From: Gemmatimonadota bacterium
GTDB taxonomy: Bacteria > Gemmatimonadota > Gemmatimonadetes > Gemmatimonadales > Gemmatimonadaceae
DNA: 55,367 nucleotides
Reading direction: 5' to 3'
NCBI GenBank assembly: GCA_016874035.1
Contig: VGVM01000010.1
Coordinates: forward strand, 1-55,367
The notes beneath the pieces were generated by a model. That model searched no databases. It worked only from the letters and a program-made list of their open reading frames with translations, and was not told where the DNA came from. Below are positions 1 through 55,367 of this stretch, one piece after another. A program made the translations under genes and the position numbers. Positions within the stretch are counted from its first letter, which is position 1. Every line of letters begins with the position of its first letter.

Positions 1-2
1 GC

Positions 3-92
3 CGCCTCGTCACGCGCTACGAGAACAAGATCGAGCACTACCGCGCGTTCTTGCACGCCGCCTGCATGTTGATCACCCTGCGCCAGTTTTGA
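3..92 (+). CDS. C-terminal end of an IS5-like DDE transposase (partial, enters from left)
   Basis: The frame starting at base 3 reads RLVTRYENKIEHYRAFLHAA and continues for nine residues to a TGA at 90-92. This has the form of the last residues of IS5/IS4-type transposases (R-x-x-TRY-[DE]-K...-F-x-H-x-AC...). Only about 29 residues are in the window, so the catalytic DDE residues cannot be checked and intactness is unknown. It lies 16 nt before the ATG of the next gene, so the insertion sequence end is practically at the kinase start. Family assignment rests on this short tail alone. Confidence 0.68.
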   Translation, partial: RLVTRYENKIEHYRAFLHAACMLITLRQF

Positions 93-108
93 AACCACTT
101 CTAGGCCC
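88..108. repeat. putative right terminal repeat of the insertion sequence
   Basis: The bases after the transposase stop (TTTTGAAACCACTTCTAGG followed by CCC) lie where IS5-family elements normally carry their terminal inverted repeat, 10-20 nt past the transposase stop. The matching left end is outside the window, so this is an inference from position only. Confidence 0.35.
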
Positions 109-3100
109 ATGACGGCGCCACGGTCCGACGCAAACGTGATGCTCGTCCGCCTGCGTGAGGCCTGCGAGTCCCTCGCCCGCATGCGCGACCGGGGATCGCT
201 CGAACGGGAGCTCGCGCGCCACGCGGCCCTGCTGACCGACGCCAAGGGCGGGATCGTCGCGCGGGCCGACGGCAGCGGCGCGGACGCAACCATGCTGTCG
301 CACTGGGTCGCCGGCGCGGAACCTCATGCGGTGGCGGCCGGCGCCGACACGCTGGAGGCGCCCGCCGACGCCATGGAGGCGCTGAACGAGGTGGTGCGCA
401 GCGGCCGCTCGCAGGACCCGGCGCAGAGCGGCGACATGGCGGTGCCGATCCGCGCCGGACACAAGATGGTGGGCGTGCTGGCGGTGTACGGCGGCACGCG
501 TACGTCGCAACACCACCCGCTGCTCACGACACTCGCGGCGGCCGGCGCGGCGGCGCTTGCCGCCGCCGAAGTGGTCGCGGACGCCGAACGCGACAAGCGG
601 CAGAGCGAGGCGCTGGCCGAACTCGCGCAGGCGCTTGGCTCGTCGCGCCGGCTCGGCGACGTGTTCCACCTCGGCATGCGCCACTCGAGCGCGATCCTCG
701 GTGCGGCCGGTGCCGCGATCGTCCTGTTGCGCGACGAGTACTTCCACATCGTCGCGGCGTCGGGGTGCGCGACGGCCGCGCAAGGCCTGTACGTCCCGGC
801 CGACGCCAACGCCGTGGCGCGCGACCTGCGCAAAGGGCACGCGGTGATCTCGAACACGATCGCGCCGACCTACGGCGCCAGCGCACGGGCCCTGGAACTC
901 TCGAACGCGCAGAAGTTCGCGGCCGCGCCGATGCGGGGACCGGGCGGAGTGATCGGCGCCCTCGTGGTCGTGAATCGCGACAGCGACTTTGGCGACACCG
1001 ACATCCGCGTGCTCGATCGGCTCGCGTCACAACTGGCCGTCGCGGTCGAGCAGGTGCGGCTGCTCGAGGAAGCTGCGTCGGCGACCCGTGAGTTGGGTGC
1101 GGCCTTTGACGCGATCGCCGGGGCACTGGTGGTCATTGACAGTGACGCCGTGATCGTCCGGCACAGCGCGCGCCTGGCCGTGCTGACCGGCGCGCCGGAT
1201 GGGGTCGCGTTCGTCGGCCGCTCACTCTTCGATGTGCTCCTCGGCGCGCTGGAGCTGCCGCGAGAGGACGATCCGATCGGCACCGCGATCGTGCGTCGCG
1301 CCGTGGGTCGCGGGCTCATGCGCCACGCGAGCCGCGGCCGCGTGTATGACATCGTCGCCTCGCCGCACCCGGCCGGTGGCGCAGTCGTGACCGTTGACGA
1401 CGTCACGTCCGACCTGGCGCTCGCGGAGCGGTACCGCCTGGTGATCGAGTCCACCGCGGACGCCGTGCTGATCGCCGAACCGGACGGCACCATCTCGTTT
1501 GCCAATCCGGCGGGCGCAACGCTGTTCGGGCGCGAGGTGGCGAACGTCGGGCTCACGCTGCCCGAGCTGGTCTCGCCGGACTGGCGCGCCCAGGTGCACG
1601 CGCTCACGGAGCGTGGGCTCGCCGGCGAGCGGGTTCACTTCGAGGCGCGGGCGGCGCGGCCCGACGGCGATGTGCGCGTGCTCGACGCGTCGCTGTCGCC
1701 GCTGCGGGGCGGGGGCGCCTCCGGCGGATTCGTCGCGGCGATCCGGGACGCGACGGACGAAGCGCGCGCGCGGGAGGCGATGCACGAGGCGGATCGCCGC
1801 TACCGCCTGCTCGTGGATACCGCCACGGACGCGATCTTCACGGTGGATCACGCGGGCATGATCGGTTCGGTGAACCCGGCGTGCGAACGCGAGACGGGTT
1901 TCGCGCGCGCGCAGTTGATCGGGCGCCGGCTCACGTCCCTGGTCGAGCCGGTCGAGGCAGCCGCGTTCGAGCGCGAACTCGAGCGCGCGCTCGCCGGGGC
2001 CGGTCGGCAGTTCGCGTGGCGCCTCGTTCGCGCCGACGGGCCGGTGCGCTCCATGTCGGTCGCGTTCAGCCCCATTGTCGTTGAAGGCCGCGTGACCGGC
2101 CTGCTCGGGATTGCGCGGCCGATGCCGGAGCACCAGGCGACGGTCGCCGAAGGGGACCGGCTGCAGCGTCGCTTCGCCGGCCTGGTCGAGGCGGCCGAAG
2201 ACATGATCTGCACGCTGGACGAGGAAGGGCACATCACGTCGGCCAATCGCGCGATGGCGCGACTCGTGGGACTCCCACGGCATCGCGTGGTGGGTCGTCA
2301 GTTCGCCGACCTGGTTCCTGAGGACCAGCGCGCCGCGCTCTGGGAAGCCTTTACCCGCACCCTCGAAGGCGGACGCCGGCGGCTGGAGCTTCGGATGACC
2401 ACGCCGCGGGGTCGTGCGTTGGTCCTGCACGTGAGCACGGCGCCACTCATCGAGCACGATCACGTCAATGGCGCACTCGCGATCCTGCGCGACGTCACTG
2501 AGGAGCGAGCCGTGTATGAGCAGGCGGCGCGCCGCGAGAAACTCGCGGCCCTCGGGGAACTGATCGGTGGCGTCGCCCACGAGGTGAACTCACCGCTGAC
2601 GGGCATCCTCGCGCACGGGCAGCTGCTTCAGTCGGAGTTCGCCGAGGGAACCGATACTCGAATGGCGGCGGACACGATCGTGAACGAGTCGCGCCGCGCG
2701 GCGCGGATCGTGGCCAAGCTGCTCACGTTCGCGCGCCAGAACCCCACGGACCGCATTCCTACCGAGATCAACCAGGTCGTCAACGACACGCTCGAGCTCC
2801 GGCGCTACGCGCTTCGCATGCAGCGGATCACGCTCGACGTGGACCTGACGCCCAAGCTGCCCCTGGTCTCCGCGGACCCGTTCCAGCTCCAGCAGGTGTT
2901 CATCAACCTGCTGTCGAACGCCGAGCAGGCCGTGCTCTCGCGCGACGAGGCCGGGCGGCGCATTGCCGTCAGCACCCAGGCCACGGATTCGGCCATTGTC
3001 GTGCGAATCACCGACACGGGTACCGGGATTGCGCCCGAGCATCTTCCTCACATCTTCAATCCGTTCTACACCACCAAGCCGCGGGGCATCGGCACCGGAC

Positions 3101-3237
3101 TGGGGCTGTCGATCAGCTTCGGCATCGTTCGGGAGCATGGCGGCACGATCCACGCCGCCTCGCTGGCCGGCGAAGGTGCGACATTTACCGTGCGCCTCCC
3201 CGTCCACGACCCGCCCAGCGGCATTCGCTCCAACTGA
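109..3237 (+). CDS. multi-PAS/GAF sensor histidine kinase
   Basis: A 1042-residue kinase without obvious membrane segments, so probably cytoplasmic. Order: GAF-like region about 20-150, GAF about 165-320, four PAS-like modules about 325-435, 440-560, 570-690 and 700-815, a HisKA dimerisation helix with phospho-acceptor H824 in GGVAHEVNSPL, and a C-terminal HATPase with an N box (NLLSNAEQA) and G boxes (DTGTGIAP, GIGTGLGLSIS). It would autophosphorylate and pass phosphate to the response regulator that starts 3 nt after its stop. The signals sensed cannot be read. The ATG lies 16 nt after a transposase stop, there is no convincing ribosome site, and the frame is open only back to position 73. 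The 5' end may therefore have been altered by the insertion, although the first GAF looks fairly complete. Confidence 0.93.
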   Translation: MTAPRSDANVMLVRLREACESLARMRDRGSLERELARHAALLTDAKGGIVARADGSGADATMLSHWVAGAEPHAVAAGADTLEAPADAMEALNEVVRSGRSQDPAQSGDMAVPIRAGHKMVGVLAVYGGTRTSQHHPLLTTLAAAGAAALAAAEVVADAERDKRQSEALAELAQALGSSRRLGDVFHLGMRHSSAILGAAGAAIVLLRDEYFHIVAASGCATAAQGLYVPADANAVARDLRKGHAVISNTIAPTYGASARALELSNAQKFAAAPMRGPGGVIGALVVVNRDSDFGDTDIRVLDRLASQLAVAVEQVRLLEEAASATRELGAAFDAIAGALVVIDSDAVIVRHSARLAVLTGAPDGVAFVGRSLFDVLLGALELPREDDPIGTAIVRRAVGRGLMRHASRGRVYDIVASPHPAGGAVVTVDDVTSDLALAERYRLVIESTADAVLIAEPDGTISFANPAGATLFGREVANVGLTLPELVSPDWRAQVHALTERGLAGERVHFEARAARPDGDVRVLDASLSPLRGGGASGGFVAAIRDATDEARAREAMHEADRRYRLLVDTATDAIFTVDHAGMIGSVNPACERETGFARAQLIGRRLTSLVEPVEAAAFERELERALAGAGRQFAWRLVRADGPVRSMSVAFSPIVVEGRVTGLLGIARPMPEHQATVAEGDRLQRRFAGLVEAAEDMICTLDEEGHITSANRAMARLVGLPRHRVVGRQFADLVPEDQRAALWEAFTRTLEGGRRRLELRMTTPRGRALVLHVSTAPLIEHDHVNGALAILRDVTEERAVYEQAARREKLAALGELIGGVAHEVNSPLTGILAHGQLLQSEFAEGTDTRMAADTIVNESRRAARIVAKLLTFARQNPTDRIPTEINQVVNDTLELRRYALRMQRITLDVDLTPKLPLVSADPFQLQQVFINLLSNAEQAVLSRDEAGRRIAVSTQATDSAIVVRITDTGTGIAPEHLPHIFNPFYTTKPRGIGTGLGLSISFGIVREHGGTIHAASLAGEGATFTVRLPVHDPPSGIRSN

Positions 3238-3240
3238 GTC

Positions 3241-4590
3241 ATGGCCAGTATCCTGATCATCGATGACGAAATCGCGATCGCCACGGCGTTCGCGATGTTC
3301 TTCCGGCACCACGGCACGCACGTGGTGCACGAGGCACACACCGGCGCCGACGGCATCGAGGCGTTCCGCCGGGTGCGGCCCGACCTCGTCCTGCTCGACG
3401 TGCGCTTGCCGGACATGACGGGCTTCGACGTGCTCTCGCGGATTCGCGGCGATGACGCGGTCGTCGTGATGGTCACGGCCTACGGCGACGTCGCCATGGC
3501 GGTGGACGCGCTGCACAAGGGGGCCGAGAACTTCCTCACCAAGCCGGTGGACCTGTCGCACCTCGCGGCGGCGGCCGAGCGGGCGCTGGAAAAGGCGCAG
3601 TTGCGCCGGATGAACCGCTACCTCGCGGAGCGGCGCGGCACGGCCGGTGGCGTGGTCTTCGGCTCGTCGCCGCAAATGCGGGACATCGCGGCGCAGGTCG
3701 CGGTCATGGCCGGGAGCGATCGCACCACGGCGTTGATCATCGGGCAACGCGGGTCGGGAAAGGGCCGCGTCGCCGAGCTCATCCATGCGCAGGGCCCGAG
3801 GACCGGCAAGCCGTTTGTCGAGGCGAATTGCGCGGGCCTGACGGCCGAGTCGCTCGACAGCGAGCTGTTCGGCGTCGAGGCGGGAGGCGACGAGGGAGGG
3901 GTGACGCGTCGCGGGCTCTTCGAGATCGCGGACGGCGGGACGCTGTTCCTGGACGAGATCGGGGACCTCGCGCCCCACCTGCAGCCAAAGCTGCTGCGCG
4001 TGCTCGAAGGCAAGGGCTTTCGACGCCACGGGGGCTCCGTCGAGATCGCGCCGAACGTGCGCGTCATTGCCGCCACGAGCAAGGACCTTGCGACCGAGGT
4101 TTACGCCGGGCGTTTTCGCGAGGACCTGTTCTACCGGCTCGCCGTCTCGCCGATCATCCTGCCCCCGCTCCGGGAACGCTCGCGCGAGGACATGGTCGAG
4201 CTGACCGCGTACCTGCTCAACGCGCTCGCGCCGGCCGTGCCCGATGCGCCGGGCGCGCTGACGGACGCGGCGCTCGATGCGATCCTGCGCCATGCGTGGG
4301 CCGGCAACATCCGCGAGCTCCGGAACGTGCTCGAACGGGCCATGCTGTTTGCACGCGGCGCCGAGCGGATCGAGCTCGCGCACCTGCCGCGCGATGTGCA
4401 GGGCGCGAGTGGCGCCGAAGTGACGCACCACGTCGCGAAGTCGCTGGCCGAAGTCGAGAAGGCGCACATTGACCGCACGCTGCGCGCCAATGCGCAGAAC
4501 CGGACGCATGCGGCCCGTGAACTCGGGATTTCCCGTGCGACGCTGATCAAGAAGATTCGCGAGTACGACCTGGGCGACAAGCCGCGCTGA
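3241..4590 (+). CDS. NtrC-like AAA+ response regulator lacking the GAFTGA motif
   Basis: A 449-residue protein with receiver (phospho-acceptor D53 in LLDVRLPD, acidic pair DDE at 8-10), AAA+ domain about 140-380 and a Fis-type helix-turn-helix at the C terminus (ARELGISRATLIKKIRE). Walker A is divergent (GQRGSGKG), Walker B is GTLFLDEIGDL, and the arginine-finger region FREDLFYRL is present. Where sigma54 activators carry GAFTGA, this protein has LFGVEAGGDEGGVTRRG, so the sigma54-contacting loop is missing. It is probably the partner of the upstream kinase. Inference: it acts on the housekeeping polymerase or as a sigma54-independent regulator, as known for TyrR-like or other GAFTGA-less members. 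Confidence 0.93.
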   Translation: MASILIIDDEIAIATAFAMFFRHHGTHVVHEAHTGADGIEAFRRVRPDLVLLDVRLPDMTGFDVLSRIRGDDAVVVMVTAYGDVAMAVDALHKGAENFLTKPVDLSHLAAAAERALEKAQLRRMNRYLAERRGTAGGVVFGSSPQMRDIAAQVAVMAGSDRTTALIIGQRGSGKGRVAELIHAQGPRTGKPFVEANCAGLTAESLDSELFGVEAGGDEGGVTRRGLFEIADGGTLFLDEIGDLAPHLQPKLLRVLEGKGFRRHGGSVEIAPNVRVIAATSKDLATEVYAGRFREDLFYRLAVSPIILPPLRERSREDMVELTAYLLNALAPAVPDAPGALTDAALDAILRHAWAGNIRELRNVLERAMLFARGAERIELAHLPRDVQGASGAEVTHHVAKSLAEVEKAHIDRTLRANAQNRTHAARELGISRATLIKKIREYDLGDKPR

Positions 4591-4620
4591 CGCCAACACG
4601 AAACCCGAGGCACGAGAGCG

Positions 4621-4797
4621 ATGACGACCACCGACGCCATGCAATGCCGGGCCTGCGGGCGCGAAGAACGCGCCTCGGAGGGCTACCCCTGCTCGAACTG
4701 CGGCACGTTCATCCGCCAGGTGTGCAACATGCGCGGCATCGTGCTGTGCAAGCGATGTCAGGAAGAAGAAACGACGCCGAGGCCCGCGCGTTCGTGA
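4621..4797 (+). CDS. small zinc-ribbon protein (58 aa)
   Basis: A 58-residue ORF from ATG 4621 to TGA 4795-4797, with cysteine knuckles MQCRACG, YPCSNCG and VLCKRCQ plus one further Cys (RQVCNM). The paired CxxC motifs predict one or two structural zinc sites. A short acidic/Thr/Pro tail follows. It sits 30 nt after the regulator and just before the P1 peptidase, in the same direction. Upstream there is only a weak purine stretch (GAGGCACGAGAGCG) as a possible ribosome site. I do not recognise a named family; adaptor or nucleic-acid-binding roles are common for such mini zinc ribbons. The coding call rests on the regular CxxC pairs. Confidence 0.72.
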   Translation: MTTTDAMQCRACGREERASEGYPCSNCGTFIRQVCNMRGIVLCKRCQEEETTPRPARS

Positions 4798-4830
4798 GCG
4801 GTGGTCACCCTGCCGACGGGCGCATCGCTC

Positions 4831-5781
4831 ATGGCTAGCACGAACAGGTTCGGGATCGCCGTCGGGCATGCGACCGACGCAGCGGGCGCCACGGGCTGCA
4901 CGGTCGTCATGGGCGCCACCGGGCCGCTCCGTGCCAGCGCGGCGGCACTCGGGCGCGCCACCGGCACGCGGGAGTTCGCGCTGCTCGAGCCCTGGGCATC
5001 AAACGAACGGGTTGACGCGATCCTGCTTACCGGCGGCAGCGCCTACGGGCTCGATGCGGCGGCGGGCGTGATGCGGTGGATGGAGGAACGCGGACGGGGC
5101 TACGCGATCGCGGGGGGCGTCGTGCCGATCGTCCCGGCGGCCGTGGTGTTCGACCTCGCGCCGCTTGGCAGTTTCGCGGCGCGTCCAACCCCCGACATGG
5201 CGTATGCGGCCTGCGACGCCGCAACGGAATCGGGATGGGCCGAGGGAAGCGTGGGTGTCGGCACCGGATGCACCGTGGGCAAGTTGCGGGGCCCGAAGTT
5301 CGCGATGAAGGGTGGAGTCGGGACGGCGGAAGCCGGCGAGTCGGTGCGTGCCTGCGCCATCGCCGCGGTGAACGCCGTGGGCCACATCCGCGACCTCGAC
5401 GGGACCATCATCGCCAGCGCCCGGAACGACGACGGCTCCCTCGCGGATTGTGAGCGGCTCGCGGCATCCGGCGCGCGGCCGGGCAATCGCGGCGCAAACA
5501 CGACGATCGCCGTGGTCGCGTTCGATCACGTGTTCTCGAAGCTGGAGCTCCACCGGATCGCACGCGTCGCGACGGGCGCCCTGGCGAGGCGGATCGGGCC
5601 TTTCGGCTCGCCGTTCGACGGCGACGTGGTCTTCGCGGTCTGCGCTACCGAAGGTCCCCCGGGTGACCCGCTCGCCGCCGAGGTGGCGGCGACGCACGCG
5701 CTGGAACTCAGCATCGTGCGCGCGGTGAAGACCGCGCGCGGCCGGGGTGGCCCCGGCGGTCTCCCGGGACTTGCCGACTAG
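4831..5781 (+). CDS. P1 family peptidase (DmpA/S58-like aminopeptidase)
   Basis: About 316 residues from ATG 4831 (a GTG at 4801 would add ten residues). The family consists of self-processing N-terminal nucleophile-type aminopeptidases and beta-aminopeptidases. Visible family signatures are VGHATD near the start, ILLTGGSAYGLDAAAGVM, a glycine-rich VGVGTGCTVGKLRG, and RGANTTIAVVAFDH, where the Asn-Thr-Thr region is the usual self-cleavage/nucleophile site. No signal peptide is seen, so a cytosolic location is likely. The stop codon overlaps the stop of the convergent downstream gene in the tetramer CTAG (5778-5781). Substrate is unknown. Confidence 0.88.
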   Translation: MASTNRFGIAVGHATDAAGATGCTVVMGATGPLRASAAALGRATGTREFALLEPWASNERVDAILLTGGSAYGLDAAAGVMRWMEERGRGYAIAGGVVPIVPAAVVFDLAPLGSFAARPTPDMAYAACDAATESGWAEGSVGVGTGCTVGKLRGPKFAMKGGVGTAEAGESVRACAIAAVNAVGHIRDLDGTIIASARNDDGSLADCERLAASGARPGNRGANTTIAVVAFDHVFSKLELHRIARVATGALARRIGPFGSPFDGDVVFAVCATEGPPGDPLAAEVAATHALELSIVRAVKTARGRGGPGGLPGLAD

Positions 5782-6200
5782 CTGACGAGTCCGTGCACCG
5801 GCGGTGTCGGGCTGCCCACACGGACGTGCAAGTACAGCTCGCTTCGAAGCTCCCCGTCAAGCTCGATCCGCATCGTGTGCATGCCGGCCTGCTGGATCGG
5901 AAGGTCGATCGCGGCGATCACCGGGATGTCAATCTCGACCGCACCGGGCGGCGGCGAGCCGACTTCGACCTCGCCCGACGACGACCAGATCTCCTCGCCG
6001 CCGGGACCGACCCATCCGAAGGCAAGCGCATGGACGCCGACATCCTGCTGATCGGCCTTCAAGCGGACCACGAGCGTGGCGCGCGGGTGGACGGCGGGCA
6101 GTGCGCCGACCTGCAGGGCGTCGAAAACCCCGAGCACATTGAGCTTTCCTTCCTGCGACAGGTTGGCGGCGTCGGCGAACAGCGCGAACGAGATATGCAT
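5778..6200 (-). CDS. DUF6941-like conserved protein (140 aa)
   Basis: A 140-residue protein starting MHISFALFADAANL. It resembles a conserved family of unknown function (DUF6941) that begins with a beta strand and an 'A..A....GK.N.lG.f' segment, here SQEGKLNVLGVFDAL. The rest alternates strands and looks like a beta-sandwich (VVRLKADQQ, HTMRIELDG, ELYLHVRV). There are no catalytic motifs, signal peptide or membrane segments. Start at 6200 is supported by the immediately upstream TACCTTCA element (4 nt away), which fits the leaderless pattern seen elsewhere here. It is divergent from the DMT exporter and convergent with the P1 peptidase. Function unknown. Confidence 0.82.
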   Translation of the reverse strand: MHISFALFADAANLSQEGKLNVLGVFDALQVGALPAVHPRATLVVRLKADQQDVGVHALAFGWVGPGGEEIWSSSGEVEVGSPPPGAVEIDIPVIAAIDLPIQQAGMHTMRIELDGELRSELYLHVRVGSPTPPVHGLVS

Positions 6201-6204
6201 ATGC

Positions 6205-6212
6205 TGAAGGTA
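6205..6212 (-). promoter_or_regulatory. putative -10/-7 element TACCTTCA, leaderless start
   Basis: On the reverse strand TACCTTCA is followed by GCAT and then ATG (6200). The 4-nt gap leaves no room for a Shine-Dalgarno site, so the mRNA would begin at or near the start codon. It matches the TAnnTT(T/C)n pattern found before several other genes. Confidence 0.5.
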
Positions 6213-6263
6213 GGGCCGCGCGGGCACGCGCGGCACGTCCGGACACCGGGGCGAACCCCGGCG

Positions 6264-6271
6264 TAAATTCC
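6264..6271 (+). promoter_or_regulatory. putative -10/-7 element TAAATTCC, leaderless start
   Basis: TAAATTCC is an AT-rich island 5 nt before GTG 6277. It has the same layout as the divergent element at 6205-6212 and favours GTG 6277 over the internal ATG 6310 as the start of the DMT gene. Confidence 0.45.
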
Positions 6272-6276
6272 GCCCC

Positions 6277-7200
6277 GTGCAACAGGGGACTCCGTACAGC
6301 GCGCGCGCGATGCATCTCACCGAGGCCGGCCTGGTCCTGATGGCGATCATCTGGGGCCTCAACTTCGCCGTGCTCAAGTACGGAACGAACGTCCTCGAAC
6401 CGATCGCCTACAACGCGACCCGCATGGTCGTCGGGACCATCGTGCTGCTCGCGATCGCCCTGGCCGTCGCCCGGCGGCCGTCGTGGGAGGAAATCCGCCG
6501 CCTGATGCTGCTGGGTGTGCTGGGCCACGGGGTGTACCAAGCGCTGTTCATTACCGGGCTCGCGCGGACGCGAGCCGGCACGGCGGCGCTCGTGGTCGCC
6601 GCGAGCCCCGCGGTCATCGCCATCGTCGGTCGCGCGTATGGGGTGGAGCGGCTCGAGCGCCGGGCCGTGCTCGGGATCATCCTCTCGTTCGTCGGCATTG
6701 CGATCGTCGTGCTCGGGTCGTCACGCGACGATGCCGCGGCCGGACGTGCCGCCATCGTGGGCGACGCGCTCATCCTCTGCTCCGTGATCGCCTGGGCGTT
6801 CTATACGACGTTGCTCAAGCCGCTCACGCACACGATCGAGGGCGTGCATATCGCCGGCTGGACCCTGCTTGGCGGGACCATCCCGATGGTGGCCGTCGCC
6901 ACGCCTGCGCTGTTCCGGACGGAGTGGTCCGCCGTGACGCCGTTGACCTGGGGGGCGGTGGCCTACTCGGGGATCGGGGCGATCGGGCTGGCGTACCTCT
7001 TCTGGTATCGCGGGGTACGAGTCATCGGTTCGACGCGCACGTCCATGTTCGCCCAGATGCAGCCGATGATCGCCCTGCTTGCGGCTTGGCCGCTGCTCGG
7101 GGAGCGCCCAACGTCATGGCAACTGGGTGGATCCGCCGCCGTCCTCGGCGGGCTGTTCCTCACACGCACCGGGGCGCCGGAACCGGCGCATGGCGAATAA
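6277..7200 (+). CDS. DMT superfamily transporter (EamA family)
   Basis: A 307-residue inner-membrane protein with about ten hydrophobic segments arranged as two EamA repeats: repeat 1 from LVLMAIIWGLNFAVLKYG to about residue 150, repeat 2 from about 165 (ALILCSVIAWAFYTTLLKP) to 300 (GSAAVLGGLFLTR). EamA proteins are usually exporters of amino acids or other metabolites; nothing here shows the substrate. The GTG at 6277 is chosen because of the promoter-like element 5 nt upstream; ATG 6310 would start right before the first membrane helix and is a good alternative. The HAD gene follows 3 nt after the stop, so the two are co-transcribed. Confidence 0.9.
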   Translation: MQQGTPYSARAMHLTEAGLVLMAIIWGLNFAVLKYGTNVLEPIAYNATRMVVGTIVLLAIALAVARRPSWEEIRRLMLLGVLGHGVYQALFITGLARTRAGTAALVVAASPAVIAIVGRAYGVERLERRAVLGIILSFVGIAIVVLGSSRDDAAAGRAAIVGDALILCSVIAWAFYTTLLKPLTHTIEGVHIAGWTLLGGTIPMVAVATPALFRTEWSAVTPLTWGAVAYSGIGAIGLAYLFWYRGVRVIGSTRTSMFAQMQPMIALLAAWPLLGERPTSWQLGGSAAVLGGLFLTRTGAPEPAHGE

Positions 7201-7203
7201 GAC

Positions 7204-7896
7204 ATGAAGGTCGCCCTCTTCGACATTGACGGGACCATCTTGCTGGCGCGTGGTGCGGGACAGCGGTCCATGCACCGCGTCCTGATCGAGGCGATCGGCA
7301 CGCCGGGCCCGGGCGGACAGCACTACGCCGGCAAGACCGACCCGCAGATCGTGCGCGAGGCGATGCGGTTCGCGGGCTGCGATGACCGTGAGATTGACGC
7401 ACGCATGCCGGCAGTGCTCGGCCGATACCTGGAGGAGCTCGAGCAGGAACTGCGCGCCCCCGTGCAGCCGATCGAGGTGCTGCCGGGCGTTCCGGAACTG
7501 ATAGACGCCTGCGAGGCGCATGAACGCGTGACGCTCGGGTTGCTCACCGGAAACCTCCTGTCGGGGGCCGCCTGGAAGTTGCGGGCCGGTGGCATTGATC
7601 CCGCACGCTTCGCGTTCGGCGCGTACGGCAGCGATCACGAGGAACGGCCCGTGCTGGCCGGGATCGCGCGCGAACGGGCCAGCGCGCACGTCGGACGCGA
7701 TGTCGCCGCACGCGATTGCGTCGTTATCGGCGACACGCCCGCCGATATCGCGTGCGCACAGGCGATCGGCGCGCGTACGCTGGCCGTGGCCACCGGCAGC
7801 TTCACCGTTGACGTGCTGACGGAGGCCGGCGCGGACCACGTCATGGAAGATCTTGCCGACACGGCGAGCGCACTGGCGGCGATCCTCCGTGACTGA
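7204..7896 (+). CDS. HAD superfamily phosphatase (phosphoglycolate phosphatase-like)
   Basis: A 230-residue haloacid dehalogenase-like hydrolase. Motif I is FDIDGTIL (nucleophile D8, acid D10), motif II is the Thr of LGLLTGN, and motif III/IV is VVIGDTPADIACA. The cap between motifs I and II is alpha-helical (type C1), as in phosphoglycolate phosphatase and beta-phosphoglucomutase relatives. The enzyme would hydrolyse a small phosphate ester in the cytosol; the substrate cannot be assigned. It starts 3 nt after the DMT stop, and its last 8 nt overlap the GTG start proposed for the next ORF, so the genes form a unit. Confidence 0.9.
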   Translation: MKVALFDIDGTILLARGAGQRSMHRVLIEAIGTPGPGGQHYAGKTDPQIVREAMRFAGCDDREIDARMPAVLGRYLEELEQELRAPVQPIEVLPGVPELIDACEAHERVTLGLLTGNLLSGAAWKLRAGGIDPARFAFGAYGSDHEERPVLAGIARERASAHVGRDVAARDCVVIGDTPADIACAQAIGARTLAVATGSFTVDVLTEAGADHVMEDLADTASALAAILRD

Positions 7897-10543
7897 CGCG
7901 GACGGGGCGCTGGAAGTTCCGGAGTTCACGCGGTCGTTGCGTGGATTCGCCTCGATGACGGCGCTCGGCACCGCGACGCACGACCTCGTGTTCGCGCCGC
8001 TCCTCGTCGCACGGCGTGCGGCGTCCCGCGTTTCCAGCAGCGACGGTGCCCTGGCCGCGTTCGACGCGCAGCGCCTTGTGCGGGGCGTCACGGATGCGAT
8101 CCCGCGGATTGTCGCTGCGCGCTACAAGCCGGACACCGCCGACCACCGCGGGGCATGCGCCACGCTCGAGCAGGCCGCCGCGCCACTCTTCGATGCGTTC
8201 ACGGCGATCGGCGAGGCCACGAGCGCATTTCGCGGCTCGAGCCGCGCGGAACGCCCACAGCGATGGCACGCCTGGTGCGAGGCGGTGCAGCGGGCCTGGA
8301 ACGAAGCCGACGCATGGTACTTCATCGCGGTGGATGTGGCAGGGCCAGGCGGGAAATCGCCGGGTGTGGAGGTGCCGTCGCGTGCGGGCGGTCGGACGGT
8401 CGGCGCGCTCGCGTTCGTGTTCGTCTCGGTGCTCGCGGCCGCGGCGCCGCCCGCGGAGGCGCAGCGAACCATGGTGCGCGTGGTCGGGGCGAGCGCCGAC
8501 TCGCTGACGGCCGCGGGCTTCGATGTGGTTGGACAGGAACCCGGATCGCTGATCGTCGTCGCGGACCCCTACGACCGCGCACGGCTTGCGGCCCGGGGCG
8601 CGCGAGTCGAGGAGATCCGCTCGCCGCTCGGCGCGCGGCTCGCCAATGCCGCCACCGCGACGACCGTGTATCGGAGCTTCGACGATCCCGTTCGCGGCGT
8701 GCGCTTCTGGATCGATTCGCTTGCGGCGAACAACCCGCGCGTGAGCGTGGACACGATCGGGCGCAGCTTTGAAGGGCGCCCGATGCTGGCCGTGAAGATC
8801 GGCCCGCGCGGCGAAAGTCCGCAGCGGCCGAACGCGCTGTTCCTCGCGACGTACCATGCGCGCGAGTGGGCGGCGACCGAGACGGCGTTGCGACTGATCC
8901 GCTGGCTCGCCGCGCCCCCAGGCACGGATGCGCGGCGCGACTCGCTGGTGGCGGCGCGCGACATCTGGGTCATTCCCGTCGCAAACCCGGACGGCTACCA
9001 GTACACGTTCTCCACTGAACGGCTGTGGCGGAAGACCCGCTCGCCGCAGTCGCTCGGCGCCACGGGCGCCGACATGAATCGCAACCACTCGGTGAGCTGG
9101 GGCCTCGACAACCAGGGATCCTCGCCCGACCCGAGGTCGGACATCTTCCGCGGCGCTACGGCGGCGTCCGAGATCGAGACGCGAAACATCGAGGCCTTTC
9201 ATGTGAAGTACCCGCCCGTGGTGGCGATCAGCTATCACACGTACTCAGGGCTGCTGCTGTACCCGCCCGGCCAGGTGTACGGCGCGCTTCCGGCCGACCT
9301 GCCCGTGTACCAGGCCCTCGCCGGCACGCATTTGCGCAGCGCCGTGAGCGATCGCGTGCCGGGTACCAACCGCACGGTGTACGCGCCGTCGCCCGGCTGG
9401 CAGCTCTACACGACCAACGGGGAATACACGGACTACGCATCGGCACGGTTCGGGACGCTCGCGTTCACGACGGAACTCACGAGCGGGTACACCGGAAGCA
9501 CGCTGTACGGCTTCGAGTTTCCCGATGACGAGGCCATGCTGGAGCGTGTGTTCCAGGACAACCTGCCGTTTGCGCTCGACCTGCTCGATGCGGCGCGCGA
9601 TCCGGTGAGCTTCCGGGGGCCGGTCACGCAGCGCGACGTGCCCCGCCTGACGCTGGAATCTGCTTCGCCCGAGATTCGCGCGATCCTCCCGGCTCGTGAC
9701 GCCGTCGGCGCCGGGGTGCGGATCGGGAACAACGTATCGTTTCGCGTGGACAGCGCGGCCGGCGGCAAGTACACGCGCCGCATCACGTCGGCCCCGATCC
9801 CGCGGCCGGCCGCGTTCACGATCTCAGGATCCGGGCTCAATGCGAACTTCCGGGTGCTCAACATCGGCGGCGCCGAGGCGATAGACGACACGTGGCAACT
9901 GCAGGGTTTCAGCCGCGACTCGGTCTTTCGCGTCGCGGGCCGCAACTCGTGGTTCGGAACCTCAGGCACCCTGCGCTCGCCAACGATCGCCGTTCCAACA
10001 ACTATTGATACCGTCACGGTCGCCTACTGGACGATGCACTCCGGAAGCGGCTTCACCCCGACTCCGTCCGGTCGGCTCGAACTCAGCACCGACGCCGGCT
10101 CGAGCTGGAGCACGATCCTGGTGCAGCGCGGTTCCGCCCCGGTGTTCTATCCCGATCGCGTGACCGTTGGCGGCGTGGCAGGGAAGTCCATCGCATTCCG
10201 CTTCGTGTCTTCCGGGATGCCGTGGCGGCTCGATGAGATCGCGATTGTCGGGCACGCCGCCGTGACCTCAGGGCCCGTCGCGGCGACGGCGGAATTGGCG
10301 CCAAGCGAGAATCCCGTACGGAGCGCGACCGTCAGCTTCGCGTGGCCGTTCGGCGCCGCGGACGGCGAGATTGTCGCCCTCGACTTTGCCGGTCGAATCG
10401 TCTGGCGCGGTCCTGTGCGCGGGGGTGTGGTGCCAATCTGGAACGTCGAGTCGGGACGTCACCCGAATGGTGTGTACCTCGTGGTCGCGCGAGCCGGAGG
10501 CAAGTCGGTCCAGCTGAAGCTCTTCGTGACCCGGCGCGGCTGA
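7889..10543 (+). CDS. M14 zinc carboxypeptidase with T9SS-type sorting domain, preceded in frame by an extra N-terminal domain
   Basis: The open frame runs 884 codons from GTG 7889. Residues 1-165 are a helical, cytosolic-looking region I do not recognise. Residues 170-192 form a typical signal peptide (VGALAFVFVSVLAAAAPPAEAQ region ending A-E-A). Then comes an M14 peptidase with zinc ligands H323 and E326 (YHAREW) and H450 (SYHTYSG), an Asn-Arg pair in DMNRNHS and catalytic E529 (TTELTSG). A beta-rich region follows, and the last 75 residues (NPVRSATVSF...GRIVW...PNGVYLVV) resemble type IX secretion/FlgD-like sorting domains. The secreted peptidase could be translated separately from GTG 8366 or 8372, downstream of the purine-rich GGCGGGA. 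Either the N-terminal domain is a separate gene that lost its stop, or one fused product exists. Secretion via T9SS is inferred. Confidence 0.85.
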   Translation: MTDADGALEVPEFTRSLRGFASMTALGTATHDLVFAPLLVARRAASRVSSSDGALAAFDAQRLVRGVTDAIPRIVAARYKPDTADHRGACATLEQAAAPLFDAFTAIGEATSAFRGSSRAERPQRWHAWCEAVQRAWNEADAWYFIAVDVAGPGGKSPGVEVPSRAGGRTVGALAFVFVSVLAAAAPPAEAQRTMVRVVGASADSLTAAGFDVVGQEPGSLIVVADPYDRARLAARGARVEEIRSPLGARLANAATATTVYRSFDDPVRGVRFWIDSLAANNPRVSVDTIGRSFEGRPMLAVKIGPRGESPQRPNALFLATYHAREWAATETALRLIRWLAAPPGTDARRDSLVAARDIWVIPVANPDGYQYTFSTERLWRKTRSPQSLGATGADMNRNHSVSWGLDNQGSSPDPRSDIFRGATAASEIETRNIEAFHVKYPPVVAISYHTYSGLLLYPPGQVYGALPADLPVYQALAGTHLRSAVSDRVPGTNRTVYAPSPGWQLYTTNGEYTDYASARFGTLAFTTELTSGYTGSTLYGFEFPDDEAMLERVFQDNLPFALDLLDAARDPVSFRGPVTQRDVPRLTLESASPEIRAILPARDAVGAGVRIGNNVSFRVDSAAGGKYTRRITSAPIPRPAAFTISGSGLNANFRVLNIGGAEAIDDTWQLQGFSRDSVFRVAGRNSWFGTSGTLRSPTIAVPTTIDTVTVAYWTMHSGSGFTPTPSGRLELSTDAGSSWSTILVQRGSAPVFYPDRVTVGGVAGKSIAFRFVSSGMPWRLDEIAIVGHAAVTSGPVAATAELAPSENPVRSATVSFAWPFGAADGEIVALDFAGRIVWRGPVRGGVVPIWNVESGRHPNGVYLVVARAGGKSVQLKLFVTRRG

Positions 10544-10932
10544 TGGTGATCGGGGTCGGCATTGACCTGATCGAGATCGCCCGGCTGGAGCGGATGCTCG
10601 ACGGCAAGGGAACGCGCGCGCTCGAGCGGCTGTTCACCGATGCCGAGCTGGCGTACGCGCGCGGCCGCGCAAGACCTGCCATGCACCTCGCCGCACGCGT
10701 CGCGGCGAAGGAAGCCGCCTTCAAGGCACTGTCCGGCACCGACGACGCCCGGCTGATCGGATGGCGCGAGGTCGAAGTCGTTTCGCACGATGGGCGAAGC
10801 CCGTCGCTCAGCTTCCACGGACGAGCCGCCGTCCGGGCCACTGTGCTGCGCGTCGGCCGGACCCACCTCTCGCTGACGCACACCGACCGGACAGCCGGGG
10901 CTGTGGTCGTGCTCGAATCAGGTGAAGACTAG
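10543..10932 (+). CDS. acpS: holo-[acyl-carrier-protein] synthase
   Basis: A 129-residue cytosolic enzyme that transfers the 4'-phosphopantetheine group from CoA to the serine of acyl carrier protein. Signature motifs are GVGIDLIEIARLERML (Mg-binding Asp in GIDLIEI) and RVAAKEAAFKAL (catalytic Glu/Lys), plus SLTHTDRTAGAVVV at the end. The length is normal for AcpS. The ATG overlaps the upstream peptidase stop by one base (TGATG), so it is translationally coupled to the M14 gene. Confidence 0.96.
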   Translation: MVIGVGIDLIEIARLERMLDGKGTRALERLFTDAELAYARGRARPAMHLAARVAAKEAAFKALSGTDDARLIGWREVEVVSHDGRSPSLSFHGRAAVRATVLRVGRTHLSLTHTDRTAGAVVVLESGED

Positions 10933-10953
10933 CGGCCGGAAACCATTCCCGAG

Positions 10954-10961
10954 TATTTTAG
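10954..10961 (+). promoter_or_regulatory. putative -10/-7 element TATTTTAG
   Basis: An AT-rich TATTTTAG lies 8 nt before ATG 10970 in otherwise GC-rich DNA. An AGGA overlaps the gap, so either a very short leader or a leaderless transcript is possible. Confidence 0.4.
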
Positions 10962-10969
10962 TCAGGAAT

Positions 10970-13141
10970 ATGCCCCGATACGCGCAACGCGCTGTATTCA
11001 TTGCGGTTACGGCACTTTTGGGATCGCTTCCGGCGCAGGCTCAGGAGACGGTCGGCAAGCGCTTGTCTGCGATTGTCGGCGTTGCCGTTGAGGAATACGG
11101 AAAGGGAGTGGATGCGAACGGGCGGGTGTTCGCCCAGCTCGAGGTTGACGAGGCCACGGGGTTCCTGCGCGAAGCGCTGGAAGTCTCGAACCGCCTGACG
11201 TCGCCCACAGCTCCGGCGGTTCGCGAGGCGATCTCGGGCATGCTCGCTGCGACATCGGCGCGGGCACGCCCGGATTCGGTGCGTGTGCTCTACGCGGGTT
11301 TTGTGACCGCGCTCGGGGCCGACGGGGCGCTGGACCTCCCGAGTGGCCCGATCAACCTGGCCCGCGGCAAGGCGATCTACGACCGGTCGTGCGCCGCCTG
11401 TCACGGGCTTCGCGGTGAAGGAACGGCACTCCCGCGCGGAGCGCCGGCCAATGCACTGGCGCCGCCGGCGATCGGGACGCATGAGATCATGCGTGACGCA
11501 ACGCCGGCGCTCACGTACCGGATCGTCAGCGTCGGGATCCAGGGCACGGCGATGCGCGGCTGGTCGGATTCGCTTTCGACCGACGACCGGTGGAACGTCG
11601 TGGCGTACGTAAACTCGCTTCGTTCAACCGATGCGGAGCGCGCACGCGGCCGCCACGTGGTGGCGCGGGTCTGCGCGGATTGCGATTCCACGACATCCGC
11701 GCGGCAGTTTGGCTGGCTGGCGCAGCGGAGCGACGCGGACCTGGTCGCGATGCTGCGGTCCGGCGATCCGGCGAGCGGCGTGCCGGCTGCCGCGCCGGTG
11801 AGTGCGTCGGAGGCGGATGCGATCGTCGCGGCGCTCCGGGCGGATGCCATCGTGGCGCCGACGCCCGCCAGTGGCGCGAGCGACGAACCCCGCGCGGTGG
11901 CCCGTCGCGTGCTCGGCATCGTGGACGCGGCCGTCGTCGCGACTCGGAGCGGACGGCGCGTCGAAGCGGCGGATCACGCCTTCGATGCGTACATCGCGTT
12001 CGAGCCGCTGGAGTCGAACGCGCGGCTGCGCGATCCCGCGCTCGTCGCCCGCCTCGAACGCCATTTCGCCGACCTGCACAGCGCGGTCAAGGCCGGCGAC
12101 GCCGCGGCGGCGGACCGCATTCGCACGGAGATCGAACTCGGCATGCCCGCCGTGCTCGAGCTGACGGCGCCGATGGCGGCGGGCTGGGGCACGTTCGTCG
12201 AGTCCTTGCTGATCATCCTGCGCGAAGGGTTCGAGGCGATCCTGGTGGTCGGCGCGATCGTCGCCTTCCTGATCAAGACCGGCAACCGCAGGCGGCTGCG
12301 CGAAATCTGGATCGGCGTCGGCGCGGGGCTTGTGGCCAGCGCCGTGCTCGCCGTGATCCTGCGCACGATGCTCGCGAACGCGGCGGCGAGTCGCGAAGTC
12401 ATCGAAGGCGCGACCATGCTCGTCGCGGTCGTGGTGCTGTTCTCCGTGAGCTACTGGCTGCTCTCAAAGGTTGAGGGCGAGAAGTGGCAGCAGTTCATTC
12501 GCGCCAAGGTTTCCGATGCGCTTGATCGCGGGGGCTCGACGGCGCTCGGGTTCGTCGCGTTCCTTGCGGTGTTCCGGGAGGGCGCGGAAACGGCGCTCTT
12601 CTTCCAGGCCCTGGCCGCGCGGAGCAGCGGCGCGCTTCCCGCAATCGTCGGCGGTATCGCGGCCGGTGGCGCGCTGCTGGCCGTGATCTTCACGCTGTTC
12701 TACCAGTTCGGGATTCGCATCCCGCTCCGGCCGTTCTTCGGCGTGACGAGCGGCTTGCTCTACTGGATGGCGCTCGTGTTCGCCGGCAAGGGCGTCAAGG
12801 AACTGCAGGAAGGCGGCGCGATGTCGCGCACGCTCGTGCCCGCCGGGCCCCACGTGGATATCCTCGGCGTGTACCCCACGGTCGAGACGCTGCTGGCGCA
12901 GGGCCTGTTGGTGGCGCTCCTGCTGTTCGCGATCTGGCGCACGTTCCTCACGCCGCCGCTGCGACAGGCCGCCGTCGAGGCCGCTGCCGAGCCGGATCGC
13001 TCCGAGGCGGCCGGTGAGGCGGTACCGCCAGAGGTCGCTGCGCGGCTTGCCGAGCTGCAGGTGACCGCGAAGCGCCTGCAGGACCGCGTGACGTCGCTCG
13101 AACGTGAGGTCGAGCATGACGGCACGAAACGACACACGTAG
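10970..13141 (+). CDS. cytochrome c-FTR1 fusion iron permease
   Basis: A 723-residue exported/inner-membrane protein. A signal peptide ends near PAQAQ (about residue 24). A cytochrome c domain binds one haem at C141-A-A-C144-H145, and a second CADCD at 235-239 lacks the haem-ligating His and looks vestigial. From about 400 an FTR1-type permease begins with two REXXE iron-binding motifs, R418-E419-G-F-E422 and R536-E537-G-A-E540, about seven membrane helices, and ends in a soluble helical tail with heptad pattern (LAELQVTAKRLQDRVTSLE). FTR1 permeases move ferric iron coupled to oxidation, and a linked periplasmic cytochrome is a known architecture for electron transfer. The start is at the ATG with AGGA just upstream. 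Confidence 0.93.
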   Translation: MPRYAQRAVFIAVTALLGSLPAQAQETVGKRLSAIVGVAVEEYGKGVDANGRVFAQLEVDEATGFLREALEVSNRLTSPTAPAVREAISGMLAATSARARPDSVRVLYAGFVTALGADGALDLPSGPINLARGKAIYDRSCAACHGLRGEGTALPRGAPANALAPPAIGTHEIMRDATPALTYRIVSVGIQGTAMRGWSDSLSTDDRWNVVAYVNSLRSTDAERARGRHVVARVCADCDSTTSARQFGWLAQRSDADLVAMLRSGDPASGVPAAAPVSASEADAIVAALRADAIVAPTPASGASDEPRAVARRVLGIVDAAVVATRSGRRVEAADHAFDAYIAFEPLESNARLRDPALVARLERHFADLHSAVKAGDAAAADRIRTEIELGMPAVLELTAPMAAGWGTFVESLLIILREGFEAILVVGAIVAFLIKTGNRRRLREIWIGVGAGLVASAVLAVILRTMLANAAASREVIEGATMLVAVVVLFSVSYWLLSKVEGEKWQQFIRAKVSDALDRGGSTALGFVAFLAVFREGAETALFFQALAARSSGALPAIVGGIAAGGALLAVIFTLFYQFGIRIPLRPFFGVTSGLLYWMALVFAGKGVKELQEGGAMSRTLVPAGPHVDILGVYPTVETLLAQGLLVALLLFAIWRTFLTPPLRQAAVEAAAEPDRSEAAGEAVPPEVAARLAELQVTAKRLQDRVTSLEREVEHDGTKRHT

Positions 13142-13244
13142 GTCGCTCACAACGATTCGAAACCCTGCGGTGTCCAATACCCGTAGCTGATTCGCCAGCG
13201 CACGACGCGTTGCCCCCGCCGCGTCCCGTTGCCCCAGGTCAGAC

Positions 13245-15839
13245 ATGCGAAGACAGTTTCGGGTGTTTGTGTGCGCCGCCGTCACCGCGACCGCCGCCGC
13301 ATCGGCCGTCGGTGCCCAACAGTCCCTCGCCGGCGCGACGCCGCCCGCGTCGCGCACCCGCGCGACCTCGCCGGCCGAACCCCTGCGCGGCACGGCCATG
13401 CGGACCGCGACCGCACCGGTCATTGATGGGAAAGACACCGACGCGGCGTGGCGCGACGCGCCGCTCATCAGTGATTTCCTTGAGTACGAACCGAACCCCG
13501 GCGCCGATCTGCGCTTCAAGACGGAACTGCGCGTACTCTATGACGACAGGTACCTCTATGTCCTCGGCCGGATGCACGATCCGGCGCCGGACAGCATCAT
13601 CTCGCTGCTTTCGCGTCGCGACACACGCACCGAAAGCGAGCAACTGAAGCTGGTGATCGACTCGTACCACGATGGCCGCACGGCCTACCAGTTCATCACC
13701 AACCCGGCGGGCGTGAAGCGGGACTTCTACGTCTATAACGACCAGATCGAGGATCCCAGCTGGGACGCGGTGTGGGACGTGGGCACCTCGATCGACGAGC
13801 ATGGTTGGGTCGCGGAGTTCCGCATCCCGTTCAGCCAGATTCGATTCAACGGCGAAAAGGAAAAGACGTTCGGCCTCCTGGCCGTTCGTGACGTCGCGCG
13901 CACGCGGCAGCGCATTTCCTGGCCGTTGTATCAGCGCAACCGACAAGGGTACGTCTCGCAGGCCGGCGTGCTCGTCGGGATCAGCGACATCCCCGAACCG
14001 CGCCGCATGGAGTTCACGCCCTACCTCGTGGGCAAGACCTTCTCGCGCCTCAGCGGCAACAAGTGGGGCATGCCGAGCGACAAGACGATCGGTGGCGACG
14101 CGAAGATCGGGCTGGCCTCCAACCTGACGCTCGACGCCACGATGAACCCGGACTTCGGTCAAGTCGAGGCCGACCCCGCCGTGCTGAACCTCTCGGCGTT
14201 CGAGCAGTTCTACTCTGAGCGTCGTCCGTTCTTCATCGAGGGCGCCGGGATCTACCAGTTCGGGCCGAACTGCGGCGACGGCGGGGACGACGCTGGCTGC
14301 CCGTCGCTGTTCTACTCGCGGCGCATCGGTCGCGCGCCGCAGCTCGCCGGTCGGTATGGCGACGCCTCGAGCCCGACCGCGACGCGGATCCTCGGCGCCA
14401 CGAAGTTGAGCGGCCGGTTCGCGAACGGCCTGTCGATCGGCGTCATGGATGCGATGACCGAGGGCGTCTCGGGGCCGGGCGGAAAGACGCTCGAGCCGCG
14501 CACCAACTATGGCGTTGCGCGCGTGCGACAGGAGTTCGGCAGGGGGCAGGGCGACATCGGCGCGGTGTTCACCGCGACGGACCGCTCGCTTGACTCCTGG
14601 AGCGAGCCATACTTGCGTTCCAGTGCCTACACCGGGGGCATTGACGGGCGCCGTCGGCTGTGGAGCAACAACTATGAGTTGCGCGGGTTCGTGGCGGTGT
14701 CGCGCGTCGCCGGATCAGCCGCCGCGATTGCCTCGACGCAACGCAGCAGCGTGCATCAGTACCAGCGTCCGGATGCCGGGCTCCGCTACGACCCCAACCG
14801 CACGTCGCTCACCGGCGATTGGGAGGCCGTGTCGTTCAGCAAGTTCGGCGGCGGGATGACGCGCTTCAGCGTGAACTACGATCGGACCAGCCCCGGCTTC
14901 GAGATGAACGACGTCGGATTCCAGTCGCGCGCCGACCAGCAGAACGCCTCGGCGTGGTATCAGGTGGCGTGGCAGCGTCCGGGCCCGTGGTACCGCATGG
15001 GCTTCCTGAACTTCAATCACTATCGTGGCTGGACAACCAACGGGCTGCCGGTGTATTCCGGCGGCAACGTGAACGGCCATGTGCAGTTCAAGAACACGAT
15101 GTGGGCGCACCTGGGGATCAACCTCAACAACATCGAAGCCACGTACGACGATCGCCGCGCGCGTGGTGGGCCGGCCGTGCGCAACTCACCGAGCATGAAC
15201 TTCTGGGCCGGCGTGGACGGCGACCAGCGCAAGTGGTACACGCCCAACGTCTTCTTTGGCGGCGCACGCGGCGATGCCGGACGTTCGCATCATGTGTGGG
15301 TGAACCCGTCGGTGAACATGCGGGCCTCGAGCCGCTTCTCCGCGGAACTCGGGATGAACCTCTCCAAGGGCACGGATGCGACGCAGTGGCGCGGCAACTA
15401 CGGCGTGATCGGGTCCGACACGACCCACTACACGTTCGCGAAGCTGAAGCAGACGACCCTGGGCGTCACGACGCGACTCAACCTCACGGCGACACCGGAG
15501 CTCACGCTGCAGTTCTACGCGCAGCCGTTCGTCACGACCGGGACGTATTCCGACTGGAAACAGCTCGGCCGGTCGCGCGCGGCGTCGTTCACGGAACGCT
15601 ACGTCCCGTACAACGGCGGCGACCCGGGTGGATTCAACTTCCGGCAGTTCAGGTCCAACACCGTGCTCCGCTGGGAGTACATGCCCGGCTCAGCGCTGTT
15701 CCTCGTCTGGCAGCAGGGCCGCGAGGCATACGACGCGGTCGCGACCAACTTCGATTTCGGGCGCGATCCCCGCGACCTGTTCGGGCTCCACCCGCAGAAC
15801 ACGTTCCTGGTGAAGCTCAGCTACTGGCTCAACCCGTAG
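13245..15839 (+). CDS. DUF5916 outer-membrane protein with CBM9-like domain
   Basis: An 864-residue secreted protein with a signal peptide (residues 1-24, cleavage after SAVGA). Residues about 45-235 form a CBM9/DOMON-like beta-sandwich (APVIDGKDTDAAW, LRVLYDDRYLYV, WVAEFRIPFSQIRF), and 245-864 are the DUF5916 part, rich in alternating aromatic strands typical of an outer-membrane beta-barrel (NPDFGQVEADPAVLNLS, FFIEGAGIYQFG). The protein ends in a barrel-like KLSYWLNP. The family is common in Gemmatimonadota and Bacteroidota; its substrate is not established. The 103-nt spacer before it contains no clear promoter by eye; the start ATG has a weak AGGT-CAGAC upstream. Confidence 0.9.
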   Translation: MRRQFRVFVCAAVTATAAASAVGAQQSLAGATPPASRTRATSPAEPLRGTAMRTATAPVIDGKDTDAAWRDAPLISDFLEYEPNPGADLRFKTELRVLYDDRYLYVLGRMHDPAPDSIISLLSRRDTRTESEQLKLVIDSYHDGRTAYQFITNPAGVKRDFYVYNDQIEDPSWDAVWDVGTSIDEHGWVAEFRIPFSQIRFNGEKEKTFGLLAVRDVARTRQRISWPLYQRNRQGYVSQAGVLVGISDIPEPRRMEFTPYLVGKTFSRLSGNKWGMPSDKTIGGDAKIGLASNLTLDATMNPDFGQVEADPAVLNLSAFEQFYSERRPFFIEGAGIYQFGPNCGDGGDDAGCPSLFYSRRIGRAPQLAGRYGDASSPTATRILGATKLSGRFANGLSIGVMDAMTEGVSGPGGKTLEPRTNYGVARVRQEFGRGQGDIGAVFTATDRSLDSWSEPYLRSSAYTGGIDGRRRLWSNNYELRGFVAVSRVAGSAAAIASTQRSSVHQYQRPDAGLRYDPNRTSLTGDWEAVSFSKFGGGMTRFSVNYDRTSPGFEMNDVGFQSRADQQNASAWYQVAWQRPGPWYRMGFLNFNHYRGWTTNGLPVYSGGNVNGHVQFKNTMWAHLGINLNNIEATYDDRRARGGPAVRNSPSMNFWAGVDGDQRKWYTPNVFFGGARGDAGRSHHVWVNPSVNMRASSRFSAELGMNLSKGTDATQWRGNYGVIGSDTTHYTFAKLKQTTLGVTTRLNLTATPELTLQFYAQPFVTTGTYSDWKQLGRSRAASFTERYVPYNGGDPGGFNFRQFRSNTVLRWEYMPGSALFLVWQQGREAYDAVATNFDFGRDPRDLFGLHPQNTFLVKLSYWLNP

Positions 15840-15841
15840 GG

Positions 15842-15860
15842 CGCCGCTGACTCAGCGGCG
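15842..15860. terminator. bidirectional stem-loop between convergent genes
   Basis: CGCCGCTGA-C-TCAGCGGCG is a perfect 9-bp inverted repeat that begins just after the DUF5916 stop and contains the lgt stop codon (15852-15854). There is no T-tract, so it may be a Rho-independent-like end without U-run, or merely stabilise mRNA 3' ends. Confidence 0.55.
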
Positions 15861-16685
15861 TGCGTAGATCCCCGGCGCATTGTTTCCGACAGTGCGCCGG
15901 GCCTGCATCCAGAGCAGGCCGCCGATGAGGAACGCGAACCCGAAGCCTTGGGCGAGCGTGAACGGGCCGAGTAGCTGGTCATCCTTCGCGCGGAAGAACT
16001 CCACCGCGATTCGCTCAAGCCCGGCCAGCACGCAGTACGCGCCGAAAAGCCAGCCCGCCGCATGCTTGTGGTCCCGGAGCCGCCAGAGGACGAGGAACAT
16101 CCCGACGCCCATGGCGACCTCGAACAACTGCGTCGGGTACACCGCCACTACTTCATTCATCGGCCGGCCGGCGAGGTCCGACTGGCCGAACGATCCGATC
16201 ATGTTCTGCACCGTCGAAGGCGGTGCGCCTGCCGGGAACTTCACGGCGAAACGGCTCGCCCACGCGCGGCCATAGTCGTCGCCGACCGCCCAGCAGCCGC
16301 TCCGCCCGACGGCGTACGCTGCCGCGAGCCCGATCGCGCTGGCATCGCTGATCTGCGCCCAACTGAGCTTCTTGAACCGGATCCACGCGAAGCACGCGAG
16401 CACGCCGCCCATCAACCCGCCCCAGAACACGAAACCGGCGCGGCCTGCGAGCGACGCCGCGTCGCCGGTGAGGATCGCGTAGTACACCTTGCCGCCGAGC
16501 AGCCCGCCGATCACCGCGGCGATCACGATGTCACCCATGACGTCGCCGTCGTGGCCGCGGCGCGTCAGTTCCGATTGCGCCACAATCTGCCCGATCAGGA
16601 ACGCGCCCAGCATGGCAATGCCGAACCCAGTGAGAGGCAGCGGCCCCAGGTCGAACGCGAAGGGCTGGTGAACGATGGATGTCAT
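15852..16685 (-). CDS. lgt: prolipoprotein diacylglyceryl transferase
   Basis: A 277-residue inner-membrane enzyme that transfers diacylglycerol from phosphatidylglycerol to the lipobox cysteine of prolipoproteins. It has about seven membrane segments, the N-terminal GFGIAMLGAFLIGQ, GGLLGGKVYYA, WGGLMGGVLACF, the signature region AVGRSGCWAVGDDYGR with its conserved Arg, and YPTQLFEVAMGV. The signature differs from the enterobacterial GRLGNFINGELWGR form but matches the divergent type seen in several phyla. Last gene of the run from rsmB; it starts 21 nt after tsaD. A GTG at 16697 is an alternative start. Confidence 0.93.
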   Translation of the reverse strand: MTSIVHQPFAFDLGPLPLTGFGIAMLGAFLIGQIVAQSELTRRGHDGDVMGDIVIAAVIGGLLGGKVYYAILTGDAASLAGRAGFVFWGGLMGGVLACFAWIRFKKLSWAQISDASAIGLAAAYAVGRSGCWAVGDDYGRAWASRFAVKFPAGAPPSTVQNMIGSFGQSDLAGRPMNEVVAVYPTQLFEVAMGVGMFLVLWRLRDHKHAAGWLFGAYCVLAGLERIAVEFFRAKDDQLLGPFTLAQGFGFAFLIGGLLWMQARRTVGNNAPGIYARR

Positions 16686-16706
16686 GGTGTCTTGCACGAG
16701 CGAATC

Positions 16707-17780
16707 CTACGCGGCGGACGCCGAATGCGGTACGAGGCCCGGGATCGGGAGTGTGGCAAACGCATTGAGCGCCGCGTCGCTGCGTTCGCCCCGGAGCAGT
16801 CGGAACAGCCCCGCCCGGGCGATCATGGCGGCGTTGTCGGTCGCAATGCGAGGCGACGGCGCATGTACCGCGCACGCCGCGCCCATCGCGTCGCGCACGG
16901 CCGTCGTGATCCCTGCGACGAGCGATCGATTGCACGCGACGCCGCCGCCCAGCACGACGCGCGTCCGACCAAACGCCTGTGCGGCGCGCGCGACCTTCGC
17001 CGCGAGCGTATCAATCAACGCGTCCTGGAAGGCCCGCGCGATCGCCGCACGCTCGGCGTCGAGCGCCTGCCGCGACTCGGCGTCGCGGACCGCGTGCAGC
17101 ACCGCCGTCTTCAACCCGCTGAAGGACACGTCGTAGTAGTCCGCGTCGCCCGGCCGCTGGCCGCCGTGCAGCATGGGGCGCGCAAACCGCGGCCCTGCGT
17201 TCGTGGCGGTGGCCGCAAGCTGTTCGATCGGGCGGCCGCCGGGGTACGGGAGGCCGAGCAGCTTGGCCACCTTGTCGAAGGCCTCGCCCGCCGCGTCGTC
17301 GCGCGTCGAACCAAGCAGTCGGTACGTGCCCCACTCGGTGACATCGATGAGCAGCGTGTGACCACCACTCACCAGCAGGGCCGTGAACGGCGGCTTCGCT
17401 GCAGGGTCCTCGAGTTCGGTCCCGAACAGGTGGCCTTCCATATGATGCACGCCGAGCACCGGGATTCCGCGCGGCGCCGCGAGCCCCTTCGCGAACGCGA
17501 CCCCGACGAGAAGCGCGCCGACGAGTCCCGGCGCATTGGTGACGGCAATCGCGTCAACCTGGTCCATGCCGAGTCCGGCATCCGCGAGCGCCTGTCGCGT
17601 CACGGCGGGGAGCGCGGTGACGTGCGCGCGCGAAGCCAGCTCGGGTACCACACCGCCGAAGATCCGGTGCACGTCCTGCGACAGGATGACCAGCGAGCGC
17701 AGCGACGCACCGGCCTCGTCGCCCTCGACTACCGCCGCAGAGGTTTCGTCGCACGACGTTTCGATGCCCAGCACACGCAC
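16707..17780 (-). CDS. tsaD: tRNA N6-adenosine threonylcarbamoyltransferase
   Basis: A 357-residue ASKHA-fold protein that, with TsaB and TsaE, transfers threonylcarbamoyl to A37 of ANN-decoding tRNAs. Motifs are VLGIETSCDETSAAVV at the start, VPELASRAHV, the metal-binding HHMEGH, LLVSGGHT, and LGGGVACNRSL near the end. The GTG start at 17780 gives the usual VRVLGIETSCD N terminus. It begins 13 nt after the thioredoxin-like gene stop and belongs to the same run as rsmB and rpe. Confidence 0.97.
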   Translation of the reverse strand: MRVLGIETSCDETSAAVVEGDEAGASLRSLVILSQDVHRIFGGVVPELASRAHVTALPAVTRQALADAGLGMDQVDAIAVTNAPGLVGALLVGVAFAKGLAAPRGIPVLGVHHMEGHLFGTELEDPAAKPPFTALLVSGGHTLLIDVTEWGTYRLLGSTRDDAAGEAFDKVAKLLGLPYPGGRPIEQLAATATNAGPRFARPMLHGGQRPGDADYYDVSFSGLKTAVLHAVRDAESRQALDAERAAIARAFQDALIDTLAAKVARAAQAFGRTRVVLGGGVACNRSLVAGITTAVRDAMGAACAVHAPSPRIATDNAAMIARAGLFRLLRGERSDAALNAFATLPIPGLVPHSASAA

Positions 17781-17793
17781 GAGCGGTGTCCGG

Positions 17794-18348
17794 TTAGCGC
17801 GCGCTGTCGGCGACGAGCGACTGCAACAGCGGGCGAACGTCGTTCTCGGTCCACGACGCGCCAATCATCCGCCGCCGGATCACGCCGTCGCGGTCAATAA
17901 TGAATGTCTCGGGCACGCCCGCGGTCTGGTACTGGTCGCGGATCTTTCCGCTCTCATCGTAGAGGATCTCGAACGAGAGCCCCATCTCGTCGCGAAACGA
18001 ACGAATCGCGCCGGCCATGCCGGGGTTGTCGATGCTCACGGCGACGATCGCGAGGCCTGAGGGACCCAGCTCGGTGTGCAGGCGCTGGATCCGCGGCATC
18101 TCCTCGCGGCACGGATTGCACCACGTCGCCCAGATATTCAGGAGCACCGGGCGGCCGCGGTAGTCCGCGATTCCCTTGATGGCGGCTGCCGCGCCGGAGT
18201 CCGGGAGCGTCGTCGCGGCGAACGCCGGCGCCGCGGAGCCCGGCTTGAGCGGGCCGGAATCGCCCGCGTTCCCAGTGCGGATCGTGAGCGCGACGGCGGC
18301 GATCACCACGATGCCGACAACCAGCATCCACTGTCGAGTCGTACTCAC
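17794..18348 (-). CDS. TlpA-like membrane-anchored thioredoxin
   Basis: A 184-residue protein with an N-terminal signal anchor (residues 8-25, MLVVGIVVIAAVALTI) and an AhpC/TSA-redoxin domain with active site W-C77-N-P-C80. Other conserved parts are LLNIWATWCNPCREEMP and the cis-Pro region AGVPETFIIDRDG. It should be anchored in the inner membrane and act as a disulfide reductase in the periplasm, like TlpA, ResA or CcmG. With a cytochrome c protein in the window, a role in haem-site thiol reduction is possible but not shown. Starts at GTG 18348, 10 nt after the rpe stop. Confidence 0.92.
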   Translation of the reverse strand: MSTTRQWMLVVGIVVIAAVALTIRTGNAGDSGPLKPGSAAPAFAATTLPDSGAAAAIKGIADYRGRPVLLNIWATWCNPCREEMPRIQRLHTELGPSGLAIVAVSIDNPGMAGAIRSFRDEMGLSFEILYDESGKIRDQYQTAGVPETFIIDRDGVIRRRMIGASWTENDVRPLLQSLVADSAR

Positions 18349-18358
18349 GTCCTGTTCC

Positions 18359-19033
18359 TCAGGCCTGGTCTGCACACAGCGCGCGCAGCGTGCGCACCTC
18401 GGCGCCGATGTTCGGCGCGCTGAACACGGCGTTGCCGGCAACGAATGCGTCGGCGCCCGCTCGCCAGCACGGCGCGATCGTTGTTCGCGCGATGCCGCCG
18501 TCCACTTCGAGGACCGCCGCGCTCCTGGCGTCATCGAGCATCGCGCGGGCTCGCTCGATCTTCCCGACCATGGGCGCGATGAACTGCTGTCCGCCGAATC
18601 CGGGGTTGACCGTCATGACGAGCAGCAGGTCGAGTTCCGGCACCGCTTCTCGCACCGCCTCCAACGAAGTTGCCGGGTTGATCGCGACTCCGGCCTTGCA
18701 CCCGAGTTCACGAATGCGGGCCAGGTGGCGATGCAGGTGTGGCGCCGCCTCGGCGTGAATGGTCAGCACCGTCGCACCGGCGCCCGCGAACGAATCGAAG
18801 TAGTTCTCGGGTTCGACGACCATCAGGTGCACGTCGAGCGGCAGCTTGGTCAGTCGGCGGCAGGTCTCGATCACTTTCGCGCCAAACGTCAGGTTCGGCA
18901 CAAGCACGCCGTCCATCACGTCCACATGCAGCCAATCCGCGCCGCCGGCCTCAAGCTCGGCGAGCTGCTCCGCGAGCCGCCCGAAGTCTGCCGAAAGCAG
19001 CGACGGTGCGATGCGTACGCGTGCTGCGCTCAT
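18359..19033 (-). CDS. rpe: ribulose-phosphate 3-epimerase
   Basis: A 224-residue TIM-barrel enzyme that interconverts ribulose 5-phosphate and xylulose 5-phosphate in the pentose phosphate pathway. Motifs are APSLLSADFG, LHVDVMDGVLVPNLTFG (metal-binding His/Asp), LDVHLMV, MTVNPGFGGQQFI and EVDGGI. The length is typical. The ATG at 19033 overlaps the rsmB stop by 4 nt (ATGA), giving translational coupling. Linkage of rsmB and rpe is common in bacteria. Confidence 0.97.
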   Translation of the reverse strand: MSAARVRIAPSLLSADFGRLAEQLAELEAGGADWLHVDVMDGVLVPNLTFGAKVIETCRRLTKLPLDVHLMVVEPENYFDSFAGAGATVLTIHAEAAPHLHRHLARIRELGCKAGVAINPATSLEAVREAVPELDLLLVMTVNPGFGGQQFIAPMVGKIERARAMLDDARSAAVLEVDGGIARTTIAPCWRAGADAFVAGNAVFSAPNIGAEVRTLRALCADQA

Positions 19034-20385
19034 GCGCCCTTCCGGCGGAGTCGCGCGGCGAACGCACCATCGGCGCCGTGGACCTGGGGAAGCACGCGGA
19101 GGCGGCCCGCGTCCAGCGTGTGGTCCGGTACGGTGCCAGCCGGCGGTGGTTCGAGCGAGAAGTCGGGATGCTCGGCGAGGAAGGTCTCCACTTGCGCGTC
19201 GTTCTCCTCGGTTTCCAGGGAACAGGTGCTGTAGATCAGCAGGCCGCCCGGTTTCACGACGCCGGCGGCCGCGCGCAGCAGCGAGCGTTGCGCTGCGCCC
19301 ATGACCGCGAGGTCGCTGGTCTTGAGTCGCCACCGGGCGTCCGGGTGCCGTCGAAACGTGCCGGTGCCGGTGCACGGGGCATCGAGCAGGACCGCGTCCG
19401 CAGGGCGGAAGGCGGGAAATCGCGCGTCAGAAACCACCGGCCACACGTTGGTCGCATCGAGTCTTTGCCGCGAATCGGCGACCCGCCCAAGCCGCGTCCA
19501 GACGCTGTCCGCGGCGATCACGGTCCGCACGGACTGCGCCAACTCGAAGGACTTCCCGCCCGGCGCAGCGCAAAGGTCCAGCACCGTACTGGGAGCGGGA
19601 ATCGCCGCGTACCGCACGACCAGTGTCGCGGCGGGGTCCTGGACGAAGCAGCGGCCCTGCTGGAACGCGCCAAGCCCGGCGAGCGCGACCCCGTGCGGCA
19701 GCGCGAAGCTGCCCGGCGAGAGCGGAATGTCGTGGGCGGCGACGCCGGCCGAATCCAGCATGGATTCGAGTTGCTCGGCGACCACGCCGAACGGGCGGAC
19801 GATCGTGTGCGCCTCGTTGTTGTTCGCCGCAAGGAGGGCGCGCGTGGCGTCGGCTCCCCAACGCGCCAGCCACCGAGCGACGAGCCAGCGCGGGTGGGAA
19901 AACTCGAGGGACATTGCGTCGAGCGGGTCCGCGGGGACAGGCGGCGCGAGGTTGTCGCGCTCCCGCTCCGCGCGCCGAAGCACGGCATTGGCCAGCCTGC
20001 TCGCGCCGATGCCATGCCGCTCCTTCACGAGTTCAACCGTCTGGGCGATCGCCGCATACGCCGGAACGCTGTGCATGAACAGCAACTGGTACAGGCCGGC
20101 GCGGAGCAGGTCGAGCACGTCGGGATCGAGGCGAACGCACCCGCCGCGCACCCGCGATTCGAGCACGGCGTCCAGCCAGGCCCGGCGCCTCAGTGTGCCC
20201 ATGACCAGTTCCACGACCCAGCGGCGGTCCCTCGCGTCGAGGTCGAGCGCGGCCCGGTCTATCGCCGTGTCGAGCCGAGCGCCGCTGCGGAGCGCCCCGA
20301 GGGCGTCGGCGGCGGTGACCCGCGCGGGCGTGACCGCGCCGCGGGCCCCACGTCCCGTCGATGCCCCTGCCGCGCCGATCTCCAT
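19030..20385 (-). CDS. rsmB: 16S rRNA (cytosine-5-)-methyltransferase RsmB
   Basis: A 451-residue protein with an N-terminal NusB-like helical RNA-binding domain (about 25-150, ALDLDARDRRWVVELVMGTLRR) and a C-terminal SAM-dependent Rossmann methyltransferase (LDLCAAPGGKSFELA). The catalytic cysteines are in DAPCTGTGTFRRHPD and YSTCSLE. Family members methylate C967 of 16S rRNA. ATG 20385 is preferred because of the TATCTTTG element six bases upstream; a TTG at 20394 would lie inside that element. First gene of the rsmB-rpe-tlpA-tsaD-lgt run. Confidence 0.95.
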   Translation of the reverse strand: MEIGAAGASTGRGARGAVTPARVTAADALGALRSGARLDTAIDRAALDLDARDRRWVVELVMGTLRRRAWLDAVLESRVRGGCVRLDPDVLDLLRAGLYQLLFMHSVPAYAAIAQTVELVKERHGIGASRLANAVLRRAERERDNLAPPVPADPLDAMSLEFSHPRWLVARWLARWGADATRALLAANNNEAHTIVRPFGVVAEQLESMLDSAGVAAHDIPLSPGSFALPHGVALAGLGAFQQGRCFVQDPAATLVVRYAAIPAPSTVLDLCAAPGGKSFELAQSVRTVIAADSVWTRLGRVADSRQRLDATNVWPVVSDARFPAFRPADAVLLDAPCTGTGTFRRHPDARWRLKTSDLAVMGAAQRSLLRAAAGVVKPGGLLIYSTCSLETEENDAQVETFLAEHPDFSLEPPPAGTVPDHTLDAGRLRVLPQVHGADGAFAARLRRKGA

Positions 20386-20391
20386 GAGGGT

Positions 20392-20399
20392 CAAAGATA
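20392..20399 (-). promoter_or_regulatory. promoter element TATCTTTG (exact TAnnTTTG) before rsmB
   Basis: The reverse strand reads TATATCTTTGACCCTCATG: an exact match to the Bacteroidota -7 consensus TAnnTTTG, 6 nt before ATG 20385. No Shine-Dalgarno sequence fits in the gap, so rsmB is probably translated from a leaderless or nearly leaderless mRNA. Confidence 0.6.
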
Positions 20400-20619
20400 T
20401 AGGCCTGGGAGGACCCAGTGCCGAACATTTCTCGCAAGCCTTCGTCCAGGCCGGTACTCCGGGGCGCCGTTACCCCCGCCACACTCAACCCGTCTGGACT
20501 GGTGCAGCGTGGCAGGTTCGGGGCGACCCGGTGTGCCGCTCGGCGCGCGTTGCCGCCGGTGCGGGGGTACGCGATATTCGGTTCCCCCCTACGGACGACT
20601 TTCTCCGCACGGAGCATTG

Positions 20620-22827
20620 ATGCCTGGCCGTCAGCGAAGCTTGCGAATCGGAACTGCTGTGGGCGCGGCGCTGGCCGTATTGGTCACCGCCTGCGATCCG
20701 AATGCAGCGACCACCGGTCCGACCGGTACGACGAACAAGGATTTCGCCGCGAACCTTCGGTTGGTGAGCGGTGACCAGCAGACTGCGTCTATCGGATCCA
20801 CGCTGTCGCTTCCGGTTCGCGCGAAGGTGGTGGATGCGGGCGGCCAACCGGTTGAAGGCGCCACCGTGACATGGAGCGTTCGCGCCGGTGGCGGTTCCGC
20901 GAACCCGGCGGCCGGTATCTCCGACGCAAACGGCAACGTCTCAACCAACTGGACCATGGGCACGACGCTTGGCGCGGCCAAGCTTGTCGGCATTCTCGCG
21001 AACAGTTTCGTGCTGGACAGCGCCGTGTTCACGGCAACGACCACGACGGGGCCGGTCGCGTCCTTGACGCGCGTCAGTGGTGACAGCCAGACGACGAACG
21101 CCGGGCGGACGCTCGGTGCGGCGCTGGTGGTCAAGGCGAAGGACGCGTTTGGGAACAACCTCTCAGGCGTGAAGATCACCTGGACGCCGGCCGTACTGAA
21201 TGGATCGGCGAGCTTCACCACGGACACGACGGCGGCCGACGGCACGGCGTCCGCGAGTTGGAAGCTCGGGACAGGCGCCACCGTGCAGTCGCTTTCTGCG
21301 GCGGCAACAGGCCTCGCAGCGGTGGGCTTCACGGCGACCGCGACGCCCGACACGGGCAGGGTCGTGACCATCACGGGTGGCGATGCCCAGACGGGTGCTG
21401 TCAGCGTCGCGCTCGCGACCCAGATCACGGCGCGCGTGACCGACCAGTACGGAAACCTGATCAACGGCGAGACCATCGTCTGGAACGATTCACTGACCGG
21501 TGGCGGCAGCTTGTCTCCCCTTATTTCCGCGACGGGAACGAACGGGCAGACGTCCACCACGTGGACCCTTGGCCTCCGTCCGGGTCCGCAGCTTGCGCGG
21601 CTCCGCACGACAAATGGCACCCGCAAGACGTATTCGGCGACCGCAACGATCGGTTTCTCTGATGTGCGCGCCGGCAACTTCCAGACCTGCGGTATCGTTG
21701 CCGGGAACAACCGCGCGTACTGCTGGGGTTTGAACGACGTCGGGCAGTTGGGCAAGGGAACGCTGATCAGCGCGACCGCCCCGACGACTCCGGCGGCCAC
21801 GGCGACCGACTCGACTGCAGGGCCCTTTGTACAGTTCCGCCAGCTCACCAGTGGCGAGAGCCTGTTCTGCGGCATCACGACGTCCCGCGCGCTGTACTGC
21901 TGGGGGCGCCTGATCACCGGCGCAACGAGCAACGTCGCCAGCCTTCAGGCCATCGCCTCGGGCGGCAGTCAGGCAACCGCGAACCTGGTGGCCGTGGGCG
22001 AAGAACATGCCTGCCATCTGTCGCTCGCCGGACAGGGCTTCTGCACTGGCGTCAATGAAACTGGCCAGGTCGGCAACGGCACGACGACCTCCACCGGTGC
22101 GAACATCTGGGCGTCAATCGGCGCCGGGCTGTATTCGAGCCTGTCGGCCGGACGAAGCCACACCTGCGGCATGCCGCGGTACGATGGTACCGTTGCATCC
22201 CAGCGGCCGCAGTGCTGGGGGCTCAATAACGCCGGGCAGGTTGGCGATGCTACGACGGTAAACAAGTCGGTGCCGACGTCAATCACGCTGCCCGTCGCCG
22301 GTGCGGCGTTCGACTCGACATCGCTGACGGCGGGCGGCAGCCACAGCTGCGCGATGCTGGTCGGCGGCACTACGGCATACTGCTGGGGTTCAAACGGCTA
22401 CGGACAACTGGGCAACGGCGCGGCGGACAACATTGCGCATTCGACGGCACTCGCCGTCACGGCGCCAGCTGGTGGGGCCGTGACCTGGAGGACCGTCGTC
22501 GCGGGCGAGTTCCATACATGTGGCCTCACGACGGCAGGCGCTGCGTATTGCTGGGGCCGAAACGATTACGGTCAGCTTGGCAACGGGCTCCGCACGAACA
22601 GCGCGACGCCAGTGGCGGTGAGCGGCGGACTGGTGTTCCGCTCGATCTCGGTCGGCGAACTTCACACGTGCGCTGTCGCGGCTGCGATCGGCACTCCGAC
22701 TGGTCCCAGCTCCTCGATCGGCACCGTGTACTGCTGGGGCGACAACGTGTATGGTCAGCTTGGACTCGGAACGTCTGGGAGCAACAACCCGACCCTCACG
22801 CCGGCGCGAGTACTCTACCAACCGTAG
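20620..22827 (+). CDS. Ig-like/RCC1-repeat lipoprotein
   Basis: A 735-residue lipoprotein: MPGRQRSLR, a hydrophobic stretch, then lipobox LVTAC with Cys25 as the lipidation site. Residues about 40-340 carry three bacterial Ig-like (Big_1/invasin-type) domains, each opening with (L)xxVSGD-Q and ending TAT. Residues about 345-735 form six to seven RCC1-type repeats (H-T-C-G...AYCWGxNxxGQLGNG), predicted to close into a beta-propeller. Each repeat supplies two Cys (HxC and YCWG), suggesting disulfides or a metal site outside the cytoplasm. The start has GGAG eight nt upstream of ATG. RCC1 lipoproteins of this kind are frequent in Gemmatimonadota and myxobacteria; the ligand is unknown. Confidence 0.9.
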   Translation: MPGRQRSLRIGTAVGAALAVLVTACDPNAATTGPTGTTNKDFAANLRLVSGDQQTASIGSTLSLPVRAKVVDAGGQPVEGATVTWSVRAGGGSANPAAGISDANGNVSTNWTMGTTLGAAKLVGILANSFVLDSAVFTATTTTGPVASLTRVSGDSQTTNAGRTLGAALVVKAKDAFGNNLSGVKITWTPAVLNGSASFTTDTTAADGTASASWKLGTGATVQSLSAAATGLAAVGFTATATPDTGRVVTITGGDAQTGAVSVALATQITARVTDQYGNLINGETIVWNDSLTGGGSLSPLISATGTNGQTSTTWTLGLRPGPQLARLRTTNGTRKTYSATATIGFSDVRAGNFQTCGIVAGNNRAYCWGLNDVGQLGKGTLISATAPTTPAATATDSTAGPFVQFRQLTSGESLFCGITTSRALYCWGRLITGATSNVASLQAIASGGSQATANLVAVGEEHACHLSLAGQGFCTGVNETGQVGNGTTTSTGANIWASIGAGLYSSLSAGRSHTCGMPRYDGTVASQRPQCWGLNNAGQVGDATTVNKSVPTSITLPVAGAAFDSTSLTAGGSHSCAMLVGGTTAYCWGSNGYGQLGNGAADNIAHSTALAVTAPAGGAVTWRTVVAGEFHTCGLTTAGAAYCWGRNDYGQLGNGLRTNSATPVAVSGGLVFRSISVGELHTCAVAAAIGTPTGPSSSIGTVYCWGDNVYGQLGLGTSGSNNPTLTPARVLYQP

Positions 22828-22851
22828 GACACCGTCGTAACGCAGGCGCCC

Positions 22852-22886
22852 AAGGGCGCGGCACCCGACACCGGGTCCGCGCCCTT
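22852..22886. terminator. bidirectional terminator-like hairpin
   Basis: AAGGGCGCGG (22852-22861) pairs with CCGCGCCCTT (22877-22886), and an inner ACCCG/CGGGT extends the stem with small bulges. It lies between the stops of the convergent RCC1 lipoprotein and fmt. No U-tract beyond TT is seen. Confidence 0.7.
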
Positions 22887-22897
22887 CGGCTTTCCGC

Positions 22898-23872
22898 CTA
22901 CGACGCCGGCCCGGAGTGGCCGAGTCGGTCTCCCACCGCCGCCCCCCGGCCACGCAGCCACTCCGCCGCCGTCTGTCGCTTCCGGCCCGCGGCATGCACC
23001 TCGGACACCCTGACAGCCCCGCTGCCGCACGCCACGAGCATCGCCGGGCCATCCACCGCCAGGATCGTCCCGGGCGCGGCAGCGCCGCCCGCAGGCGCCG
23101 CTGGCGGGTCAACTGGCGCAGCGCCGTACAGGCGCACCTCGCCGGTCGCCGCAGCCGTCCACGCACCCGGCTTCGGGTCGTAGGCCCGGATCGCACACGC
23201 GACCTGCACCGCCGGGCGCTCCCACACGAGTTCGGCGTCCTCACGCGTGATCTTCTTCACGTACGTCGCGGCCGCCTCGTCCTGCGGGGTCTCGCTCGCT
23301 GAGCCGGCGGCGACCTGCCCCAGCAGCTCGACAATGGCCTGCGCGCCGAGCTCGGCCAGACGTGGCTCGAGCGTACCGGCGGTGTCATCAGCCGAGATCG
23401 GCAGCGACCGCGCAAGCAGGATCGGCCCCGCATCCATCCGCAGAACCAACCGCATGATCGTCACGCCGGTCTCGGCCTGGCCATCGCGAATGGCCGCCTG
23501 GATTGGCGCTGCGCCACGGTACGCCGGCAGCAACGAGGCGTGGATGTTGAACGTGCCGAGTCGCGGGACATCTATGACATCCTGCCTGAGGATGTGCCCG
23601 TAGGCGACGACGACGGATACATCGGGACGGAGCGCGCGGAGCGCTGCGAGGAACTCATCGCCGCGCGGTCGCTCCGGCTGGAGCAGGCCGATGCCGGCTT
23701 CGACGGCCACGCGCTTTACCGGCGACGCATCGAGCACCGAGCGGCTCCGCCCGCCGCGCTCACGCGGGCGGTCCGGCTGCGTGACCACGCCGACGATGTC
23801 GTGACCGGCCGCGATCAGTGCGCGCAGTGGCGGCACCGCGAACTCCGGCGTGCCCCAGAACAGCACGCGCAT
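22898..23872 (-). CDS. fmt: methionyl-tRNA formyltransferase
   Basis: A 324-residue enzyme that formylates initiator Met-tRNA with 10-formyl-THF. Visible are MRVLFWGTPEFAVPPL, the catalytic Asn-His region FNIHASLLPAYRGAAPIQ, GVTIMRLVLRMDAGPIL (catalytic Asp) and a C-terminal OB-fold (TYVKKITREDAEL, IRAYDPKPGAW). The ATG overlaps the def stop by one base, the classic def-fmt pair. Last gene of the nine-gene run from yebC; the stem-loop at 22852-22886 ends it. Confidence 0.97.
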   Translation of the reverse strand: MRVLFWGTPEFAVPPLRALIAAGHDIVGVVTQPDRPRERGGRSRSVLDASPVKRVAVEAGIGLLQPERPRGDEFLAALRALRPDVSVVVAYGHILRQDVIDVPRLGTFNIHASLLPAYRGAAPIQAAIRDGQAETGVTIMRLVLRMDAGPILLARSLPISADDTAGTLEPRLAELGAQAIVELLGQVAAGSASETPQDEAAATYVKKITREDAELVWERPAVQVACAIRAYDPKPGAWTAAATGEVRLYGAAPVDPPAAPAGGAAAPGTILAVDGPAMLVACGSGAVRVSEVHAAGRKRQTAAEWLRGRGAAVGDRLGHSGPAS

Positions 23873-24417
23873 CAGTCGTTCCGGTCGGCCGTGTCCACCT
23901 CGAGCGCGAGGTCGCGAATGAAGGCCGGGTACTTCGCCTTTTCGTCATCCCACGCGGCGAGCGCCTTCCGCTTCTTGAGGAAGCTCAGGTGGTCGATGAA
24001 CAGTCGGCCGTGCAGGTGGTCGATCTCGTGCTGCAGGCAGACACCCAGCAGCTCCGTGCCCTCGATTTCAAACGGCTTGCCGTCCCGATCGAGCGCCCGG
24101 ACGGCAACCTTCGCGGCGCGTCTCACGTCGCCGAAGACGTCCGGGATCGAGAGGCAGCCCTCTTCCCAGGTGATGTCGCCCTCGCGGTGGACGATCTCCG
24201 GGTTGATCAGCACGATACGCACCTGCTCCACTTCGACCACGGCCAGTCGTTCACGGCGCCCGACCTGCGGCGCCGCGAGGCCAACCCCCTTCGCGGCGTG
24301 CATGGTCTCGAACATGTCGTCCGCGAGCCGGCGGAGTTCGTCGGTCACCGTCGTGATCGGCACGGTCTCCTCGCGGAGCACGGGCGACCCGAGCACGTGA
24401 ATGGGAAGCACTGCCAC
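23872..24417 (-). CDS. def: peptide deformylase
   Basis: A 181-residue metallopeptidase that removes the formyl group from nascent polypeptides. All three family motifs are present: GVGLAAPQVG, EEGCLSIPD (metal-binding Cys) and HEIDHLHG (two metal-binding His and the catalytic Glu). The C-terminal helix is Lys/Arg/Ala-rich. It starts 6 nt after the yajC stop and overlaps fmt by one base. Confidence 0.97.
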   Translation of the reverse strand: MAVLPIHVLGSPVLREETVPITTVTDELRRLADDMFETMHAAKGVGLAAPQVGRRERLAVVEVEQVRIVLINPEIVHREGDITWEEGCLSIPDVFGDVRRAAKVAVRALDRDGKPFEIEGTELLGVCLQHEIDHLHGRLFIDHLSFLKKRKALAAWDDEKAKYPAFIRDLALEVDTADRND

Positions 24418-24423
24418 GGCGAG

Positions 24424-26947
<2,524 letters not shown>

Positions 26948-26998
26948 CGGCGTGGGACGAACGCGTCGGCCGGCAGGGCGGTGTGCCGCCAGTCGCCG

Positions 26999-28045
26999 TC
27001 AGAGCAGCTCGGTTTGTGCTCCGGGCGCTTGCGCCCCCTGGGTGTTCGCAGGCACCGAATACCCGAAATGCCGGTACGCCTGCGGCGAGGCGACACGACC
27101 TCTCGCCGTCCGGTGCAGCAGGCCGTTCTGCACAAGGAACGGCTCGTACACCTCTTCGATCGTGCCGGGATCCTCGCCCAGCGCGGCGGCGAGCGATTGG
27201 ACGCCCACCGGGCCGCCATCGAACTTCTCGATGATCGTCTTCACGATCCGCGCGTCCATGTCGTCCAGCCCGAAATCGTCCACGTCCAGCATCGCCAGTG
27301 CGTCGCTCGCCACCGAAGGCGAGATCACTCCGTTCGCGCGGACCTGCGCGTAGTCGCGCACACGCCTGAGCAGGCGATTCGCGATCCGCGGCGTCCCGCG
27401 CGACCGCCGGGCGAGTTCGTGCGCGCCGCCGTCGTGAAGGTCCACCTTGAGCACCGCGGCCGTGCGCCGGACGATCTCCTCAAGGTCGGCCGTCGGGTAG
27501 AAATCGAGGCGCATCGTGAGGCCGAACCGTGCACGCATCGGCGCCGTCAGCAAGCCGAACCGCGTCGTCGCGCCGATCAGCGTGAAGCGCTCGATCGTCA
27601 TCGTCACGGTCTGCGCGTGCGGGCCATCCGAGAGGCGGATGTCAATCTTGAAGTCCTCCATCGCCGGATAGAGGAACTCCTCGATGATCGGCCTGAGTCG
27701 GTGGATCTCGTCAATGAACAGGATGTCGCCGGGGCGCAGGTTCGTCAGCGTGCCGACGAGGTCGGCCGGCTTCTCCAGTGCAGGCCCCGACGTCGTGTGG
27801 ATGTTCACGCCCAGCTCGCGCGCGATCAGCTCCGCGAGCGTCGTCTTGCCCAGTCCGGGCGGCCCATGGAACAGCGTGTGATCCAGCGGCTCGCGGCGGC
27901 CCAACGCGGCCTGGATCGCGATGTCGAGCCCGTCCTTGAGTTTCGCCTGCCCGATAAACTCGGCGAGGCGCTGCGGCCGGAGCTTGAGCTCGACCACGGA
28001 CTCTTCCGTGAGCACTTCAGGAGTGGTGATTTCGGCGCGGGACAT
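26999..28045 (-). CDS. ruvB: Holliday junction branch-migration helicase RuvB
   Basis: A 348-residue AAA+ motor that drives branch migration with RuvA. Visible are the N-terminal [12 protein letters not shown], Walker A GPPGLGKT, Walker [11 protein letters not shown], sensor 1 [11 protein letters not shown] with the arginine finger region, and the winged-helix C terminus ([24 protein letters not shown]). It starts 12 nt after the ruvA stop. A proline/alanine-rich tail of about 20 residues follows the winged helix. Confidence 0.98.
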
Positions 28046-28057
28046 CGTAGGCCGAAG

Positions 28058-28663
28058 TTAACGCTTCTGCAATTCCGCCAGGCCAGCCCGCACCAGCTCC
28101 GCGGTCTGCTTCGCCGCCGGCGGCGTGCGTTCCACCACCTTCCGCACCGCGCGCTCGGCATCGCCGGGCGAGTAGCCCAGCGACACCAGCGCGCGCACGG
28201 CATCCGCCGCGCCGCCGTCGAGCGCGGGGCCGTCGCTCGACGCGTCGGCCCCGGCGAACTCCTTCATCTTGTCGCCCAGTTCGACGCAGAGGCGCTCGGC
28301 GACCTTCTTGCCCACGCGGGGCACGGACTGGAGCGCCGTGAGGTCGCGTTCGCGGATCGCGCGCACGACACGTGCGGTCCCCAACGTCGAGAGCAGTCCC
28401 AGTCCCAGCGCCGGTCCCACGCCGCTCGCCGACGTCAGGGTCGTGAACAGCGCGCGATCGCGCTCGCTCGCGAAACCGTACAGCGCCCACCCGTCTTCCT
28501 TGACCACGAGCGCCGTGTGCAGCTCGACCGGTTCGCCCGTCCGCGGGAGTGACTCGACAACACCGAGCGGGATCTGGATCGAGTAGCCCACGCCGCCGGC
28601 CGTCATGACCTCGATGCGGTCTATGGCGCGCGCGACCAGCGTTCCCTTGATCCGCGAGATCAT
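28058..28663 (-). CDS. ruvA: Holliday junction protein RuvA
   Basis: A 201-residue protein that tetramerises on four-way junctions and loads RuvB. The OB-fold starts MISRIKGTLVARAIDRIEVM, two helix-hairpin-helix motifs follow (TLTSASGVGPALGLGLL, LQSVPRVGKKVAERL), and the C-terminal domain that contacts RuvB spans about 150-201 (DAVRALVSLGYSPGDAERAV). The start overlaps the ruvC stop by 4 nt (ATGA). Confidence 0.97.
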   Translation of the reverse strand: MISRIKGTLVARAIDRIEVMTAGGVGYSIQIPLGVVESLPRTGEPVELHTALVVKEDGWALYGFASERDRALFTTLTSASGVGPALGLGLLSTLGTARVVRAIRERDLTALQSVPRVGKKVAERLCVELGDKMKEFAGADASSDGPALDGGAADAVRALVSLGYSPGDAERAVRKVVERTPPAAKQTAELVRAGLAELQKR

Positions 28664-29235
28664 CGGCCGCCGCCCGCGGCGCGAATGCGCGAGAGATTCG
28701 GCTTGAGCACGGCGCGGAAGGGCAGGGCCGCGGACGGCGCGCGAAGCGCCGCGAGCCGACTGCGGACGCCGGCACCCATCACGCAGGCGAGCGCGCAGGC
28801 GACGCCATCGGCGGCGTCCGCCGGCTGGGGCGCCTGTTTCAACCGCAGCAGCCGCGCGACCATGGCCTGCACCTGCGCCTTGGTCGCCGAGCCGGTGCCC
28901 ACGACAGTCTTCTTCACCAGCTTGGGAGCGTATTCATGGATTTCGAGACCCGCGCGCTGCCCGGCGAGCAGCACCACGCCGCGCGCGTGGCCGAGCACCA
29001 CCGTCGTCCGCACGTTCTTCGCGAAGAACACGTCTTCGACCGCAATGGCCTCGGGCTTGTGTCGCTCGATGACTTCGGTGATCCCCTCGAAGATCTCGGC
29101 GACCCTGGCGGCGAGCGATGCGCGTGGTGAGGTGCGGATCACGCCACACTCGACCAGCGTCGGGGCGCTCCCGCCGCCACGCACGACACCGTACCCGGTC
29201 GCAGCGGTGCCGGGGTCCACGCCGAGGACGATCAC
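28660..29235 (-). CDS. ruvC: Holliday junction resolvase RuvC
   Basis: A 191-residue RNase H-fold endonuclease that cuts Holliday junctions. Catalytic carboxylates are seen in LGVDPGTAATGYG, IAVEDVFFAKN and ADAADGVACALA. The GTG at 29235 gives the normal VIVLGVDPG N terminus; longer in-frame starts would add an unusual Arg-rich leader. It starts 25 nt after the yebC stop. The C-terminal 20 residues (NLSRIRAAGGGR end) are basic and not conserved in the family. Confidence 0.96.
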   Translation of the reverse strand: MIVLGVDPGTAATGYGVVRGGGSAPTLVECGVIRTSPRASLAARVAEIFEGITEVIERHKPEAIAVEDVFFAKNVRTTVVLGHARGVVLLAGQRAGLEIHEYAPKLVKKTVVGTGSATKAQVQAMVARLLRLKQAPQPADAADGVACALACVMGAGVRSRLAALRAPSAALPFRAVLKPNLSRIRAAGGGR

Positions 29236-29260
29236 GCGTTCACGCGGCGCAATCCTGCGT

Positions 29261-30004
29261 TCAGGCCTGCGCCATGGCGGACACGTCAATGTCGAAATTC
29301 GCGTCCACCTTCTGCACGTCGTCGAGGTCTTCAATGGCCTCGATCAGTTTCAGCAGCGCGTCCGCATCCGGGCCCTCGACGCGCACCGTGCTCTTCGGGA
29401 TCCACGACAGCTCGGCACGCTCGGCCTTGAGGCCGGCTGCCTCGAGCGCGCTCTTCACGCCGTGGAGGTCGGCCGGCGTGGTCGTGATCACGAATGCCTC
29501 GTCGTCCTTGGCGAAATCCTCAGCCCCTGCCTCCAGCGCATTCTCCATCGCCGCATCCTCGTCCATCCCGTTCGCCGGGACGAACACGTGGCCCTTGCGG
29601 TCGAACATGAAGGCGACCGAGTTCGTGGTACCGAGGTTCCCACCCCCGCGCGACAGCTTCGCCCGCACTTCGGCGACCGTGCGCGTCGGGTTGTCGGTGA
29701 GCGCCTGGATCATCAACGCCACGCCGCCCGGGCCGTAGGCCTCGTAGGTGGCTTCGACGTACTCCACGCCCTCGAGTTCGCCGGTCCCCTTCTTGACCGC
29801 GCGCTCGATGTTGTCCTTCGGCATGGACTGCGCCTTGGCGTTCTCAATTGCCGTGCGAAGGCGTGGGTTGCCGTCGGGGTCGCCGCCGCCCTGCTTCGCC
29901 GCGACGGTGATTTCACGAATGAGCTTCGTGAACATGGCGCCGCGCTTGGCGTCAGTCGCCGCCTTGTAGTGCTTGATCTGCTTCCATTTACTGTGGCCAG
30001 CCAT
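29261..30004 (-). CDS. yebC: YebC/PmpR-family protein
   Basis: A 247-residue member of the YebC/TACO1 family, known as DNA-binding regulators or, in recent work, ribosome-associated translation factors for difficult motifs. Signatures are MAGHSKWKQIKHYKAATDAK, KLIREITVAAKQGGGDP, NPRLRTAIENAKAQ-MPKDNIERA and YEAYGPGGVA. Length is normal. First gene of the nine-gene run; yebC next to ruvCAB is a widely conserved arrangement. Confidence 0.97.
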   Translation of the reverse strand: MAGHSKWKQIKHYKAATDAKRGAMFTKLIREITVAAKQGGGDPDGNPRLRTAIENAKAQSMPKDNIERAVKKGTGELEGVEYVEATYEAYGPGGVALMIQALTDNPTRTVAEVRAKLSRGGGNLGTTNSVAFMFDRKGHVFVPANGMDEDAAMENALEAGAEDFAKDDEAFVITTTPADLHGVKSALEAAGLKAERAELSWIPKSTVRVEGPDADALLKLIEAIEDLDDVQKVDANFDIDVSAMAQA

Positions 30005-30045
30005 ACCGCCGCGTCCCTGCAGGAGAGAGGAGTCGAATCCGTGGC

Positions 30046-30053
30046 TAAAGATA
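30046..30053 (-). promoter_or_regulatory. putative promoter element TATCTTTA for the yebC-fmt run
   Basis: TATCTTTA on the reverse strand differs from TAnnTTTG by one base and is flanked by GGC/GCC. It lies 41 nt before ATG 30004, so unlike several other units here this transcript would have a leader of about 35 nt. Confidence 0.5.
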
Positions 30054-30084
30054 GCCGCGACCGTGGAAGGGCTCAAAATGAGAA

Positions 30085-30114
30085 ACGGCGGGGCCCGCGT
30101 GGGGACCCCGCCGT
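30085..30114 (-). terminator. intrinsic terminator after the ATPase-CsgG-barrel genes
   Basis: ACGGCGGGG (30085-30093) pairs perfectly with CCCCGCCGT (30106-30114) around a 12-nt loop. On the reverse strand the stem is followed by the T-rich TTTCTCATTTTG. It lies 39 nt past the stop of the beta-barrel gene and before the yebC promoter, separating the two reverse-strand units. Confidence 0.8.
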
Positions 30115-30152
30115 CCAAGTGCCCCGCGTCAACCGGGGGCGCGGACCTGCGC

Positions 30153-31262
30153 CTACCGCAGGCGGACCAGGAACAGCCCGCGAAAACCGCTCACGTCAAT
30201 GGATGTGGTGGAGCCGATCGGATACACGTTGCCGACCGAGTAGGTCAGCGACGGGTTCAACGACAGCGGTCCCATCGACCAGCGCATGCGCACGCCGCCT
30301 GACCCGACAAAGCCTGCCTTCTCGCCCGCGCGCATCCACGCGCGCGCGTCCGCGTTCGGCTGCACGTACACTCCGCCCATGTTGAATCCGACTGCGATGC
30401 TGCCGCTGGCGATGTTTTCCCATGGCGAGACCGCACCGATCTGCTGGCCCTCGCCTCGGTAGAGGTCCCATGCCGTGATCGTGATGTCACCAAAGCTGGT
30501 CGGCATGTAGAGGCCGACCTGTCCGATCGTGCGCGGACCGGACGCAAACGTCGTCGAATCCGCCTTGTCGTCGCCGAACGAAGAGCGCGTGCCTGAAATG
30601 GACAGGCGTCCGTCGCCGATTGCCCGGTCAATGCCGAACCGCATGCGAGCTTCTGCCCCCGGTTCGAACCGGAGCACGCTGGTCTGCACCTCGTAGGCGT
30701 CGAACGGCTGCGAATACCGGTAGCTGCCGCCGAGTCCGACGTTCCATTCGCCCAGGCTCCAGGCGAGCGCGAGGCCACTGGTCAGCGCTCCTCCGCTTCC
30801 CATGGACGACACCGGGTAGAGCAGGAAGCTGCTGCCGATCTGCCCGGCCGCCGCCTGCTGGCCGTCGGGCACTTTGTACATCCCGGTCGGGATGTTGCCA
30901 CCGATCGTCAGCACGGCGCGCCCGCCGAACAGCGACGCGTTCAGCCGCGCCTGCGTGTCCGTAAGCCCCGAGATCTTGCTGGCGACGACTCCGTTTTCAC
31001 TGACGCGACTGTCCGCCCACGACGTGGACACGTCAGCGGTGAGCCAGCTGGAGATCGGCAAGATCACGGCGAGTGGAATGGACAGCTGCGTGACGGTCTT
31101 CTCTGCGCCGCTCGCACCGATCTTGTAGTTCACGTACTGCGGCCCGGTGATCGCCGTTACATCGCCGAGACCCTGCGCGCCGGCAGGGCGCGCGCCGGTC
31201 GCGGCACAGAGTGCGGCCATCAGGACTGCCGCGCTGAGCGAATGCGTGTTTGCCACGCTCAT
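30153..31262 (-). CDS. predicted outer-membrane beta-barrel protein
   Basis: A 369-residue protein with a signal peptide (residues 1-30, ending RPAGAQ) and then alternating strands rich in Gly, Ser, Thr and aromatic residues (LAWSLGEWNVGLGGSYRYS, IDRAIGDGRLSISGTRS, IAVGFNMGGVYVQPNADARA), ending in the strand RGLFLVRLR. This pattern fits a mid-size outer-membrane barrel. I do not recognise a named family. It follows the CsgG/TPR gene by 12 nt, so it may be a partner or export channel of that protein. Terminated by the hairpin at 30085-30114. Confidence 0.75.
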   Translation of the reverse strand: MSVANTHSLSAAVLMAALCAATGARPAGAQGLGDVTAITGPQYVNYKIGASGAEKTVTQLSIPLAVILPISSWLTADVSTSWADSRVSENGVVASKISGLTDTQARLNASLFGGRAVLTIGGNIPTGMYKVPDGQQAAAGQIGSSFLLYPVSSMGSGGALTSGLALAWSLGEWNVGLGGSYRYSQPFDAYEVQTSVLRFEPGAEARMRFGIDRAIGDGRLSISGTRSSFGDDKADSTTFASGPRTIGQVGLYMPTSFGDITITAWDLYRGEGQQIGAVSPWENIASGSIAVGFNMGGVYVQPNADARAWMRAGEKAGFVGSGGVRMRWSMGPLSLNPSLTYSVGNVYPIGSTTSIDVSGFRGLFLVRLR

Positions 31263-31274
31263 CGCTCCCGCTCC

Positions 31275-32681
31275 TTACGGCGTCCCGGGGCGCGTGATCA
31301 CGATGGTGATCTGCCCCGTCCGCGTCGCTGGCTGGTTCGTCCCGGTGGCTTCCGACTGGGCGTTTCGCTCCTGCGGCATGTTGTTGCCCGTGTTGTTGGT
31401 CGTGTTGCCGCCGCCCGTGTTGTTCTGCGCGCTATTGGTCATCGTCGGGTTCACGTCGCCCACGACAGTGTTCAGCGTGGCGTTGAGCGTCACCTCAGTG
31501 GCTCGGCCTTGCTGCGCGGCCGCGACCACGGCGCCTTCGGCCGAGTTCTGCAGCCCCGTTGTCACGGTCTGGCTTGTCACCTGCTGTCCCGTACGGGCCT
31601 GCGCGGCCGACTGCGCCCGCTGGAGCGCGGCGCCGAAGCCGGGATCCTGCGCCCGGGCTGCCTCGAAGAACCGCACCGCCTCGTCGAGCCGGCCGGCGTC
31701 CTCGGCGACCAGGCCGCGCGAGAAGTTCAGGAACGCCTGAAAGTTCTGCGTCGGCCGCCGATCGAACTCGCGCCGTTCGGCGACCGTGAGCACGATGCCC
31801 AGGCTCTCGAACACACGCAGCACGAACTGTTTCTCGGTGTCGAAGATGGCGTCCATGAGGCCATCCTGGCTGGGATTGCCCTCCACCTGCGACGTATTCG
31901 TATTCACCGTCGCGCCCGTCAGGTTCAGCGTCGGGCCGCCAGGCGCGATGATCTGCCCGTTCAGGATGCGGCCGGCGGCAATCAGCTTGCCCGCGCGAGT
32001 TGCGGTCGCAGCATCAACCTGCGTGGACTGCGAAAGGCGGATTTCATCGGCGATCGCCTGCATGCGGTCACGCTCGAGCACACGCAGCGACGCCGACCGC
32101 GCGAGGTCCGCGACGACCAGCTCGGCCACCCCGCGTCCGAGCGGAAGCAGCGTTGTGTCAGAGCACGTGCACTGGAACGGGAGCACCGCCACGGTCGTGC
32201 CGGGCGCCTGCTGGCCGCGGAGTGCTGTCTCATTGGCGACTGCGGCGGCCGCCTGCAACTTGAGCTCATCCTTTGCCATCGCAACCAGGCGCGCGCGGAT
32301 CTGCTCACGCACTTTCTTCGTCTTGCCGACCTCGAGATACTTGCCATACGCCGTGCGGGCGGCGGTGAAGTCCTTCAGCGCCTCCGAGGACAGTCCGGAG
32401 TACAGCGCAGCCAAGCCGTCTTTCGGGTCGAGCTGCCGTGCCTGATCGAGGACGGTCCGCGCATCGGCGAACCGGTCGAGCCGGTGGTACGCGAGCCCGA
32501 GTGCGCGCAGCACCTTCGCCGAGTTCGGCTTGTTCGCCCGGTCGCGCTCGAGCTTTGACAGTGTCGCCGAGGTCGGCGTCTGCGTGATGGCCTGCGCTTG
32601 CAGGGCGCCTGGGGTCGCACTCGCGCACGCGAACGCATACGCAAGGGCCAGCGCGGCCGTGGGCATGAGCTTCTGACTCAT
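31275..32681 (-). CDS. CsgG/HfaB-like periplasmic protein with TPR repeats
   Basis: A 468-residue exported protein (signal peptide about 1-30, GALQAQA). TPR-like repeats span about 40-130 (LRALGLAYHRLDRFADARTV). The core about 145-290 has the CsgG look: TVAVLPFQCTCSD, GVAELVVADLARSASLRVLERDRMQAI and AGKLIAAGRILNGQI. A further TPR (FLNFSRGLVAEDAGRLDEAV) precedes an Asn/Thr/Gly/Gln-rich low-complexity tail. CsgG proteins form outer-membrane export pores for curli or adhesive proteins; here no lipobox is seen, so a soluble or non-lipidated form is likely. A strong AAAGGAG site lies before ATG 32681. The unusual Cys pair CTC is notable. Confidence 0.82.
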   Translation of the reverse strand: MSQKLMPTAALALAYAFACASATPGALQAQAITQTPTSATLSKLERDRANKPNSAKVLRALGLAYHRLDRFADARTVLDQARQLDPKDGLAALYSGLSSEALKDFTAARTAYGKYLEVGKTKKVREQIRARLVAMAKDELKLQAAAAVANETALRGQQAPGTTVAVLPFQCTCSDTTLLPLGRGVAELVVADLARSASLRVLERDRMQAIADEIRLSQSTQVDAATATRAGKLIAAGRILNGQIIAPGGPTLNLTGATVNTNTSQVEGNPSQDGLMDAIFDTEKQFVLRVFESLGIVLTVAERREFDRRPTQNFQAFLNFSRGLVAEDAGRLDEAVRFFEAARAQDPGFGAALQRAQSAAQARTGQQVTSQTVTTGLQNSAEGAVVAAAQQGRATEVTLNATLNTVVGDVNPTMTNSAQNNTGGGNTTNNTGNNMPQERNAQSEATGTNQPATRTGQITIVITRPGTP

Positions 32682-32694
32682 CGTCGTTGCTCCT

Positions 32695-33558
32695 TTACCG
32701 ATCTGGGTCCAGCATGTCTTCGAACCGCAACCACTGCTTGTAAAAGTACAGGTCCACATACCCGGTGCCACCGTTTCGGTTCTTCAGGATCAAGAGTTCC
32801 GTCGCGCCTTCGACACCGGTGCCGGGGTTGTGCATTTCTTCCCGGTACACGCCGAGCACCACGTCGGCGTACTGCTTCACCGCTCCGAGCGCTCCAAAGT
32901 CACCCAGCGCCGGACGGGGATTTTGCCGCCCCGGTCCGACCTCCGGAAGATCCGTGATCACGACGAGCGCGATGCCGCTCGCGACGGCCACCGACTTCAG
33001 GCCCTGGACGACCGCAGCGAGCTCCTCGGCCTTGTCTCTCGCGCCGAGAGTCAGCGATTGGATCGGGTCCACGAATGCGACACGGACATCGAGTGTGCGA
33101 CGGAGCGCATCGCCGAACGTCTGGAGGCCGCCATATGGGATCACGTCAATCACAGGGGCGCCATCGCGCAGCCGGATGGCGGCGGCCCCGACCGCAGAGC
33201 GCGTAACCTCGTCGAGCGCGCCGCTGCGAATGTCGTCAATCCGCGCGCGGCCCTCGATGGCGAGGACCCGTTCCATCACACGTTCCACCGACATCTCGCC
33301 GGTGAAGAACGCCGCGTTTGTGCCGTCCTGTGCCATGCGCAGCGCCATCGCGAGCGCCAGCGCCGACTTTCCCACACCGGACTCGCCGCCGATCACCACG
33401 AGGTCGCCGGAGCGGATGCCGCCGCCAAGCCACTTATCGACGCTCGGAAACCCGGCCGCAAACGTGTCTCCGGTGGGCACGCCGTCGCTTGCCGCGTCCA
33501 CTCGCTGGACGAGTCGCGAAAGCGGGGTCTGATCCGTCTGTCGGAGGATCGGCGGCAT
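32695..33558 (-). CDS. DnaB C-terminal-like RecA-fold ATPase
   Basis: A 287-residue RecA-fold ATPase. Walker A is GGESGVGKSALALAMA, the DnaB-type FFTGEMSVERVMERVLAIEG follows, Walker B is VRVAFVDPIQSL, and the C-terminal part (GAVKQYADVVLGVYREE, LLILKNRNGGTGYVDLYF) resembles the replicative helicase and RadA core. The N-terminal primase-binding domain of DnaB is absent, so it is not the main replicative helicase. It lies 13 nt before the CsgG gene, an unexpected partner for a cytosolic ATPase. Function unknown. The start ATG 33558 has a TACATTCC element 4 nt upstream. Confidence 0.82.
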   Translation of the reverse strand: MPPILRQTDQTPLSRLVQRVDAASDGVPTGDTFAAGFPSVDKWLGGGIRSGDLVVIGGESGVGKSALALAMALRMAQDGTNAAFFTGEMSVERVMERVLAIEGRARIDDIRSGALDEVTRSAVGAAAIRLRDGAPVIDVIPYGGLQTFGDALRRTLDVRVAFVDPIQSLTLGARDKAEELAAVVQGLKSVAVASGIALVVITDLPEVGPGRQNPRPALGDFGALGAVKQYADVVLGVYREEMHNPGTGVEGATELLILKNRNGGTGYVDLYFYKQWLRFEDMLDPDR

Positions 33559-33562
33559 TGGT

Positions 33563-33604
33563 GGAATGTACGCCCGTCTAGAAGCGGGCGAGGGGGCAAT
33601 ACTA
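33563..33604 (-). promoter_or_regulatory. promoter region of the DnaB-like ATPase gene
   Basis: Two candidate elements on the reverse strand: TACATTCC (33563-33570), 4 nt before the ATG, and TAGTATTG (33597-33604) inside an AT-rich island. Between them CGCCCG (33571-33576) pairs with CGGGCG (33585-33590). The hairpin could act as an attenuator of the upstream start or as an end signal for the 33656 gene. Confidence 0.4.
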
Positions 33605-33655
33605 TTGATAATCTGTTTGGCGCTGCAAGTTGCTGTGCCACAAGCACTTACGGTG

Positions 33656-34051
33656 CTACGGCCCCGCGACGGACGCGGCAACGGATTCAAGCTCCAAACG
33701 TGATGCGTTGTCCAGCGCCTGTGCCGTGACCTCGGTCACCTTTGCGAGGGCCACTCCGGCCGCCTTCCGGTCGCCTGCGCCCACCGCATCTACGACGCGG
33801 TTGAGCGCGGCCTTCGCCGTAGCGGGAATGGCGATCGTGCCCGCCCAGGTCCGCGCCGCGTCGGCCTGGGCCTTTCGCTCGCCGGCGGTCATCGTGAGGC
33901 CGCGCGTCAGGCTCAGGACGAGCCGGCCTGCCGTGTAGGCGGCGAGCAGGGACTCTCGCGGTCCGCCGAGGGCGGCCCGGCCGGTTGCCAGGGCAAGCGC
34001 CCGGAGCGGAAATGCAGGCGCGGCAAGCGTATACGGGGAGGGACCGAGCAC
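33656..34051 (-). CDS. hypothetical protein (131 aa)
   Basis: A 131-residue Ala-rich, mostly helical protein from GTG 34051 to 33656. It has an N-terminal hydrophobic patch but no clear signal peptide, and no motif I recognise (segments LLAAYTAGRLVLSLTRGLT, ALNRVVDAVGAGDRKAAG). Support for coding is positional: a TATAATTC element 4 nt before the GTG, divergent from porX, and it fills a gap of about 500 nt. Codon composition is like that of its neighbours. Function unknown. Confidence 0.6.
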   Translation of the reverse strand: MLGPSPYTLAAPAFPLRALALATGRAALGGPRESLLAAYTAGRLVLSLTRGLTMTAGERKAQADAARTWAGTIAIPATAKAALNRVVDAVGAGDRKAAGVALAKVTEVTAQALDNASRLELESVAASVAGP

Positions 34052-34055
34052 GCCG

Positions 34056-34067
34056 GAATTATACTTC
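34056..34067. promoter_or_regulatory. overlapping divergent promoter elements
   Basis: On the reverse strand TATAATTC (34056-34063) contains a perfect TATAAT and lies 4 nt before GTG 34051. On the forward strand TATACTTC (34060-34067) lies 7 nt before ATG 34075. The two overlap in ATTATA, so both genes could be fired from one bidirectional AT-rich core and their polymerases would exclude each other. Confidence 0.5.
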
Positions 34068-34074
34068 TTCCTCT

Positions 34075-35649
34075 ATGCCGGCCACGCCAAGACAGCTACT
34101 CTGGGTTGACGACGAGGCCGACCTGCTGGAGTCGCACCGGCTCTTCCTGACCGAGAAGGGATATCAGGTGGACATGGCGAGGAACGCCGCCGACGCGCTC
34201 GAGATGCTCCGCCGCCAACCGTTCGACCTCCTGCTGCTGGACGAGCAGATGCCGGGAATGCGCGGCGTCTCAATGGTCCGCGAGGCGCGCGAGCTCGCAC
34301 CGACGATTCCGGTCGTCATGGTCACGAAGAGCGAGGAGGACGGTACGCTGCGCGAGGCGCTGGGCGCGGACGTCAACGAGTACCTCGTGAAGCCGGTGAA
34401 CCCGCGGCAGGTCCTGAGCGTGGTGACGCGGATTCTCGAGGGACCAAAAATCCGCCAGCAAGCCCTGGCGCGCGCGTTCGTGGACCGCTTCCGCGAGATG
34501 GAGGCGACGGACCTGCGCGGGCTCGATTGGCGTGGCTGGATCGAGCGATACGCGGAGCTGGTGCAGTGGGACCTGGACCTCACCTCTGCGGGCGAGGCCG
34601 GGTTGCATGGGTCGCTCCGGACGCTGCTGCCCGAGGGTCGGCGCGCGTTCGCGCAGTACATCGCCAAGCAATACCCGCACTGGGTGAACGCCGGGCTCGA
34701 GGGTGACCGGCCCCCGCTCTCGATTGACGTGGTCGGCGAGTTCCTCCTGCCCGTGCTCGAGTCCGAGAAGCGCGCGCTGTTCATCGTCGTGGACTGCCTG
34801 CGGCTGGACCAATGGCGCGGGCTCGAGCCGATCATCGCGTCCATGTTCGAGGTGGACACCACGCACTACTACTCGCTGCTGCCGACGGCCACGCCGTACG
34901 CGCGCAACGCGCTGTTCAGCGGCCTCTTTCCCGGCGAGATCGCGGCGATGCACCCCGACTGGTGGGGCGAGCGGGAAGACGAGACGCTCAACGCGCACGA
35001 GCGCGAACTCCTCGAGGTGCAACTCCGCGAGGCGCGCGGCGCGACGCCGGTCCGCTATCACAAGATCTCGTCCGCGGCCGATTCCGAGCAGCTCGAACGC
35101 AACCTGGCGAACGCCATCGCGCCCGAGGGCGTCACCGCCTGCGTGTTCAACTTCGTGGACCTGCTCACCCACGGCCGCAGCGAATCGGCCATCCTGTTCG
35201 AGGTCGCCAAGGACGAGGTCGCACTGCGGCAGCTCACGCTCCAGTGGTTCAACCGTTCGGCGCTGCTTGCCGTGCTGAAGGAAGCCGCGCGCAAGCGCGT
35301 GACGGTCGTGCTCACGAGCGATCACGGTTCGATCCACTGCAACACGCCGGCCACGGTGCTCGCGCGCCGCGACGCGACGCACAACCTCCGGTACAAGTTT
35401 GGGGCGGACCTCAGGGCGGAAAACGCCGAGCAGGCCCTGCTGTTCCGCAACGAGGACGACCTCCGGCTCCCGCGCCATGGCGGCGCCACGGCCGGCGGGA
35501 ACACGCTCCTTGCCACCGGCGACTGCTTCTTCGTGTACCCGACCAAGCTGCGTGAGTACCAGCAGCGCTACCGGGGCTCGTTCCTGCACGGCGGCGTAAC
35601 GCCGGAGGAGTGCATCCTCCCGCTCGCCATCCTCACGCCGAAGCGGTGA
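34075..35649 (+). CDS. porX: PorX-like response regulator with PglZ/alkaline phosphatase-fold effector
   Basis: A 524-residue protein with receiver domain 1-125 (phospho-acceptor D56 in LLLDEQMPG), a helical linker, and a C-terminal alkaline-phosphatase superfamily (PglZ) domain about 215-520. Metal and catalytic residues are visible in FIVVDCLRLDQW, TATPYARNALFSG (nucleophile Thr region) and LTSDHGSIHC. In Bacteroidota, PorX with PorY controls type IX secretion and its output domain is a phosphodiesterase for oligonucleotides. The family match is clear; the regulatory role here is inferred, supported by the sorting-domain peptidase in this window. The paired kinase is not adjacent. MsbA-like gene starts 4 nt after the stop. 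Confidence 0.9.
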   Translation: MPATPRQLLWVDDEADLLESHRLFLTEKGYQVDMARNAADALEMLRRQPFDLLLLDEQMPGMRGVSMVREARELAPTIPVVMVTKSEEDGTLREALGADVNEYLVKPVNPRQVLSVVTRILEGPKIRQQALARAFVDRFREMEATDLRGLDWRGWIERYAELVQWDLDLTSAGEAGLHGSLRTLLPEGRRAFAQYIAKQYPHWVNAGLEGDRPPLSIDVVGEFLLPVLESEKRALFIVVDCLRLDQWRGLEPIIASMFEVDTTHYYSLLPTATPYARNALFSGLFPGEIAAMHPDWWGEREDETLNAHERELLEVQLREARGATPVRYHKISSAADSEQLERNLANAIAPEGVTACVFNFVDLLTHGRSESAILFEVAKDEVALRQLTLQWFNRSALLAVLKEAARKRVTVVLTSDHGSIHCNTPATVLARRDATHNLRYKFGADLRAENAEQALLFRNEDDLRLPRHGGATAGGNTLLATGDCFFVYPTKLREYQQRYRGSFLHGGVTPEECILPLAILTPKR

Positions 35650-35653
35650 GCCC

Positions 35654-37489
35654 GTGAAGACGTACCGCCGCCTGCTCGCCTTCCTGCGCCCGCATTCCGG
35701 GAAGTTCGCGGGCAACGTCGGCGCGAACATCCTCGGCGCGGCGCTGGACGGGATCGCGTTTGCGCTGTTGATCCCGTTCCTGAACATCCTGTTCGGCCTC
35801 GAGAACCCGATTCCCGCCGGGAAGGGTTGGCTCACGGACCTGCTCAATGCGCTGGTCGGTGGGTTGCTGGATCCCGCCGACCGGCTTGGCTCGCTCGGCA
35901 ACGTCATCGTCCTGATCATCGCGCTCGTCACGGCGAAGAACGTGTTCCTCTGGTTGGGTGGCCAGTTCGGCGCGGCCCTGCAGGAACGGATCACGCGCGA
36001 CCTGCGCGAGACCGTGTTCCGTCACATGCAGCGCCTGCCGCTCGGATGGTTCTCGCGGAACAAGACCGGCCAGGTCATGGCGCGCGTCCTCTCCGATTCG
36101 GAACAGGCCAAGGCCGTGATCGCCGAGGTCGCCACGCGCTCCATGCAGCACCTGACGCAGGTGCTCGTCACGGTCGTGATCCTGGTCCGCATGTCACCGC
36201 GTCTCGCGCTCATGGCACTGGTCGTGGCGCCGCTGATCACGCTGGCGCTCCAGCCGATCCTCCGGAAGCTGCGAAAGGGGCACCGGACGCTGCGGGACGA
36301 CTACGGCGAGATCACCAGCGTCCTGCAGGAAGTGGTGAGCGGCGTCCGCCTGGTGAAGAGCTTCCGCGGCGAGGCCTATGAGGATCGTCGGTTCAGCGAC
36401 GCGAGCAGCGGATACACGCGGGGGATGGTGCGGATCACGCGACTCGCGCTGCTCTCCGGTCCGCTCACGGAGATCCTCGGCACGATCGTCGCGGTCGGGG
36501 TGCTCTGGATCGGGGCGCGCGACGTGTTCGGCGGCGTCATGGACGGCGGCTCGCTGATCGCGTTCATGGTGATGCTGATGCGCCTGCTGCCGCCGCTCAA
36601 GCAACTCTCGCAGGCGCCAACCGTTGCCGCCCAGTCCCTCGCGGCGGCCGACCGGCTCTTTGAGATCCTCGATCACCAGACCGAAGGCCAGCGCGACCGA
36701 GGGACGCGCACCGTTACGGAGTTCACCGGCGCCATCGCGTTCGAGCAGGTCGGGTTTGCGTATGACGCTGGCGCTCCGGTGTTGCACGACGTGTCCTTCA
36801 CGGCACGGAAGGGCGAGGTTGTTGCGCTGGTCGGGTCCAGCGGGGCGGGGAAGAGCACCCTCGTGGACTTGATCCCCAGGTTCATCGAGCCGACGGCGGG
36901 GCGCATTACGCTCGACGGCGTGGACCTCGCATCGGTTCGGCTTGACTCGCTGCGCGCGCTGACGGGGATCGTCAGCCAGGACACGGTGCTCTTCAACGAC
37001 ACCGTGCGCGCGAACATCGCCTACGGCGCCGCCGGTACCTATACCGACGCCCAGATCGAGGCCGCCGCGCGCGCCGCGAACGCGCATGCCTTCATCGCCG
37101 AGTTGCCGCAGCGGTACGACACCGTGCTCGGTGAGCGCGGCACGCGACTGTCCGGCGGCCAGCGTCAGCGCATCGCGATCGCGCGCGCTCTCCTCGTGGA
37201 TCCGCCGATCCTGATCCTCGACGAAGCCACGTCGGCGCTGGATACCGAAAACGAGCGGCTGGTGCAGGAGGCGCTCGACCGCCTGTTGTCGGGACGCACG
37301 GTGTTTGTCATCGCCCACCGGCTTTCGACGATCGCGCATGCCACGCAGATCCTCGTGCTCGACCGGGGTCGCATCGTCGAGCGTGGGGTGCACGCGGACC
37401 TGCTGGCTCGGGGTGGCGCGTACGCCCGCCTGCACGCGCTGCAGGTGCGGGCCGCGAGTTCGCCCGACTCCGCACCCGCCGGCGAATGA
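35654..37489 (+). CDS. MsbA-like ABC exporter
   Basis: A 611-residue half-transporter: membrane domain with six helices (about 15-310), then the ATPase with Walker A GSSGAGKST, Q-loop VSQDT, signature LSGGQRQR, Walker B ILILDEATSALD and H-loop IAHRLST. It resembles MsbA, the flippase for lipid A core and phospholipids. Starts at GTG 35654 with the weak purine sequence GCGGTGAGCCC upstream. It overlaps the next gene, a lipid A-type acyltransferase, by 4 nt (ATGA), which supports the LPS interpretation. Confidence 0.92.
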   Translation: MKTYRRLLAFLRPHSGKFAGNVGANILGAALDGIAFALLIPFLNILFGLENPIPAGKGWLTDLLNALVGGLLDPADRLGSLGNVIVLIIALVTAKNVFLWLGGQFGAALQERITRDLRETVFRHMQRLPLGWFSRNKTGQVMARVLSDSEQAKAVIAEVATRSMQHLTQVLVTVVILVRMSPRLALMALVVAPLITLALQPILRKLRKGHRTLRDDYGEITSVLQEVVSGVRLVKSFRGEAYEDRRFSDASSGYTRGMVRITRLALLSGPLTEILGTIVAVGVLWIGARDVFGGVMDGGSLIAFMVMLMRLLPPLKQLSQAPTVAAQSLAAADRLFEILDHQTEGQRDRGTRTVTEFTGAIAFEQVGFAYDAGAPVLHDVSFTARKGEVVALVGSSGAGKSTLVDLIPRFIEPTAGRITLDGVDLASVRLDSLRALTGIVSQDTVLFNDTVRANIAYGAAGTYTDAQIEAAARAANAHAFIAELPQRYDTVLGERGTRLSGGQRQRIAIARALLVDPPILILDEATSALDTENERLVQEALDRLLSGRTVFVIAHRLSTIAHATQILVLDRGRIVERGVHADLLARGGAYARLHALQVRAASSPDSAPAGE

Positions 37490-38457
37490 CCGCTCCGCCC
37501 GGCGACGCGGCTCCGGGAACCACGCCTGCGCCGCGCAGCCGGCCGCCCAAGCTCAAGCACCGGTTGGAATACGCGGCGATGCGTGCATTCCTGGCCGGCC
37601 TCGCGCCGTTCGGGGTGCGCGGCGGCGCCGCGATTGCGTCCGCGATCGCTCGGCTCGCCTACTGGCCGATCGGAATCCGGCGAGGCGTCGTCACGCGGCA
37701 GATCGCGGCCGCCTTTCCCGACTGGGACGCCGCGCGCGTGCGCGCCACCGCGAAGGCCGCCTACGGCAACCTCGGCCGCGTGGCGGTCGAAGCCACATTG
37801 CTGTCACGAAGGGGTTCGCCCGCGGTGCTCGAGATGTTCGAGGAGCCCGGAGGTTGGGAAACGGTCGCTGCGGCGAATGCACGAGGCCGGGGCCTGATCT
37901 TCATCGCCGGTCACCTCGGCAACTGGGAGCTGTCGGGAGCGTACATCGCCGCGCGCGGACTCGATGTCCACGCCATCGCACGGGGCATGGCGAACCCACT
38001 CTCGGACCGCTACTTCCGCCGCACCCGCGAACGGCTCGGCATGCAGGTGATGCACGACCAGGAGGCCGTGCGACGGGTCCCGCGTGTACTCAGGGCGGGC
38101 GGCGCCGTGGGCTTCCTGTCCGACCAGGCGACGGTGGGACTGGCCTCGACGTTCGTCCCGTTCTTCGGACGACCGGCGAAGACACCGCGCGGCGCCGCGG
38201 TCTTTGCGTTGCGCGCCGACGTGCCTGTGGTGTTGGTGCAGGCCATCAGGACGCCATCCGGCACCTACCGCTTTCACGCCGAGGAGCTGGTCGTTGAGCG
38301 CAGCGGTGATCGCGAGGCCGATGTGGATCGCCTGGTGCTGGGGTTTTCCGTGGCCCTCGAGCGACTCGTGCGGCAGTACCCCGAGCAGTATTTCTGGCAA
38401 CATCGGCGCTGGAAGCACCAGCCGGCGGACACGCCCGCGCACCTCCGGGAACCATGA
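37486..38457 (+). CDS. lysophospholipid/lipid A acyltransferase (HtrB/LpxL family)
   Basis: A 323-residue membrane-associated acyltransferase. N-terminal helix AAMRAFLAGLAPFGVRGG anchors it. The active site is GHLGNWEL (H...x4...E motif of PF03279), with ARGMANPLSDRYF, GFLSDQATVG and TPRGAAVFALRADVPVV following. LpxL-type enzymes add a secondary acyl chain to lipid A precursor. It overlaps the MsbA gene before and the aminotransferase after by 4 nt each, so these are translated as a block. The substrate could also be another glycolipid. Confidence 0.9.
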   Translation: MTAPPGDAAPGTTPAPRSRPPKLKHRLEYAAMRAFLAGLAPFGVRGGAAIASAIARLAYWPIGIRRGVVTRQIAAAFPDWDAARVRATAKAAYGNLGRVAVEATLLSRRGSPAVLEMFEEPGGWETVAAANARGRGLIFIAGHLGNWELSGAYIAARGLDVHAIARGMANPLSDRYFRRTRERLGMQVMHDQEAVRRVPRVLRAGGAVGFLSDQATVGLASTFVPFFGRPAKTPRGAAVFALRADVPVVLVQAIRTPSGTYRFHAEELVVERSGDREADVDRLVLGFSVALERLVRQYPEQYFWQHRRWKHQPADTPAHLREP

Positions 38458-39617
38458 GCACAGACATGATTGCGCGGACTCGCGCGGTGGAGTTTCCGTG
38501 GGCTACCGATGGGCAGGTGGCCTTCCTCGATCACGCGTCAACAGGCCCGCTGCCGACGCGCGCGCGGCGCGCGATCGAGTCGTTCGGGCTGCGTCGTGCC
38601 GAACCGTTCCGGCTCAAGGCCGAGGATCTCTTCCCCGTGCTCGCGCGCACGCGCGCGGAGGCCGCACAGCTGCTCGGCGCGCCTGCCGGCTCGATCGCGC
38701 TCTCGACCAACACCTCGCACGGCGTCAACCTCGCGGCGCGCACGCTCCCCTACGGGAAGGGCGACATCGTGCTCTCCACCGACGGTGAGTTCCCGGCGAA
38801 TGTGTATCCGTGGATGGCGGCGTGCCGCGAGCGTGGAGCGGAGTTCCGGATGCTGCCGCTGGCCGGCCACCTTCCTGACGAGGAGGCGCTGCTCCGCGCG
38901 ATCACGAGCGACCCGCGCGTAAAGGGCGTCGCGATCTCGTGGGTGAGCTACTGGAGCGGGCACCGCTTCGACCTGAACGCGCTGTCCGCCGCGTGCCGCG
39001 CGCGCGGCATCTGGCTCTTCGTGGATGCCATTCAGGGCGTCGGCGCGGTCGAGCTCGACCTCGCGATCACGCACATCGATATGCTCGCCTGCGGTGCGCA
39101 GAAATGGCTGCTGTCCCCGTGGGGAACCGGCTTCACCTACGTGCACCCTTCGCGCGTACAGGCGCTCGAACCCGCCGAGGTGGGCTGGCTCGCCCAGCGG
39201 CGAGACACCGACTTCCGTTCACTGCTCGACTACGACGCCACCTGGCACGACGATGCGCGCCGGTTCGAGGTCGTGACGCTCGACTTCGTGAACTTCGCGG
39301 CGATGGCCGAGAGCCTGTCGCTGTTCAATGAGCTGGGCGTGCCCCGTACCGCCGAGGCGGTACGTCACCTCGCCAACCACGCGCTGCTTTTTGCCGACGC
39401 GAATCCGTCGGTTGCCCTCATCACGCCCCGCGAGATGGCGCGTCGCGCCGGCGTGCTCGCGTTCCGGGTCGCCGATCTCGACGGCACGAGCAAGCGATTG
39501 CGGGAGGCCAACGTGTTCCACGCGGTGCGCGAGGGGTGTATTCGCCTCGCGCCGCATTGGTACAACACGGTCGCGGATCTCGATCGGGCGCTCAACCTGC
39601 TGATCGCGCGCAACTAG
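38454..39617 (+). CDS. class V aminotransferase (cysteine desulfurase-like)
   Basis: A 387-residue PLP fold-type I enzyme. Segments are AFLDHASTGPLPTRARR, the PLP-contacting SIALSTNTSHGVNLAA, the Asp-containing IWLFVDAIQGVGA and the Schiff-base lysine in LACGAQKWLLSPWGTGF. It belongs to the NifS/IscS/kynureninase-like group, but its sulfur-carrying Cys loop is not evident, so it may not be a desulfurase. It is co-translated with the acyltransferase (ATGA overlap). Its stop codon and that of the convergent kinase gene share CTAG at 39614-39617. Substrate unknown. Confidence 0.88.
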   Translation: MSTDMIARTRAVEFPWATDGQVAFLDHASTGPLPTRARRAIESFGLRRAEPFRLKAEDLFPVLARTRAEAAQLLGAPAGSIALSTNTSHGVNLAARTLPYGKGDIVLSTDGEFPANVYPWMAACRERGAEFRMLPLAGHLPDEEALLRAITSDPRVKGVAISWVSYWSGHRFDLNALSAACRARGIWLFVDAIQGVGAVELDLAITHIDMLACGAQKWLLSPWGTGFTYVHPSRVQALEPAEVGWLAQRRDTDFRSLLDYDATWHDDARRFEVVTLDFVNFAAMAESLSLFNELGVPRTAEAVRHLANHALLFADANPSVALITPREMARRAGVLAFRVADLDGTSKRLREANVFHAVREGCIRLAPHWYNTVADLDRALNLLIARN

Positions 39618-41520
39618 CGCGGTCGAATTGCCTCGCTCGCTTCGCGCGCCGCGGAAGCCGCGAGGTTCAGCTCATCGCCAACGCGCGATGCCGCCTCGAT
39701 CGCTTCGGTCACGGACGCGACCGGCGCCGCGCCGAGCTGCAGGCGGAGCAGGCCGAGGCGAATCGTCTCGAGGGCCGTGACCGCGTTCGCGAGGCGCATG
39801 TTTGCCGTTTCGCGCTCCGCTTTCAGCTTGGCCAGGTGATCGGGCTGTCCCGCCCGATCGGCGGCGTCGATGGCCTCGTCCAGCTTGTCCACCGCGGCGC
39901 GGAGCGCGCGGGCGTCCTCCTCGAGCCGTTGGACGGTCTTGGGCACATCCTTGAGTTCTCGGCGGGTCTGCTTTGGCAGGGACTCGAACAAGGCGTCGAG
40001 TGCGCGGCCGAGCGCGACTTCGGTGTGCTGCGGGAGGGCGGGCGCGTGCACGGCGCCGACACCACGCTTGAGGCCAATGGCCGCGAGTGCGGCGAAACGG
40101 GCGCCAAGCGTGCTGCCCCAGAACTTCACGCGGGCGCCGCCGCTCAACCATCCGCTCCCGCCCTGCATCTGGGCTTTCTTGACGAGGCCGATCACCCCAA
40201 GGAGGGTGCCAATGATGGCGACCAGCGCGGTCAGCGGCCCGAGGGCGTTCACCTTGCCGGCGGAAAGCAGGGGTCCTACGACGCCGAGCGTTATCGCCCC
40301 TGCGACTCCGGACGCGAACAGCGTGCCGCCAATGATCTGCAACTTGCGGGGCCTGATCGAGAACGCGCTGCTGGATTCGTAGATGAGTTCTTCGCGCCGA
40401 CGCACGACGTCCGTGGCCACGGCGGCCCTGACGTCCGCCAAGCTGAAGCCGCCGGCCAGCAGGCGGCGAAGGCGAAAAAGCGCCGGCCCGAACATCAGCA
40501 GCAGCGCGAACAGTCCGATCATCAGGCCGACCGGCCACGCGCCGCGGGCCGTCGTGACGACGATACCCATCGATGCATAAATCGCCACGGCGATCCGCAT
40601 GCCGCGTTCCTTGGCGCTCGTACCCAGCCAGACGCGCAGCGGCGTCGGCAGCTCCCGCGGCGCATCCACGGCCGCATCCACCGCTTCAGCGAACTGTTCG
40701 CCGGTTTCCCAGCGCCGTTCGGGCAGTTTCTCAAGGCAGCGCTCGATCGCGCTGGCCAACCGGTGCGGCACCGTCGGGGCGACCGAAGCGATCGCCGTTG
40801 GCCGGCGGCTCGCATGCGCGACCATCACGCCCATCGCATTCTCCGCCTCGAACGGCAATCGCCCGGTCACGGCGTAGTACCCGGTCACGCCGAGCGAGTA
40901 GAGATCCGACCGACCGTCCACGGCGGCACCAGCCGCCTGCTCCGGGCTCAGGTAGTGCACGGTGCCCCGCACGTACCCGCCGTCCGCCGTGCTTGCCGTC
41001 GCGACGTCGCCAGCAATGCCGAAGTCCGTGACCACCGCGCGACCCGTGGCCCGCTCGAGCAGGATGTTGTCGGGCTTCACGTCCCGGTGCACGATGCCGC
41101 GCAGCTGCGCGTAGGCCAGCGCCCAGCCCACATCACGCAGCACACGCGACGCCTCGTGCGGCGGGAGCGGGCCACGCGCACGCAGCCGCTCGCCCAACGT
41201 CTCGCCGTCAATGAACGCCATGACGAAGAACACGAACTCGCCGATTTCGTCAACGTGATGGATCGGCACGACGTTCGGGTGCGAGAGCTGCGCGGCCATC
41301 TGGGCCTCGCGCACGAATCGCTCACGGAGTTCCGGCTTGGCCGCCGCGAGGTCGCGCGGGAGCAGCTTGATCGCCACGGCGCGTGCCAACCGCAGCTCTC
41401 GCGCGAGATACACGATCCCCATCCCGCCGCGGCCCAGCTCGCGCTCGAGGGAATACCGCCCGGCGACGGCCTGCTGGAAGTCGATGAACTCGCGGTCGGC
41501 GACGATCGGAAGGCCGGTCA

Positions 41521-41521
<1 letters not shown>
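39614..41521 (-). CDS. membrane Ser/Thr protein kinase
   Basis: A 635-residue PknB-type kinase. The kinase domain (about 22-285) has the Gly-rich loop LGRGGMGIVYLA, the ATP-binding K52 in VAIKLL, catalytic VHRDVKPDN (D147), DFG (D166) and GTVHYLSPEQAAG. Two hydrophobic pairs follow (about 315-360 and 415-465), then a long Ala/Leu/Glu-rich coiled coil (about 530-635) with AALRAAVDKLDEAID-type heptads. Cytosolic kinase with membrane anchor is likely. The start at GTG 41521 overlaps the tyrS stop by one base (TAGTG), indicating co-translation with tyrS. Confidence 0.92.
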
Positions 41522-42810
<1,289 letters not shown>

Positions 42811-42814
42811 GGGT

Positions 42815-42822
42815 CAAAGGTA
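42815..42822 (-). promoter_or_regulatory. promoter element TACCTTTG (exact TAnnTTTG) before tyrS
   Basis: The reverse strand reads CCCTACCTTTGACCCATGC: exact TAnnTTTG 4 nt before the start codon, nearly identical to the rsmB promoter. No Shine-Dalgarno sequence can fit, implying a leaderless tyrS mRNA. Confidence 0.6.
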
Positions 42823-42915
42823 GGGTGCATCGTGAGCACTGTCACCGAGTACGGGGGCGCAAGCGCGCCCTTCCATCGGTCACGCCAGCGCGTTGCTCAC
42901 CCCTCGTGTCCCGCC

Positions 42916-42923
42916 TAGCTTCC
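42916..42923 (+). promoter_or_regulatory. putative promoter element TAGCTTCC before the PBP1A gene
   Basis: TAGCTTCC lies 11 nt before ATG 42935 on the forward strand; the leader would be a few bases long and the spacer (GCCACCGGGCC) has no Shine-Dalgarno sequence. Confidence 0.4.
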
Positions 42924-42934
42924 GCCACCGGGCC

Positions 42935-45046
42935 ATGCCTCAGCCGTTCCTCGAGCGCCACAGGCGCAGGATCCTCATCCTCCTCGCCATTGCCGGCGGA
43001 TTCGGCGCACTCGGCCTGATCGGCGCGGGCGTCGCCTGGGGCACCATCTGTTCGGGCGGGAAATGCCCGTCGCTCGCCGGGCTCGAGCAGTACCAGCCCC
43101 GCCAGGCCACGCTGCTGTACGCCGCGGACGGCCGCTTCATCGCCGAGATCGGGCAGGAACGTCGCACGCTGGTGCGGCTCGAGGAGATCCCCAAGGTCGT
43201 CACCGATGCGTTCCTGATCACGGAGGACAAGCGGTTCTACTCGCACGGGGGCGTGGACTTCGTGCGACTCGCCGGTGCGGTGATCGCCAACGTGAAGGCC
43301 GGCGGCGTCGTCGAGGGGTTCTCGACGATCACCATGCAGCTCGCCCGGAACCTGTTTCCGGAGGCGCTGGACCGGCTCGATCGCGGGCCGGTGCGCAAGC
43401 TCCGCGAGATGAAGGTCGCGCGGGCGATCGAGGGCCAGTACGACAAGGACCGCATCCTCGAGCTCTACCTCAACCAGATCTCGCTCGGCAGCGGCGCGTT
43501 CGGCGTCGAGACCGCGAGCCAGAAATACTTCGGCAAGTCGGTCCGCGAAGTCACGCTCGCCGAGGCCGCCGTGCTCGCCGCATTGCCCAAGGGGCCGGGG
43601 CGCTACAACCCGCGGCGGTTCCCCGAGCGCGCCATCCAGCGCCGCAACACGATCCTCGAGCTGATGCGCCGCGCCGATCTCATCGCGGATTCCACCGCGT
43701 CGCTGGCCAAGGCCTACCCCATGCGCCTCGCGCGTCGGCGGACGGGCTCCGTCGAGACCGCGCCGTATTTCGTGGACTACGTCCGGCGCGTGCTCGAGGC
43801 AAAGTACGGCAAGCGCCTCTACGACCGCCCGCTCAAGGTCTACACCACGCTCGACCTCGACATGCAGGGCGCCGCCGAGCGCGCGATCGACCGCCAGCTT
43901 CGCCTGGTGGAAAGCGGTCAGCTCGGAAACTTCCCGCATCGCACGTACGAGCAACTGCTCGCGCGCGCGAGGAGCGGCGCCGTCGAGGAGAGTCCGCGCA
44001 ACGAGTCGCCGTACCTGCAGGGCGCCTTCGTCGCCGTTGATCCGCGGTCAGGCGCCGTGCGCGCGCTGGTCGGCGGTCGCGATTACGAGGACTCGCAGTT
44101 CGACCGCGCGACCCAGGCGCTCCGCCAGCCCGGTTCGACGTTCAAGCCGATCACGTACGCGACGGCGATCCAGAGCGGGCGCCCGCCGAGCTACCTGATC
44201 GATGACTCCCCGATCGTGGTGCCGCAGCTCGATTCGACCAAGCCGTGGCAGCCGCAGAACTACGACCTCAAGTTCCTCGGCCCCATGACCATGCGCCGTG
44301 GCCTCGAGGACTCGCGGAACATGATCGCAATCCGGCTGGGCATGGAAATCGGGGAGCCGAGCGTCGTGGCGATGGCTGCGGGCTTCGGGATCACCACCGA
44401 AGTGCCGCCGTACCCGTCGATTCATATCGGATCGGCCGACGTGTACCCGATCGAGATGATCGCGGCGTACTCCGTCTTCGCGAACCTCGGTTGGCGCGTG
44501 CCACCGACACCCATCGTGCGCGTGGAGAACGAACGCGGCGCGACTATCTACTCGGCGGAATCCGAGCGCGTGCAGGTGCTGTCGCGCGAAGAGGGGTGGC
44601 TGATGGTGGATATGCTGAAGGACGTCGTGCGGCGCGGCACGGCCGCGGGCAGCGTTGGGGCGCACTTCCGCATCCCGTCCGGCGGCAAGACGGGGACGAC
44701 CAACGACGGCGGCGACGTGTGGTACATCGGCTTCACGGCCGACCTCGTTGCGGGTACGTGGATCGGCTTTGACACCCCGCGGCCGATCATGGCGAATGCG
44801 CAGGGCGGGCGACTCGCCGCGCCGGCGTGGACGTCGTTCATGCGCGAGGTGTACGAGCGAAAGCCAGCGCCGCCGGACTGGCCGCGTCCATCGGGCCTGA
44901 CCTCGCGGAGCATTGACGAGCCGACCGGACTCCTGCATGGGCCGCTCTGTCCATCGGAGGACGCGTACACCGAGTTCTTCCTCCCCGGCACGGAGCCCAC
45001 GCGCGAGTGTCCTCGCCGCTCGCGCGCCACCAGCCGAGGTCCGTGA
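42935..45046 (+). CDS. penicillin-binding protein 1A-type transglycosylase/transpeptidase
   Basis: A 703-residue bifunctional peptidoglycan synthase. A membrane anchor (about 12-33, ILILLAIAGGFGALGLIGAG) leads to the GT51 glycosyltransferase (catalytic Glu in FLITEDKRFYSHGG, STITMQLARN, KVARAIEGQ) and then a transpeptidase with the SxxK motif in PGSTFKP, SxN in EDSRNM, and KTGTT. It polymerises and cross-links glycan strands in the periplasm. The Cys pair near the anchor (CSGGKC) is a lineage-specific oddity. Codes into the amidohydrolase gene by a GTGA overlap. Confidence 0.95.
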   Translation: MPQPFLERHRRRILILLAIAGGFGALGLIGAGVAWGTICSGGKCPSLAGLEQYQPRQATLLYAADGRFIAEIGQERRTLVRLEEIPKVVTDAFLITEDKRFYSHGGVDFVRLAGAVIANVKAGGVVEGFSTITMQLARNLFPEALDRLDRGPVRKLREMKVARAIEGQYDKDRILELYLNQISLGSGAFGVETASQKYFGKSVREVTLAEAAVLAALPKGPGRYNPRRFPERAIQRRNTILELMRRADLIADSTASLAKAYPMRLARRRTGSVETAPYFVDYVRRVLEAKYGKRLYDRPLKVYTTLDLDMQGAAERAIDRQLRLVESGQLGNFPHRTYEQLLARARSGAVEESPRNESPYLQGAFVAVDPRSGAVRALVGGRDYEDSQFDRATQALRQPGSTFKPITYATAIQSGRPPSYLIDDSPIVVPQLDSTKPWQPQNYDLKFLGPMTMRRGLEDSRNMIAIRLGMEIGEPSVVAMAAGFGITTEVPPYPSIHIGSADVYPIEMIAAYSVFANLGWRVPPTPIVRVENERGATIYSAESERVQVLSREEGWLMVDMLKDVVRRGTAAGSVGAHFRIPSGGKTGTTNDGGDVWYIGFTADLVAGTWIGFDTPRPIMANAQGGRLAAPAWTSFMREVYERKPAPPDWPRPSGLTSRSIDEPTGLLHGPLCPSEDAYTEFFLPGTEPTRECPRRSRATSRGP

Positions 45047-46386
45047 GCGAACGCAGGGAGCGCTCGTGGGGAGTGTGCTACTCCGCGCCATGGGTGCTGC
45101 CGGTTTCGGCGCCGCCGATCCGCGAGGGCGCCGTTGTGGTCGAAGGCGGAGCGATCGCCTGGGTCGGCGCGCGCGCCGCGCTGCCCGACGAACTCCGGGT
45201 CCGACACGAACGCCTGGAGCGAATCGCCCTCACACCGGGCCTCGTCAACGCCCATGCGCACCTCGACCTGACGATCCTGCGCGGCGTGTTGGACGGCCTG
45301 CCGTTCTTCGACTGGATCCGGGCGGTGGTCGCGGCGCGAGACGAGGTTGGCGATTCGGATTGGCGCGCGAGCGCGACCGCCGGCGCCGTCGAGGCGGTTC
45401 GCGCGGGCATCACCACTGTCGGGGATACCGCGCCGACCCTTGCCTCGCTCGACGCCCTGGTCGCCTGCGGCCTGCGAGGTATTGCATACCTCGAGACGTT
45501 TGGGCCGCATCCGGATATGGCGGCCGGCGCGCTTGAAGAACTCGCGCAGCGCGTGGCGGCGGCTCGCGGGCGCGAAACCCCGCTCGTTCGCGTGGGGGTG
45601 TCCCCGCATGCGCCCTACTCGACCTCGGAGGCGCTCTACCGCGGCGTTTCCGAATACGCCGCGCGAGAGAACCTCCGGTTGGCGACGCACGTCGCCGAAA
45701 GCGCGGATGAGACAGCGTTCGTCACGCGCGGCGAGGGACCGTTTGGCGCCATGTTCGCCCGACGGTCCTTGCCCCTTCCGGCGCCGGCCTTGTCGCCGGT
45801 CGCGTTCCTCGAGCGGACCGGGACGCTCGCGCTCCGGCCGCTCCTGATCCATGCGGTCCGGTGCGACGCTGCCGACACCGCGGCTATCGCGTCCGCGCAG
45901 GCCACGATCGCGACCTGCCCGCACTCGAACGCGTGGTTCGGCCACGGGCGGGCCCCGGTGGGAGCCTACGAGGCCGCCGGCATCGCCGTAGGCGTTGGTT
46001 CCGACTCCCTCGCCAGCAATGACGCGATGGACATGCGGCGCGAGTCATCGGCGGCAGGCGGCACGCCCGAGCAGGTGCTCGCCCGCGCGACGCTCGGCGG
46101 CGCCCGGGCCCTGCAACTGGACGCCGCGATCGGGACGCTCGAGCCCGGCAAGCGCGCGGACCTGGCCGGCTTTGGACTCTCCGACGCCGCGGCGGCGGCG
46201 GGGGCACCTCCGTGGCACGAACTCCTGGGCGCGCCGCCCCGTTGGACGGTCGTGGACGGCAACGTGCTCATGCGCGGCGGCGCGCTCGCGGGGGTCGCCG
46301 CTGCACTTGCCCCGCAGGCCGAAGCCGCAGCGGCCGCGGCGAACCGCCGCCTCCGCGAGTGGCGCGCGCGCGTGACGCCCGCCTAG
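45043..46386 (+). CDS. amidohydrolase (SsnA/MtaD-like deaminase family)
   Basis: A 447-residue metal-dependent hydrolase of the cytosine/adenosine deaminase-chlorohydrolase group. Metal-binding residues appear in PGLVNAHAHLDL (HxH), VSPHAPY, ATHVAESADE and LIHAVRC with the catalytic Asp in VGVGSDSLASND. Typical substrates are aminopurine- or aminofutalosine-type nucleosides; which one cannot be told from sequence. The GTG start (45043) is set by the 4-nt overlap with the PBP stop; no signal peptide. Confidence 0.9.
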   Translation: MSERRERSWGVCYSAPWVLPVSAPPIREGAVVVEGGAIAWVGARAALPDELRVRHERLERIALTPGLVNAHAHLDLTILRGVLDGLPFFDWIRAVVAARDEVGDSDWRASATAGAVEAVRAGITTVGDTAPTLASLDALVACGLRGIAYLETFGPHPDMAAGALEELAQRVAAARGRETPLVRVGVSPHAPYSTSEALYRGVSEYAARENLRLATHVAESADETAFVTRGEGPFGAMFARRSLPLPAPALSPVAFLERTGTLALRPLLIHAVRCDAADTAAIASAQATIATCPHSNAWFGHGRAPVGAYEAAGIAVGVGSDSLASNDAMDMRRESSAAGGTPEQVLARATLGGARALQLDAAIGTLEPGKRADLAGFGLSDAAAAAGAPPWHELLGAPPRWTVVDGNVLMRGGALAGVAAALAPQAEAAAAAANRRLREWRARVTPA

Positions 46387-46391
46387 CTTTT
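46384..46391 (+). promoter_or_regulatory. putative promoter element TAGCTTTT inside the amidohydrolase stop
   Basis: TAGCTTTT begins with the stop codon of the amidohydrolase gene and lies 25 nt before ATG 46417, which also has a GGGAG ribosome site. It may give the aminotransferase gene its own transcript. Confidence 0.35.
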
Positions 46392-46416
46392 CTCCGGACA
46401 CACCATCCCGGGAGCC

Positions 46417-47370
46417 ATGATGGCGCCTCCGAAGGGCCCGACGGCGAAGATTTGGCGTGACGGTACGCTGGTGGACTGGGCGGACGCGAGTATCCACGTC
46501 CTCAGCCATGTCGTGCACTATGGCTCCGGCGTTTTCGAGGGGATGCGGAGTTACGCGACCCCGACCGGGGGCGCCGTCTTCCGGCTGCAGGACCACATGC
46601 ATCGCCTGCACGATTCGGCGAGCATCTACGAGCTCGACCTCAAGTGGACCGTCGAGGAGCTGTGCCAGGCGACCGTGGACACGCTCGTCGCCAACGACTT
46701 GGCCCACTGCTACCTGCGTCCGCTCGTGATTCGCACGGGCCAGACCATGGGGATCTACGGACAGCAGGCGGCCGTGGAGACCTTCATCATTTGCTGGGAG
46801 TGGGGCGAGACGCTCGGCCACGGCAATGACGGCGGCGCACACGTCTGCGTGTCGAGTTGGCGCCGTGCGGCGCCGAACACCTTCCCGGCCATGGCCAAGG
46901 CGAGCGGCAACTACCTGAACGCACAGCTTGGGAAGCTCGAGTCGAAGCGCAACGGATACGACGAATCCATCATGCTCGACGTCGCGGGCAACGTCGCCGA
47001 AGGGACGGGCCAGAACCTCTTCCTGGTGTACCAGGGCGAGCTGGTGACGTCGCCGTTCACGGCCGGGATCCTGCACGGCATCACGCGCGATTCGATCATC
47101 CGCATGGCGCGCGACATGGGGATCGGCATTCGCGAGATGGAAATCCCCCGCGAAATGCTCTACCTCGTGGACGAGGCGTTCTTCTGCGGCACCGCCGCCG
47201 AAGTCACGCCCGTGCTGTCGGTTGACCGTCACCTGCTGGGCGACGGCACGCCGGGCCCGGTGACCACGCGCATTCGCAGCGCCTTCATGTCGCTCGTCAC
47301 CGGGCGGGCGCCCGATCCGCACAAATGGCTGACGCACGTTCCCGTCACGGCAGGGGCCGGCGCCAAGTGA
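46417..47370 (+). CDS. ilvE: branched-chain amino acid aminotransferase
   Basis: A 317-residue fold-type IV PLP enzyme that transaminates Leu, Ile and Val with 2-oxoglutarate. Motifs are IWRDGTLVDWADASIHVLSH, GSGVFEGMRSY, the catalytic Lys in AKASGNYLNAQL, GYDESIMLD, GNVAEGTGQNLF, FTAGILHGITRDSI and FFCGTAAEVTPV. Length is normal. It carries GGGAG upstream and overlaps the HNH gene by 4 nt (GTGA). Confidence 0.96.
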   Translation: MMAPPKGPTAKIWRDGTLVDWADASIHVLSHVVHYGSGVFEGMRSYATPTGGAVFRLQDHMHRLHDSASIYELDLKWTVEELCQATVDTLVANDLAHCYLRPLVIRTGQTMGIYGQQAAVETFIICWEWGETLGHGNDGGAHVCVSSWRRAAPNTFPAMAKASGNYLNAQLGKLESKRNGYDESIMLDVAGNVAEGTGQNLFLVYQGELVTSPFTAGILHGITRDSIIRMARDMGIGIREMEIPREMLYLVDEAFFCGTAAEVTPVLSVDRHLLGDGTPGPVTTRIRSAFMSLVTGRAPDPHKWLTHVPVTAGAGAK

Positions 47371-47954
47371 CGATCGGCTGCCTGGCGCTCAACTCATCGT
47401 TCGAGCCGTTAACGCTCGTTCCGCTGCGGCGCGCGCTGCGCCTGGTGATCGACGGCAAGGCGGAGATCGTCGAGGCCGACGGCGAAGCGGTCGTCAAGTC
47501 GGCGCGCCAGTCCTTCCCGCGCCCGATGGTGATCCGGCTCAATCGTTTCATCCACGTGCCGCGTCGGTTCCGCCGTCAGGTCACCAACACCTTCCTGTTC
47601 GCGCGCGACGCCTACACCTGCCAATACTGCGGGCGGACCGCGACGCAGCTGCGGATTCGCGAGTCGCTCACGCGTGATCACGTCGTCCCGCTGTCGCGCG
47701 GCGGCACCAATGCGTGGACGAACGTCGTCACGGCCTGCAGCGGGTGCAACACGCGGAAGGCGCACCACCTGCCCGACGAGATCGGGATGCACCTGTTGCA
47801 CACCCCGGTCGAACCGCATTTCGTGCACCTCTCGTGGGCGGTGCGCCGACTGACGCCGATCCAGACCAAGTACATCCGGATGTTTTACGGCGTTGGCGTG
47901 TTGCAGCAGATCGAATCGCTCGAGCAGCGCCGACCGGCGAGCCGTCGCGCCTGA
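47367..47954 (+). CDS. HNH endonuclease
   Basis: A 195-residue protein with an HNH/zinc-finger nuclease domain: zinc Cys pairs YTCQYCG and ACSGCNTRK frame the catalytic TRDHVVPLSRGG. The N-terminal region (LALNSSFEPLTLVPLRRAL, FIHVPRRFRRQ) is conserved in a family of stand-alone HNH proteins found in many bacteria. It is not obviously linked to a phage or restriction system here. Start GTG 47367 overlaps the ilvE stop by 4 nt. Terminates inside a hairpin loop at 47946-47960. Confidence 0.92.
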   Translation: MTIGCLALNSSFEPLTLVPLRRALRLVIDGKAEIVEADGEAVVKSARQSFPRPMVIRLNRFIHVPRRFRRQVTNTFLFARDAYTCQYCGRTATQLRIRESLTRDHVVPLSRGGTNAWTNVVTACSGCNTRKAHHLPDEIGMHLLHTPVEPHFVHLSWAVRRLTPIQTKYIRMFYGVGVLQQIESLEQRRPASRRA

Positions 47955-47960
47955 GGCGCG
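47946..47960. terminator. small hairpin with the HNH stop codon in its loop
   Basis: CGCGCC (47946-47951), loop TGA (the stop codon), GGCGCG (47955-47960). It lies between convergent stops of the HNH gene and the DUF4390 gene, but a T-tract is lacking. Two GGGTCCGC copies follow. Confidence 0.4.
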
Positions 47961-48013
47961 GGTCCGCACCGGGTCCGCGTCAGGATTCCCCTCGACGCAG
48001 CGCTTCGCCGTAC

Positions 48014-48733
48014 TTACGGCACGCGGAATCGCGGCGACTGCGCGTCATACCCTCGTTGCTCGCCGCCCAGCAGGCGCGAGGCGACCGTGCGGACGCCCCG
48101 GACGAGGAATGACGCCGGGTTGCTCTTGCCGGTGAGCACGGGGCGCACTTCGCCTTGCAGCCACCGGCCGACTTCGTCGAGGTCACGCTCGGACAGCACC
48201 TCCACCCGAAGCGTGGCTTCGTAGTACTGCGTCCGCGACATCGGCCGTGCCGCGATCGGGGCGATCGTCGGCCGGGCGACGGCACGCTCGGCATCCGCCA
48301 GCTGGGCAAACTTCCCGAGTGATTGCACCCGGTCGTCCAGCACGTGTACCACCTCGTACACGCGCTCGGCCGGCAAGTACCGGACGCCGGCGTCGAACTC
48401 CGCGACGCCTTCCAGCTGGTCAAAGAACCGGCCCTCCGACGAGAGCTCGACGCGGAAGTGAAACCGCGCGGGAAACCCCGCCAGCAGGAGTTCGCTCATG
48501 CGCGCCCCGCTGAGCATACCCGTCGCCCGCACGGTCGGACCGCGGCGCGTGAGTAGCGAGTCCGGCGGCAGGTCGAGTGTCAGGCGCGGACGGGAGTCGG
48601 CCGACGCCGACGGCGGCGCCGTTTGCTGCGCGGCAACAGGCGATGCGACACCCGGCAACGCGACGGCCGCGTACACGAGCGCGTATGCGCGCGCGTACGC
48701 GGCCAGGCGTTCGGTCAAACGCAGCGCCGCCAC
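48014..48733 (-). CDS. DUF4390-like secreted protein
   Basis: A 239-residue protein with a long signal peptide (1-36, ending SPVAAQ) containing Tyr-Ala repeats (AAYARAYALVYAAVA). The remainder resembles DUF4390: MLSGARMSELLLAGFPARFHFRVELSSE and VEVLSERDLDEVGRWL. The function of the family is unknown, but it is frequently next to NtrY-like kinases. Here it follows the Omp85-like gene after 5 nt, with the NtrY/NtrX pair upstream, which fits that neighbourhood. GTG start at 48733. Confidence 0.8.
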   Translation of the reverse strand: MAALRLTERLAAYARAYALVYAAVALPGVASPVAAQQTAPPSASADSRPRLTLDLPPDSLLTRRGPTVRATGMLSGARMSELLLAGFPARFHFRVELSSEGRFFDQLEGVAEFDAGVRYLPAERVYEVVHVLDDRVQSLGKFAQLADAERAVARPTIAPIAARPMSRTQYYEATLRVEVLSERDLDEVGRWLQGEVRPVLTGKSNPASFLVRGVRTVASRLLGGEQRGYDAQSPRFRVP

Positions 48734-48738
48734 GCGCG

Positions 48739-50472
48739 CTAGAACCGCCGCTGCAAGCGCAGGATGAACCGCACGGGCGAGTCATCGCGGTCCAGCGCCT
48801 TGGCCCAATACAGGCCCAGCTCGCCGAAGTCCACGCCAGCGCCGACGTCCGTGCGGTACGACGAGAACGGCGGCAGCGCGCCGCGTTCGTAGAACATCTC
48901 CGGTCGAGCCGCGTTGGCCGGCCCGACCATCCAGCCGCGACCCGCATCGGCGAAAAGGACCCATGCAGTCCGTCCGTTGAAGCCCGGACGCCACCAGTCG
49001 TCGTCCTGATCGTTCCGGACACCATCAAACAGGAAGCTCGACCGCAGCTCGGCCTGAGCCAGGATCACGCGGTCACACTGGGCCGGCGTCCCGGCCTGGA
49101 TGATCGTGGTCGTGCAGCTCAGGCGGTCCCGCCCGGGTTCTTCGCCGCGAAAATCGTACCCCGGCAGCGTACCGGCGCCACCAACGCCGAGCCGTCGCTG
49201 CGTCGGCAGCGGGTCGCCCGCGACCCAGCCGCCGCCCGCCACGCGAAGCGCCAGCGCCATGCCCGGCGCCAGGCGGTTGTAGCGACGCACGTCGAGGAAC
49301 GCGCGCGAATACCACACGGGCTCCGGCTGGAGCGGAACGATGGGAAGGATCGGCGCTCCAAGTCTCGTCAAACGGCCGCCGCCCTGCTCGAGGTCCGCGG
49401 CGATGTACCAGGCGCCCCACGGCGAGCGAACACGATCCCGCGTGTCCAGCCGCAGCCGCGTGCTGAGCAGGTGCACCGACCCGACGTCAAACGAGGGGTT
49501 CGGTCGCCAGTTGCGATCGCCTCGTGAGAACGACCACGGATCGCGGGCCTCGCGGTTCGCCCACTGCTCGTCGCTGAGGGCGATCGTCACGTCAGCGCCG
49601 CGCCCGGCCACGAACCGGGCGAACACTTCGCCGCCGTGTCGCGAGTAGTAGTCACGGAAGTCGCGATGGAGCAGTGCGGCGCCAAGCCCGACCTCCCCTT
49701 CGCCCAGCTGCCAGGTCTCCGTCGGTTGCACGACATCGAACGCGCGGGCGCCGACGGCGACGCCGACGCGCCGTCCGAACAGCACCTCGGCCTTCGCGTT
49801 GTGTCCGATCGTCGCGTTGTCCCATTGCATCGGTGGAGCCGTGCGGCCCACCCCGAACAACTCCAGGTTCACCGCGCCGAACGGCGTCGGCCGCATCACG
49901 CGCGGTCCGGCGACGAACGACCAGCCTTCCACCCGGTTATACGTCCGCGAGGCGACGTAGAGGAACTCCTGGCTTCCGACCGCGTTCCGCCAGTCGCGCA
50001 CGCGCTTCCTCGCACTCCACCATCCGTCGTCATACGTCGGCTCACCTTCGGGATCCAGCCGCACGTCATCGATGCGGTAGCGCATGAGCTCGGCCTGTTG
50101 CGCCAGCTCGCCGGTCAGCGTCGCCTGGTCTATTCCGGCGATGTTCCCACCGACGATGACCAGGTCGCGCTCGATGCGCGCGCCCGGCGCCAGGCGCACG
50201 TCCGCGTTGATCGCTGCCAGCGACCCGCGGATCGTCCCGGCCACCGTGACCGGCCCGTTGAGGACGGCGACAGAGCCGTCAATCACCTCGCCGGCCGGCA
50301 GTTCAAATGCGCCGTTCACTTGTCGCGTCGTTGCGCCGTTCCAGATGTTTGCGGCGCGAACCGCGATCGCCGTGGGTTGGTCGCGGCCGGACCGCTGCGC
50401 GGACACCTGGCCCGCGGCAAGTGCAAGGGCCAGGCACGCGGTGGCGGTGGTTGGGAAGATGCGTGGGGTCAC
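48739..50472 (-). CDS. Omp85-like barrel with N-terminal bactofilin-like domain
   Basis: A 577-residue exported protein (signal peptide about 1-25, QVSA-Q). Residues about 50-115 look like a right-handed beta-helix of the bactofilin type (VIDGSVAVLNGPVTVAGTIR, SLAAINADVRLAPGARIERD). From about 185 to the end is a beta-barrel with BamA/Omp85-like surface repeats, a GTLPGYDFRGEE segment similar to the VRGF/Y motif, and a terminal Phe (LQRRF) typical of outer-membrane insertion. GTG 50472 has AGGAG ten bases upstream. Omp85 proteins insert or secrete proteins; this one lacks visible POTRA domains. Function is not assigned. Confidence 0.8.
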   Translation of the reverse strand: MTPRIFPTTATACLALALAAGQVSAQRSGRDQPTAIAVRAANIWNGATTRQVNGAFELPAGEVIDGSVAVLNGPVTVAGTIRGSLAAINADVRLAPGARIERDLVIVGGNIAGIDQATLTGELAQQAELMRYRIDDVRLDPEGEPTYDDGWWSARKRVRDWRNAVGSQEFLYVASRTYNRVEGWSFVAGPRVMRPTPFGAVNLELFGVGRTAPPMQWDNATIGHNAKAEVLFGRRVGVAVGARAFDVVQPTETWQLGEGEVGLGAALLHRDFRDYYSRHGGEVFARFVAGRGADVTIALSDEQWANREARDPWSFSRGDRNWRPNPSFDVGSVHLLSTRLRLDTRDRVRSPWGAWYIAADLEQGGGRLTRLGAPILPIVPLQPEPVWYSRAFLDVRRYNRLAPGMALALRVAGGGWVAGDPLPTQRRLGVGGAGTLPGYDFRGEEPGRDRLSCTTTIIQAGTPAQCDRVILAQAELRSSFLFDGVRNDQDDDWWRPGFNGRTAWVLFADAGRGWMVGPANAARPEMFYERGALPPFSSYRTDVGAGVDFGELGLYWAKALDRDDSPVRFILRLQRRF

Positions 50473-50696
50473 TGGGATGCGCTCCTGTTAGGGCTGGTCG
50501 CCCGCTTCCGAAGGCATGATGCGTGCCGCGTAATGCCGTTTCCCGCTAAGTCCATGCGCGGCACGCACATCGTTGCCACGCCCGCATGTCGCGCAGGCCC
50601 AACGCCGTCCCTCGCCTTGAGGGCATCGTAGGAGAATCGCACACGCCTGTGTCATTTGTACCCTCGCCCGAAAAATATGTGGCCGGGCACCCCGGC
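50473..50696 (-). other. 224-nt spacer between the regulator and the Omp85-like gene
   Basis: Besides the terminator, the spacer has no ORF I trust. A TATTTTTC and a GGTACAAATG sit just after the terminator hairpin on the reverse strand as possible start elements for the Omp85-like gene. No clear -24/-12 sigma54 promoter (TGGCAC-N5-TTGC) is seen. Confidence 0.4.
50671..50696 (-). terminator. intrinsic terminator after the sigma54-type regulator
   Basis: On the reverse strand GCCGGG-GTG-CCCGGC is followed by CACATATTTTT. It begins immediately after the stop codon (50697-50699) of the regulator. Confidence 0.78.
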
Positions 50697-52073
50697 TCAG
50701 GCGCCGATAATGCCAAGTCGTTTCATGCGCCGATACAGGTTCGGCCGGTCGGTCTGGAGGCGACGTGCGGCATCCGCCACAACCCCCTGCGCCGCGGAGA
50801 GCGCTCGCGTGATCAGGAGGCGCTCGTAGTCATCGAGCGCCGAGCTCAATGGCGGAACCGTTCCAGCCGCCGGCGCCGCGCTCGGCAGCGCGTCGCGATC
50901 CGGCTCGCCGGTCATGGGCAGCACCGACGCGACGTGCTCGGCGAGCACCTCGCGTCCGCTGCAGAGGATACCCAGCCGTTCGACGATGTTGGCCAGCTCT
51001 CGCACGTTGCCGGGCCACCGGTGTCGCGCGAGCTGGTCTATGGCGGCATCGCTCCACCGCGCGGCCGGCTGACCGGACTTGCGGCGCATCTGCTCGACGA
51101 AATGGCGCACGAGCAAGGGGACATCGCCGGGCCGCTCGCGGAGCGGGATGACGTGCACCGGCAGCACGTTCAGCCGGAAGAACAGGTCTTCACGGAACGA
51201 GCCGTCACGAACCGCGCGCGTGAGGTCGCGGTTGGTCGCGGCAATGATCCGCACGTCAACCCTGATCGGCTTCCCGCCTCCAACACGCTCGATCTCGCGA
51301 GCTTCGATGGCGCGGAGCAGCTTGGCCTGCGCTTCCGCGCCGAGGTCCCCGACCTCATCGAGGAGCAACGTGCCGGTGTGGGCCAGCTCGAACCGGCCGA
51401 TCCGCCGCTCGGTGGCGCCGGTGAACGCCCCTCGCTCGTGGCCGAACATCTCGCTCTCGACCAGGTCGCGCGGGATCGCCGCACAGTTCACGCGGACGAA
51501 CGGCTTGTCGCGCCGCGCGCTTCCGGCGTGGATGGCGGCAGCCACCAATTCCTTGCCCGTCCCGCTCTCGCCCGTGATCAACACGCGCGAATCGGTCGGC
51601 GCGATCCGGGCGATCAGGGCCCGCAGTTCGTCCATCGCAGGGCTCACGCCGACAAACTGACCCGTCATGCCCAGGTCGGCGCGGAGCGCGGTGCGCTCGC
51701 GGCGCGCCATCCGCAGTTCCAGCGCGCTCGCGATCGCGACCACCACGCCGTCGGGCGTGAGCGGCTTTTCCAGGAAGTTGATCGCACCGAGGCGCGTCGC
51801 CTTCACGGCGTCGGTCAGGCCGGCGCGCCCGCTCATCATGATCACCGGCAGGTCCGGAAACCGCTCCCGAAGCCGCTCGAGCACCGCCATGCCGTCAAGC
51901 GCGCCCGGGATCATCAAGTCCAGCAAGGCGACGTCGGGCTCGGAATCGATCGCCGTCATCACGCCGGATGCGCCATCGGCGGCATCGCGCACTTCGTAGC
52001 CCTCGCCCGCCAACAGCGCGCCTACCATGCGGCGCACATTGGCTTCGTCGTCAACGATCAATACGGATGGCAT
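50697..52073 (-). CDS. sigma54-dependent NtrC/NtrX-like response regulator
   Basis: A 458-residue activator with receiver (D52 in LLDLMIPGALDG), AAA+ domain (Walker A GESGTGKE, complete GAFTGA in GHERGAFTGATER, Walker B TLLLDEVGDL, FREDLFFRLNV) and a Fis-type helix-turn-helix (VVADAARRLQTDRPNLYRRMKRL). All elements for sigma54 activation are present, unlike the regulator at 3241-4590. Its kinase is the NtrY-like protein encoded upstream, with the 34-residue ORF in between. Downstream genes for envelope proteins may be targets, but no binding site is shown. Confidence 0.95.
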   Translation of the reverse strand: MPSVLIVDDEANVRRMVGALLAGEGYEVRDAADGASGVMTAIDSEPDVALLDLMIPGALDGMAVLERLRERFPDLPVIMMSGRAGLTDAVKATRLGAINFLEKPLTPDGVVVAIASALELRMARRERTALRADLGMTGQFVGVSPAMDELRALIARIAPTDSRVLITGESGTGKELVAAAIHAGSARRDKPFVRVNCAAIPRDLVESEMFGHERGAFTGATERRIGRFELAHTGTLLLDEVGDLGAEAQAKLLRAIEAREIERVGGGKPIRVDVRIIAATNRDLTRAVRDGSFREDLFFRLNVLPVHVIPLRERPGDVPLLVRHFVEQMRRKSGQPAARWSDAAIDQLARHRWPGNVRELANIVERLGILCSGREVLAEHVASVLPMTGEPDRDALPSAAPAAGTVPPLSSALDDYERLLITRALSAAQGVVADAARRLQTDRPNLYRRMKRLGIIGA

Positions 52074-52082
52074 GCGATCCGC

Positions 52083-52187
52083 CTAACGTTTCGGCGGCGC
52101 CACGCGGGCGTTGATGGCTTCGACCGTGCGTTCGATTCGTTCGAGCCGTTCCGTCGCGTCGGTGGCAGGCTGTAGTCCGGCCGTCAT
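52083..52187 (-). CDS. micro-ORF (34 aa) between kinase and regulator genes
   Basis: ATG 52187 overlaps the kinase stop by 4 nt (ATGA), and the TAG at 52083-52085 lies 9 nt before the regulator start. The peptide, beginning MTAGLQPATDATERLERIER, ends TVEAINARVAPPKR; the middle is an amphipathic helix of heptad type. Tight overlap, same strand and a plausible helix support translation, either as a coupling peptide or a small binding partner. I know of no named family. Confidence 0.6.
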   Translation of the reverse strand: MTAGLQPATDATERLERIERTVEAINARVAPPKR

Positions 52188-53389
52188 TCGCGCTCCAGGT
52201 GCGTCGCGGCGGGGAGCACGAGCCGAAACTCGGCGCCGCCGCCAGTGGGGTTATGGGCGGAGACAGTCCCGCCGTGCGCTTCTATTGTTTGTTTGACAAT
52301 CGCAAGGCCCAATCCGGTTCCCCCCGGCTTCCCGGTCACATACGGGTCCCAGATTGCCGTGAGTTTCGCCCCGTCCAGTCCGGGACCGTTGTCGCGGATG
52401 ACGATGACCGCCGCTCCCGAAACCGGGTCACGTGAGGCCTCCACCGTAATGGCGACAGTCGGCCCGCCCGCCTCGAGCGCATTCTGCAGCACGTTACCGA
52501 TCGCGCGCCCGAGCGCGTCCGCCTGGCCGCTCACCGGGGGGACTCCCGCTTCGACACGCACGGAGCACCGTGTGGCGCCCGGCAGCGCCGCACGGACGGC
52601 TGAATCCAGCAGTTCACGCACGTCGAGCGCGACGCGCGGGCCTTCGGGCAGTCGCCCAAACTGGGCGAAGCTCCGCGCCATTTGGTCGAGGCGGGCCGAT
52701 TCGGTTCCGATCACGTCCACGGCGTCCGCGAGTTCGGGCGCGACCCGACCGCGCAGCCGGTCCACGGCGAATCGAATCGGGGTCAACGGGTTCTTCAGTT
52801 CGTGCGCCACTTGGCGCGCGGTTTCCCGCATCGCGGAGAGCCGCTGTGCCTCGAGCGCTGCGGCCCGCCCGCGCTCGATTTCGTCCGACATGCGTGCCAT
52901 GCCGGCGCGAAGCGCGCCAAACTCGGGCGCCCCTTTCGCCGCTGTGGTCGGAAGCGGCTCCCGCCGTGCGATGCGCGCGGTCCAGTCGAGCAGTTCGTCA
53001 ACCGGCCGGCTCAGCTGTCGGCTCAGGTGACCGGCCACTCGCGTTGCGAGCAGCGCCAGGATGATCACCACCAGCAGGCCCGTCAGGACGAGGAGCGTCG
53101 GCGCCCGCTGCGCAACGAATGCGAACTGGCGAGCGCGGGTCTCGGCGGTCGCGACGATCCGGGCATGCGTTTCGACGGCTGCCGAGTCTGCCGCAGTCCG
53201 GGCGTTGCGGCGTGCCACTGAGAGCGCCGCCTCGGACGACCCAGCCACGGAATCCCAGGCCGCCTCTGCCGACACCAAGGGAACGAACTTGGTCACGGCC
53301 ACGCCCCAAGCCCCCGTCAGGATCGCCGCGGGTACCGCCGCAAAGAGCGTGAGAATGACGAAAAGTCGGGTCTGGAAGCGCATCGCCAT
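52184..53389 (-). CDS. NtrY-like sensor histidine kinase
   Basis: A 401-residue membrane kinase: helix 1 about 9-34 and helix 2 about 98-118 flank a short periplasmic, Ala-rich sensor; HAMP about 115-170; HisKA with H196 in RQVAHELKNPLTP; HATPase with NVLQNALEAG, DNGPGLDG and GTGLGLAIVKQ. The HisKA motif is of the NtrY/PilS type, matching the sigma54 regulator downstream. The proposed start is ATG 53389, without a Shine-Dalgarno site; TATCTTTT sits 38 nt upstream. Confidence 0.93.
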   Translation of the reverse strand: MAMRFQTRLFVILTLFAAVPAAILTGAWGVAVTKFVPLVSAEAAWDSVAGSSEAALSVARRNARTAADSAAVETHARIVATAETRARQFAFVAQRAPTLLVLTGLLVVIILALLATRVAGHLSRQLSRPVDELLDWTARIARREPLPTTAAKGAPEFGALRAGMARMSDEIERGRAAALEAQRLSAMRETARQVAHELKNPLTPIRFAVDRLRGRVAPELADAVDVIGTESARLDQMARSFAQFGRLPEGPRVALDVRELLDSAVRAALPGATRCSVRVEAGVPPVSGQADALGRAIGNVLQNALEAGGPTVAITVEASRDPVSGAAVIVIRDNGPGLDGAKLTAIWDPYVTGKPGGTGLGLAIVKQTIEAHGGTVSAHNPTGGGAEFRLVLPAATHLERE

Positions 53390-53427
53390 CTAGGGGGGTG
53401 TTACGTCCGGTCGCCTGGGATGTTTCA

Positions 53428-53435
53428 AAAAGATA
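53428..53435 (-). promoter_or_regulatory. putative promoter element TATCTTTT for the NtrY-like kinase
   Basis: TATCTTTT on the reverse strand, one base off TAnnTTTG, 38 nt before ATG 53389. Confidence 0.4.
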
Positions 53436-53466
53436 CGCCTCCGGTTGAGTTTCGCCCCGAAACGGC

Positions 53467-53474
53467 TATCTTCA
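53467..53474 (+). promoter_or_regulatory. putative promoter element TATCTTCA for the NYN-LOTUS gene
   Basis: GGCTATCTTCAAGG on the forward strand, same type as the element at 6205-6212. It lies 296 nt before ATG 53771, so a long leader would result if this is the only start. Confidence 0.4.
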
Positions 53475-53770
53475 AGGCGTTCTGGGGTTTGACACATCTG
53501 TGATTGAGTTCGCCACTCGGCGCCGATCACCGGTGAGCCCAACGCCGGAACACCCTTTCCCGGGACGTCGGCGTCTTCGCCATCAACGTCTCCCGGCAGC
53601 GGAAACAGGGCCACGCCTCTCGGCCAGGCCCGATCCACAGCTCCGGTAGAGATGATGCGCGCGTTCGCCGCCGACCCACACACATCTGGTGTGGCCGTCA
53701 TGCGCTACGCTCGTCCAGTCCGGACGGCGGGCCTCGCGAGTTCACACCGCGGCGAAAACGCCAGGACATC

Positions 53771-55367
53771 ATGAAAGCACGTCACCCGCACGCCCCCGTG
53801 AACCATGGGCCAATCACGCCCATGCACCGCGGACCTCAGGCCGTTACCCAGCAAGGCATCGGCAACATCGCGCACGCACCGAACGCGGCGCTCCTCATCG
53901 ATTTTGACAACGTCACGATGGGCATTCGTTCGGACCTCGGACACGAGCTCCGCAACCTGCTCGGCTCCGACATCATCAAGGGCAAGGTTGCCGTCCAGCG
54001 CGCCTATGCCGACTGGCGGCGCTACCCGCAGTACATCGTGCCACTCGCCGAGTCCTCGATCGACATGATCATGGCGCCGGCGTACGGCTCGTCGAAGAAG
54101 AACGCGACGGACATCCGCCTCGCCATTGACGCGATCGAGCTGGTCTTTACGCGCCCCGAGATCGGGACCTTCATCCTGCTGTCCGGTGACTCCGACTTCT
54201 CGAGCCTCGTGATGAAGCTCAAGGAATACGGCAAGTACGTGATCGGCGTCGGCATTCGCGAATCGTCGTCCGACCTGCTCGTCCAGAACTGCGACGAGTA
54301 CTACAGCTACAACGCGCTCGCCGGGCTGGTGAAGTCGGGCGAGGGCGATTCCGTCCGTCGCTGGGATCCATGGGAACTCGTCACCGAAGCGGTGACGCGC
54401 ATGCAGCAGAACCACGACGTCATGCGGTCCGACCGGCTCAAGCAGGTCATGCAGGAGATTGACGCAAGCTTCGACGAAAAGGACGTGAACATGTCCAAGT
54501 TCTCGAAGTTCTGCACCGAGGCGGCGCGCCGCGGCCTGCTCAAGGTCACCAAGCTCGACAACGGCCAGTACGAAGTGGCGCCGGCCGACGGCGAACGCGA
54601 GTCCTCGCGCGCCAGTGCGCGTCCGGCTGCAAGGAACGCCGAAGCCGCTCCCGCGACCACTGGCGGCGACAGCGCGGGCGCCGAGGCGTCAGCTGAGGGC
54701 GCTGAAGCACCTGAGGGCGAAGCTGGGTCGGACCGTGAAGGCCGCCCGCGTCGCACCCGCCGCGGAGGCCGTGGGCGCAAGCGGCCCGCATCCGCCGGCG
54801 CAGGTGACGCCGCTACGGTCGCATCTGAGACGGTTGCAGCCGGCAGCGACGCTGCAGGCGACGCCGGGGCTCCGGATGGCGTCGTGCTCGATGCACCGGC
54901 CAACACGTTCAGCGGCGCGCCCGACGACGCCCAAGCCGTTCCGGCACCCGCACCCCGCGCGGCTCGCGTTGCGCAGGACGATGACCCGATCGGACAGTCC
55001 GGGCTCCGGCTCACGCGCGACGAGGCGATGGCGCTGGTCCGGGAAGCCGTGGTGGCTGCGACGACCGGCGACGAAGCGGTCAGCGATTCGGTGATCCGCG
55101 AGCGCGCGTTTGCGATCCTCGGCAGGGACAGCGAAAGCCTCAGCCGACGGAACTTCGCGCGCATCCTGCGCGACGCGCACGATGCCGACATCGTGGACCT
55201 GCGGCGTCGTGGCGATGGGTTTGAAGTCGCGCGACCCGTCGAGGCACCGCCGGTCGCCGCACAGCTCACGGTTCACGAGGAGGCGGCGAAGGCCGCTGAG
55301 CCGGGCGAACCAGCCGCACCGCCGGCGCCGCGTGGCATGGGCCCGCGAGGCGCGCCGGTTCGCGGGG
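53771..55367 (+). CDS. NYN-domain protein with two OST-HTH/LOTUS domains (continues past right edge)
   Basis: At least 532 residues, open to the window end. A NYN/LabA-type PIN-like nuclease domain spans about 35-175: ALLIDFDNVT, ADWRRYPQY, KKNATDIRLAIDAIEL and LLSGDSDFSSLVMKLKEYGK have the conserved Asp residues. A first LOTUS/OST-HTH domain is at about 195-275 (WELVTEAVTRMQQNHDVMRS to GLLKVTKLDNGQYEV). A Glu/Ala/Gly- and Arg-rich low-complexity linker (GRPRRTRRGGRGRKRP) follows, then a second LOTUS domain about 415-485 (LTRDEAMALVREAVVAA, FARILRDAHDADIVDLRRR). LOTUS domains bind RNA, so an RNA-processing enzyme is likely. The stop lies outside. Confidence 0.9.
   Translation, partial: MKARHPHAPVNHGPITPMHRGPQAVTQQGIGNIAHAPNAALLIDFDNVTMGIRSDLGHELRNLLGSDIIKGKVAVQRAYADWRRYPQYIVPLAESSIDMIMAPAYGSSKKNATDIRLAIDAIELVFTRPEIGTFILLSGDSDFSSLVMKLKEYGKYVIGVGIRESSSDLLVQNCDEYYSYNALAGLVKSGEGDSVRRWDPWELVTEAVTRMQQNHDVMRSDRLKQVMQEIDASFDEKDVNMSKFSKFCTEAARRGLLKVTKLDNGQYEVAPADGERESSRASARPAARNAEAAPATTGGDSAGAEASAEGAEAPEGEAGSDREGRPRRTRRGGRGRKRPASAGAGDAATVASETVAAGSDAAGDAGAPDGVVLDAPANTFSGAPDDAQAVPAPAPRAARVAQDDDPIGQSGLRLTRDEAMALVREAVVAATTGDEAVSDSVIRERAFAILGRDSESLSRRNFARILRDAHDADIVDLRRRGDGFEVARPVEAPPVAAQLTVHEEAAKAAEPGEPAAPPAPRGMGPRGAPVRG

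Follow-up and report, generated by a model that had tools for sequence, protein, structure and literature searches.

An in-frame fusion in Gemmatimonadaceae joins a helical domain to an M14 carboxypeptidase through an internal, probably cleaved signal peptide

Results

The window that we analyzed is a 55,367-nucleotide stretch of contig VGVM01000010.1 from a Gemmatimonadota bacterium, whose genome is a draft in 191 contigs. It contains a frame free of stop codons at 7853–10543, which likely starts at GTG 7889, a codon lying within the 3′ end of the upstream HAD-hydrolase gene (HAD stop 7894–7896), and which ends with a stop codon at 10541–10543 (Table 1). Its translation consists of a 159-residue helical domain that we named HEL, followed by a linker, a signal peptide, and an M14 carboxypeptidase. 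The junction between the helical residues and the M14 domain reads ...VEVPSRAGGRTVGALAFVFVSVLAAAAPPAEA↓QRTMVRV.... In relatives, HEL starts at similar distances upstream of a conserved PEFTR motif.

Table 1. Features in and around the HEL-M14 frame (window coordinates)
Feature	Position	Strand	Basis
HAD-family phosphatase, upstream neighbor	7204..7896	+	Pfam HAD; neighbor kept in relatives
HEL domain, predicted soluble four-helix bundle	7889..8332	+	HEL profile match 7913–8332; start GTG 7889
Linker, from last invariant HEL residue D141 to signal peptide	8312..8389	+	First 7 codons shared with end of HEL profile match
Internal signal peptide (n, h, and c regions), AEA↓Q site after residue 191	8390..8461	+	Read from sequence
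N-terminal part of mature peptidase, putative propeptide	8462..8707	+	Located downstream of cleavage site, ahead of M14
M14 zinc carboxypeptidase domain	8708..9526	+	Pfam PF00246, E 3.7e-57
Peptidase C-terminal region and stop codon	9527..10543	+	Conserved in fused relatives
Holo-ACP synthase (acpS), downstream neighbor	10543..10932	+	Pfam ACPS; start overlaps peptidase stop; neighbor kept in relatives

Across relatives, the gene order is EamA, HAD, (CYTH in many), HEL-M14, acpS, and FTR1. The CYTH-domain gene separates HAD from HEL (e.g., at about 2400–3000 in locus L038) and is absent from this position in the window. Further downstream in the window, a c-type cytochrome domain comes first and an FTR1 iron permease second in a single frame at 10922–13141 (Pfam Cytochrome_CBB3 and FTR1). 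In one relative (G016, locus L047), the FTR1 gene is matched in two frames at 7012–7056, which suggests a frameshift.

The Peptidase_M14 domain covers residues 274–546, and the closest solved structure to this part is carboxypeptidase T (1obr, E 2e-35). The zinc ligands H323, E326, and H450 and the catalytic E529 are invariant in 17 sequences, and the protein shares with the M14A/carboxypeptidase T-like group the catalytic-domain profile, the HxxE...H motif, and the catalytic Glu. Because of these catalytic residues and the likeness to carboxypeptidase T, the M14 part is likely, as judged from sequence, to be a periplasmic or secreted carboxypeptidase. The residues between the cleavage site and the M14 domain are probably propeptide-like. 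For the C-terminal region of the peptidase, Pfam and NCBIfam searches gave no match; its tail, which we take to resemble a type IX sorting or FlgD-like domain, has no supporting profile.

The predicted signal peptidase site, with A/L/V/S at −3, A/G at −1, and Q at +1 (A/L/V/S-x-A/G↓Q), is kept in 26/26 sequences, and Q192 is nearly invariant in aligned relatives. Stand-alone M14 peptidases of other families display the same kind of site. Its retention in all 26 sequences argues that cleavage is still in use, and the mid-protein secretion signal is most likely still functional and cleaved.

We wondered how widespread this architecture might be. Of 179 Gemmatimonadaceae species, 136 have a match to the HEL profile and 33 have the M14 part. 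Both halves could be judged in 31 species, and in 30 of these they form an in-frame HEL-M14 fusion. These 30 comprise 29 species with a single match that runs from HEL through M14 in the same open frame, plus G150, in which a contig end cuts the gene and the first piece spans HEL and the start of M14 in one frame; G017 and G181, which begin at a contig edge, were left out of the count. The layout described in the original prediction, a helical domain running without a stop into a mid-frame signal peptide ahead of M14, is thus conserved in the family. In G010, the sole exception, HEL ends in the TGA of a GTGA whose GTG starts the separate peptidase (MTLRRRGAIAAVALIAVAIGVPQTATAQ). Since G010 is placed within the fused clade in both trees, its split is either derived or an assembly error.

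The stretch between HEL and the signal peptide speaks for one gene rather than two. In 26 aligned sequences (window included), it contains no in-frame stop. In the other frames, the same stretch is interrupted in 19/26 sequences in frame +1 (25 stops) and in 6/26 in frame +2 (7 stops). Composition-shuffled linkers have a mean stop-free probability of 0.58 each, and the product over the 26 is 2.6e-7, which is not a true p-value because the sequences are related. Measured between the last invariant HEL residue and the cleavage site, the 26 fused sequences show nine distinct lengths, from 38 to 50 residues, all of them frame-keeping. Purifying selection acts on the linker: pN/pS is 0.37 when relatives are pooled, and linker-only substitutions give a pS of 0.48 and a pN of 0.18 (eight pairs).

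Start codons point in the same direction. Eight relatives (L070, L071, L072, L074, L076, L086, L088, and L092) have no ATG, GTG, or TTG in the stretch from HEL to the hydrophobic core, and in three (L071, L072, and L076) start codons are absent as far as the cleavage site; L082 and L090 were left out of this count because of a mis-set boundary. Internal initiation therefore cannot explain those relatives, in which both parts share one frame with no internal start, while GTGs remain in the window. These findings indicate that HEL and M14 in the window are one gene, not a gene followed by a hidden second one.

What might HEL be? Its AlphaFold2 model has a pLDDT of 92.6, and structure searches retrieved generic four-helix bundles only. 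Its resemblance to FAT/vinculin-tail four-helix bundles (best Foldseek E 0.11; VIA Z 10.6, rmsd 3.7, 124 aligned) is below a telling level for helical bundles. Pfam searches with HEL and with the upstream gene X described below, and an NCBIfam search with the whole HEL-M14 protein, returned nothing above cut-off, and searching PDB sequences with the HEL profile gave only matches with an E above 1. HEL is present in 33 of 61 related genomes, all 33 belonging to Gemmatimonadaceae, which are soil and freshwater bacteria. In HEL-only genomes, a close M14 relative is absent, and in most of those examined the stop of HEL either overlaps the acpS start or directly adjoins it. We looked for a transmembrane helix in the HEL of HEL-only relatives and found none, so membrane attachment of HEL is not always required. 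Our best guess is that HEL is a membrane-proximal binding module. Several relatives have about 85 extra residues N-terminal to HEL (e.g., L021, 1237–1500), which look beta-rich by eye and have no Pfam match.

A possible origin of the fusion is offered by other Gemmatimonadales families, where the gene before M14, which we named X, encodes a helical protein of about 245 residues with a C-terminal transmembrane helix. In 12/12 X-bearing loci of these families, X stops just inside the M14 start in a different frame, and the M14 downstream is started independently and carries a signal peptide of its own. X is probably a distant HEL homolog. The profiles align with an hhalign E of 2.8e-6 (probability 88%) over 70 columns, mainly in the second half, and X-HEL profile matches range from E 7e-6 to 9e-3. 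The models of both are four-helix bundles retrieving the same structures, a kind of similarity that is weak evidence where helical bundles are concerned. In a third family (two genomes), M14 directly follows HAD. Since the Gemmatimonadaceae peptidases form one clade in the M14 tree, the most economical history is a single fusion with later losses of the peptidase. Several such losses are required by the flanking-gene tree, and transfer between species may also have occurred.

Discussion

Taken together, these comparisons make it probable that HEL-M14 is one old in-frame fusion gene, in which the anchor of X was replaced by the signal peptide of the peptidase, with HEL cytoplasmic and the peptidase released. 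Either loss of the stop or a deletion that changed the frame at the X/M14 overlap would have removed X's own anchor and joined X to the peptidase signal peptide. This internal signal peptide would target the product to the membrane while HEL stays cytoplasmic. To judge from the motif, signal peptidase I would cut after A191 and let the peptidase into the periplasm. HEL would then retain a hydrophobic stub as its membrane anchor, which is the topology predicted for X, and might act at the inner membrane as a small helical scaffold or as a binding module. We think it quite unlikely, but conceivable, that the protein acts as a processing switch, where one HEL is tethered per secreted peptidase and later freed by an intramembrane protease, reporting export to the cytoplasm.

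The peptidase could also stay attached. As an uncleaved type II membrane protein, HEL-M14 would have a permanent anchor holding the peptidase on the outer side of the inner membrane and HEL inside. The unbroken frame in every fused relative except one speaks for this, as do the positive charges ahead of the hydrophobic core, which fit an N-in topology. The short hydrophobic core and the signal peptidase I type site in 26/26 sequences, of the same kind as in the stand-alone peptidases of other families, make this an unlikely alternative. The original prediction had offered a single product whose internal signal acts as a membrane anchor; the single product is supported by its conservation across the family, whereas the anchor is only part of the picture, because the kept site suggests that the peptidase is cut free.

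A very improbable reading is that two nested products are made, the long fusion and a short peptidase from an internal start such as GTG 8366 or 8372. These window GTGs do have a weak Shine-Dalgarno-like GGCGGGA upstream, and the peptidase has a separate start in G010 and in other families, but both codons, which fall in the linker, are nonconserved and lie within a window-specific insertion, and L071, L072, and L076 lack any start ahead of the cleavage site. The same insertion, together with the eight relatives devoid of a start before the hydrophobic core, speaks against the proposal of two genes with the peptidase initiated at one of these GTGs. As a family-wide account, a hidden second gene is ruled out by the fused relatives, some of which lack an internal start codon; a fused gene in relatives was what the original prediction had named as evidence against it, and it was found in 30 species. 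There is next to no chance that an assembly or sequencing error took out a stop or shifted the frame. The genome is indeed a draft, but the same fusion occurs in assemblies of 30 species, which rules out error as a family-wide account.

HEL-M14 illustrates a route from an out-of-frame gene overlap to a fusion with a mid-protein signal peptide, in which the anchor is swapped and the predicted topology kept. Signal peptide prediction usually reads N-termini and would tend to overlook exported proteins of this kind. The protein could also be used to test Sec targeting where a folded cytosolic domain, here about 160 residues long, lies ahead of the signal peptide.

None of the papers searched reports a HEL-M14 fusion. 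The arrangement, which the original prediction put forward as novel, is not wholly so, since internal cleavable signal peptides are already known in bacterial and viral precursors, of which HEL-M14 is a new instance. It resembles carboxypeptidase T and M14A peptidases in its M14 domain, its conserved zinc ligands and catalytic Glu, and its predicted export by a signal peptide. In carboxypeptidase T, however, the signal peptide sits at the N-terminus; in HEL-M14 it is preceded by a predicted cytoplasmic domain in the same frame. Bradyrhizobium FbcH is a cytochrome b-c1 precursor whose internal signal peptide is cut to give two proteins that are separately encoded in relatives. HEL-M14 is similarly a single frame in a bacterium that contains an internal signal peptide, the cleavage of which is predicted from its motif, and has parts that are separate in relatives (X and M14 in 12 loci; L084). 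The two parts of FbcH are subunits of the same membrane complex, whereas HEL-M14 joins a small helical bundle to a peptidase.

Two other systems share parts of this design. Like the anti-sigma factor RsiV (PMC6066255), HEL-M14 is predicted to have an N-terminal cytoplasmic domain, one transmembrane segment, an extracytoplasmic domain, and a signal peptidase cut. Cleavage of RsiV depends on lysozyme and liberates a sigma factor (PMC6066255), whereas the extracytoplasmic part of HEL-M14 is an enzyme with no known linked sigma factor; an adjacent cognate sigma gene would mark an RsiV-like system, and the neighbors identified around HEL-M14 are EamA, HAD, acpS, FTR1, and, in relatives, CYTH. At the core-E1 junction of HCV (PMC5402940), signal peptidase cleavage leaves a cytosolic protein held in the membrane by the signal peptide of the protein that follows it, as we propose for HEL. 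The HCV case is a viral polyprotein in the ER (PMC5402940), and the likeness is one of mechanism only.

Follow-up and report, generated by a model that had tools for sequence, protein, structure and literature searches.

A POTRA-less Omp85-type protein with a predicted bactofilin-like beta-helix, encoded in a conserved NtrYX/PlrP-type gene set of Gemmatimonadota

In the window, that is, the whole stretch of 55,367 nucleotides analysed here (contig VGVM01000010.1 of a Gemmatimonadota bacterium), we found a gene whose product is predicted to be a POTRA-less member of the Omp85 superfamily, with an apparently capped bactofilin-fold beta-helix as its periplasmic part. As far as the architecture goes, this assignment is well supported by the structural models. 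The gene lies in a conserved set with a histidine kinase, a response regulator and a DUF4390 (PlrP-like) protein, and given such neighbours, which sense, switch genes and signal in the periplasm, the barrel may inform the cell of the condition of its outer membrane. Domain architecture and gene linkage are well supported by computation, which also supports a sigma-54-type site before the barrel; our confidence in architecture and linkage is far above that in the mechanism. A preliminary description of this DNA missed the kinase-regulator-barrel-DUF4390/PlrP cluster, the most telling hint of function, as well as the altered L6 motif of the barrel.

The open reading frame 48739-50472, on the minus strand, encodes 577 aa from a GTG start codon. 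Among 61 genomes, namely the source genome and 60 relatives, 55 matched it at E<=0.001 and 54 did so over the barrel; in G049 the match was via the N-terminal repeat only and left the barrel uncovered, and no match at this threshold was obtained in G017, G025, G043, G047, G051 and G059. Orthologues over the barrel in 54 of the 61 genomes indicated that this is a real gene, and the idea of a spurious frame was rejected since there are too many of them. We also rejected the possibility that it is the genome's BamA, as six other Omp85-like regions are present, two of them with both VRGF and FxDxG. Some orthologues (in G004, G011, G074, G103 and G108) were split over two frames or pieces, through either sequencing error or real decay.

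Used alone, the window protein gave nothing above the cut-off in Pfam, the best row, an E1-E2 ATPase over the helix, being taken as chance; phmmer against PDB sequences returned only an antifreeze beta-solenoid (E 0.3), and a profile-free search of the genome contigs returned no match. We worked with several alignments. A1 contains 33 of 50 loci, those left after removal of near-duplicates and of truncated or helix-less sequences, and a search of genome contigs with it provided the best 80 loci of 277 relatives. Nearly all of these are recorded as Gemmatimonadota, and they over-represent full-length proteins because they were picked by best match. A2 is the window protein plus 74 of 80 loci (L074, L079, L104, L107 and L133 were excluded as partial, and L109 as containing N); its N-terminal portion makes up A3. 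A4 is the window protein plus 36 relatives, about every second DUF4390-matching locus with a few odd starts excluded. A scan of the phylum scored 228 of 249, a figure that contains N-terminal-only paralogue matches and is not a count of the barrel protein.

The chain opens with a hydrophobic segment ending in VSA followed by Q, a predicted signal peptide, and A25-Q26 is conserved in 61 of the 75 A2 rows; the product is presumably exported and inserted into the outer membrane. AlphaFold, run with the 75 sequences of A2, gave a model with a mean pLDDT of 85.7 and a pTM of 0.73, in which residues ~46-126 form regular short strands at pLDDT >90. Folded alone, residues 31-146 again gave regular coils (pLDDT 95.8, pTM 0.89). 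The best VIA match of the isolated helix was the Thermus bactofilin 6ria, with a Z of 8.3 and an rmsd of 2.2 A over 72 residues at 25% identity, and BacA (2n3d) reached a Z of 7.2. Ice-binding beta-solenoids scored Z 6-7, so that the margin by which the fold can be called bactofilin-like is modest. Foldseek with the helix alone gave nothing at E<=0.001 and no bactofilin among the 50 matches listed. Of the 75 N-terminal domains taken in isolation, 36 matched the Pfam Bactofilin family (PF04519) at E<=0.01, the best at 1.8e-6; the window protein itself did not match it, and POTRA was matched in none of the Pfam scans.

Collectively, these data bear on what the preliminary description had proposed, namely a bactofilin-like repeat at residues 50-115, after a signal peptide and before an Omp85-like barrel, with POTRA domains missing. 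The repeat, its position and the missing POTRA domains were all recovered; the extent was not, the predicted coils being longer. It had also been envisaged that the repeats might be ordinary barrel-plug strands, and the prediction showed them to be a separate beta-helix ahead of strand 1. The 48739-50472 product is nevertheless not a bactofilin. We noticed related proteins of other layouts: L051, L054, L055, L056, L057, L060, L064 and L067 are paralogues in which the same exported beta-helix is followed by several hydrophobic segments, likely of the inner membrane, with no barrel, and L053:373-1932, L061:1534-3030, L201 and L203 combine an exported beta-helix with a barrel-like C-terminus that has no Pfam Omp85 match.

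Table 1. Positions of the features in the window (residue numbers refer to the barrel protein)
Feature	Coordinates	Strand	Basis
Histidine kinase: two transmembrane segments ~70 residues apart, HAMP, HisKA, HATPase	52184..53389	-	
NtrC/NtrX-type response regulator: receiver, sigma-54 AAA+ with GAFTGA, Fis-type HTH	50697..52073	-	
Terminator-like stem-loop just after the regulator gene	50682..50696	-	
Sigma-54 promoter-like site CGGCACGCATCATGCC, 56 bases before the barrel start codon	50513..50528	-	
Whole gene: signal peptide, bactofilin-like beta-helix and 16-strand Omp85-type barrel, 577 aa	48739..50472	-	
Signal peptide, aa 1-25, cleavage expected after VSA	50398..50472	-	sequence; A25-Q26 conservation
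Short helix, aa 35-44, ahead of the first coil; probable N-terminal cap	50341..50370	-	
Bactofilin-like beta-helix, aa ~46-126	50095..50337	-	AlphaFold, Pfam, VIA
Linker, aa 127-166: two strands and a low-confidence helix	49975..50094	-	AlphaFold
Omp85-type barrel, 16 strands, aa 167-577, C-terminal Phe	48742..49974	-	
Loop L6, aa 420-467, between strands 11 and 12: LPGYDFR for (V/I)RG(Y/F); invariant Cys453/Cys466	49072..49215	-	
Strand-13 motif FADAG (FxDxG), aa 507-511	48940..48954	-	motif definition PMC4490367 (excerpt)
DUF4390/PlrP-like protein, with a signal peptide; 5 bp downstream of the barrel gene	48014..48733	-	

After the linker, the model contains exactly 16 strands. The barrel matched Sam50, BamA and TamA with VIA Z values of about 19-22, at ~4-5 A over ~300 residues, and the Pfam Omp85 family matched 21 of the 33 A1 members at E<=0.1 (best 4.9e-10), the value for the window protein alone being 0.15. 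In the excerpted literature, the Omp85-type membrane barrel is given as the defining feature of the superfamily and the L6 motif as a signature (PMC4104836); an Arg-Asp salt bridge locks (V/I)RG(Y/F) on L6 to (F/G)xDxG on strand 13, and well-studied Omp85 proteins retain the L6 half of this lid lock (PMC4490367). Across the 75 A2 rows, the strand-13 pattern was conserved in 62, and RG(Y/F) at the L6 tip in none. Instead, PG stood at the place of the motif in 59 rows, and an arginine five residues past the expected place, R442, was found in every row. In L195, a relative from another class, L6 reads LRGY, which suggests that the rewriting of the loop probably arose within the lineage of the window protein. 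Incidentally, Cys453 and Cys466 were also present in all 75 rows, and their conservation suggests a disulfide on the outer loop.

The preliminary description had called for a search for proteins of the same architecture, and helix-barrel proteins were indeed found across classes of Gemmatimonadota. Helix and barrel co-align in L195 (profile positions 28-364), which lies in another class of the phylum and argues for an old architecture. A quick tree was built from 65 of 66 loci, L238 being dropped as it has no cutting motif. It comprised 55 barrels with the helix and 10 without, and the latter nested inside one family (f1), two changes being needed. A late local gain of the helix was rejected, since it is present in the sampled families f2-f6 and f9 as well as f1 and the helix-less rows are nested in f1. 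Judging from these sequences, the helix was lost once or twice within one family. The barrel was retained in each case, so the helix is not needed for its persistence, and the helix-less barrels kept the kinase, regulator and DUF4390 genes.

A peculiar arrangement was seen at L035, L040, L235, L221 and L222, which belong to two branches of the tree, both helix-less. There, the regulator has no stop codon; its frame stays open and, by way of NLYRRM(R/K)RLG, runs on into a segment resembling a signal peptide and then a helix-less barrel (L235 covers only the end of the regulator). The simplest reading of these joined frames is that translation would restart internally, at the ATG of NLYRRM(R/K)RLG; a bolder one is that a polyprotein would be made and cut at the internal signal peptide.

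The order of transcription in the window is histidine kinase, response regulator, barrel and DUF4390. The regulator gene was present at 99 of 100 loci, the DUF4390 gene at 95 and the kinase gene at 89, with several of the misses falling at contig ends, and both gene set and order recurred in other families of the class. The gap between barrel and DUF4390 had a median of 3 bp and lay within -10..+30 bp in 70 of 76 cases, whereas the one between regulator and barrel was wide and variable; these gaps are approximate because starts were picked by nearness to the expected start. The regulator scored 433.7 bits with the NtrC model and 399.8 bits with the NtrX model, both below the equivalog cut-offs, and is assigned at family level only. 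For DUF4390, the match in the window (24.7 bits) was below the Pfam cut-off of 27. A chance match was rejected, as 27 of the 37 A4 members matched, with a best E of 3.5e-10.

The gene set does not follow the barrel everywhere. Homologues of f10, in another class, had no kinase, regulator or DUF4390 genes in flanks of roughly 1-1.5 kb, nor did L226, a second copy in G065, within its 6.5 kb. In the flanks examined, the architecture is hence not tied to signalling alone. Two further observations concern individual loci. At L079, L082, L083, L085 and L088, one or two small genes lie between kinase and regulator and encode a single hydrophobic segment and a probable coiled coil, with (R/I)SEGQRF(V/T)TKLL-like ends; the same interval in the window is a mere 110 bp gap. 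L146 has the complete cluster of the Gemmatimonadota type; its record bears the title Candidatus Kuenenia stuttgartiensis and is probably a mislabelled bin.

We then looked at control elements. A sigma-54-like site was defined as GG-N10-GC with at least 8 of 11 bases of the sigma-54 consensus. Such sites were found upstream of the barrel in 38 of 80 loci; the reverse complement had 4, and 100 first-order Markov resamplings averaged 3.8 (maximum 8). The genome carries rpoN. The terminator-like stem-loop after the regulator is weak, since two such sites were found in the region and shuffles yielded 3.1.

What might these components do together? The simplest reading is that kinase, regulator, helix-barrel protein and PlrP make up an envelope-response module that is represented in every compartment; NtrYX itself, to go by the title of one study (PMC7240162), reportedly regulates the cell envelope. 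A more specific version, in which the barrel is the outer-membrane arm of an NtrYX/PlrP-type module, with the helix docking PlrP and with sigma-54 feedback, falls a little short of an even chance in our estimation. The signal peptide would export the chain, and the C-terminal barrel would fold into the outer membrane. The beta-helix would remain in the periplasm, where the co-expressed DUF4390 protein would dock on it; this protein would set the kinase/phosphatase balance of the histidine kinase. Phosphorylated regulator and sigma-54 would then transcribe the barrel-PlrP unit and close the feedback loop, and the barrel would report on the outer membrane, or repair it. Some observations count against parts of this scheme, among them the f10 and L226 flanks and the low DUF4390 score in the window described above. 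Since 10 of 65 barrels have lost the helix and retained the gene set, some lineages at least must manage without docking on it. About half of the upstream regions have no sigma-54-like site. PlrP is thought to act via the PDC domain of the kinase (excerpt of PMC13001219), and the kinase loop in the window, at ~70 aa, is short.

The main competitor is that the protein is a pure effector, that is, an accessory factor for assembling proteins or lipids in the outer membrane, induced by the two-component system under envelope stress, with the helix as a platform substituting for POTRA and with no signalling back. The Omp85 fold, the conservation of FxDxG (62 of 75 rows) and the barrel's own sigma-54-type promoter are in its favour, as are the assembly roles that Heinz and Lithgow propose, in the excerpted text, for POTRA-less and other Omp85 types (PMC4104836). 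However, the L6 motif conserved in well-studied Omp85 proteins (PMC4490367, excerpt) is absent in 75 of 75 rows, and the coupling to the signalling protein PlrP is tighter than to the regulator. We regard this possibility as unlikely, though one to be reckoned with. The barrel may inform PlrP, as a sensor, or may be induced only, as an effector, and we lean towards a partner of PlrP. At the other extreme, the system might be a four-component trans-envelope signalling chain in which the barrel would sense the membrane, the helix would relay to PlrP and PlrP would set the NtrYX-type kinase, the joined frames providing one gene for activator and sensor; this we consider rather unlikely.

The remaining alternatives give the helix quite different tasks. 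The preliminary description had thought of a new type of plug or receptor; in such a case the helix would occupy or gate the pore and the barrel would bind an external ligand. The long L6 with its invariant cysteine pair and the presence of a periplasmic domain ahead of strand 1 would suit such a role, but the model shows the helix as a separate domain and so does not sustain the plug, 10 of 65 barrels do without the helix, and the receptor drew no direct evidence, of ligand or otherwise. We find this improbable. It is more doubtful still that the helices assemble, by end-to-end stacking as in bactofilin filaments, into a periplasmic skeleton that joins the barrels in arrays: the bactofilin fold would invite this, yet stacking needs free ends, and the helix before the first coil and the extra strands after the last resemble end caps in the model. 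Least likely of all, the helix might be a passenger that reaches the cell surface by way of its own barrel, as proposed for the patatin domain of PlpD. Omp85 fusion proteins with proposed translocation do exist (PMC4104836, excerpt), but the coupling to periplasmic PlrP speaks against this, and the sequence bears no sign of release or surface exposure.

The favoured reading, of a barrel partnered with PlrP, can be set against known systems. With the Omp85/TpsB proteins (BamA, TamA, Sam50, PlpD and the 'noNterm' and 'WD40' types), the window protein shares the 16-strand barrel, the strand-13 FxDxG and the C-terminal Phe; it differs by LPGYDFR in place of (V/I)RG(Y/F) on L6 and, unlike the BamA, TamA and TpsB subfamilies with their one or more POTRA, by a beta-helix instead of POTRA. 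Heinz and Lithgow (2014, PMC4104836) list ten Omp85 architectures, including POTRA-less types and types with a beta-propeller N-terminus; lack of POTRA does not bar a protein from the superfamily. In the excerpted text, none of the ten is described as having a beta-helix at its N-terminus. The beta-helix would thus join the domains able to replace POTRA on an Omp85 barrel. DUF5686 (PF18939) resembles the barrel in relatives (L196 at E 6.7e-6; 2 of 33 A1 rows) and does not match the window protein. DUF5686 proteins carry a different N-terminal beta domain. The literature that we searched had no paper mentioning DUF5686, none mentioning bactofilin together with Omp85, and only two mentioning DUF4390.

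With bactofilins (PF04519; 6ria, 2n3d), the helix shares its fold; the sequence profile matched, weakly, some of the isolated domains. Bactofilins are cytosolic and stand-alone, whereas the window protein has a predicted signal peptide and a fused barrel and is apparently capped at both ends, which would place a bactofilin-type fold in the periplasm. The genome has its own ordinary stand-alone bactofilin (L182, G000:C2 around 47241-47528), directly after a gene that we take to be ParB-like by its sequence. Excerpts of PMC12448750 describe bactofilins as polymers on the cytoplasmic face, with ~3.2% of homologues having N-terminal transmembrane helices, and make no mention of a signal peptide or the outer membrane; this agrees with the preliminary description, which had called them cytosolic in all well-studied cases.

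The closest known counterpart of the gene set is the PlrP-PlrS-PlrR/NtrYX system of Bordetella and other beta- and gamma-proteobacteria (PMC13001219, here in excerpt), with which it shares a DUF4390 protein with a signal peptide beside an NtrYX-type kinase and regulator. In that source, DUF4390 corresponds to PlrP, which acts in the periplasm as the third component of NtrYX systems; its control of the kinase/phosphatase balance has genetic evidence in Bordetella, and the taxa named are proteobacterial; the excerpt does not mention Gemmatimonadota, the outer membrane or a barrel, nor does the excerpted literature describe the input signal of PlrP. The regulator in the window has an AAA+ domain, which beta-proteobacterial NtrX does not (PMC13001219). 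The Gemmatimonadota cluster differs above all by an outer-membrane barrel gene between regulator and DUF4390, linking PlrP to a specific outer-membrane protein, and what NtrYX/PlrP systems sense thereby becomes directly testable.
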